From: Saccoglossus kowalevskii
Lineage: Eukaryota; Hemichordata; Enteropneusta; Harrimaniidae
DNA length: 50,532 nt
Direction of reading: 5' to 3'
NCBI RefSeq assembly: GCF_000003605.2
Contig: NW_003115573.1
Location: 1 to 50,532, forward strand
The notes beneath the pieces were generated by a model. The model ran no database searches. It saw only the letters and a list, made by a program, of their open reading frames with translations, and was not told the origin of the DNA. Of this stretch, positions 1-50,532 are shown in pieces (positions within the stretch are counted from its first letter, which is position 1; every line of letters begins with the position of its first letter). A program made the position numbers and the translations under genes.

Positions 1-576
1 AAAAACGATTACTAGTATTACCCAAAACAATTGGTAATACAAATGTTAGGAAGGTTTACAGATACGGGAGAGTGTAACCAAAGCGGCCAAAATTCGGGGG
101 TTTTCCGGAGGGTTGTATCAGAGTATTCCAAAAGGCAGTTTGCGTAGGACGGTAATACATGTATATTTCTCATTGTGGAAATAATGTGTAAATATATTTT
201 GTTTTTCTATAAATTTATATCGATAAACATTCCAGGTCAGCATAGTCCCATTGGTCAGCTGGATACTCTGGTTCCTGGTGCCAGGAAACTGATTTACGTA
301 ATTTGTGAATGAGACAAAACACCTGTATCATTCGTTCTCATTCACCAATTACGCATTGACTACCATGAGTTCAACCATGGAACTAAATCCCATCCAATTG
401 TAGTTCCATGGTATACTCATTACTATCAGCTGGCAATTTAAACTGAAATTGTGATCGGCTACGTATAATATTCCAGAAATAAATAACATTAGCGTTCTTG
501 CTATTATTAACCGTTTCCCACTTTGAACAATCCAAAATATGCGAGATGAGTGTGAATAGCCAGATATCGTTTCGTT
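1..576. repeat. Partial first unit (spacer only)
   Basis: This is the 3' part of a spacer, cut by the window start. The first 330 bp or so differ from every other unit by many one-base indels. Examples are an added G in the run near 100, a missing T near 140 in the GCAGTTTTGCG motif, extra T near 167, and an extra A near 227. From about 330 onward it agrees with the consensus. This pattern looks like poor consensus quality at a contig end rather than biological divergence. It contains the usual inverted repeats and no gene. Confidence 0.85.
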
Positions 577-683
577 GCCGAAAAAGCTCAGTTGGGAGAG
601 CGTTAGACTGAAGATCTAAAGGTCCCTGGTTCAATACCCCGGCGGGTTCAACGAGCCTGACACAACTGTCCCGGGTTTCGGCA
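577..683 (+). tRNA. tRNA-Phe(GAA)-like copy 1, T loop interrupted, U8 changed
   Basis: All stems pair and the anticodon is GAA. T8 is replaced by A, which removes the conserved U8-A14 tertiary contact and damages the first base of box A. The T-loop insert is 34 rather than 35 bases, with TTCAACGAG where others have TTCGCACGAG, plus ACACAACTGT at its end. It is probably not a functional tRNA gene. Identical to copies 2 and 13. Confidence 0.6.
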
Positions 684-1429
684 GTTTATACTTTTTTACT
701 CTTTTCTCCTGATTTTTTTAATTAACTGTTTCAATAGTTATGTTTAAATACCAGTAGTGTATGCATATGTATAATATGTTTATCAAAGTTACTGGTTTGA
801 CGACAAAGATACTTGTGTACGGCGTATACGTCCAAAAAATATCAGATCACCAAAAAAACGAATAACACTATTACCCAAAAACAAATCGTAATACAAATGT
901 TAGGAACGTTTACAGATACTGGAGAGTACTAACCAAAGCGGCCAAAATACGGCGTTTTACCGAGGGTTGGTATCAGAGTATTCCAAAAGGCAGTTTTGCG
1001 TAGACGGTAATACATGTATATTCTCATTGTGGAAATAATGTGTAAATATATTTTGTTTTCTATAAACTTATATCGATAACATTCCAGGTCAGCATAGTCC
1101 CATTGGTCAGCTGGATACTCTGGTTCCTGGTGCCAGGAAACTGATTTACGTAATTTGTGAATGAGACAAAACACCTGTTACCATTCGTTCTCATTCACCA
1201 ATTACGCATTGACTACCATGAGTTCAACCATGGAACTAAATCCCATCCAATTGTAGTTCCATGGTATACTCATTACTATCAGCTGGCAATTTAAACTGAA
1301 ATTGTGATCGGCTACGTATAATATTCCAGAAATAAATAACATTAGCGTTCTTGCTATTATTAACCGTTTCCCACTTTGAACAATCCAAAATATGCGAGAT
1401 GAGTGTGAATAGCCAGATATCGTTTCGTT

Positions 1430-1536
1430 GCCGAAAAAGCTCAGTTGGGAGAGCGTTAGACTGAAGATCTAAAGGTCCCTGGTTCAATACCCCGGCGGGT
1501 TCAACGAGCCTGACACAACTGTCCCGGGTTTCGGCA
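1430..1536 (+). tRNA. tRNA-Phe(GAA)-like copy 2, T loop interrupted, U8 changed
   Basis: Same sequence as copy 1, including T8A and the 34-base insert. The two copies are 853 bp apart. The spacer after it carries CCACAGGTCAGC where most units have CCACTGGTCAGC, a variant repeated after copy 13. Confidence 0.6.
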
Positions 1537-2282
1537 GTTTATACTTTTTTACTCTTTTCTCCTGATTTTTTTAATTAACTGTTTCAATAGTTATGTTTAA
1601 ATACCAGTAGTGTATGCATATGTATAATATGTTTATCAAAGTTACTGGTTTGACGACAAAGATACTTGTGTACGGCGTATACGTCCAAAAAATATCAGAT
1701 CACCAAAAAAACGAATAACACTATTACCCAAAAACAAATCGTGATACAAATGTTAGGAACGTTTAGAGATACTGGAGAGTACTAACCAAAGCGGCCAAAA
1801 TACGACGTTTTACCGAGGGTTGGTATCAGAGTATTCCAAAAGGCAGTTTTGCGTAGACGGTAATACATGTATATTCTCATTGTGGAAATAATGTGTAAAT
1901 ATATTTTGTTTTCTATAAACTTATATCGATAACATTCCAGGTCAGCATAGTCCCACAGGTCAGCTGGATACTCTGGTTCCTGGTGCCAGGAAACTGATTT
2001 ACGTAATTTGTGAATGAGACAAAACACCTGTTACCATTCGTTCTCATTCACCAATTACGCATTGACTACCATGAGTTCAACCATGGAACTAAAACCCATC
2101 CAATTGTAGTTCCATGGTATACTCATTACTATCAGCTGGCAATTTAAACTGAAATTGTGATCGGCTACGTATAATATTCCAGAAATAAATAACATTAGCT
2201 TTCTCGCTATTATTAACAGTTTCCCACTTTGAACAATCCAAAATATGCGAGATGAGTGTGAATAGCCAAATACTGTTTCGTT

Positions 2283-2390
2283 GCCGAAATAGCTCAGTTG
2301 CGACAGCGTTAGACTGAATATCTAAAGGTCCCTGGTTCAATACCTCGGTGGGTTCGCACGAGCCTGACAGAACTGTCCCGGGTTTCGGCA
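2283..2390 (+). pseudogene. tRNA-Phe-like copy 3, D-arm and position-37 variant
   Basis: Carries three linked changes: G19C in the D loop, G22C (breaks the 13-22 pair of the D stem), and G37T next to the GAA anticodon. Loss of G19 removes the G19-C56 elbow contact. The insert begins ACCTCGGTGGG. Copies 11, 22 and 27 share the full set of changes, and copy 21 shares the three body changes, so this is an amplified defective subfamily. Confidence 0.6.
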
Positions 2391-3134
2391 GATTATTCTT
2401 TTTTACTCTTTTCTCCTGATTTTTTTTATAACTGTTTCAATAGTTAAGTTTAAATACTAGTAGTGTATGCATATGTATATATGTTTATCAAAGTTACTGG
2501 TTTGACGACAAAGAGACTTGTGTACGGCGTATACGTCCAAAAAATATCAGATCACCAAAAAAACGAATAACACTATTACCCAAAAACAAATCGTAATACA
2601 AATGTTAGGAACGTTTAGAGATACTGGAGCGTACTAACCAAAGCGGCCAAAATACGGCGTTTTACCGAGGGTTGGTATCAGAGTATTCCAAAAGGCAGTT
2701 TTGCGTAGACGGTAATACATGTATATTCTCATTGTGGAAATAATGTGTAAATATATTTTGTTTTCTATAAACTTATATCGATAACATTCCAGGTCAGCAC
2801 AGTCCCACTGGTCAGCTGAATACTCTGGTTCCTGGTGCCAGGAAACTGATTTACGTAATTTGTGAATGAGACAAAACACCTGTTACCATTCGTTCTCATT
2901 CAACAATTACGCATTGACTACCATGAGTTCAACCATGGAACTAAAACCCATCCAATTGTAGTTCCATGGTATACTCATTACTATCAGCTGGCAATTTAAA
3001 CTGAAATTGTGATCGGCTACGTATAATATTCCAGAAATAAATAGCATTAGCTTTCTCGCTATTATTAACAGTTTCCCACTTTGAACAATCCAAAATATGC
3101 GAGATGAGTGTGAATAGCCAAATACTGTTTCGTT

Positions 3135-3242
3135 GCCGAAATAGCTCAGTTGGGAGAGCGTTAGACTGAAGATCTAAAGGTCCCTGGTTCAATAACCCGG
3201 CGGGTTCGCACGAGCCTGACAGAACTGTCCCGGGTTTCGGCA
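3135..3242 (+). tRNA. tRNA-Phe(GAA)-like copy 4, T loop interrupted
   Basis: tRNA body matches the array consensus. The insert begins AACCCGG, which lets AACCC fold on GGGTT, and contains CGAGCC. T8 terminator run a few bases after the 3' end. Confidence 0.7.
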
Positions 3243-3989
3243 GATTATATTTTTTTTACTCTTTTCTCCTGATTTTTTTAATTAACTCTTTCAATAGTTA
3301 TGTTTAAATACTAGTAGTGTATGCATATGTATAATATGTTTATCAAAGTTACTGGTTTGACGACAAAGATACTTGTGTACGGCGTATACGTCCAAAAAAT
3401 ATCAGATCACCAAAAAAACGAATAACACTATTACCCAAAAACAAATCGTGATACAAATGTTAGGAACGTTTAGAGATACTGGAGAGTACTAACCAAAGCG
3501 GCCAAAATACGGCGTTTTACCGAGGGTTGATATCAGAGTATTCCAAAAGGCAGTTTTGCGTAGACGGTAATACATGTATATTCTCATTGTGGAAATAATG
3601 TGTAAATATATTTTGTTTTCTATAAACTTATATCGATAACATTCCAGGTCAGCACAGTCCCACTGGTCAGCTGGATACTCTGGTTCCTGGTGCCAGGAAA
3701 CTGATTTACGTAATTTGTGAATGAGACAAAACACCTGTTACCATTCGTTCTCATTCACCAATTACGCATTGACTACCATGAGTTCAACCATGGAACTAAA
3801 ACCCATCCAATTGTAGTTCCATGGTATACTCATTACTATCAGCTGGCAATTTAAACTGAAATTGTGATCGGCTACGTATAATATTCCAGAAATAAATAAC
3901 ATTAGCTTTCTCGCTATTATTAACAGTTTCCCACTTTGAACAATCCAAAATATGTGAGATGAGTGTGAATAGCCAAATACTGTTTCGTT

Positions 3990-4097
3990 GCCGAAATAGC
4001 TCAGTTGGGAGAGCGTTAGACTGAAGATCTAAAGGTCCCTGGTTCAATACCCCGGCGGGTTCGCACGAACCTGACAGAACTGTCCCGGGTTTCGGCA
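3990..4097 (+). tRNA. tRNA-Phe(GAA)-like copy 5, T loop interrupted
   Basis: Consensus body. Insert begins ACCCCGG and contains CGAACC. The 3' flank reads GAATATATATTTTTACTC, so the first T-run is only five bases. This flank is shared only with copy 55, about 42 kb away. Confidence 0.7.
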
Positions 4098-4842
4098 GAA
4101 TATATATTTTTACTCTTTTCTCCTGATTTTTTAATTAACTCTTTCAATAGTTAAGTTTCAATACTAGTAGTGTATGCATATGTATAATATGTTTATCAAA
4201 GTTACTGGTTTGACGACAAAGATACTTGTGTACGGCGTATACGTCCAAAAAATATCAGATCACCAAAAAAACGAATAACACTATTACCCAAAAACAAATC
4301 GTGATACAAATGTTAGGAACGTTTAGAGATACTGGAGAGTACTAACCAAAGCGGCCAAAATACGGCGTTTTACCGAGGGTTGATATCAGAGTATTCCAAA
4401 AGGCAGTTTTGCGTAGACGGTAATACATGTATATTCTCATTGTGGAAATAATGTGTAAATATATTTTGTTTTCTATAAACTTATATCGATAACATTCCAG
4501 GTCAGCACAGTCCCACTGGTCAGCTGGATACTCTGGTTCCTGGTGCCAGGAAACTGATTTACGTAATTTGTGAATGAGACAAAACACCTGTTACCATTCG
4601 TTCTCATTCACCAATTACGCATTGACTACCATGAGTTCAACCATGGAACTAAAACCCATCCAATTGTAGTTCCATGGTATATTCATTACTATCAGCTGGC
4701 AATTTAAACTGAAATTGTGATCGGCTACGTATAATATTCCAGAAATAAATAGCATTAGCTTTCTCGCTATTATTAACAGTTTCCCACTTTGAACAATCCA
4801 AAATATGCGAGATGAGTGTGAATAGCCAAATACTGTTTCGTT

Positions 4843-4950
4843 GCCGAAATAGCTCAGTTGGGAAAGCGTTAGACTGAAGATCTAAAGGTCCCTGGTTCAA
4901 TACCCCGGCGGGTTCGCACGAGCCTGACAGAACTGTCCCGGGTTTCGGCA
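4843..4950 (+). pseudogene. tRNA-Phe-like copy 6, D-stem mismatch
   Basis: G22A changes the 13-22 pair from C-G to C-A at the end of the D stem. Otherwise the body is consensus. Insert begins ACCCCGG with CGAGCC. The defect is mild and private to this copy. Confidence 0.55.
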
Positions 4951-5697
4951 GATTATATTTTTTTTACTCTTTTCTCCTGATTTTTTTAATTAACTCTTTC
5001 AATAGTTATGTTTAAATACTAGTAGTGTATGCATATGTATAATATGTTTATCAAAGTTACTGGTTTGACGACAAAGATACTTGTGTACGGCGTATACGTC
5101 CAAAAAATATCAGATCACCAAAAAAACGAATAACACTATTACCCAAAAACAAATCGTGATACAAATGTTAGGAACGTTTAGAGATACTGGAGAGTACTAA
5201 CCAAAGCGGCCAAAATACGGCGTTTTACCGAGGGTTGATATCAGAGTATTCCAAAAGGCAGTTTTGCGTAGACGGTAATACATGTATATTCTCATTGTGG
5301 AAATAATGTGTAAATATATTTTGTTTTCTATAAACTTATATCGATAACATTCCAGGTCAGCACAGTCCCACTGGTCAGCTGGATACTCTGGGTCCTGGTG
5401 CCAGGAAACTGATTTAGGTAATTTGTGAATGAGACAAAACACCTGTTACCATTCGTTCTCATTCACCAATTACGCAATTGACTACCATGAGTTCAACCAT
5501 GGAACTAAAACCCATCCAATTGTAGTTCCATGGTATACTCATTACTATCAGCTGGCAATTTAAACTGAAATTGTGATCGGCTACGTATAATATTCCAGAA
5601 ATAAATAGCATTAGCTTTCTCGCTATTATTAACAGTTTCCCACTTTGAACAATCCAAAATATGCGAGATGAGTGTGAATAGCCAAAACTGTTTCGTT

Positions 5698-5804
5698 GCC
5701 GAAATAGCTCAGTTGGGAGAGCGTTAGACTGAAGATCTAAAGTCCCTGGTTCAATACCTCGGCGGGTTCGCGCGAGCCTGACAGAACTGTCCCGGGTTTC
5801 GGCA
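5698..5804 (+). tRNA. tRNA-Phe(GAA)-like copy 7, variable-loop deletion
   Basis: One G is missing from the variable loop (AGGTC becomes AGTC), giving 107 bp. All stems pair. Insert begins ACCTCGG and contains GCGCGAGCC. The upstream spacer has the private variants GGGTCCTGG and GCAATTGAC, found again before copy 55. Confidence 0.6.
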
Positions 5805-6550
5805 GATTATATTTTTTTACTCTTTTCTCCTGATTTTTTTAATTAGCTCTTTCAATAGTTATGTTTAAATACTAGTAGTGTATGCATATGTATAATATGT
5901 TTATCAAAGTTACTGGTTTGACGACAAAGATACTTGTGTACGGCGTATACGTCCAAAAAATATCAGATCATCAAAAAAACGAATAACACTATTACCCAAA
6001 AACAAATCGTGATACAAATGCTAGCAACGTTTAGAGATACTGGAGAGTACTAACCAAAGCGGCCAAAATACGGCGTTTTACCGAGGGTTGATATCAGAGT
6101 ATTCCAAAAAGCAGTTTTGCGTAGACGGTAATACATGTATATTCTCATTGTGGAAATAATGTGTAAATATATTTTGTTTTCTATAAACTTATATCGATAA
6201 CATTCCAGGTCAGCACAGTCCCACTGGTCAGCTGGATACTCTGGTTCCTGGTGCCAGGAAACTGATTTACGTAATTTGTGAATGAGACAAAACACCTGTT
6301 ACCATTCGTTCTCATTCAACAATTACGCATTGACTACCATGAGTTCAACCATGGAACTAAAACCCATCCAGTTGTAGTTCCATGGTATACTCATTACTAT
6401 CAGCTGGCAATTTAAACTGAAATTGTGATCGGCTACGTATAATATTCCAGAAATAAATAGCATTAGCTTTCTCGCTATTATTAACAGTTTCCCACTTTGA
6501 ACAATCCAAAATATGCGAGATGAGTGTGAATAGCCAAATACTGTTTCGTT

Positions 6551-6658
6551 GCCGAAATAGCTCAGTTGGGAGAGCGTTAGACTGAAGATCTAAAGGTCCC
6601 TGGTTCAATAACCCGGCGGGTTCGCACGAGCCTGACAGAACTGTCCCGGGTTTCGGCA
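6551..6658 (+). tRNA. tRNA-Phe(GAA)-like copy 8, T loop interrupted
   Basis: Consensus body with GAA anticodon. Insert begins AACCCGG with CGAGCC. Followed by a T7 run and then TTTTCTCC. Confidence 0.7.
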
Positions 6659-7405
6659 GATTATAATTTTTTTACTCTTTTCTCCTGATTTTTTTAATTA
6701 ACTCTTTCAATAGTTATGTTTAAATACTAGTTGTGTATGCATATGTATAATATGTTTATCAAAGTTACTGGTTTGACGACAAAGATACTTGTGTACGGCG
6801 TATACGTCCAAAAAATATCAGATCACCAAAAAAACGAATAACACTATTACCCAAAAACAAATCGTGATACAAATGTTAGGAACGTTTAGAGATACTGGAG
6901 AGTACTAACCAAAGCGGCCAAAATACGGCGTTTTACCGAGGGTTGATATCAGAGTATTCCAAAAGGCAGTTTTGCGTAGACGGTAATACATGTATATTCT
7001 CATTGTGGAAATAATGTGTAAATATATTTTGTTTTCTATAAACTTATATCGATAACATTCCAGGTCAGCACAGTCCCACTGGTCAGCTGGATACTCTGGT
7101 TCCTGGTGCCAGGAAACTGATTTACGTAATTTGTGAATGAGACAAAACACCTGTTACCATTCGTTCTCATTCACCAATTACGCATTGACTACCATGAGTT
7201 CAACCATGGAACTAAAACCCATCCAATTGTAGTTCCATGGTATACTCATTACTATCAGCTGGCAATTTAAACTGAAATTGTGATCGGCTACGTATAATAT
7301 TCCAGAAATAAATAACATTAGCTTTCTCGCTATTATTAACAGTTTCCCACTTTGAACAATCCAAAATATGCGAGATGAGTGTGAATAGCCAAATACTGTT
7401 TCGTT

Positions 7406-7513
7406 GCCGAAATAGCTCAGTTGGGAGAGCGTTAGACTGAAGATCTAAAGCTCCCTGGTTCAATACCCCGGCGGGTTCGCACGAACCTGACAGAACTGTC
7501 CCGGGTTTCGGCA
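7406..7513 (+). tRNA. tRNA-Phe(GAA)-like copy 9, variable-loop change
   Basis: Variable loop AGGTC reads AGCTC (G46C), so the G46 tertiary contact with the D stem is altered. All helices pair. Insert begins ACCCCGG with CGAACC. The downstream spacer shows TTTATGAAAG, shared with the spacers after copies 33-35. Confidence 0.62.
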
Positions 7514-8260
7514 GATTATACTTTTTTTACTCTTTTCTCCTGATTTTTTTAATTAACTCTTTCGATAGTTAAGTTTAAATACTAGTAGTGTATGCATATT
7601 TATAATATGTTTATGAAAGTTACTGGTTTGACGACAAAGATACTTGTGTACGGCGTATACGTCCAAAAAATATCAGATCACCAAAAAAACGAATAACACT
7701 ATTACCCAAAAACAAATCGTGATACAAATGTTAGGAACGTTTAGAGATACTGGAGAGTACTAACCAAAGCGGCCAAAATACGGCGTTTTACCGAGGGTTG
7801 GTATCAGAGTATTCCAAAAGGCAGTTTTGCGTAGACGGTAATACATGTATATTCTCATTGTGGAAATAATGTGTAAATATATTTTGTTTTCTATAAACTT
7901 ATATCGATAACATTCCAGGTCAGCATAGTCCCACTGGTCAGCTGGATACTCTGGTTCCTGGTGCCAGGAAACTGATTTACGTAATTTGTGAATGAGACAA
8001 AACACCTGTTACCATTCGTTCTCATTCACCAATTACGCATTGACTACCATGAGTTCAACCATGGAACTAAAACCCATCCAATTGTAGTTCCATGGTATAC
8101 TCATTACTATCAGCTGGCAATTTAAACTGAAATTGTGATCGGCTACGTATAATATAACAGAAATAAATAACATTAGCTTTCTCGCTATTATTAACAGTTT
8201 CCCACTTTGAACAATCCAAAATATGCGAGATGAGTGTGAATAGCCAAATACTGTTTCGTT

Positions 8261-8368
8261 GCCGAAATAGCTCAGTTGGGAGAGCGTTAGACTGAAGATC
8301 TAAAGGTCCCTGGTTCAATACCCCGGCGGGTTTGCACGAGCCTGACAGAACTGTCCCGGGTTTCGGCA
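8261..8368 (+). tRNA. tRNA-Phe(GAA)-like copy 10, T loop interrupted
   Basis: Consensus body. The insert hairpin has GGGTTTGCACGAGCC: the C-to-T change leaves a U-G pair, so the hairpin still forms. Upstream, ATATTCCAG reads ATATAACAG, as also before copies 18, 35 and 48. Confidence 0.7.
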
Positions 8369-9114
8369 GATTATATTTTTTTACTCTTTTCTCCTGATTT
8401 TTTTAATTAACTCTTTCAATAGTTATGTTTAAATACTAGTAGTGTATGCATATGTATAATATGTTTATCAAAGTTACTGGTTTGACGACAAAGATACTTG
8501 TGTACGGCGTATACGTCCAAAACATATCAGATCACCAAAAAAACGAATAACACTATTACCCAAAAACAAATCGTGATACAAATGTTAGGAACGTTTAGAA
8601 ATACTGGAGAGTACTAACCAAAGCGGCCAAAATACAGGCGTTTTACCGAGGGTTGGTATCAGAGTATTCCAAAAGGCAGTTTGCGTAGATGGTAATACAT
8701 GTATATTCTCATTGTGGAAATAATGTGTAAATATATTTTGTTTTCTATAAACTTATATCGATAACATTGCAGGTCAGCATAGTCCCACTGGTCAGCTGGA
8801 TACTCTGGTTCCTGGTGCCAGGAAACTGATTTACGTAATTTGTGAATGAGACAAAACACCTGTTACCATTCGTTCTCATTCACCAATTACGCATTGACTA
8901 CCATGAGTTCAACCATGGAACTAAAACCCATCCAATTGTAGTTCCATGGTATACTCATTACTATCAGATGGCAATTTAAACTGAAATTGTGATCGGCTAC
9001 GTATAATATTCCAGAAATAAATAACATTAGCTTTCTCGCTATTATTAACAGTTTCCCACTTTGAACAATCCAAAATATGCGAGATGAGTGTGAATAGCCA
9101 AATACTGTTTCGTT

Positions 9115-9222
9115 GCCGAAATAGCTCAGTTGCGACAGCGTTAGACTGAATATCTAAAGGTCCCTGGTTCAATACCTCGGTGGGTTCGCACGAGCCTGAC
9201 AGAACTGTCCCGGGTTTCGGCA
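9115..9222 (+). pseudogene. tRNA-Phe-like copy 11, D-arm and position-37 variant
   Basis: G19C, G22C and G37T with insert ACCTCGGTGGG. Upstream CAGCTGGC reads CAGATGGC. The copy and its flank recur 9,394 bp later as copy 22. Confidence 0.6.
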
Positions 9223-9968
9223 GATTATTCTTTTTTACTCTTTTCTGCTGATTTTTTTAATTAACTGTTTCAATAGTTAAGTTTAAATACTAGTAGTGTA
9301 TGCATATGTATAATATGTTTATCAAAGTTACTGGTTTGACGACAAAGAGACTTGTGTACGGCGTATACGTCCAAAAAATATCAGATCACCAAAAAAACGA
9401 ATAACACTATTACCCAAAAACAAATCGTAATACAAATGTTAGGAATGTTTAGAGATACTGGAGAGTACTAACCAAAGCGGCCAAAATACGGCGTTTTACG
9501 GAGGGTTGGTATCAGAGTATTCCAAAGGGCAGTTTTGCGTAGACGGTAATACATGTATATTCTCATTGTGGAAATAATGTGTAAATATATTTTGTTTTCT
9601 ATAAACTTATATCGATAACATTCCAGGTCAGCATAGTCCCACTGGTCAGCTGGATACTCTGGTTCCTGGTGCCAGGAAACTGATTTACGTAATTTGTGAA
9701 TGAGACAAAACACCTGTTACAATTCGTTCTCATTCACCAATTACGCATTGACTACCATGAGTTCAACCATGGAACTAAAACCCATCCAATTGTAGTTCCA
9801 TGGTATACTCATTACTATCAGCTGGCAATTTAAACTGAAATTGTGATCGGCTACGTATAATATTCCAGAAATAAATAACATTAGCTTTCTCGCTATTATT
9901 AACCGTTTCCCACTTTGAACAATCCAAAATATGCGAGATGAGTGTGAATAGCCAGATATTGTTTCGTT

Positions 9969-10076
9969 GCCGAAATAGCTCAGTTGGGAGAGCGTTAGAC
10001 TGAAGATCTAAAGTTTCCTGGTTCAATACCCCGGCGGGTTCGCACGAGCCTGACGGAACTGTCTCGGGTTTTGGCA
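9969..10076 (+). tRNA. tRNA-Phe(GAA)-like copy 12, wobble variants
   Basis: G46T and C48T in the variable region. C61T makes the 53-61 pair G-U, and C69T makes the 4-69 pair G-U. Every stem can still form. Insert ends GACGGAACTGT. Closely related to copy 23, 9,394 bp away, which lacks C61T. Confidence 0.6.
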
Positions 10077-10822
10077 GATGATATTTTTTTACTCTTTTCT
10101 CCTGATTTTTTTAATTAACTCTTTCAATAGTTATGTTTAAATACTAGTAGTGTATGCATATGTATAATATGTTTATCAAAGTTACTGGTTTGACGACAAA
10201 GAGACTTGTGTACGGCGTATACGTCCAAAAAATATCAGATCACCAAAAAAACGAATAACACTATTACCCAAAAACAAATCGTAATACAAATGTTAGGAAC
10301 GTTTACAGATACTGGAGAGTACTAACCAAAGCGGCCAAAATACGGCGTTTTACCGAGGGTTGGTATCAGAGTATTCCAAAAGGCAGTTTTGCGTAGACGG
10401 TAATACATGTATATTCTCATTGTGGAAATAATGTGTAAATATATTTTGTTTTCTATAAACTTATATCGATAACATTCCAGGTCAGCATAGTCCCATTGGT
10501 CAGCTGGATACTCTGGTTCCTGGTGCCAGGAAACTGATTTACGTAATTTGTGAATGAGACAAAACACCTGTTACCATTCGTTCTCATTCACCAATTACGC
10601 ATTGACTACCATGAGTTCAACCATGGAACTAAATCCCATCCAATTGTAGTTCCATGGTATACTCATTACTATCAGCTGGCAATTTAAACTGAAATTGTGA
10701 TCGGCTACGTATAATATTCCAGAAATAAATAACATTAGCGTTCTTGCTATTATTAACCGTTTCCCACTTTGAACAATCCAAAATATGCGAGATGAGTGTG
10801 AATAGCCAGATATCGTTTCGTT

Positions 10823-10929
10823 GCCGAAAAAGCTCAGTTGGGAGAGCGTTAGACTGAAGATCTAAAGGTCCCTGGTTCAATACCCCGGCGGGTTCAACGA
10901 GCCTGACACAACTGTCCCGGGTTTCGGCA
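10823..10929 (+). tRNA. tRNA-Phe(GAA)-like copy 13, T loop interrupted, U8 changed
   Basis: Identical to copies 1 and 2: T8A and the 34-base insert with TTCAACGAG. It lies 9,393 bp after copy 2, and the spacer that follows repeats the CCACAGGTC and TACGACG variants seen after copy 2. This marks a transferred or duplicated block. Confidence 0.6.
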
Positions 10930-11675
10930 GTTTATACTTTTTTACTCTTTTCTCCTGATTTTTTTAATTAACTGTTTCAATAGTTATGTTTAAATACCAG
11001 TAGTGTATGCATATGTATAATATGTTTATCAAAGTTACTGGTTTGACGACAAAGATACTTGTGTACGGCGTATACGTCCAAAAAATATCAGATCACCAAA
11101 AAAACGAATAACACTATTACCCAAAAACAAATCGTGATACAAATGTTAGGAACGTTTAGAGATACTGGAGAGTACTAACCAAAGCGGCCAAAATACGACG
11201 TTTTACCGAGGGTTGGTATCAGAGTATTCCAAAAGGCAGTTTTGCGTAGACGGTAATACATGTATATTCTCATTGTGGAAATAATGTGTAAATATATTTT
11301 GTTTTCTATAAACTTATATCGATAACATTCCAGGTCAGCATAGTCCCACAGGTCAGCTGGATACTCTGGTTCCTGGTGCCAGGAAACTGATTTACGTAAT
11401 TTGTGAATGAGACAAAACACCTGTTACCATTCGTTCTCATTCACCAATTACGCATTGACTACCATGAGTTCAACCATGGAACTAAAACCCATCCAATTGT
11501 AGTTCCATGGTATACTCATTACTATCAGCTGGCAATTTAAACTGAAATTGTGATCGGCTACGTATAATATTCCAGAAATAAATAACATTAGCTTTCTCGC
11601 TATTATTAACAGTTTCCCACTTTGAACAATCCAAAATATGCGAGATGAGTGTGAATAGCCAAATACTGTTTCGTT

Positions 11676-11783
11676 GCCGAAATAGCTCAGTTGGGAGAGC
11701 GTTAGACTGAAGATCTAAAGGTCCCTGGTTCAATACCCCGGCGGGTTCGCACGAACCTGACAGAACTGTCCCGGGTTTCGGCA
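11676..11783 (+). tRNA. tRNA-Phe(GAA)-like copy 14, T loop interrupted
   Basis: Consensus body, insert ACCCCGG with CGAACC. First of four very similar units (copies 14-17). Their spacers carry AACTATTTCAATAGTT, CCAAAACCAAATCG and GTGTTAATAT. Confidence 0.7.
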
Positions 11784-11821
11784 GATTACACTTTTTTACT
11801 CTTTTCTCCTGATTTTTTTAA

Positions 11822-11841
11822 TTAACTATTTCAATAGTTAA
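11822..11841. repeat. Post-terminator inverted repeat, perfect form
   Basis: TTAACTATT-TC-AATAGTTAA has nine-base perfect arms. It is perfect only in units following copies 14-17 and 24-26. Other units read AACTCTTTC or AACTGTTTC, with a mismatch in the left arm. Confidence 0.7.
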
Positions 11842-12529
11842 GTTTAAATACTAGTAGTGTATACATATTTATAATATGTTTATCAAAGTTACTGGTTTGA
11901 CGACAAAGAGACTTGTGTACGGCGTATACGTCCAAAAAATATCAGATCACCAAAAAAACGAATAACACTATTACCCAAAACCAAATCGTGATACAAATGT
12001 TAGGAACGTTTAGAGATACTGGAGAGTACTAACCAAAGCGGCCAAAATACGGCGTTTTACCGAGGGTTGGTATCAGAGTATTCCAAAAGGCAGTTTTGCG
12101 TAGACGGTAATACATGTATATTCTCATTGTGGAAATAATGTGTTAATATATTTTGTTATCTATAAACTTATATCGATAACATTCCAGGTCAGCACAGTCC
12201 CACTGGTCAGCTGGATACTCTAGTTCCTGGTGCCAGGAAACTGATTTACGTAATTTGTGAATGAGACAAAACACCTGTTACCATTCGTTCTCATTCACCA
12301 ATTACGCATTGACTACCATGAGTTCAACCATGGAACTAAAACCCATCCAATTGTAGTTCCATGGTATACTCATTACTATCAGCTGGCAATTTAAACTGAA
12401 ATTGTGATCGGCTACGTATAATATTCCAGAAATAAATAACATTAGCTTTCTCGCTATTATTAACAGTTTCCCACTTTGAACAATCCAAAATATGCGAGAT
12501 GAGTGTGAATAGCCAAATACTGTTTCGTT

Positions 12530-12637
12530 GCCGAAATAGCTCAGTTGGGAGAGCGTTAGACTGAAGATCTAAAGGTCCCTGGTTCAATACCCCGGCGGGT
12601 TCGCGCGAACCTGACAGAACTGTCCCGGGTTTCGGCA
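12530..12637 (+). tRNA. tRNA-Phe(GAA)-like copy 15, T loop interrupted
   Basis: Consensus body. The insert has TTCGCGCGAACC: the A-to-G change lies in the hairpin loop. T6 terminator after GATTACAC. Confidence 0.7.
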
Positions 12638-13383
12638 GATTACACTTTTTTACTCTTTTCTCCTGATTTTTTTAATTAACTATTTCAATAGTTAAGTTTA
12701 AATACTAGTAGTGTATGCATATTTATAATATGTTTATCAAAGTTACTGGTTTGACGACAAAGAGACTTGTGTACGGCGTATACGTCCAAAAAATATCAGA
12801 TCACCAAAAAAACGAATAACACTATTACCCAAAACCAAATCGTGATACAAATGTTAGGAACGTTTAGAGATACTGGAGAGTACTAACCAAAGCGGCCAAA
12901 ATACGGCGTTTTACCGAGGGTTGGTATCAGAGTATTCCAAAAGGCAGTTTTGCGTAGACGGTAATACATGTATATTCTCCTTGTGGAAATAATGTGTTAA
13001 TATATTTTGTTTTCTATAAACTTATATCGATAACATTCCAGGTCAGCATAGTCCCACTGGTCAGCTGGATACTCTGGTTCCTGGTGCCAGGAAACTGATT
13101 TACGTAATTTGTGAATGAGACAAAACACCTGTTACCATTCGTTCTCATTCACCAATTACGCATTGACTACCATGAGTTCAACCATGGAACTAAAACCCAT
13201 CCAATTGTAGTTCCATGGTATACTCATTACTATCAGCTGGCAATTTAAACTGAAATTGTGATCGGCTACGTATAATATTCCAGAAATAAATAACATTAGC
13301 TTTCTCGCTATTATTAACAGTTTCCCACTTTGAACAATCCAAAATATGCGAGATGAGTGTGAATAGCCAAATACTGTTTCGTT

Positions 13384-13491
13384 GCCGAAATAGCTCAGTT
13401 GGGAGAGCGTTAGACTGAAGATCTAAAGGTCCCTGGTTCAATACCCCGGCGGGTTCGCACGAACCTGACAGAACTGTCCCGGGTTTCGGCA
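13384..13491 (+). tRNA. tRNA-Phe(GAA)-like copy 16, T loop interrupted
   Basis: Body and insert are both of the commonest type (ACCCCGG ... CGAACC), 854 bp from its neighbours on each side. The spacer before it has CTCCTTGTGG in place of CTCATTGTGG. Confidence 0.7.
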
Positions 13492-14237
13492 GATTACACT
13501 TTTTTACTCTTTTCTCCTGATTTTTTTAATTAACTATTTCAATAGTTAAGTTTAAATACTAGTAGTGTATGCATATTTATAATATGTTTATCAAAGTTAC
13601 TGGTTTGACGACAAAGAGACTTGTGTACGGCGTATACGTCCAAAAAATATCAGATCACCAAAAAAACGAATAACACTATTACCCAAAACCAAATCGTGAT
13701 ACAAATGTTAGGAACGTTTAGAGATACTGGAGAGTACTAACCAAAGCGGCCAAAATACGGCGTTTTACCGAGGGTTGGTATCAGAGTATTCCAAAAGGCA
13801 GTTTTGCGTAGACGGTAATACATGTATATTCTCATTGTGGAAATGATGTGTTAATATATTTTGTTATCTATAAACTTATATCGATAACATTCCAGGTCAG
13901 CATAGTCCCACTGGTCAGCTGGATACTCTGGTTCCTGGTGCCAGGAAACTGATTTACGTAATTTGTGAATGAGACAAAACACCTGTTACCATTCGTTCTC
14001 ATTCACCAATTACGCATTGACTACCATGAGTTCAACCATGGAACTAAAACCCATCCAATTGTAGTTCCATGGTATACTCATTACTATCAGCTGGCAATTT
14101 AAACTGAAATTGTGATCGGCTACGTATAATATTCCAGAAATAAATAACATTAGCTTTCTCGCTATTATTAACAGTTTCCCACTTTGAACAATCCAAAATA
14201 TGCGAGATGAGTGTGAATAGCCAAATACTGTTTCGTT

Positions 14238-14345
14238 GCCGAAATAGCTCAGTTGGGAGAGCGTTAGACTGAAGATCTAAAGGTCCCTGGTTCAATACCC
14301 CGGCGGGTTCGCACGAACCTGACAGAACTGTCCCGGGTTTCGGCA
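14238..14345 (+). tRNA. tRNA-Phe(GAA)-like copy 17, T loop interrupted
   Basis: Identical body and insert to copy 16. The preceding spacer has the private change AAATGATG for AAATAATG. Confidence 0.7.
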
Positions 14346-15091
14346 GATTACACTTTTTTACTCTTTTCTCCTGATTTTTTTAATTAACTATTTCAATAGT
14401 TAAGTTTAAATACTAGTAGTGTATGCATATTTATAATATGTTTATCAAAGTTACTGGTTTGACGACAAAGAGACTTGTGTACGGCGTATACGTCCAAAAA
14501 ATATCAGATCACCAAAAAAACGAATAACACTATTACCCAAAACCAAATCGTGATACAAATGTTAGGAACGTTTAGAGATACTGGAGAGTACTAACCAAAG
14601 CGGCCAAAATACGGCGTTTTACCGAGGGTTGGTATCAGAGTATTCCAAAAGGCAGTTTTGCGGAGACGGTAATACATGTATATTCTCCTTGTGGAAATAA
14701 TGTGTTAATATATTTTGTTTTCTATAAACTTATATCGATAACATTCCAGGTCAGCATAGTCCCACTGGTCAGCTGGATACTCTGGTTCCTGGTGCCAGGA
14801 AACTGATTTACGTAATTTGTGAATGAGACAAAACACCTGTTACCATTCGTTCTCATTCACCAATTACGCATTGACTACCATGAGTTCAACCATGGAACTA
14901 AAACCCATCCAATTGTAGTTCCATGGTATACTCATTACTATCAGCTGGCAATTTAAACTGAAATTGTGATCGGCTACGTATAATATAACAGAAATAAATA
15001 ACATTAGCTTTCTCGCTATTATTAACAGTTTCCCACTTTGAACAATCCAAAATATGCGAGATGAGTGTGAATAGCCAAATACTGTTTCGTT

Positions 15092-15199
15092 GCCGAAATA
15101 GCTCAGTTGGGAGAGCGTTAGACTGAAGATCTAAAGGTCCCTGGTTCAATACCCCGGCGGGTTCGCACGAACCTGACAGAACTGTCCCGGATTTCGGCA
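15092..15199 (+). pseudogene. tRNA-Phe-like copy 18, T-stem mismatch
   Basis: G65A gives C49-A65, breaking the outermost T-stem pair (CCCGGATTTCGGCA). The base after the discriminator is C, not G. The following spacer has GATTTGTTTAATT and GGAACATTTAG. Copy 58, 33.6 kb away, shares this same combination. Confidence 0.55.
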
Positions 15200-15945
15200 C
15201 ATTATACTTTTTTACTCTTTTCTCCTGATTTGTTTAATTAACTGTTTCAATAGTTAAGTTTAAATACTAGTAGTGTATGCATATTTATAATATGTTTATC
15301 AAAGTTACTGGTTTGACGACAAAGAGACTTGTGTACGGCGTATACGTCCAAAAAATATCAGATCACCAAAAAAACGAATAACACTATTACCCAAAAACAA
15401 ATCGTGATACAAATGTTAGGAACATTTAGAGATACTGGAGAGTACTAACCAAAGCGGCCAAAATACGGCGTTTTACCGAGGGTTGGTATCAGAGTATTCC
15501 AAAAGGCAGTTTTGCGTAGACGGTAATACATGTATATTCTCATTGTGGAAATAATGTGTAAATATATTTTGTTTTCTATAAACTTATATCGATAACATTC
15601 CAGGTCAGCACAGTCCCACTGGTCAGCTGGATACTCTGGTTCCTGGTGCCAGGAAACTGATTTACGTAATTTGTGAATGAGACAAAACACCTGTTACCAT
15701 TCGTTCTCATTCACCAATTACGCATTGACTACCATGAGTTCAACCATGGAACTAAAATCCATCCAATTGTAGTTCCATGGTATACTCATTACTATCAGCT
15801 GGCAATTTAAACTGAAATTGTGATCGGCTACGTATAATATTCCAGAAATAAATAACATTAGCTTTCTCGCTATTATTAACAGTTTCCCACTTTGAACAAT
15901 CCAAAATATGCGAGATGAGTGTGAATAGCCAAATACTGTTTCGTT

Positions 15946-16053
15946 GCCGAAATAGCTCAGTTGGGAGAGCGTTAGACTGAAGATCTAAAGGTCCCTGGTT
16001 CAATACCCCGGCGGGTTCGCACGAACCTCACAGAACTGTCCCGGGTTTCGGCA
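15946..16053 (+). tRNA. tRNA-Phe(GAA)-like copy 19, T loop interrupted
   Basis: Consensus body. The insert has CCTCACAG in place of CCTGACAG. The upstream inverted repeat spacer reads AAAATCC instead of AAAACCC, as also upstream of copy 58. Confidence 0.7.
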
Positions 16054-16799
16054 GATTATACTTTTTTACTCTTTTCTCCTGATTTGTTTAATTAACTGTT
16101 TCAATAGTTAAGTTTAAATACTAGTAGTGTATGCATATTTATAATATGTTTATCAAAGTTACTGGTTTGACGACAAAGAGACTTGTGTACGGCGTATACG
16201 TCCAAAAAATATCAGATCACCAAAAAAACGAATAACACTATTACCCAAAAACAAATCGTGATACAAATGTTAGGAACATTTAGAGATACTGGAGAGTACT
16301 AACCAAAGCGGCCAAAATACGGCGTTTTACCGAGGGTTGGTATCAGAGTATTCCAAAAGGCAGTTTTGCGTAGACGGTAATACATGTATATTCTCATTGT
16401 GGAAATAATGTGTAAATATATTTTGTTTTCTATAAACTTATATCGATAACATTCCAGGTCAGCACAGTCCCACTGGTCAGCTGGATACTCTGGTTCCTGG
16501 TGCCAGGAAACTGATTTACGTAATTTGTGAATGAGACAAAACACCTGTTACCATTCGTTCTCATTCACCAATTACGCATTGACTACCATGAGTTCAACCA
16601 TGGAACTAAAACCCATCCAATTGTAGTTCCATGGTATACTCATTACTATCAGCTGGCAATTTAAACTGAAATTGTGATCGGCTACGTATAATATTCCAGA
16701 AATAAATAACATTAGCTTTCTCGCTATTATTAACAGTTTCCCACTTTGAACAATCCAAAATATGCGAGATGAGTGTGAATAGCCAAACACTGTTTAGTT

Positions 16800-16907
16800 G
16801 CCGAAATAGCTCAGTTGGGAGAGCGTTAGACTGAAGATCTAAAGGTCCCTGGTTCAATACCCCGGCGGGTTCGCACGAACCTGACAGAACTGTCCCGGAT
16901 TTCGGCA
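16800..16907 (+). pseudogene. tRNA-Phe-like copy 20, T-stem mismatch
   Basis: G65A opens the 49-65 pair. The 5' leader reads TTTAGTTG instead of TTTCGTTG. The minus strand here keeps a longer spurious reading frame because of this change. Insert is the ACCCCGG/CGAACC type. Confidence 0.55.
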
Positions 16908-17654
16908 GATTATACTTTTTTACTCTTTTCTCCTGATTTGTTTAATTAACTGTTTCAATAGTTAAGTTTAAATACTAGTAGTGTATGCATATTTATAATA
17001 TGTTTATCAAAGTTACTGGTTTGACGACAAAGAGACTTGTGTACGGCGTATACGTCCAAAAAAATATCAGATCACCAAAAAAACGAATAACACTATTACC
17101 CAAAAACAAATCGTGATACAAATGTTAGGAACGTTTAGAGATACTGGAGAGTACTAACCAAAGCGGCCAAAATACGACGTTTTACCGAGGGTTGGTATCA
17201 GAGTATTCCAAAAGGCAGTTTTGCGTAGACGGTAATACATGTATATTCTCATTGTGGAAATAATGTGTAAATATATTTTGTTTTCTATAAACTTATATCG
17301 ATAACATTCCAGGTCAGCATAGTCCCACTGGTCAGCTGGATACTCTGGTTCCTGGTGCCAGGAAACTGATTTACGTAATTTGTGAATGAGACAAAACACC
17401 TGTTACCATTCGTTCTCATTCACCAATTACGCATTGACTACCATGAGTTCAACCATGGAACTAAAACCCATCCAATTGTAGTTCCATGGTATACTCATTA
17501 CTATCAGCTAGCAATTTAAACTGAAATTGTGATCGGCTACGTGTAATATTCCAGAAATAAATAACATTAGCTTTCTCGCTATTATTAACAGTTTCCCACT
17601 TTGAACAATCCAAAATATGCGAGATGAGTGTGAATAGCCAAATACTGTTTCGTT

Positions 17655-17762
17655 GCCGAAATAGCTCAGTTGCGACAGCGTTAGACTGAATATCTAAAGG
17701 TCCCTGGTTCAATACCTCGGCGGGTTCGCACGAGCCTGACAGAACTGTCCCGGGTTTCGGCA
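17655..17762 (+). pseudogene. tRNA-Phe-like copy 21, D-arm and position-37 variant
   Basis: G19C, G22C and G37T, but the insert begins ACCTCGGCGGG rather than ACCTCGGTGGG. It is therefore an intermediate or recombinant of the defective subfamily. Upstream it has private CAGCTAGC and ACGTGTAAT changes. Confidence 0.6.
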
Positions 17763-18508
17763 GATTATACTTTTTTACTCTTTTCTCCTGATTTTTTTAA
17801 TTAACTCTTTCAATAGTTATGTTTAAATACCAGTAGTGTATGCATATGTATAATATGTTTATCAAAGTTACTGGTTTGACGACAAAGATACTTGTGTACG
17901 GCGTATACGTCCAAAAAATATCAGATCACCAAAAAAACGAATAACACTATTACCCAAAAACAAATCGTGATACAAATGTTAGGAACGTTTAGAGATACTG
18001 GAGAGTACTAACCAAAGCGGCCAAAATACGACGTTTTACCGAGGGTTGGTATCAGAGTATTCCAAAAGGCAGTTTTGCGTAGACGGTAATACATGTATAT
18101 TCTCATTGTGGAAATAATGTGTAAATATATTTTGTTTTCTATAAACTTATATCGATAACATTCCAGGTCAGCATAGTCCCACTGGTCAGCTGGATACTCT
18201 GGTTCCTGGTGCCAGGAAACTGATTTACGTAATTTGTGAATGAGACAAAACACCTGTTACCATTCGTTCTCATTCACCAATTACGCATTGACTACCATGA
18301 GTTCAACCATGGAACTAAAACCCATCCAATTGTAGTTCCATGGTATACTCATTACTATCAGATGGCAATTTAAACTGAAATTGTGATCGGCTACGTATAA
18401 TATTCCAGAAATAAATAACATTAGCTTTCTCGCTATTATTAACAGTTTCCCACTTTGAACAATCCAAAATATGCGAGATGAGTGTGAATAGCCAAATACT
18501 GTTTCGTT

Positions 18509-18616
18509 GCCGAAATAGCTCAGTTGCGACAGCGTTAGACTGAATATCTAAAGGTCCCTGGTTCAATACCTCGGTGGGTTCGCACGAGCCTGACAGAACT
18601 GTCCCGGGTTTCGGCA
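18509..18616 (+). pseudogene. tRNA-Phe-like copy 22, D-arm and position-37 variant
   Basis: Same as copy 11 (G19C, G22C, G37T, insert ACCTCGGTGGG), and with the same upstream CAGATGGC marker. First member of the 9,394-bp recurrence. Confidence 0.6.
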
Positions 18617-19362
18617 GATTATACTTTTTTACTCTTTTCTCCTGATTTTTTTAATTAACTCTTTCAATAGTTAAGTTTAAATACCAGTAGTGTATGCATA
18701 TGTATAATATGTTTATCAAAGTTACTGGTTTGACGACAAAGAGACTTGTGTACGGCGTATACGTCCAAAAAATATCAGATCACCAAAAAAACGAATAACA
18801 CTATTACCCAAAAACAAATCGTAATACAAATGTTAGGAACGTTTAGAGATACTGGAGAGTACTAACCAAAGCGGCCAAAATACGACGTTTTACCGAGGGT
18901 TGGTATCAGAGTATTCCAAAAGGCAGTTTTGCGTAGACGGTAATACATGTATATTCTCATTGTGGAAATAATGTGTAAATATATTTTGTTTTCTATAAAC
19001 TTATATCGATAACATTCCAGGTCAGCATAGTCCCACTGGTCAGCTGGATACTCTGGTTCCTGGTGCCAGGAAACTGATTTACGTAATTTGTGAATGAGAC
19101 AAAACACCTGTTACAATTCGTTCTCATTCACCAATTACGCATTGACTACCATGAGTTCAACCATGGAACTAAAACCCATCCAATTGTAGTTCCATGGTAT
19201 ACTCATTACTATCAGCTGGCAATTTAAACTGAAATTGTGATCGGCTACGTATAATATTCCAGAAATAAATAACATTAGCTTTCTCGCTATTATTAACCGT
19301 TTCCCACTTTGAACAATCCAAAATATGCGAGATGAGTGTGAATAGCCAGATATTGTTTCGTT

Positions 19363-19470
19363 GCCGAAATAGCTCAGTTGGGAGAGCGTTAGACTGAAGA
19401 TCTAAAGTTTCCTGGTTCAATACCCCGGCGGATTCGCACGAGCCTGACGGAACTGTCCCGGGTTTTGGCA
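19363..19470 (+). tRNA. tRNA-Phe(GAA)-like copy 23, wobble variants
   Basis: G46T, C48T and C69T (G4-U69 wobble). The T stem is intact, unlike copy 12. The insert has GGCGGATTCG, which puts an A-C mismatch in its hairpin, and GACGGAACTGT. Confidence 0.6.
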
Positions 19471-20216
19471 GATGATATTTTTTTACTCTTTTCTCCTGAT
19501 TTTTTTAATTAACTCTTTCAATAGTTATGTTTAAATACTAGTAGTGTATGCATATGTATAATATGTTTATCAAAGTTACTGGTTTGACGACAAAGAGACT
19601 TGTGTACGGCGTATACGTCCAAAAAATATCAGATCACCAAAAAAACGAATAACACTATTACCCAAAAACAAATCGTAATACAAATGTTAGGAACGTTTAC
19701 AGATACTGGAGAGTACTAACCAAAGCGGCCAAAATACGGCGTTTTACCGAGGGTTGGTATCAGAGTATTCCAAAAGGCAGTTTTGCGTAGACGGTAATAC
19801 ATGTATATTCTCATTGTGGAAATAATGTGTAAATATATTTTGTTTTCTATAAACTTATATCGATAACATTCCAGGTCAGCATAGTCCCACAGGTCAGCTG
19901 GATACTCTGGTTCCTGGTGCCAGGAAACTGATTTACGTAATTTGTGAATGAGACAAAACACCTGTTACCATTCGTTCTCATTCACCAATTACGCATTGAC
20001 TACCATGAGTTCAACCATGGAACTAAAACCCATCCAATTGTAGTTCCATGGTATACTCATTACTATCAGCTGGCAATTTAAACTGAAATTGTGATCGGCT
20101 ACGTATAATATTCCAGAAATAAATAACATTAGCTTTCTCGCTATTATTAACAGTTTCCCACTTTGAACAATCCAAAATATGCGAGATGAGTGTGAATAGC
20201 CAAATACTGTTTCGTT

Positions 20217-20324
20217 GCCGAAATAGCTCAGTTGGGAGAGCGTTAGACTGAAGATCTAAAGGTCCCTGGTTCAATACCCCGGCGGGTTCGCACGAACCTG
20301 ACAGAACTGTCCCGGGTTTCGGCA
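20217..20324 (+). tRNA. tRNA-Phe(GAA)-like copy 24, T loop interrupted
   Basis: Consensus body, insert ACCCCGG/CGAACC. It opens a second block of the subfamily seen at copies 14-17. The following spacer has GTGTTAATAT, TTGTTATC and TACTCTAGTTCC, matching the spacers after copy 14. Confidence 0.7.
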
Positions 20325-21070
20325 GATTACACTTTTTTACTCTTTTCTCCTGATTTTTTTAATTAACTATTTCAATAGTTAAGTTTAAATACTAGTAGTG
20401 TATGCATATTTATAATATGTTTATCAAAGTTACTGGTTTGACGACAAAGAGACTTGTGTACGGCGTATACGTCCAAAAAATATCAGATCACCAAAAAAAC
20501 GAATAACACTATTACCCAAAACCAAATCGTGATACAAATGTTAGGAACGTTTAGAGATACTGGAGAGTACTAACCAAAGCGGCCAAAATACGGCGTTTTA
20601 CCGAGGGTTGGTATCAGAGTATTCCAAAAGGCAGTTTTGCGTAGACGGTAATACATGTATATTCTCATTGTGGAAATAATGTGTTAATATATTTTGTTAT
20701 CTATAAACTTATATCGATAACATTCCAGGTCAGCACAGTCCCACTGGTCAGCTGGATACTCTAGTTCCTGGTGCCAGGAAACTGATTTACGTAATTTGTG
20801 AATGAGACAAAACACCTGTTACCATTCGTTCTCATTCACCAATTACGCATTGACTACCATGAGTTCAACCATGGAACTAAAACCCATCCAATTGTAGTTC
20901 CATGGTATACTCATTACTATCAGCTGGCAATTTAAACTGAAATTGTGATCGGCTACGTATAATATTCCAGAAATAAATAACATTAGCTTTCTCGCTATTA
21001 TTAACAGTTTCCCACTTTGAACAATCCAAAATATGCGAGATGAGTGTGAATAGCCAAATACTGTTTCGTT

Positions 21071-21178
21071 GCCGAAATAGCTCAGTTGGGAGAGCGTTAG
21101 ACTGAAGATCTAAAGGTCCCTGGTTCAATACCCCGGCGGGTTCGCACGAACCTGACAGAACTGTCCCGGGTTTCGGCA
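21071..21178 (+). tRNA. tRNA-Phe(GAA)-like copy 25, T loop interrupted
   Basis: Consensus body. 3' flank is GATTACACATTTTTACTC, so the first T-run is five bases. The following spacer has GTATACATATT, otherwise seen after copy 14. Confidence 0.7.
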
Positions 21179-21924
21179 GATTACACATTTTTACTCTTTT
21201 CTCCTGATTTTTTTAATTAACTATTTCAATAGTTAAGTTTAAATACTAGTAGTGTATACATATTTATAATATGTTTATCAAAGTTACTGGTTTGACGACA
21301 AAGAGACTTGTGTACGGCGTATACGTCCAAAAAATATCAGATCACCAAAAAAACGAATAACACTATTACCCAAAACCAAATCGTGATACAAATGTTAGGA
21401 ACGTTTAGAGATACTGGAGAGTACTAACCAAAGCGGCCAAAATACGGCGTTTTACCGAGGGTTGGTATCAGAGTATTCCAAAAGGCAGTTTTGCGTAGAC
21501 GGTAATACATGTATATTCTCATTGTGGAAATAATGTGTTAATATATTTTGTTATCTATAAACTTATATCGATAACATTCCAGGTCAGCATAGTCCCACTG
21601 GTCAGCTGGATACTCTGGTTCCTGGTGCCAGGAAACTGATTTACGTAATTTGTGAATGAGACAAAACACCTGTTACCATTCGTTCTCATTCACCAATTAC
21701 GCATTGACTACCATGAGTTCAACCATGGAACTAAAACCCATCCAATTGTAGTTCCATGGTATACTCATTACTATCAGCTGGCAATTTAAACTGAAATTGT
21801 GATCGGCTACGTATAATATTCCAGAAATAAATAACATTAGCTTTCTCGCTATTATTAACAGTTTCCCACTTTGAACAATCCAAAATATGCGAGATGAGTG
21901 TGAATAGCCAAATACTGTTTCGTT

Positions 21925-22032
21925 GCCGAAATAGCTCAGTTGGGAGAGCGTTAGACTGAAGATCTAAAGGTCCCTGGTTCAATACCCCGGCGGGTTCGCA
22001 CGAACCTGACAGAACTGTCCCGGGTTTCGGCA
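21925..22032 (+). tRNA. tRNA-Phe(GAA)-like copy 26, T loop interrupted
   Basis: Consensus body and ACCCCGG/CGAACC insert. T6 terminator. Last clear member of the second AACTATTTCAATAGTT block. Confidence 0.7.
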
Positions 22033-22778
22033 GATTACACTTTTTTACTCTTTTCTCCTGATTTTTTTAATTAACTATTTCAATAGTTAAGTTTAAATAC
22101 TAGTAGTGTATGCATATTTATAATATGTTTATCAAAGTTACTGGTTTGACGACAAAGAGACTTGTGTACGGCGTATACGTCCAAAAAATATCAGATCACC
22201 AAAAAAACGAATAACACTATTACCCAAAAACAAATCGTGATACAAATGTTAGGAACGTTTAGAGATACTGGAGAGTACTAACCAAAGCGGCCAAAATACG
22301 GCGTTTTACCGAGGGTTGATATCAGAGTATTCCAAAAGGCAGTTTTGCGTAGACGGTAATACATGTATATTCTCATTGTGGAAATAATGTGTTAATATAT
22401 TTTGTTTTCTATAAACTTATATCGATAACATTCCAGGTCAGCATAGTCCCACTGGTCAGCTGGATACTCTGGTTCCTGGTGCCAGGAAACTGATTTACGT
22501 AATTTGTGAATGAGACAAAACACCTGTTACCATTCGTTCTCATTCACCAATTACGCATTGACTACCATGAGTTCAACCATGGAACTAAAACCCATCCAAT
22601 TGTAGTTCCATGGTATACTCATTACTATCAGCTGGCAATTTAAACTGAAATTGTGATCGGCTACGTATAATATTCCAGAAATAAATAACATTAGCTTTCT
22701 CGCTATTATTAACAGTTTCCCACTTTGAACAATCCAAAATATGCGAGATGAGTGTGAATAGCCAAATACTGTTTCGTT

Positions 22779-22886
22779 GCCGAAATAGCTCAGTTGCGAC
22801 AGCGTTAGACTGAATATCTAAAGGTCCCTGGTTCAATACCTCGGTGGGTTCGCACGAGCCTGACAGAACTGTCCCGGGTTTCGGCA
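22779..22886 (+). pseudogene. tRNA-Phe-like copy 27, D-arm and position-37 variant
   Basis: Fifth member of the G19C, G22C, G37T subfamily, insert ACCTCGGTGGG. The downstream flank GATTATTCTTTTTTAC matches copies 3 and 11. Confidence 0.6.
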
Positions 22887-23632
22887 GATTATTCTTTTTT
22901 ACTCTTTTCTCCTGATTTTTTTTATTAACTGTTTCAATAGTTAAGTTTAAATACTAGTAGTGTATGCATATGTATAATATGTTTATCAAAGTTACTGGTT
23001 TGACGACAAAGAGACTTGTGTACGGCGTATACGTCCAAAAAATATCAGATCACCAAAAAAACGAATAACACTATTACCCAAAAACAAATCGTAATACAAA
23101 TGTTAGGAATGTTTAGAGATACTGGAGAGTACTAACCAAAGCGGCCAAAATACGGCGTTTTACGGAGGGTTGGTATCAGAGTATTCCAAAAGGCAGTTTT
23201 GCGTAGACGGTAATACATGTATATTCTCATTGTGGAAATAATGTGTAAATATATTTTGTTTTCTATAAACTTATATCGATAACATTCCAGGTCAGCATAG
23301 TCCCACTGGTCAGCTGGATACTCTGGTTCCTGGTGCCAGGAAACTGATTTACGTAAGTTGTGAATGAGACAAAACACCTGTTACCATTCGTTCTCATTCA
23401 CCAATTACGCATTGACTACCATGAGTTCAACCATGGAACTAAAACCCATCCAATTGTAGTTCCATGGTATACTCATTACTATCAGCTGGCAATTTAAACT
23501 GAAATTGTGATCGGCTACGTATAATATTCCAGAAATAAATAACATTGGCTTTCTCGCTATTATTAACCGTTTCCCACTTTGAACAATCCAAAATATGCGA
23601 GATGAGTGTGAATAGCCAGATATTGTTTCGTT

Positions 23633-23740
23633 GCCGAAATAGCTCAGTTGGGAGAGCGTTAGACTGAAGATCTAAAGGTCCCTGGTTCAATACCCCGACG
23701 GGTTCGCACGAGCCTGACAGAACTGTCCCGGGTTTCGGCA
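23633..23740 (+). tRNA. tRNA-Phe(GAA)-like copy 28, T loop interrupted
   Basis: Consensus body. The insert has CCCCGACGGG (G to A). The first T-run is broken (TTTATACTTCTTTAC), so termination would rely on TTTTCTCC or the T7 after CCGGA. Forms an adjacent near-identical pair with copy 29. Confidence 0.68.
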
Positions 23741-24486
23741 GTTTATACTTCTTTACTCTTTTCTCCGGATTTTTTTAATTAACTCTTTCAATAGTTATGT
23801 TTAAATACTAGTAGTGTATGCATATGTATAATATGTTTATCAAAGTTACTGGTTTGACGACAAAGAGACTTGTGTACGGCGTATACGTCCAAAAAATATC
23901 AGATCACCAAAAAAACGAATAACACTATTACCCAAAAACAAATCGTAATACAAATGTTAGGAACGTTTAGAGATACTGGAGACTACTAACCAAAGCGGCC
24001 AAAATACGGCGTTTCACCGAGGGTTGGTATCAGAGTATTCCAAAAGGCAGTTTTGCGTAGACGGTAATACATGTATATTCTCATTGTGGAAATAATGTGT
24101 AAATATATTTTGTTTTCTATAAACTTATATCGATAACATTCCAGGTCAGCATAGTCCCACTGGTCAGCTGGATACTCTGGTTCCTGGTGCCAGGAAACTG
24201 ATTTACGTAAGTTGTGAATGAGACAAAACACCTGTTACCATTCGTTCTCATTCACCAATTACGCATTGACTACCATGAGTTCAACCATGGAACTAAAACC
24301 CATCCAATTGTAGTTCCATGGTATACTCATTACTATCAGCTGGCAATTTAAACTGAAATTGTGATCGGCTACGTATAATATTCCAGAAATAAATAACATT
24401 GGCTTTCTCGCTATTATTAACCTTTTCCCACTTTGAACAATCCAAAATATGCGAGATGAGTGTGAATAGCCAGATATTGTTTCGTT

Positions 24487-24594
24487 GCCGAAATAGCTCA
24501 GTTGGGAGAGCGTTAGACTGAAGATCTAAAGGTCCCTGGTTCAATACCCCGACGGGTTCGCACGAGCCTGACAGAACTGTCCCGGGTTTCGGCA
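24487..24594 (+). tRNA. tRNA-Phe(GAA)-like copy 29, T loop interrupted
   Basis: Body and insert (CCCCGACGGG) equal to copy 28. Upstream, both copies share AACATTGGC. Here the first T-run is restored to six Ts. Confidence 0.7.
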
Positions 24595-25035
24595 GTTTAT
24601 ACTTTTTTACTCTTTTCTCCGGATTTTTTTAATTAACTCTTTCAATAGTTATGTTTAAATACTAGTAGTGTATGCATATGTATAATATGTTTATCAAAGT
24701 TACTGGTTTGACGACAAAGAGACTTGTGTACGGCGTATACGTCCAAAAAATATCAGATCACCAAAAAAACGAATAACACTATTACCCAAAAACAAATCGT
24801 AATACAAATGTTAGGAACGTTTAGAGATACTGGAGACTACTAACCAAAGCGGCCAAAATACGGCGTTTCACCGAGGGTTGGTATCAGAGTATTCCAAAAG
24901 GCAGTTTTGCGTAGACGGTAATACATGTATATTCTCATTGTGGAAATAATGTGTAAATATATTTTGTTTTCTATAAACTTATATCGATAACATTCCAGGT
25001 CAGCATAGTCCCACTGGTCAGCTGGATACTCTGGT

Positions 25036-25047
25036 TCTGCTTCTGTG
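25036..25047. repeat. Replaced inverted repeat 1 (first)
   Basis: Between GGTT and GATTTACG the usual palindrome is replaced by CTGCTTCTGT, seven bases shorter overall, giving an 847-bp unit. The same unit has AACACTTTGTACC in place of AACACCTGTTACC. Confidence 0.85.
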
Positions 25048-25333
25048 ATTTACGTAATTTGTGAATGAGACAAAACACTTTGTACCATTCGTTCTCATTC
25101 ACCAATTACGCATTGACTACCATGAGTTCAACCATGGAACTAAAACCCATCCAATTGTAGTTCCATGGTATACTCATTACTATCAGCTGGCAATTTAAAC
25201 TGAAATTGTGATCGGCTACGTATAATATTCCAGAAATAAATAACATTAGCTTTCTCGCTATTATTAACCGTTTCCCACTTTGAACAATCCAAAATATGCG
25301 AGATGAGTGTGAATAGCCAGATATTGTTTCGTT

Positions 25334-25441
25334 GCCGAAATAGCTCAGTTGGGAGAGCGTTAGACTGAAGATCTAAAGGTCCCTGGTTCAATACCCCGGC
25401 GGGTTCGCACGAGCCTGACAGAACTGTCCCGGGTTTTGGCA
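25334..25441 (+). tRNA. tRNA-Phe(GAA)-like copy 30, wobble in acceptor
   Basis: C69T gives G4-U69; otherwise the body is consensus. Insert ACCCCGG with CGAGCC. It lies 847 bp after copy 29 because the upstream spacer palindrome has been replaced. Confidence 0.65.
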
Positions 25442-25881
25442 GTTTATACTTTTTTACTCTTTTCTCCTGATTTTTTTAATTAACTCTTTCAATAGTTATG
25501 TTTAAATACTAGTAGTGTATGCATATGTATAATATGTTTATCAAAGTTACTGGTTTGACGACAAAGAGACTTGTGTACGGCGTATACGTCCAAAAAATAT
25601 CAGATCACCAAAAAAACGAATAACACTATTACCCAAAAACAAATCGTAATACAAATGTTAGGAACGTTTAGAGATACTGGAGACTACTAACCAAAGCGGC
25701 CAAAATACGGCGTTTCACCGAGGGTTGGTATCAGAGTATTCCAAAAGGCAGTTTTGCGTAGACGGTAATACATGTATATTCTCATTGTGGAAATAATGTG
25801 TAAATATATTTTGTTTTCTATAAACTTATATCGATAACATTCCAGGTCAGCATAGTCCCACTGGTCAGCTGGATACTCTGG

Positions 25882-25893
25882 TTCTGCTTCTGT
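25882..25893. repeat. Replaced inverted repeat 1 (second)
   Basis: Same replacement as 847 bp earlier, with AACACCTTGTACC nearby, one base from its neighbour. Palindrome loss was therefore duplicated with its unit. Confidence 0.85.
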
Positions 25894-26181
25894 GATTTAC
25901 GTAATTTGTGAATGAGACAAAACACCTTGTACCATTCGTTCTCATTCACCAATTACGCATTGACTACCATGAGTTCAACCATGGAACTAAATCCCATCCA
26001 ATTGTAGTTCCATGGTATACTCATTACTATCAGCTGGCAATTTAAACTGAAATTGTGATCGGCTACGTATAATATTCCCGAAATAAATAACATTAGCTTC
26101 CTCGCTATTATTAACCCGTTTCCCACTTTGAACAATCCAAAATATGCGTGATGAGTGTGAATAGCCAAATACTGTTTCGTT

Positions 26182-26289
26182 GCCGAAATAGCTCAGTTGG
26201 GAGAGCGTTAGACTGAACATCTAAAGGTCCCTGGTTCAATAACCCGGCGGGTTCGCACGAGCCTGACAGAACTGTCCCGGGTTTCGGCA
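26182..26289 (+). tRNA. tRNA-Phe(GAA)-like copy 31, position-37 change
   Basis: The anticodon loop reads CTGAACA: GAA is kept but G37, the wybutosine-type modification site in eukaryotic tRNA-Phe, is C. Stems are intact. Insert AACCCGG with CGAGCC. The upstream unit is the second with the altered palindrome. Confidence 0.6.
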
Positions 26290-27036
26290 GATTATATTTT
26301 TTTTACTCTTTTCTCCTGATTTTTTTAATTAACTCTTTCAATAGTTATGTTTAAATACTAGTAGTGTATGCATATGTATAATATGTTTATCAAAGTTACT
26401 GGTTTGACGACAAAGATACTTGTGTACGGCGTATACGTCCAAAAAATATCAGATCACCAAAAAAACGAATAACACTATTACCCAAAAACAAATCGTGATA
26501 CAAATGTTAGGAACGTTTAGAGATACTGGAGAGTACTAACCAAAGCGGCCAAAATACGGCGTTTTACCGAGGGTTGATATCAGAGTATTCCAAAAGGCAG
26601 TTTTGCGTAGACGGTAATACATGTATATTCTCATTGTGGAAATAATGTGTAAATATATTTTGTTTTCTATAAACTTATATCGATAACATTCCAGGTCAGC
26701 ACAGTCCCACTGGTCAGCTGGATACTCTGGTTCCTGGTGCCAGGAAACTGATTTACGTAATTTGTGAATGAGACAAAACACCTGTTACCATTCGTTCTCA
26801 TTCAACAATTACGCATTGACTACCATGAGTTCAACCATGGAACTAAAACCCATCCAATTGTAGTTCCATGGTATACTCATTACTATCAGCTGGCAATTTA
26901 AACTGAAATTGTGATCGGCTACGTATAATATTCCAGAAATAAATAGCATTAGCTTTCTCGCTATTATTAACAGTTTCCCACTTTGAACAATCCAAAATAT
27001 GCGAGATGAGTGTGAATAGCCAAGTACTGTTTCGTT

Positions 27037-27144
27037 GCCGAAATAGCTCAGTTGGGAGAGCGTTAGACTGAAGATCTAAAGGTCCCTGGTTCAATAACCC
27101 GGCGGATTCGCACGAGCCTGACAGAACTGTCCCGGGTTTCGGCA
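27037..27144 (+). tRNA. tRNA-Phe(GAA)-like copy 32, T loop interrupted
   Basis: Consensus body. The insert has AACCCGGCGGATTCG, putting an A-C mismatch in the insert hairpin. Leader reads CCAAGTACTG, as in copies 39-42, 47, 49-51, 59 and 60. Confidence 0.7.
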
Positions 27145-27891
27145 GATTATATTTTTTTTACTCTTTTCTCCTGATTTTTTTAATTAACTCTTTCAATAGT
27201 TATGTTTAAATACTAGTAGTGTATGCATATGTATAATATGTTTATCAAAGTTACTGGTTTGACGACAAAGATACTTGTGTGCGGCGTATACGTCCAAAAA
27301 ATATCAGATCACCAAAAAAACGAATAACACTATTACCCAAAAACAAATCGTGATACAAATGTTAGGAACGTTTAGAGATACTGGAGAGTACTAACCAAAG
27401 CGGCCAAAATACGGCGTTTTACCGAGGGTTGATATCAGAGTATTCCAAAAGGCAGTTTTGCGTAGACGGTAATACATGTATATTCTCATTGTGGAAATAA
27501 TGTGTTAATATATTTTGTTTTCTATAAACTTATATCGATAACATTCCAGGTCAGCACAGTCCCACTGGTCAGCTGGATACTCTAGTTCCTGGTGCCAGGA
27601 AACTGATTTACGTAATTTGTGAATGAGACAAAACACCTGTTACCATTCGTTCTCATTCACCAATTACGCATTGACTACCATGAGTTCAACGATGGAACTA
27701 AAACCCATCCAATTGTAGTTCCATGGTATACTCATTACTATCAGCTGGCAATTTAAACTGAAATTGTGATCGGCTACGTATAATATTCCAGAAATAAATA
27801 ACATTAGCTTTCTCGCTATTATTAACAGTTTCCCACTTTGAACAATCCAAAATATGCGAGATGAGTGTGAATAGCCAAATACTGTTTCGTT

Positions 27892-27999
27892 GCCGAAATA
27901 GCTCAGTTGGGAGAGCGTTAGACTGAAGATCTAAAGGTCCTTGGTTCAATACCCCGGCGGGTTCGCACGAACCTGACAGAACTGTCCCGGGTTTCGGCA
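27892..27999 (+). tRNA. tRNA-Phe(GAA)-like copy 33, T-stem wobble
   Basis: C50T makes the 50-64 pair U-G, so the T stem still forms. Insert ACCCCGG/CGAACC. The upstream inverted repeat has a private CAACGATGG change. Confidence 0.66.
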
Positions 28000-28439
28000 G
28001 ATTATACTTTTTTACTCTTTTCTCCTGATTTTTTTAATTAACTCTTTCAATAGTTAAGTTTAAATACTAGTAGTGTATGCATATTTATAATATGTTTATG
28101 AAAGTTACTGGTTTGACGACAAAGATACTTGTGTACGGCGTATACGTCCAAAAAATATCAGATCACCAAAAAAACGAATAACACTATTACCCAAAAACAA
28201 ATCGTGATACAAATGTTAGGAACGTTTAGAGATACTGGAGAGTACTAACCAAAGCGGCCAAAATACGGCGTTTTACCGAGGGTTGGTATCAGAGTATTCC
28301 AAAAGGCAGTTTTGCGTAGACGGTAATACATGTATATTCTCATTGTGGAAATAATGTGTAAATATATTTTGTTTTCTATAAACTTATATCGATAACATTC
28401 CAGGTCAGCATAGTCCCACTGGTCAGCTGGATACTCTGG

Positions 28440-28455
28440 TTCCTGGTGCCAGGAA
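28440..28455. repeat. Inverted repeat 1 (7-bp arms, 2-bp spacer), representative unit
   Basis: TTCCTGG-TG-CCAGGAA is a near-perfect palindrome present in almost every unit. It is replaced in the two 847/848-bp units (25.0 and 25.9 kb). It lies immediately beside the right end of the 288-bp deletions at 41.8 and 43.2 kb. Confidence 0.85.
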
Positions 28456-28464
28456 ACTGATTTA

Positions 28465-28522
28465 CGTAATTTGTGAATGAGACAAAACACCTGTTACCAT
28501 TCGTTCTCATTCACCAATTACG
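28465..28522. repeat. Inverted repeat 2 (18-bp arms, one mismatch), representative unit
   Basis: Arm CGTAATTTGTGAATGAGA at 28465-28482 and arm TCTCATTCACCAATTACG at 28505-28522 pair with a single mismatch around a 22-base spacer. Units reading TTCAACAATT have two mismatches. This is the longest hairpin in the unit. Confidence 0.85.
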
Positions 28523-28533
28523 CATTGACTACC

Positions 28534-28589
28534 ATGAGTTCAACCATGGAACTAAAACCCATCCAATTGTAGTTCCATGGTATACTCAT
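28534..28589. repeat. Inverted repeat 3 (12-bp perfect core plus 6-bp outer arms), representative unit
   Basis: Core arms ACCATGGAACTA (28543-28554) and TAGTTCCATGGT (28570-28581) flank a 15-base spacer. Outer arms ATGAGT and ACTCAT extend the stem across a TCA/AT internal loop. The copy before tRNA-like element 44 has a templated 8-bp expansion here. Confidence 0.85.
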
Positions 28590-28602
28590 TACTATCAGCT
28601 GG

Positions 28603-28620
28603 CAATTTAAACTGAAATTG
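28603..28620. repeat. Inverted repeat 4 (6-bp arms), representative unit
   Basis: CAATTT and AAATTG flank a six-base spacer. It is short and AT-rich, so it could be incidental, but it is conserved in most units and closes the hairpin block. Confidence 0.6.
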
Positions 28621-28745
28621 TGATCGGCTACGTATAATATTCCAGAAATAAATAACATTAGCTTTCTCGCTATTATTAACAGTTTCCCACTTTGAACAAT
28701 CCAAAATATGCGAGATGAGTGTGAATAGCCAAATACTGTTTCGTT

Positions 28746-28853
28746 GCCGAAATAGCTCAGTTGGGAGAGCGTTAGACTGAAGATCTAAAGGTCCCTGGTT
28801 CAATACCCCGGCGGGTTCGCACGAACCTGACAGAACTGTCCCGGGTTTCGGCA
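28746..28853 (+). tRNA. tRNA-Phe(GAA)-like copy 34, representative copy with T-loop insertion
   Basis: Representative element. Acceptor 1-7 GCCGAAA pairs fully with 66-72 TTTCGGC; A73 is the discriminator and CCA is not encoded. T8-A9; D stem GCTC/GAGC with loop AGTTGGGA; anticodon stem TTAGA/TCTAA with loop CTGAAGA (GAA, phenylalanine); variable loop AGGTC; T stem CCTGG/CCGGG. After T59 of the T loop, 35 extra bases precede C60. Deleting them gives an exact 73-nt animal-type tRNA-Phe. The junction is ambiguous by one T (58/59 or 59/60). The insert holds a hairpin of about seven pairs in CGGGTTCGCACGAACCTG. Box A (TAGCTCAGTTGG) is perfect. Box B reads GGTTCAATACC, one mismatch from consensus. 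A T6 run starts eight bases after the 3' end. It is tRNA-Phe-derived with high confidence, but whether it makes a mature tRNA is unknown; animal nuclear tRNA introns are known only at 37/38. Confidence 0.75.
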
Positions 28854-29599
28854 GATTATACTTTTTTACTCTTTTCTCCTGATTTTTTTAATTAACTCTT
28901 TCAATAGTTAAGTTTAAATACTAGTAGTGTATGCATATTTATAATATGTTTATGAAAGTTACTGGTTTGACGACAAAGATACTTGTGTACGGCGTATACG
29001 TCCAAAAAATATCAGATCACCAAAAAAACGAATAACACTATTACCCAAAAACAAATCGTGATACAAATGTTAGGAACGTTTAGAGATACTGGAGAGTACT
29101 AACCAAAGCGGCCAAAATACGGCGTTTTACCGAGGGTTGGTATCAGAGTATTCCAAAAGGCAGTTTTGCGTAGACGGTAATACATGTATATTCTCATTGT
29201 GGAAATAATGTGTAAATATATTTTGTTTTCTATAAACTTATATCGATAACATTCCAGGTCAGCATAGTCCCACTGGTCAGCTGGATACTCTGGTTCCTGG
29301 TGCCAGGAAACTGATTTACGTAATTTGTGAATGAGACAAAACACCTGTTACCATTCGTTCTCATTCACCAATTACGCATTGACTACCATGAGTTCAACCA
29401 TGGAACTAAAACCCATCCAATTGTAGTTCCATGGTATACTCATTACTATCAGCTGGCAATTTAAACTGAAATTGTGATCGGCTACGTATAATATAACAGA
29501 AATAAATAACATTAGCTTTCTCGCTATTATTAACAGTTTCCCACTTTGAACAATCCAAAATATGCGAGATGAGTGTGAATAGCCAAATACTGTTTCGTT
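28854..29599. repeat. Representative inter-tRNA spacer (746 bp)
   Basis: AT-rich spacer repeated between all copies. In order it has three T-runs just after the tRNA-like element, then an AACTNTTTCAATAGTT inverted repeat, then an AT-rich stretch (TATGCATATTTATAATATG). About 250 bp without recognised motifs follow, and then a block of four inverted repeats starting 406 bp before the next element. The last 225 bp or so are again AT-rich up to the TTTCGTTG leader. No ATG-initiated reading frame of note and no second RNA gene were recognised. Confidence 0.85.
28862..28889 (+). terminator. Pol III-type T-run terminators after copy 34
   Basis: T6 at 28862-28867, T4 at 28872-28875 and T7 at 28883-28889 lie 9 to 36 bases past the tRNA-like 3' end. 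Runs of four or more Ts terminate RNA polymerase III in eukaryotes. The same triple arrangement is present after nearly every copy, with the first run varying from five to nine Ts; it is interrupted after copy 28. Confidence 0.7.
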
Positions 29600-29707
29600 G
29601 CCGAAATAGCTCAGTTGGGAGAGCGTTAGACTGAAGATCTAAAGGTCCCTGGTTCAATACCCCGGCGGGTTTGCACGAGCCTGACAGAACTGTCCCGGGT
29701 TTCGGCA
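29600..29707 (+). tRNA. tRNA-Phe(GAA)-like copy 35, T loop interrupted
   Basis: Consensus body. Insert has GGGTTTGCACGAGCC like copy 10, and the same upstream ATATAACAG marker. Copies 10 and 35 are thus related across 21 kb. Confidence 0.7.
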
Positions 29708-30453
29708 GATTATATTTTTTTACTCTTTTCTCCTGATTTTTTTAATTAACTCTTTCAATAGTTAAGTTTAAATACTAGTAGTGTATGCATATTTATAATA
29801 TGTTTATGAAAGTTACTGGTTTGACGACAAAGATACTTGTGTACGGCGTATACGTCCAAAAAATATCAGATCACCAAAAAAACGAATAACACTATTACCC
29901 AAAAACAAATCGTGATACAAATGTTAGGAACGTTTAGAGATACTGGAGAGTACTAACCAAAGCGGCCAAAATACGGCGTTTTACCGAGGGTTGGTATCAG
30001 AGTATTCCAAAAGGCAGTTTTGCGTAGACGGTAATACATGTATATTCTCATTGTGGAAATAATGTGTAAATATATTTTGTTTTCTATAAACTTATATCGA
30101 TAACATTCCAGGTCAGCATAGTCCCACTGGTCAGCTGGATACTCTGGTTCCTGGTGCCAGGAAACTGATTTACGTAATTTGTGAATGAGACAAAACACCT
30201 GTTACCATTCGTTCTCATTCACCAATTACGCATTGACTACCATGAGTTCAACCATGGAACTAAAACCCATCCAATTGTAGTTCCATGGTATACTCATTAC
30301 TATCAGCTGGCAATTTAAACTGAAATTGTGATCGGCTACGTATAATATTCCAGAAATAAATAACATTAGCTTTCTCGCTATTATTAACCGTTTCCCACTT
30401 TGAACAATCCTAAATATGCGAGATGAGTGTGAATAGCCAAATACTGTTTCGTT

Positions 30454-30561
30454 GCCGAAATAGCTCAGTTGGGCTAGCGTTAGACTGAAGATCTAAAGGT
30501 CCCTGGTTCAATACTCCGGCGGGTTCGCACGAGCCGGACAGAACTGTCCCGGGTTTCGTCA
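30454..30561 (+). pseudogene. tRNA-Phe-like copy 36, D-arm and acceptor defects
   Basis: A21C and G22T change GGGAGAGC to GGGCTAGC and break the 13-22 pair. G71T opens the 2-71 acceptor pair (TTTCGTC). The insert has ACTCCGG and GAGCCGGACAG. The downstream spacer has CTCCTTTCTCC. One of the most degraded copies. Confidence 0.6.
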
Positions 30562-31308
30562 GATTATATTTTTTTTACTCCTTTCTCCTGATTTTTTTAA
30601 TTAACTCTTTCAATAGTTATGTTTAAATACTAGTAGTGTATGCATATGTATAATATGTTTATCAAAGTTACTGGTTTGACGACAAAGAGACTTGTGTACG
30701 GCGTATACGTCCAAAAAATATCAGATCACCAAAAAAACGAATAACACTATTACCCAAAAACAAATCGTGATACAAATGTTAGGAACGTTTAGAGATACTG
30801 GAGAGTACTAACCAAAGCGGCCAAAATACGGCGTTTTACCGAGGGTTGATATCAGAGTATTCCAAAAGGCAGTTTTGCGTAGACGGTAATACATGTATAT
30901 TCTCATTGTGGAAATAATGTGTAAATATATTTTGTTTTCTATAAACTTATATCGATAACATTCCAGGTCAGCACAGTTCCACTGGTCAGCTGGATACTCT
31001 GGTTCCTGGTGCCTGGAAACTGATTTACGTAATTTGTGAATGAGACAAAACACCTGTTACCATTCGTTCTCATTCAACAATTACGCATTGACTACCATGA
31101 GTTCAACCATGGAACTAAAACCCATCCAATTGTAGTTCCATGGTATACTCATTACTATCAGCTGGCAATTTAAACTGAAATTGTGATCGGCTACGTATAA
31201 TATTCCAGAAATAAATAACATTAGCTTTCTCGCTATTATTAACCGTTTCCCACTTTGAACAATCCAAAATATGCGAGATGAGTGTGAATAGCCAAATACT
31301 GTTTCGTT

Positions 31309-31416
31309 GCCGAAATAGCTCAGTTGGGAGAGCGTTAGACTGAAGATCTAAAGGTCCCTGGTTCAATAACCCGGCGGGTTCGCACGAGCCTGACAGAACT
31401 GTCCCGGGTTTCGGCA
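31309..31416 (+). tRNA. tRNA-Phe(GAA)-like copy 37, T loop interrupted
   Basis: Consensus body, insert AACCCGG with CGAGCC. The spacer after it has many private changes (GTTATGTATAAATAC, AATAACAAATC, GTTATGAACG, AAATATAGTG, CATTCCAGTCAACACAG). It is the most divergent spacer inside the array. Confidence 0.7.
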
Positions 31417-32160
31417 GATTATATTTTTTTACTCCTTTCTCCTGATTTTTTTAATTAACTGTTTCAATAGTTATGTATAAATACTAGTAGTGTATGCATA
31501 TGTATAATATGTTTATCAAAGTTACTGGTTTGACGACAAAGAGACTTGTTTACGGCGTATACGTCCAAAAAATATCAGATCACCAAAAAAACGAATAACA
31601 CTATTACCCAATAACAAATCGTAATACAAATGTTATGAACGTTTAGAGATACTGGAGAGTACTAACCAAAGCGACCAAAATACGGCGTTTTACCGAGGGT
31701 TGGTATCAGAATATTCCAAAAGGCAGTTTTGCGTAGACGGTAATACATGTATATTCTCATTGTGGAAATATAGTGTAAATATATTTTGTTTTCTATAAAC
31801 TTATATCGATAACATTCCAGTCAACACAGTCCCACTGGTCAGCTGGATACTCTGGTTCCTGATGCCAGGAAACTGATTTACGTAATTTGTGAATGAGACA
31901 AAACACTGTTACCATTCGTTCTCATTCACCAATTACCCATTGAGTACCATGAGTTCAACCATGGAACTAAAACCCATCCAATTGTAGTTCCATGGTATAC
32001 TCATTACTATCAGCTGGCAATTTAAACTGAAATTGTGATCGGCTACGTATAATATTCCAGAAATAAATAACATTAGCTTTCTCGCTATTATTAACAGTTT
32101 CCCACTTTGAACAATCCAAAATATGCGAGATGAGTGTGAATAGCCAAATACTGTTTCGTT
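31417..32160. repeat. Most divergent internal spacer
   Basis: This spacer carries about a dozen substitutions and small indels not seen elsewhere. Examples are AATAACAAATC, GCGACCAAAA, a GG loss in CATTCCAGTCAACACAG, CTGATGCCAGG in inverted repeat 1, and TTACCCATTGAGTACC. It still has the unit layout and no gene. It may be an older unit that has escaped homogenisation. Confidence 0.75.
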
Positions 32161-32268
32161 GCCGAAATAGCTCAGTTGGGAGAGCGTTAGACTGAAGATC
32201 TAAAGGTCCCTGGTTCAATACCTCGGCGGGTTCGCGCGGGCCTAACAGAACTGTCCCGGGTTTCGGCA
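32161..32268 (+). tRNA. tRNA-Phe(GAA)-like copy 38, T loop interrupted
   Basis: Consensus body in spite of the diverged spacer before it. The insert has ACCTCGG, GCGCGGGCC and TAACAG, three changes from the common form, so the insert varies more than the tRNA body here. Confidence 0.68.
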
Positions 32269-33014
32269 GATTATATTTTTTTACTCTTTTCTCCTGATTC
32301 TTTTAATTAACTCTTTCAATAGTTATGTTTAAATACTAGTAGTGTATGCATATGTATAATATGTTTATCAAAGTTACTGGTTTGACGACAAAGATACTTG
32401 TGTACGGCGTATACGTCCAAAAAATATCAGATCACCAAAAAAACGAATAACACTATTACCCAAAAACAAATCGTAATACAAATGTTAGGAACGTTTAGAG
32501 ATACTGGAGAGTACTAACCAAAGCGGCCAAAATACGGCGTTTTACCGAGGGTTGGTATCAGAGTATTCCAAAAGGCAGTTTTGCGTAGACGGTAATACAT
32601 GTATATTCTCATTGTGGAAATAATGTGTAAATATATTTTGTTTTCTATAAACTTATATCGATAACATTCCAGGTCAGCACAGTCCCACTGGTCAGCTGGA
32701 TACTCTGGTTCCTGGTGCCAGGAAACTGATTTACGTAATTTGTGAATGAGACAAAACACCTGTTACCATTCGTTCTCATTCAACAATTACGCATTGACTA
32801 CCATGAGTTCAACCATGGAACTAAAACCCATCCAATTGTAGTTCCATGGTATACTCATTACTATCAGCTGGAAATTTAAACTGAAATTGTGATCGGCTAC
32901 GTATAATATTCCAGAAATAAATAGCATTAGCTTTCTCGCTATTATTAACAGTTTCCCACTTTGAACAATCCAAAATATGCGAGATGAGTGTGAATAGCCA
33001 AGTACTGTTTCGTT

Positions 33015-33122
33015 GCCGAAATAGCTCAGTTGGGAGAGCGTTAGACTGAAGATCTAAAGGTCCCTGGTTCAATAACCCGGCGAGTTCGCACGAGCCTGAC
33101 AGAACTGTCCCGGGTTTCGGCA
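33015..33122 (+). tRNA. tRNA-Phe(GAA)-like copy 39, T loop interrupted
   Basis: Consensus body. The insert has CGGCGAGTTCG, a mismatch in the insert hairpin that is shared with copy 50. The upstream spacer has GCTGGAAATTT. Confidence 0.7.
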
Positions 33123-33869
33123 GATTATATTTTTTTTACTCTTTTCTCCTGATTTTTTTAATTAACTCTTTCAATAGTTATGTTTAAATACTAGTAGTGT
33201 ATGCATATGTATAATATGTTTATCAAAGTTACTGGTTTGACGACAAAGATACTTGTGTACGGCGTATACGTCCAAAAAATATCAGATCACCAAAAAAACG
33301 AATAACACTATTACCCAAAAACAAATCGTGATACAAATGTTAGGAACGTTTAGAGATACCGGAGAGTACTAACCAAAGCGGCCAAAATACGGCGTTTTAC
33401 CGAGGGTTGGTATCAGAGTATTCCAAAAGGCAGTTTTGCGTAGATGGTAATACATGTATATTCTCATTGTGGAAATAATGTGTAAATGTATTTTGTTTTC
33501 TATAAACTTATATCGATAACATTCCAGGTCAGCACAGTCCCACTGGTCAGCTGGATACTCTGGTTCCTGGTGCCAGGAAACTGATTTAGGTAATTTGTGA
33601 ATGAGACAAAACACCTGTTACCATTCGTTCTCATTCACCAATTACGCATTGACTACCATGAGTTCAACCATGGAACTAAAACCCATCCAATTGTAGTTCC
33701 ATGGTATACTCATTACTATCAGCTGGCAATTTAAACTGAAATTGTGATCGGCTACGTATAATATTCCAGAAATAAATAGCATTAGCTTTCTCGCTATTAT
33801 TAACAGTTTCCCACTTTGAACAATCCAAAATATGCGAGATGAGTGTGAATAGCCAAGTACTGTTTCGTT

Positions 33870-33977
33870 GCCGAAATAGCTCAGTTGGGAGAGCGTTAGA
33901 CTGAAGATCTAAAGGTCCCTGGTTCAATAACCCCGCGGGTTCGCACGAGCCTGACAGAACTGTCCCGGGTTTCGGCA
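33870..33977 (+). tRNA. tRNA-Phe(GAA)-like copy 40, T loop interrupted
   Basis: Consensus body. Insert begins AACCCCGCGGGTT, so AACCC can still pair with GGGTT. The unit before it ends inverted repeat 2 with TTTAGGTAATT. Confidence 0.7.
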
Positions 33978-34724
33978 GATTATATTTTTTTTACTCTTTT
34001 CTCCTGATTTTTTTAATTAACTCTTTCAATAGTTATGTTTAAATACTAGTAGTGTATGCATATGTATAATATGTTTATCAAAGTTACTGGTTTGACGACA
34101 AAGAGACTTGTGTACGGCGTATACGTCCAAAAAATATCAGATCACCAAAAAAACGAATAACACTATTACCCAAAAACAAATCGTAATACAAATGTTAGGA
34201 ACGTTTAGAGATACTGGAGAGTACTAACCAAAGCGGCCAAAATACGGCGTTTTACCGAGGGTTGGTATCAGAGTATTCCAAAAGGCAGTTTTGCGTAGAC
34301 GGTAATACATGTATATTCTCATTGTGGAAATAATGTGTAAATATATTTTGTTTTCTATAAACTTATATCGATAACATTCCAGGTCAGCACAGTCCCACTG
34401 GTCAGCTGGATACTCTGGTTCCTGGTGCCAGGAAACTGATTTACGTAATTTGTGAATGAGACAAAACACCTGTTACCATTCGTTCTCATTCACCAATTAC
34501 GCATTGACTACCATGAGTTCAACCATGGAACTAAAACCCATCCAATTGTAGTTCCATGGTATACTCATTACTATCAGCTGGCAATTTAAACTGAAATTGT
34601 GATCGGCTACGTATAATATTCCAGAAATAAATAGCATTAGCTTTCTCGCTATTATTAACAGTTTCCCACTTTGAACAATCCAAAATATGCGAGATGAGTG
34701 TGAATAGCCAAGTACTGTTTCGTT

Positions 34725-34832
34725 GCCGAAATAGCTCAGTTGGGAGAGCGTTAGACTGAAGATCTAAAGGTCCCTGGTTCAATAGCCCCGCGGGTTCGCA
34801 CGAGCCTGACAGAACTGTCCCGGGTTTCGGCA
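34725..34832 (+). tRNA. tRNA-Phe(GAA)-like copy 41, T loop interrupted
   Basis: Consensus body. Insert begins AGCCCCGCGGG, a one-base derivative of copy 40. Copies 40, 41 and 42 are three consecutive close relatives. Confidence 0.7.
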
Positions 34833-35579
34833 GATTATATTTTTTTTACTCTTTTCTCCTGATTTTTTTAATTAACTCTTTCAATAGTTATGTTTAAATA
34901 CTAGTAGTGTATGCATATGTATAATATGTTTATCAAAGTTACTGGTTTGACGACAAAGAGACTTGTGTACGGCGTATACGTCCAAAAAATATCAGATCAC
35001 CAAAAAAACGAATAACACTATTACCCAAAAACAAATCGTAATACAAATGTTAGGAACGTTTAGAGATACTGGAGAGTACTAACCAAAGCGGCCAAAATAC
35101 GGCGTTTTACCGAGGGTTGGTATCAGAGTATTCCAAAAGGCAGTTTTGCGTAGACGGTAATACATGTATATTCTCATTGTGGAAATAATGTGTAAATATA
35201 TTTTGTTTTCTATAAACTTATATCGATAACATTCCAGGTCAGCACAGTCCCACTGGTCAGCTGGATACTCTGGTTCCTGGTGCCAGGAAACTGATTTAGG
35301 TAATTTGTGAATGAGACAAAACACCTGTTACCATTCGTTCTCATTCACCAATTACGCATTGACTACCATGAGTTCAACCATGGAACTAAAACCCATCCAA
35401 TTGTAGTTCCATGGTATACTCATTACTATCAGCTGGCAATTTAAACTGAAATTGTGATCGGCTACGTATAATATTCCAGAAATAAATAGCATTAGCTTTC
35501 TCGCTATTATTAACAGTTTCCCACTTTGAACAATCCAAAATATGCGAGATGAGTGTGAATAGCCAAGTACTGTTTCGTT

Positions 35580-35687
35580 GCCGAAATAGCTCAGTTGGGA
35601 GAGCGTTAGACTGAAGATCTAAAGGTCCCTGGTTCAATAGCCCCGCGGGTTCGCACGAGCCTGACAGAACTGTCCCGGGTTTCGGCA
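35580..35687 (+). tRNA. tRNA-Phe(GAA)-like copy 42, T loop interrupted
   Basis: Same as copy 41 (AGCCCCGCGGG insert start). Body unchanged, T8 run downstream. Confidence 0.7.
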
Positions 35688-36434
35688 GATTATATTTTTT
35701 TTACTCTTTTCTCCTGATTTTTTTAATTAACTCTTTCAATAGTTATGTTTAAATACTAGTAGTGTATGCATATGTATAATATGTTTATCAAAGTTACTGG
35801 TTTGACGACAAAGAGACTTGTGTACGGCGTATACGTCCAAAAAATATCAGATCACCAAAAAAACGAATAACACTATTACCCAAAAACAAATCGTAATACA
35901 AATGTTAGGAACGTTTAGAGATACTGGAGAGTACTAACCAAAGCGGCCAAAATACGGCGTTTTACCGAGGGTTGGTATCAGAGTATTCCAAAAGGCAGTT
36001 TTGCGTAGACGGTAATACATGTATATTCTCATTGTGGAAATAATGTGTAAATATATTTTGTTTTCTATAAACTTATATCGATAACATTCCAGGTCAGCAC
36101 AGTCCCACTGGTCAGCTGGATACTCTGGTTCCTGGTGCCAGGAAACTGATTTACGTAATTTGTGAATGAGACAAAACACCTGTTACCATTCGTTCTCATT
36201 CAACAATTACGCATTGACTACCATGAGTTCAATCATGGAACTAAAACCCATCCAATTGTAGTTCCATGGTATACTCATTACTATCAGCTGGCAATTTAAA
36301 CTGAAATTGTGATCGGCTACGTATAATATTCCAGAAATAAATAGCATTAGCTTTCTCGCTATTATTAACAGTTTCCCACTTTGAACAATCCAAAATATGC
36401 GAGATGAGTGTGAATAGCCAAATACTGTTTCGTT

Positions 36435-36542
36435 GCCGAAATAGCTCAGTTGGGAGAGCGTTAGACTGAAGATCTAAAGGTCCCTGGTTCAATAACCCGG
36501 CGGGTTCGCACGAGCCTGACAGAACTGTCCCGGGTTTCGGCA
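36435..36542 (+). tRNA. tRNA-Phe(GAA)-like copy 43, T loop interrupted
   Basis: Consensus body, insert AACCCGG/CGAGCC. The upstream inverted repeat 3 has CAATCATGG, which weakens the left arm. Confidence 0.7.
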
Positions 36543-37102
36543 GATTATATTTTTTTTACTCTTTTCTCCTGATTTTTTTAATTAACTCTTTCAATAGTTA
36601 TGTTTAAATACTAGTAGTGTATGCATATGTATAATATGTTTATCAAAGTTACTGGTTTGACGACAAAGAGACTTGTGTACGGCGTATACGTCCAAAAAAT
36701 ATCAGATCACCAAAAAAACGAATAACACTATTACCCAAAAACAAATCGTAATACAAATGTTAGGAACGTTTAGAGATACTGGAGAGTACTAACCAAAGCG
36801 GCGAAAATACGGCGTTTTACCGAGGGTTGGTATCAGAGTATTCCAAAAGGCAGTTTTGCGTAGACGGTAATACATGTATATTCTCATTGTGGAAATAATG
36901 TGTAAATATATTTTGTTTTCTATAAACTTATATCGATAACATTCCAGGTCAGCATAGTCCCACTGGTCAGCTGGATACTCTGGTTCCTGGTGCCAGGAAA
37001 CTGATTTACGTAATTTGTGAATGAGACAAAACACCTGTTACCATTCGTTCTCATTCACCAATTACGCATTGACTACCATGAGTTCAACCATGGAACTAAA
37101 AC

Positions 37103-37130
37103 CCATCCAATTGGATGGAACTACTTCCAT
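37103..37130. repeat. Palindrome expansion in inverted repeat 3
   Basis: Where other units go from CCAATTG directly into TAGTTCCATGG, this one has GATGGAACTAC before TTCCATGG, a net gain of eight bases. ATGGAACTA is the inverse of the right arm and equals the left arm. It creates the perfect 16-bp palindrome CCATCCAATTGGATGG at 37103-37118. This is the expected product of template switching within a hairpin. Confidence 0.8.
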
Positions 37131-37297
37131 GGTATACTCATTACTATCAGCTGGCAATTTAAACTGAAATTGTGATCGGCTACGTATAATATTCCAGAAA
37201 TAAATAGCATTAGCTTTCTCGCTATTATTAACAGTTTCCCACTTTGAACAATCCAAAATATGCGAGATGAGTGTGAATAGCCAAATACTGTTTCGTT

Positions 37298-37405
37298 GCC
37301 GAAATAGATCAGTTGGGAGAGCGTTAGACTGAAGATCTAAAGGTCCCTGGTTCAATAACTCGGCGGGTTCGCGCGAGCCTGACAGAACTGTCCCGGGTTT
37401 CGGCA
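37298..37405 (+). pseudogene. tRNA-Phe-like copy 44, D-stem mismatch
   Basis: C11A (GATC for GCTC) breaks the 11-24 pair and alters box A. Insert begins AACTCGG with GCGCGAGCC. Lies 863 bp after copy 43 because of the palindrome expansion upstream. Confidence 0.58.
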
Positions 37406-38151
37406 GATTATATTTTTTTACTCTTTTCTCCTGATTTTTTTAATTAACTCTTTCAATAGTTATGTTTAAATACTAGTAGTGTATGCATATGTATAATATG
37501 TTTATCAAAGTTACTGGTTTGACGACAAAGAGACTTGTGTACGGCGTATACGTCCAAAAAATATCAGATCACCAAAAAAACGAATAACACTATTACCCAA
37601 AAACAAATCGTAATACAAATGTTAGGAACGTTTAGAGATACTGGAGAGTACTAACCAAAGCGGACAAAATACGGCGTTTTACCGAGGGTTGGTATCAGAG
37701 TATTCCAAAAGGCAGTTTTGCGTAGACGGTAATACATGTATATTCTCATTGTGGAAATAATGTGTAAATATATTTTGTTTTCTATAAACTTATATCGATA
37801 ACATTCCAGGTCAGCACAGTCCCACTGGTCAGCTGGATACTCTGGTTCCTGGTGCCAGGAAACTGATTTACGTAATTTGTGAATGAGACAAAACACCTGT
37901 TACCATTCGTTCTCATTCAACAATTACGCATTGACTACCATGAGTTCAACCATGGAACTAAAACCCATCCAATTGTAGTTCCATGGTATACTCATTACTA
38001 TCAGCTGGCAATTTAAACTGAAATTGTGATCGGCTACGTATAATATTCCAGAAATAAATAGCATTAGCTTTCTCGCTATTATTAACAGTTTCCCACTTTG
38101 AACAATCCAAAATATGCGAGATGAGTGTGAATAGCCAAATGCTGTTTCGTT

Positions 38152-38259
38152 GCCGAAATAGCTCAGTTGGGAGAGCGTTAGACTGAAGATCTAAAGGTCC
38201 CTGGTTCAATAACCCGGCGGGTTCGCACGAGCCTGACAGAACTGTCCCGGGTTTCGGCA
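38152..38259 (+). tRNA. tRNA-Phe(GAA)-like copy 45, T loop interrupted
   Basis: Consensus body, insert AACCCGG/CGAGCC. Leader reads CCAAATGCTG. The following spacer has AGATTACC and TCTATAACTTATATC (one A lost), repeated in the next unit. Confidence 0.7.
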
Positions 38260-39005
38260 GATTATATTTTTTTTACTCTTTTCTCCTGATTTTTTTAATT
38301 AACTCTTTCAATAGTTATGTTTAAATACTAGTAGTGTATGCATATGTATAATATGTTTATCAAAGTTACTGGTTTGACGACAAAGATACTTGTGTACGGC
38401 GTATACGTCCAAAAAATATCAGATTACCAAAAAAACGAATAACACTATTACCCAAAAACAAATCGTGATACAAATGTTAGGAACGTTTAGAGATACTGGA
38501 GAGTACTAACCAAAGCGGCCAAAATACGGCGTTTTACCGAGGGTTGATATCAGAGTATTCCAAAAGGCAGTTTTGCGTAGACGGTAATACATGTATATTC
38601 TCATTGTGGAAATAATGTGTAAATATATTTTGTTTTCTATAACTTATATCGATAACATTCCAGGTCAGCACAGTCCCACTGGTCAGCTGGATACTCTGGT
38701 TCCTGGTGCCAGGAAACTGATTTACGTAATTTGTGAATGAGACAAAACACCTGTTACCATTCGTTCTCATTCAACAATTACGCATTGACTACCATGAGTT
38801 CAACCATGGAACTAAAACCCATCCAATTGTAGTTCCATGGTATACTCATTACTATCAGCTGGCAATTTAAACTGAAATTGTGATCGGCTACGTATAATAT
38901 TCCAGAAATAAATAGCATTAGCTTTCTCGCTATTATTAACAGTTTCCCACTTTGAACAATCCAAAATATGCGAGATGAGTGTGAATAGCCAAATGCTGTT
39001 TCGTT

Positions 39006-39113
39006 GCCGAAATAGCTCAGTTGGGAGAGCGTTAGACTGAAGATCTAAAGGTCCCTGGTTCAATAACCCGGCGGGTTCGCACGAGCCTGACAGAACTGTC
39101 CCGGGTTTCGGCA
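39006..39113 (+). tRNA. tRNA-Phe(GAA)-like copy 46, T loop interrupted
   Basis: Identical to copy 45 in body, insert, leader and following spacer, 854 bp away. The pair appears to be a very recent single-unit duplication. Confidence 0.7.
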
Positions 39114-39859
39114 GATTATATTTTTTTTACTCTTTTCTCCTGATTTTTTTAATTAACTCTTTCAATAGTTATGTTTAAATACTAGTAGTGTATGCATATG
39201 TATAATATGTTTATCAAAGTTACTGGTTTGACGACAAAGATACTTGTGTACGGCGTATACGTCCAAAAAATATCAGATTACCAAAAAAACGAATAACACT
39301 ATTACCCAAAAACAAATCGTGATACAAATGTTAGGAACGTTTAGAGATACTGGAGAGTACTAACCAAAGCGGCCAAAATACGGCGTTTTACCGAGGGTTG
39401 ATATCAGAGTATTCCAAAAGGCAGTTTTGCGTAGACGGTAATACATGTATATTCTCATTGTGGAAATAATGTGTAAATATATTTTGTTTTCTATAACTTA
39501 TATCGATAACATTCCAGGTCAGCACAGTCCCACTGGTCAGCTGGATACTCTGGTTCCTGGTGCCAGGAAACTGATTTACGTAATTTGTGAATGAGACAAA
39601 ACACCTGTTACCATTCGTTCTCATTCAACAATTACGCATTGACTACCATGAGTTCAACCATGGAACTAAAACCCATCCAATTGTAGTTCCATGGTATACT
39701 CATTACTATCAGCTGGCAATTTAAACTGAAATTGTGATCGGCTACGTATAATATTCCAGAAATAAATAGCATTAGCTTTCTCGCTATTATTAACAGTTTC
39801 CCACTTTGAACAATCCAAAATATGCGAGATGAGTGTGAATAGCCAAGTACTGTTTCGTT

Positions 39860-39967
39860 GCCGAAATAGCTCAGTTGGGAGAGCGTTACACTGAAGATAT
39901 AAAGGTCCCTGGTTCAATAACCCGGCGGGTTCGCACGAGCCTGACAGAACTGTCCCGGGTTTCGGCA
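39860..39967 (+). pseudogene. tRNA-Phe-like copy 47, anticodon-stem mismatch
   Basis: G30C and C40A (TTACA and TATAA) replace the 30-40 G-C pair by C-A within the anticodon stem; GAA is unchanged. Copies 49 and 51 share both changes. Confidence 0.58.
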
Positions 39968-40713
39968 GATTCTATTTTTTTACTCTTTTCTCCTGATTTT
40001 TTTAATTAACTCTTTCAATAGTTATGTTTAAATACTAGTAGTGTATGCATATGTATAATATGTTTATCAAAGTTACTGGTTTGACGACAAAGAGACTTGT
40101 GTACGGCGTATACGTCCAAAAAATATCAGATCACCAAAAAAACGAATAACACTATTACCCAAAAACAAATCGTGATACAAATGTTAGGAACGTTTAGAGA
40201 TACTGGAGAGTACTAACCAAAGCGGCCAAAATACGGCGTTTTACCGAGGGTTGGTATCAGAGTATTCCAAAAGGCAGTTTTGCGTAGACGGTAATACATG
40301 TATATTCTCATTGTGGAAATAATGTGTAAATATATTTTGTTTTCTATAAACTTATATCGATAACATTCCAGGTCAGCATAGTCCCACTGGTCAGCTGGAT
40401 ACTCTGGTTCCTGGTGCCAGGAAACTGATTTACGTAATTTGTGAATGAGACAAAACACCTGTTACCATTCGTTCTCATTCACCAATTACGCATTGACTAC
40501 CATGAGTTCAACCATGGAACTAAAACCCATCCAATTGTAGTTCCATGGTATACTCATTACTATCAGCTGGCAATTTAAACTGAAATTGTGATCGGCTACG
40601 TATAATATAACAGAAATAAATAACATTAGCTTTCTCGCTATTATTAACAGTTTCCCATTTTGAACAATCCAAAATATGCGAGATGAGTGTGAATAGCCAA
40701 ATACTGATTCGTT

Positions 40714-40821
40714 GCCGAAATAGCTCAGTTGGGAGAGCGTTAGACTGAAGATCTAAAGGTCCCTGGTTCAATACCTCGGCGGGTTCGCACGAGCCTGACA
40801 GAACTGTCCCGGGTTTCGGCA
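40714..40821 (+). tRNA. tRNA-Phe(GAA)-like copy 48, T loop interrupted
   Basis: Consensus body between two defective relatives. Insert ACCTCGG with CGAGCC. Leader has CTGATTCGTTG. The upstream region has ATATAACAG and CCCATTTTG. Confidence 0.7.
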
Positions 40822-41568
40822 GATTATATTTTTTTTACTCTTTTCTCCTGATTTTTTTAATTAACTCTTTCAATAGTTATGTTTAAATACTAGTAGTGTA
40901 TGCATATGTATAATATGTTTATCAAAGTTACTGGTTTGACGACAAAGAGACTTGTGTACGGCGTATACGTCCAAAAAATATCAGATCACCAAAAAAACGA
41001 ATAACACTATTACCCAAAAACAAATCGTAATACAAATGTTAGGAACGTTTAGAGATACTGGAGAATACTAACCAAAGCGGCCAAAATACGGCGTTTTACC
41101 GAGGGTTGGTATCAGAGTATTCCAAAAGGCAGTTTTGCGTAGACGGTAATACATGTATATTCTCATTGTGGAAATAATGTGTAAATATATTTTGTTTTCT
41201 ATAAACTTATATCGATAACATTCCAGGTCAGCACAGTCCCACTGGTCAGCTGGATACTCTGGTTCCTGGTGCCAGGAAACTGATTTACGTAATTTGTGAA
41301 TGAGACAAAACACCTGTTACCATTCGTTCTCATTCACCAATTACGCATTGACTACCATGAGTTCAACCATGGAACTAAAACCCATCCAATTGTAGTTCCA
41401 TGGTATACTCATTACTATCAGCTGGCAATTTAAACTGAAATTGTGATCGGCTACGTATAATATTCCAGAAATAAATAGCATTAGCTTTCTCGCTATTATT
41501 AACAGTTTCCCACTTTGAACAATCCAAAATATGCGAGATGAGTGTGAATAGCCAAGTACTGTTTCGTT

Positions 41569-41676
41569 GCCGAAATAGCTCAGTTGGGAGAGCGTTACAC
41601 TGAAGATATAAAGGTCCCTGGTTCAATAACCCGGCGGGTTCGCACGAGCCTGACAGAACTGTCCCGGGTTTCGGCA
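41569..41676 (+). pseudogene. tRNA-Phe-like copy 49, anticodon-stem mismatch
   Basis: G30C and C40A as in copy 47, insert AACCCGG. First half of the 1,425-bp dimer; followed by a shortened spacer. Confidence 0.58.
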
Positions 41677-42134
41677 GATTATATTTTTTTTACTCTTTTC
41701 TCCTGATTTTTTTAATTAACTCTTTCAATAGTTATGTTTAAATACTAGTAGTGTATGCATATGTATAATATGTTTATCAAAGTTACTGGTTTGACGACAA
41801 AGATACTTGTGTACGGCGTATACTCTGGTTCCTGGTGCCAGGAAACTGATTTAGGTAATTTGTGAATGAGACAAAACACCTGTTACCATTCGTTCTCATT
41901 CACCAATTACGCATTGACTACCATGAGTTCAACCATGGAACTAAAACCCATCCAATTGTAGTTCCATGGTATACTCATTACTATCAGCTGGCAATTTAAA
42001 CTGAAATTGTGATCGGCTACGTATAATATTCCAGAAATAAATAGCATTAGCTTTCTCGCTATTATTAACAGTTTCCCACTTTGAACAATCCAAAATATGC
42101 GAGATGAGTGTGAATAGCCAAGTACTGTTTCGTT
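41677..42134. repeat. Shortened spacer with 288-bp deletion (first)
   Basis: Only 458 bp instead of about 746. The left part breaks at GGCGTATAC and resumes at TACTCTGGTTCC. Both sides share ATAC (41820-41823), so the junction is a four-base microhomology or lies within it. The rest is normal spacer with inverted repeats 1-4. Confidence 0.88.
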
Positions 42135-42242
42135 GCCGAAATAGCTCAGTTGGGAGAGCGTTAGACTGAAGATCTAAAGGTCCCTGGTTCAATAACCCGG
42201 CGAGTTCGCACGAGCCTGACAGAACTGTCCCGGGTTTCGGCA
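42135..42242 (+). tRNA. tRNA-Phe(GAA)-like copy 50, T loop interrupted
   Basis: Consensus body, insert with CGGCGAGTTCG like copy 39. Only 566 bp after copy 49. Confidence 0.7.
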
Positions 42243-42992
42243 GATTATATTTTTTTTACTCTTTTCTCCTGATTTTTTTAATTAACTCTTTCAATAGTTA
42301 TGTTTAAATACTAGTAGTGTATGCATATGTATAATATGTTTATCAAAGTTACTGGTTTGACGACAAAGATACTTGTGTACGGCGTATACGTCCAAAAAAT
42401 ATCAGATCACCAAAAAAACGAATAACACTATTACCCAAAAACAAATCGTAATACAAATGTTAGGAACGTTTAGAGATACTGGAGAATACTAACCAAAGCG
42501 GCCAAAATACGGCGTTTTACCGAGGGTTGGTATCAGAGTATTCCAAAAGGCAGTTTTGCGTAGACGGTAATACATGTATATTCTCATTGTGGAAATAATG
42601 TGTAAATATATTTTGTTTTCTATAAACTTATATCGATAACATTCCAGGTCAGCACAGTCCCACTGGTCAGCTGGATGATACTCTGGTTCCTGGTGCCAGG
42701 AAACTGATTTACGTAATTTGTGAATGAGACAAAACACCTGTTACCATTCGTTCTCATTCACCAATTACGCATTGACTACCATGAGTTCAACCATGGAACT
42801 AAAACCCATCCAATTGTAGTTCCATGGTATACTCATTACTATCAGCTGGCAATTTAAACTGAAATTGTGATCGGCTACGTATAATATTCCAGAAATAAAT
42901 AGCATTAGCTTTCTCGCTATTATTAACAGTTTCCCACTTTGAACAATCCAAAATATGCGAGATGAGTGTGAATAGCCAAGTACTGTTTCGTT

Positions 42993-43100
42993 GCCGAAAT
43001 AGCTCAGTTGGGAGAGCGTTACACTGAAGATATAAAGGTCCCTGGTTCAATAACCCGGCGGGTTCGCACGAGCCTGACAGAACTGTCCCGGGTTTCGGCA
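42993..43100 (+). pseudogene. tRNA-Phe-like copy 51, anticodon-stem mismatch
   Basis: G30C and C40A, identical to copy 49. The spacer before it has a three-base insertion (CTGGATGATACTC) that adds one codon to the spurious minus-strand frame. Confidence 0.58.
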
Positions 43101-43559
43101 GATTATATTTTTTTTACTCTTTTCTCCTGATTTTTTTAATTAACTCTTTCAATAGTTATGTTTAAATACTAGTAGTGTATGCATATGTATAATATGTTTA
43201 TCAAAGTTACTGGTTTGACGACAAAGATACTTGTGTACGGCGTATACTCTGGTTCCTGGTGCCAGGAAACTGATTTAGGTAATTTGTGAATGAGACAAAA
43301 CACCTGTTACCATTCGTTCTCATTCACCAATTACGCATTGACTACCATGAGTTCAACCATGGAACATAAAACCCATCCAATTGTAGTTCCATGGTATACT
43401 CATTACTATCAGCTGGCAATTTAAACTGAAATTGTGATCGGCTACGTATAATATTCCAGAAATAAATAGCATTAGCTTTCTCGCTATTATTAACAGTTTC
43501 CCACTTTGAACAATCCAAAATATGCGAGATGAGTGTGAATAGCCAAATACTGTTTCGTT
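43101..43559. repeat. Shortened spacer with 288-bp deletion (second)
   Basis: 459 bp, with the same breakpoint as the first shortened spacer (ATAC at 43244-43247). It also has one extra base in inverted repeat 3 (GGAACATAAAACCC). The identical junction shows it is a duplicate, not an independent deletion. Confidence 0.88.
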
Positions 43560-43667
43560 GCCGAAATAGCTCAGTTGGGAGAGCGTTAGACTGAAGATCT
43601 AAACGTCCCTGGTTCAATACCCCGGCGCGTTCGCACGAGCCTGACAGAACTGTCCCGGGTTTCGGCA
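43560..43667 (+). tRNA. tRNA-Phe(GAA)-like copy 52, variable-loop change
   Basis: G45C (ACGTC variable loop). Stems intact. The insert has GGCGCGTTCG, which disrupts one pair of its hairpin. Confidence 0.62.
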
Positions 43668-44414
43668 GATTATATTTTTTTACTCTTTTCTCCTGATTTT
43701 TTTAATTAACTCTTTCAATAGTTATGTTTAAATACTAGTAGTGTATGCATATGTATAATATGTTTATCAAAGTTACTGGTTTGACGACAAAGATACTTGT
43801 GTACGGCGTATACGTCCAAAAAATATCAGATCACCAAAAAAAACGAATAACACTATTACCCAAAAACAAATCGCGATACAAATGTTAGGAACATTTAGAG
43901 ATACTGGAGAGTACTAACCAAAGCGGCCAAAATACGGCGTTTTACCGAGGGTTGGTATCAGAGTATTCCAAAAGGCAGTTTTGCGTAGACGGTAATACAT
44001 GTATATTCTCATTGTGGAAACAATGTGTAAATATATTTTGTTTTCTATAAACTTATATCGATAACATTCCAGGTCAGCACAGTCCCACTGGTCAGCTGGA
44101 TACTCTGGTTCCTGGTGCCAGGAAACTGATTTAGGTAATTTGTGAATGAGACAAAACACCTGTTACCATTCGTTCTCATTCACCAATTACGCATTGACTA
44201 CCATGAGTTCAACCATGGAACTAAAACCCATCCAATTGTAGTTCCATGGTATACTCATTACTATCAGCTGGCAATTTAAACTGAAATTGTGATCGGCTAC
44301 GTATAATATTCCAGAAATAAATAGCATTAGCTTTCTCGCTATTATTAACAGTTTCCCACTTTGAACAATCCAAAATATGCGAGATGAGTGTGAATAGCCA
44401 AATACTGTTTCGTT

Positions 44415-44522
44415 GCCGAAATAGCTCAGTTGGGAGAGCGTTAGACTGAAGATCTAAAGGTCCCTGGTTCAATAACCCGGCGGGTTCGCACGAGCCTGAC
44501 AGAACTGTCCCGGGTTTCGGCA
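44415..44522 (+). tRNA. tRNA-Phe(GAA)-like copy 53, T loop interrupted
   Basis: Consensus body, insert AACCCGG/CGAGCC. The preceding spacer has CAAAAAAAACG, one A longer than usual, and GGAACATTTAG. Confidence 0.7.
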
Positions 44523-45269
44523 GATTATATTTTTTTTACTCTTTTCTCCTGATTTTTTTAATTAACTCTTTCAATAGTTATGTTTAAATACTAGTAGTGT
44601 ATGCATATGTATAATATGTTTATCAAAGTTACTGGTTTGACGACAAAGATACTTGTGTACGGCGTATACGTCCAAAACATATCAGATCACCAAAAAAACG
44701 AATAACACTATTACCCAAAAACAAATCGTGATACAAATGTTAGGAACGTTTAGAAATACTGGAGAGTACTAACCAAAGCGGCCAAAATACGGCGTTTTAC
44801 CGAGGGTTGGTATCAGAGTATTCCAAAAGGCAGTTTTGCGTAGATGGTAATACATGTATATTCTCATTGTGGAAATAATGTGTAAATATATTTTGTTTGC
44901 TATAAACTTATATCGATAACATTCCAGGTCAGCATAGTCCCACTGGTCAGCTGGATACTCTGGTTCCTGGTGCCAGGAAACTGATTTACGTAATTTGTGA
45001 ATGAGACAAAACACCTGTTACCATTCGTTCTCATTCACCAATTACGCATTGACTACCATGAGTTCAACCATGGAACTAAAACCCATCCAATTGTAGTTCC
45101 ATGGTATACTCATTACTATCAGCTGGCAATTTAAACTGAAATTGTGATCGGCTACGTATAATATTCCAGAAATAAATAACATTAGCTTTCTCGCTATTAT
45201 TAACAGTTTCCCACTTTGAACAATCCAAAATATGCGAGATGAGTGTGAATAGCCAAATACTGTTTCGTT

Positions 45270-45377
45270 GCCGAAATAGCTCAGTTGGGAGAGCGTTAGA
45301 CTGAAGATCTAAAGGTCCCTGGTTCAATACCCCGGCGGGTTCGCACGAACCTGACAGAACTGTCCCGGGTTACGGCA
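45270..45377 (+). pseudogene. tRNA-Phe-like copy 54, acceptor mismatch
   Basis: T68A (TTACGGC) makes an A5-A68 mismatch in the middle of the acceptor stem. Otherwise consensus, insert ACCCCGG/CGAACC. The downstream spacer has GTTATCTTTAAATAC, shared with the spacer after copy 59. Confidence 0.58.
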
Positions 45378-46125
45378 GATTATATTTTTTTTACTCTTTT
45401 CTCCTGATTTTTTTAATTAACTCTTTCAATAGTTATCTTTAAATACTAGTAGTGTATGCATATGTATAATATGTTTATCAAAGTTACTGGTTTGACGACA
45501 AAGATACTTGTGTACGGCGTATACGTCCAAAAAATATCAGATCACCAAAAAAACGAATAACACTATTACCCAAAAACAAATCGTGATACAAATGTTAGGA
45601 ACGTTTAGAGATACTGGAGAGTACTAACCAAAGCGGCCAAAATACGGCGTTTTACCGAGGGTTGATATCAGAGTATTCCAAAAGGCAGTTTTGCGTAGAC
45701 GGTAATACATGTATATTCTCATTGTGGAAATAATGTGTAAATATATTTTGTTTTCTATAAACTTATATCGATAACATTCCAGGTCAGCACAGTCCCACTG
45801 GTCAGCTGGATACTCTGGGTCCTGGTGCCAGGAAACTGATTTAGGTAATTTGTGAATGAGACAAAACACCTGTTACCATTCGTTCTCATTCACCAATTAC
45901 GCAATTGACTACCATGAGTTCAACCATGGAACTAAAACCCATCCAATTGTAGTTCCATGGTATACTCATTACTATCAGCTGGCAATTTAAACTGAAATTG
46001 TGATCGGCTACGTATAATATTCCAGAAATAAATAGCATTAGCTTTCTCGCTATTATTAACAGTTTCCCACTTTGAACAATCCAAAATATGCGAGATGAGT
46101 GTGAATAGCCAAATACTGTTTCGTT

Positions 46126-46233
46126 GCCGAAATAGCTCAGTTGGGAGAGCGTTAGACTGAAGATCTAAAGGTCCCTGGTTCAATACCCCGGCGGGTTCGC
46201 ACGAACCTGACAGAACTGTCCCGGGTTTCGGCA
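46126..46233 (+). tRNA. tRNA-Phe(GAA)-like copy 55, T loop interrupted
   Basis: Consensus body, insert ACCCCGG/CGAACC. Upstream GGGTCCTGG and GCAATTGAC match the region before copy 7. The downstream GAATATATATTTTTAC matches copy 5. So it combines markers of two units 40-42 kb away. Confidence 0.7.
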
Positions 46234-46978
46234 GAATATATATTTTTACTCTTTTCTCCTGATTTTTTAATTAACTCTTTCAATAGTTAAGTTTAAATAC
46301 TAGTAGTGTATGCATATGTATAATATGTTTATCAAAGTTACTGGTTTGACGACAAAGATACTTGTGTACGGCGTATACGTCCAAAAAATATCAGATCACC
46401 AAAAAAACGAATAACACTATTACCCAAAAACAAATCGTGATACAAATGTTAAGAACGTTTAGAAATACTGGAGAGTACTAACCAAAGCGGCCAAAATACG
46501 GCGTTTTACTGAGGGTTGATATCAGAGTATTCCAAAAGGCAGTTTTGCGTAGACGGTAATACATGTATATTCTCATTGTGGAAATAATGTGTAAATATAT
46601 TTTGTTTTCTATAAACTTATATCGATAACATTCCAGGTCAGCACAGTCCCACTGGTCAGCTGGATACTCTGGTTCCTGGTGCCAGGAAACTGATTTAAGT
46701 AATTTGTGAATGAGACAAAATACCTGTTACCATTCGTTCTCATTCACCAATTACGCATTGACTACCATGAGTTCAACCATGGAACTAAAACCCATCCAAT
46801 TGTAGTTCCATGGTATACTCATTACTATCAGCTGGCAATTTAAACTGAAATTGTGATCGGCTACGTATAATATTCCAGAAATAAATAACATTAGCTTTCT
46901 CGCTATTATTAACAGTTTCCCACTTTGAACAATCCAAAATATGCGAGATGAGTGTGAATAGCCAAATACTGTTTCGTT

Positions 46979-47086
46979 GCCGAAATAGCTCAGTTGGGAG
47001 AGCGTTAGACTGAAGATCTAAAGGTCCCTGGTTCAATACCCCGGCGGGTTCGCACGAACCTGACAGAACTGTCCCGGGTTTCGGCA
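46979..47086 (+). tRNA. tRNA-Phe(GAA)-like copy 56, T loop interrupted
   Basis: Consensus body, insert ACCCCGG/CGAACC. The following spacer has GATTTGTTTAATT and a private TTTCATTAATTAAG. Confidence 0.7.
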
Positions 47087-47832
47087 GATTATACTTTTTT
47101 ACTCTTTTCTCCTGATTTGTTTAATTAACTGTTTCATTAATTAAGTTTAAATACTAGTAGTGTATGCATATTTATAATATGTTTATCAAAGTTACTGGTT
47201 TGACGACAAAGAGACTTGTGTACGGCGTATACGTCCAAAAAATATCAGATCACCAAAAAAACGAATAACACTATTACCCAAAAACAAATCGTGATACAAA
47301 TGTTAGGAACGCTTAGAGATACTGGAGAGTATTAACCAAAGCGGCCAAAATACGGCGTTTTACCGAGGGTTGGTATCAGAGTATTCCAAAAGGCAGTTTT
47401 GCGTAGATGGTAATACATGTATATTCTCATTGTGGAAATAATGTGTAAATATATTTTGTTTTCTATAAACTTATATCGATAACATTCCAGGTCAGCATAG
47501 TCCCACTGGTCAGCTGGATACTCTGGTTCCTGGTGCCAGGAAACTGATTTACGTAATTTGTGAATGAGACAAAACACCTGTTACCATTCGTTCTCATTCA
47601 CCAATTACGCATTGACTACCATGAGTTCAACCATGGAACTAAAACCCATCCAATTGTAGTTCCATGGTATACTCATTACTATCAGCTGGCAATTTAAACT
47701 GAAATTGTGATCGGCTACGTATAATATTCCAGAAATAAATAACATTAGCTTTCTCGCTATTATTAACAGTTTCCCACTTTGAACAATCCAAAATATGCGA
47801 GATGAGTGTGAATAGCCAATTACTGTTTCGTT

Positions 47833-47940
47833 GCCGAAAAAGCTCAGTTGGGAGAGCGTTAGACTGAAGATCTAAAGGTCCCTGGTTCAATACCCCGGCG
47901 GGTTCGCACGAACCTGACAGAACAGTCCCGGGTTTCGGCA
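47833..47940 (+). tRNA. tRNA-Phe(GAA)-like copy 57, U8 changed
   Basis: T8A as in copies 1, 2 and 13, but with the 35-base insert, so this looks like an independent or converted change. The insert ends GAACAGT instead of GAACTGT. Leader has CCAATTACTG. Confidence 0.58.
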
Positions 47941-48686
47941 GATTATACTTTTTTACTCTTTTCTCCTGATTTTTTTAATTAACTCTTTCAATAGTTATGT
48001 TTAAATACTAGTAGTGTATGCATATTTATAATATGTTTATCAAAGTTACTGGTTTGACGACAAAGAGACTTGTGTACGGCGTATACGTCCAAAAAATATC
48101 AGATCACCAAAAAAACGAATAACACTATTACCCAAAAACAAATCGTGATACAAATGTTAGGAACGCTTAGAGATACTGGAGAGTACTAACCAAAGCGGCC
48201 AAAATACGGCGTTTTACCGAGGGTTGGTATCAGAGTATTCCAAAAGGCAGTTTTGCGTAGATGGTAATACATGTACATTCTCATTGTGGAAATAATGTGT
48301 AAATATATTTTGTTTTCTATAAACTTATATCGATAACATTCCAGGTCAGCATAGTCCCACTGGTCAGCTGGATACTCTGGTTCCTGGTGCCAGGAAACTG
48401 ATTTACGTAATTTGTGAATGAGACAAAACACCTGTTACCATTCGTTCTCATTCACCAATTACGCATTGACTACCATGAGTTCAACCATGGAACTAAAATC
48501 CATCCAATTGTAGTTCCATGGTATACTCATTACTATCAGCTGGCAATTTAAACTGAAATTGTGATCGGCTACGTATAATATTCCAGAAATAAATAACATT
48601 AGCTTTCTCGCTATTATTAACAGTTTCCCACTTTGAACAATCCAAAATATGCGAGATGAGTGTGAATAGCCAAATACTGTTTCGTT

Positions 48687-48794
48687 GCCGAAATAGCTCA
48701 GTTGGGAGAGCGTTAGACTGAAGATCTAAAGGTCCCTGGTTCAATACCCCGGCGGGTTTGTACGAACCTGACAGAACTGTCCCGGATTTCGGCA
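48687..48794 (+). pseudogene. tRNA-Phe-like copy 58, T-stem mismatch
   Basis: G65A with the CACATT 3' flank, as in copy 18. The insert has GGGTTTGTACGAACC, whose hairpin keeps a U-G pair. Confidence 0.55.
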
Positions 48795-49540
48795 CATTAT
48801 ACTTTTTTACTCTTTTCTCCTGATTTGTTTAATTAACTGTTTCAATAGTTAAGTTTAAATACTAGTAGTGTATGCATATTTATAATATGTTTATCAAAGT
48901 TACTGGTTTGACGACAAAGAGACTTGTGTACGGCGTATACGTCCAAAAAATATCAGATCACCAAAAAAACGAATAACACTATTACCCAAAAACAAATCGT
49001 GATACAAATGTTAGGAACATTTAGAGATACTGGAGAGTACTAACCAAAGCGGCCAAAATACGGCGTTTTACCGAGGGTTGGTATCAGAGTATTCCAAAAG
49101 GCAGTTTTGCGTAGACGGTAATACATGTATATTCTCATTGTGGAAATAATGTGTAAATATATTTTGTTTTCTATAAACTTATATCGATAACATTCCAGGT
49201 CAGCACAGTCCCACTGGTCAGCTGGATACTCTGGTTCCTGGTGCCAGGAAACTGATTTACGTAATTTGTGAATGAGACAAAACACCTGTTACCATTCGTT
49301 CTCATTCACCAATTACGCATTGACTACCATGAGTTCAACCATGGAACTAAAACCCATCCAATTGTAGTTCCATGGTATACTCATTACTATCAGCTGGCAA
49401 TTTAAACTGAAATTGTGATCGGCTACGTATAATATTCCAGAAATAAATAGCATTAGCTTTCTCGCTATTATTAACAGTTTCCCAATTTGAACAATCCAAA
49501 ATATGCGAGATGAGTGTGAATAGCCAAGTACTGTTTCGTT

Positions 49541-49648
49541 GCCGAAATAGCTCAGTTGGGAGAGCGTTAGACTGAAGATCTAAAGATCCCTGGTTCAATA
49601 ACCCGGCGGGTTCGCACGAGCCTGACAGAACTGTCCCGGGTTTCCGCA
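49541..49648 (+). pseudogene. tRNA-Phe-like copy 59, acceptor mismatch
   Basis: G46A in the variable loop and G70C (TTTCCGC), which breaks the 3-70 acceptor pair. Insert AACCCGG/CGAGCC. T9 run downstream. Both changes are shared with copy 60. Confidence 0.58.
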
Positions 49649-50397
49649 GATTATATTTTTTTTTACTCTTTTCTCCTGATTTTTTTAATTAACTCTTTCA
49701 ATAGTTATCTTTAAATACTAGTAGTGTATGCATATGTATAATATGTTTATCAAAGTTACTGGTTTGACGACAAAGATACTTGTGTACGGCGTATACGTCC
49801 AAAAAATATCAGATCACCAAAAAAACGAATAACACTATTACCCAAAAACAAATCGTGATACAAATGTTAGGAACGTTTAGAGATACTGGAGAGTACTAAC
49901 CAAAGCGGCCAAAATACGGCGTTTTACCGAGGGTTGATATCAGAGTATTCCAAAAGGCAGTTTTGCGTAGATGGTAATACATGTATATTCTCATTGTGGA
50001 AATAATGTGTAAATATATTTTGTTTTCTATAAACTTATATCGATAACATTCCAGGTCAGCACAGTCCCACTGGTCAGCTGGATACTCTGGTTCCTGGTGC
50101 CAGGAAACTGATTTAGGTAATTTGTGAATGAGACAAAACACCTGTTACCATTCGTTCTCATTCACCAATTACGCATTGACTACCATGAGTTCAACCATGT
50201 AACTAAAACCCATCCAATTGTAGTTCCATGGTATACTCATTACTATCAGCTGGCAATTTAAACTGAAATTGTGATCGGCTACGTATAATATTCCAGAAAT
50301 AAATAGCATTAGCTTTCTCGCTATTATTAACAGTTTCCCACTTTGAACAATCCAAAAATATGCGAGATGAGTGTGAATAGCCAAGTACTGTTTCGTT

Positions 50398-50505
50398 GCC
50401 GAAATAGCTCAATTGGGAGAGCGTTAGACTGAAGATCTAAAGATCCCTGGTTCAATAACCCGGCGGCTTCGCACGAACCTGACAGAACTGTCCCGGGTTT
50501 CCGCA
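50398..50505 (+). pseudogene. tRNA-Phe-like copy 60, acceptor mismatch
   Basis: G15A (box A GCTCAATTGG, loss of the G15-C48 Levitt pair), G46A and G70C. The insert has CGGCGGCTTCG. Upstream, inverted repeat 3 has CATGTAACT. Last element in the window. Confidence 0.58.
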
Positions 50506-50532
50506 GAATATATTTTTTTTATTCTTTTTCTC
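50506..50532. repeat. Truncated final spacer
   Basis: Only the first 27 bases after copy 60 are present. They read GAATATATTTTTTTTATTCTTTTTCTC, with extra Ts relative to TTTACTCTTTTCTCC. The T-run length is likely unreliable at this edge. Confidence 0.7.

Follow-up and report, generated by a model that had tools for sequence, protein, structure and literature searches.

The question raised by this locus is whether tRNA genes that carry an insertion in the T loop can be working genes, and what would then become of the insertion. The DNA analysed, here called the window, is 50,532 bases long and makes up the whole of contig C913 (G000:C913) in a genome of 572 Mb and 4830 contigs. TRF reported one single tandem array (positions 1-50528, + strand, period 854, 58.8 copies, 93% match), which fills the contig. 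BLAST placed 60 copies of tRNA-Phe(GAA) in the window, all on the + strand. The array units run head-to-tail and each of them contains a Pol III-type tRNA gene, as in a tandem tRNA gene array. Two units, at 41569-42134 and 42993-43559, were short: the distance from their start to that of the next unit is 566 and 567, against the regular 854.

The copy at 28746-28853 is the commonest of 33 distinct gene versions among the 60 copies and is shared by 10 identical copies. Its 5' exon (tRNA positions 1-58, for a 58/59 junction) lies at 28746-28803, the 35-nt insert, or proposed T-loop intron, at 28804-28838 (28805-28839 if read as 59/60) and the 3' exon (tRNA positions 59-73) at 28839-28853. The unit spacer follows at 28854-29599, also on the + strand. 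The claim of the first-pass annotation that every tRNA-Phe copy has an insert of 34-35 bases was confirmed in 60 of 60 copies. The insert was 35 nt long, with 34 nt in three copies (577, 1430 and 10823), and the copy at 5698 lacked one body base instead of having a shorter insert. The earlier count of 31 of 60 copies in which precise removal of the insert restores the exact canonical 73-nt tRNA-Phe was reproduced as well. Every standard pair was present after excision in 42 copies, a tRNA body with a broken pair or a lost base was found in 18, and the anticodon was GAA in all 60. The restored 73-mer is presumably the usual animal-type tRNA-Phe. An insert at 58/59 or 59/60, within the T arm of an otherwise intact tRNA and not at the standard eukaryotic 37/38, has the position of an ectopic T-arm intron, as which it would be removed.

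None of these interrupted genes was called by ARAGORN in the window. The Rfam tRNA model matched 48 stretches of the window, fragments for the most part. End-to-end Rfam tRNA matches of 67-71 nt were seen in the copies at 32161, 40714, 5698, 50398 and 27892; they ended within the insert, possibly due to chance pairing of CGGC in the insert with the 5' end. Two strong, neighbouring hairpins were observed in the spacer, at 29319-29376 and 29397-29435, with arms of 18 and 15 nt that are 94 and 93% complementary. Their fold z values were -4.3 and -5.0 on the + strand, and they belong to the least variable parts of the spacer. When the spacer was scanned for other RNA, no Rfam family came near the cut-off and both hairpins were without a family. 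An origin of the insert by duplication of tRNA or spacer sequence was rejected, the similarity being not above that of shuffles (P 0.33-0.96).

The internal promoter elements of a Pol III gene were located in the copy at 28746-28853, on the + strand. Box A (TAGCTCAGTTGG, 28753-28764) was exact in 49 of 60 copies. Box B (28797-28807) had the core GGTTCAAT in all 60, followed by ACC in 39. The insert sits 3' of the box-B core and the internal promoter therefore largely survives the insertion. A terminator-like T run lies at 28862-28867, and 59 of 60 copies have five or more consecutive T beginning 8-10 nt past the 3' end of the gene. Variable sites of the array clustered in three segments, namely the leader of 14 nt, the insert and the trailer of 10 nt. 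Of the 59 positions there 36 were variable, and when the annotation was rotated around the unit, 1 of 853 rotations gave as high a count; the test used 57 of 59 complete units, the two short units having been dropped. Hotspots beside conserved tRNA bodies are attributed to transcription-associated mutagenesis of tRNA genes in the available text of PMC8113476. Since the clear leader and trailer hotspot of the window family did not reach significance in a second family of arrays, described below, it was counted only as support.

Within the window array, comparison of pi gave no sign that the tRNA body is more constrained than the spacer. The values were 0.019 for body positions 1-59 and 0.025 for the 3' part versus 0.018 for the spacer, and 0.020 versus 0.016 for body and distal spacer. 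Shared and single variants were also compared, with P 0.08 for body against insert and P 0.04 for body against insert plus flanks, a test made weak by linked variants. The body that is no less variable than the spacer and the 18 damaged bodies are what would be expected if the arrays were satellites, derived from an insert-bearing tRNA-Phe pseudogene and homogenised, while the real tRNA-Phe genes were unassembled or too divergent for the queries used. The caution of the first-pass annotation, that recent homogenisation could explain the clean bodies, was therefore justified by the window data, given also that the hotspot is not significant in the second family, and the worry is a fair one within the window array. 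It was mostly answered by the second family, owing to its unrelated spacer.

Besides C913, five further contigs were found to contain the interrupted tRNA when the genome was searched. On C544, C4641 and C4721 it is contained in arrays of units of about 458 bp. The 854-bp and 458-bp units have only the interrupted tRNA and some 8-15 flanking bases in common, and no spacer similarity was detected between the two families (best hit E 0.11). The consensus tRNA bodies of the two families are identical at 73 of 73 positions. Their inserts measure 35 nt in the window family and 33 nt in the second, with 24 aligned positions in common. In the second family 130 copies begin at nt 1 and 112 of them have the exact 3' end; when joined at 58/59, 64 of these 112 gave the exact canonical tRNA. 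Here pi of the body was half that of the spacer (0.026 versus 0.052; 3.5% of rotations as low), as determined on 114 units of 440-475 bp with other units dropped. Counts of variable sites were alike, 43 of 73 in the body and 155 of 282 in the spacer (P 0.60), which leaves a point in favour of the satellite explanation. The same body in two arrays with unrelated spacers, combined with a diverged insert between the exons, argues for purifying selection on the body, as homogenisation within an array is insufficient to produce it. At C47:284000-303000 (L009, L010) the interrupted tRNA occurs in scattered copies, some full and some partial, several of which have additional changes in the body, and a copy on C2456 (L011:4919-5005) is truncated inside the insert. 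These scattered copies look like decaying ones.

A dead satellite would be expected to coexist with normal tRNA-Phe genes, and the first-pass annotation had suggested searching the same genome for uninterrupted ones. All complete tRNA-Phe genes found in the 572-Mb genome carry the T-loop insert. The joined T arm and acceptor GGTTCAATCCCGGGTTTCGGCA was not matched anywhere in the genome when 2 mismatches at most were allowed. As a positive control, the insert end plus 3' exon TGTCCCGGGTTTCGGCA gave 213 exact matches, with C47, C544 and C913 among the matches listed, and a reversed control gave none. A genome search with the 73-mer returned no match past position 66 among the 40 scored of 346 candidates, all 40 of which were on contigs of the second family. 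ARAGORN detected no tRNA in loci L009-L018, and exact tRNA-Phe patterns were found neither in viral contigs nor in contigs of prokaryote genomes. The suggested search thus came out in favour of the interrupted genes, within at most 2 mismatches and with 40 of 346 candidates scored; it covered tRNA-Phe genes in assembled DNA with at most 2 differences in their last 22 bases.

An assembly of 4830 contigs is likely to contain gaps. Together with the 40 of 346 candidates scored, this gives some room to satellites accompanied by tRNA-Phe genes that escaped the search. Against it stands the assembly of other tRNA genes: intact tRNA-Arg(TCG) on C237, tRNA-Cys(GCA) on C926 and C682 and tRNA-Thr(TGT) on C4103 were assembled in tandem arrays of nearly a single isotype. 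The Arg, Cys and Thr tRNAs were uninterrupted according to ARAGORN (loci L019-L048, including C1937), with a few stray Pro, Leu, SeC and unnamed calls. In this search of other isotypes the best 63 of 25,204 candidates were scored, and since scoring the best first favours intact genes, further tRNAs of this genome may be interrupted. Unassembled or divergent tRNA-Phe genes beside pseudogene satellites appear unlikely when weighed against the identical body in a second array, and the reading as a dead satellite is disfavoured on the sequence evidence. There is a slightly better than even chance that this is a eukaryote, with a presumably animal-type tRNA-Phe, without any uninterrupted gene for it, so that decoding of every Phe codon needs either removal of a T-loop intron or a tRNA with an extra arm at the elbow.

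T59 is the same letter as the last base of the insert and the junction can thus be written as 59/60 or 58/59 in the window family. The second family gave the same canonical tRNA only at 58/59, since 59/60 results in A59, and among the junctions tried 58/59 alone led to one and the same canonical tRNA for the two families. The placement at 59/60 in the first-pass annotation fits the window family and had to be changed to 58/59 for the second. At 58/59 a 3-4-3 core was present in both families. Its 4-bp helix is formed by the exon strand GTTC (tRNA positions 53-56; 28798-28801, + strand) and the intron strand GAAC (28833-28836, + strand; GAAT in the second family), and its bulges are TG|T and AA|T, the second family having AA|A in place of the latter. 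The core was intact in 57 of the 60 window copies, in 49 of the 55 distinct copies of the second family and in all 3 full copies on C47. By chance, shuffled inserts had a Watson-Crick core in 0.44% of cases when the junction was 58/59 and in 0.7% when three junctions were considered; a core tolerating G-U pairs arose in 3-6%.

The flanks of this core are less regular. If the 3' bulge is drawn with 3 nt, 1 bp is left for the outer helix; when four T-stem pairs are retained, the bulge grows to 5 nt. The inner helix is then 3 bp in the second family and one pair in the window family. Relaxed motifs with two flanks arose in 16-17% of shuffled inserts. The junction motif is a non-ideal hBHBh', with flanking helices that are relaxed or absent. 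The earlier statement that no bulge-helix-bulge could be drawn was consequently wrong for the core and right in that ideal flanking helices are absent. According to the available text of PMC8707768, a bulge-helix-loop substrate consists of a 3-nt bulge, a 4-bp helix and an internal loop, motifs of BHB type occur at non-canonical sites including T-arm loops, and minimal BHB substrates are left uncut by eukaryal endonucleases at 30°C.

Between the two strands of the core, the insert contains a hairpin of 7 bp with a 4-nt loop (28812-28829, + strand), in which compensatory changes were observed between the array families. Covariation was analysed on 91 distinct copies (33 from the window, 3 full copies on C47 and 55 from the second family), leaving out partial copies and the truncated C2456 copy. 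The insert hairpin was paired in 97.6% of cells. Changes on both sides were found in 3 of 7 hairpin pairs, as G-C versus A-U at two neighbouring pairs and as a U-A/U-G/C-G series at a third. For the whole structure the percentage paired, the double-change cells and the covariation score were higher than in any of 500 shuffles or any slid version; double-change cells numbered 77, compared with 31 on average in the shuffles. Pairs with a double change were no more numerous than in shuffles (4 versus a mean of 3.5, a count reached by 209 of the 500), and up to 7 such pairs occurred in slid versions. Cells count copies and not events, and most of the covariation signal is one split between two families; within the window family alone there were no double changes. 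RNAalifold recovered the insert hairpin unprompted and returned neither the cloverleaf nor the core helix. Single-sequence folds were not better than shuffles, with z -1.13 for the gene and -0.68 for the insert. In the fold of the window copy the 3' strand of the T stem prefers another partner and the canonical T stem has a probability of 0.01. Judged by these compensatory changes, which also count against the satellite explanation, the insert resembles an RNA hairpin under selection.

A conserved hairpin could have been kept for reasons other than translation. The arrays could encode a tRNA-derived non-coding RNA or bind TFIIIC; the RNA hairpin, or a chromatin-organising role of the promoter boxes, would then be the reason for their retention. 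The box-B core, the terminator, the largely exact box A and the hairpin all agree with such a role, and a boundary function has been proposed for a human tRNA tandem repeat in the available text of PMC4041453. Promoter boxes alone, however, would not preserve the anticodon and the identity of the consensus body across families, and this explanation is very improbable.

The hairpin could also be part of the mature molecule. A working tRNA-Phe that keeps the insert would be 106-108 nt long, with acceptor, D, anticodon and T stems as usual and an extra hairpin arm that leaves the elbow between bases 58 and 60 of the T loop and points outward. In the free fold of the second-family consensus the acceptor stem, the D arm and the canonical T stem are formed and the insert extends the T arm; the usual anticodon arm is missing. 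Such an extended T arm, the maintenance of the hairpin by compensatory change and the invariance of T54-A58 in 91 of 91 distinct copies fit an extra-arm tRNA. The core helix, on the other hand, fits the geometry of a splice site at the one junction, of those tried, from which both families regain the canonical tRNA, and an arm of the mature tRNA agrees poorly with the unequal length of the insert in the two families. No cytosolic tRNA of this shape is known. Retention of the insert in the mature tRNA is quite unlikely.

The first-pass annotation had left two options, an inert satellite or an unusual processed or extended tRNA-like RNA. The second is now favoured because of the second family and because no intact gene was found at up to 2 mismatches or among the 40 scored of 346 candidates. 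The interrupted genes are probably, though far from certainly, working nuclear tRNA-Phe(GAA) genes with an ectopic intron of 33-35 nt in the T loop at 58/59, which is removed by the tRNA splicing endonuclease. From function we infer splicing. The long tandem arrays would hold the genome's working nuclear tRNA-Phe(GAA) genes. Judging from the sequence, Pol III would read the gene from boxes A and B and stop at the downstream T run. In the precursor, exon GTTC (53-56) would pair with GAAC or GAAT close to the 3' end of the intron, AA|T (or AA|A) and TG|T would form the bulges that bear the cuts, and the conserved hairpin would cap the intron. Cleavage of both bulges by the tRNA splicing endonuclease and ligation of the exons would yield the ordinary 73-nt tRNA. 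If this is true, an essential tRNA has a T-loop intron in all of its genes, and tRNA splicing can operate at the elbow in a large eukaryotic genome. This would likewise explain why such genes get missed, as by ARAGORN here, and make them a natural test case for the way in which modification enzymes dependent on the T loop cope. The tandem arrays provide hundreds of natural variants from which splicing rules may be read.

A literature search in an incomplete library, at the level of titles and abstract openings, found no animal nuclear tRNA with a T-loop intron. Archaeal noncanonical tRNA introns usually have a fuller BHB than the one described here. Junctions at 59/60 in the T loop occur in permuted archaeal and red-algal tRNAs, as far as the available text of PMC3218864 goes, and the genes of the window resemble the archaeal noncanonical introns and the permuted 59/60 tRNAs of Thermofilum described there in having a break in the T loop with a junction of BHB type. 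The Thermofilum permuted tRNAs differ in being archaeal and in that their halves are swapped, which is not the case here. With regard to organisation, tRNA genes are likewise found within repeat units in the tandem tRNA arrays of Entamoeba (PMC2888827), the human tRNA VNTR at 1q23.3 (PMC4041453) and the SYY cluster of Arabidopsis (PMC12308677); unlike here, an interruption of the T loop is not described for those tRNAs in the available parts of these sources. Eukaryotic tRNA introns usually reside at 37/38, with atypical sites in some eukaryotes, for example a red alga, according to the available part of PMC9602550. Nuclear T-arm introns of Cyanidioschyzon merolae are given there and in the accessible text of PMC3978253 at 55/56 in tRNA-Gly(CCC) and at 53/54 in tRNA-Ile(UAU). 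The genes of the window are similar in having a short T-arm intron in a nuclear tRNA, and one C. merolae intron is entered with a relaxed BHB ('no h') in the text available. As stated in the accessible portion of PMC3978253, homologs of the TFIIIC subunits that bind the A and B boxes were not identified in C. merolae, and an upstream TATA was proposed. The genes of the present arrays, in contrast, are interrupted at 58/59 in a genome of 572 Mb, in a presumably animal-type tRNA-Phe, and have largely kept both box A and box B.
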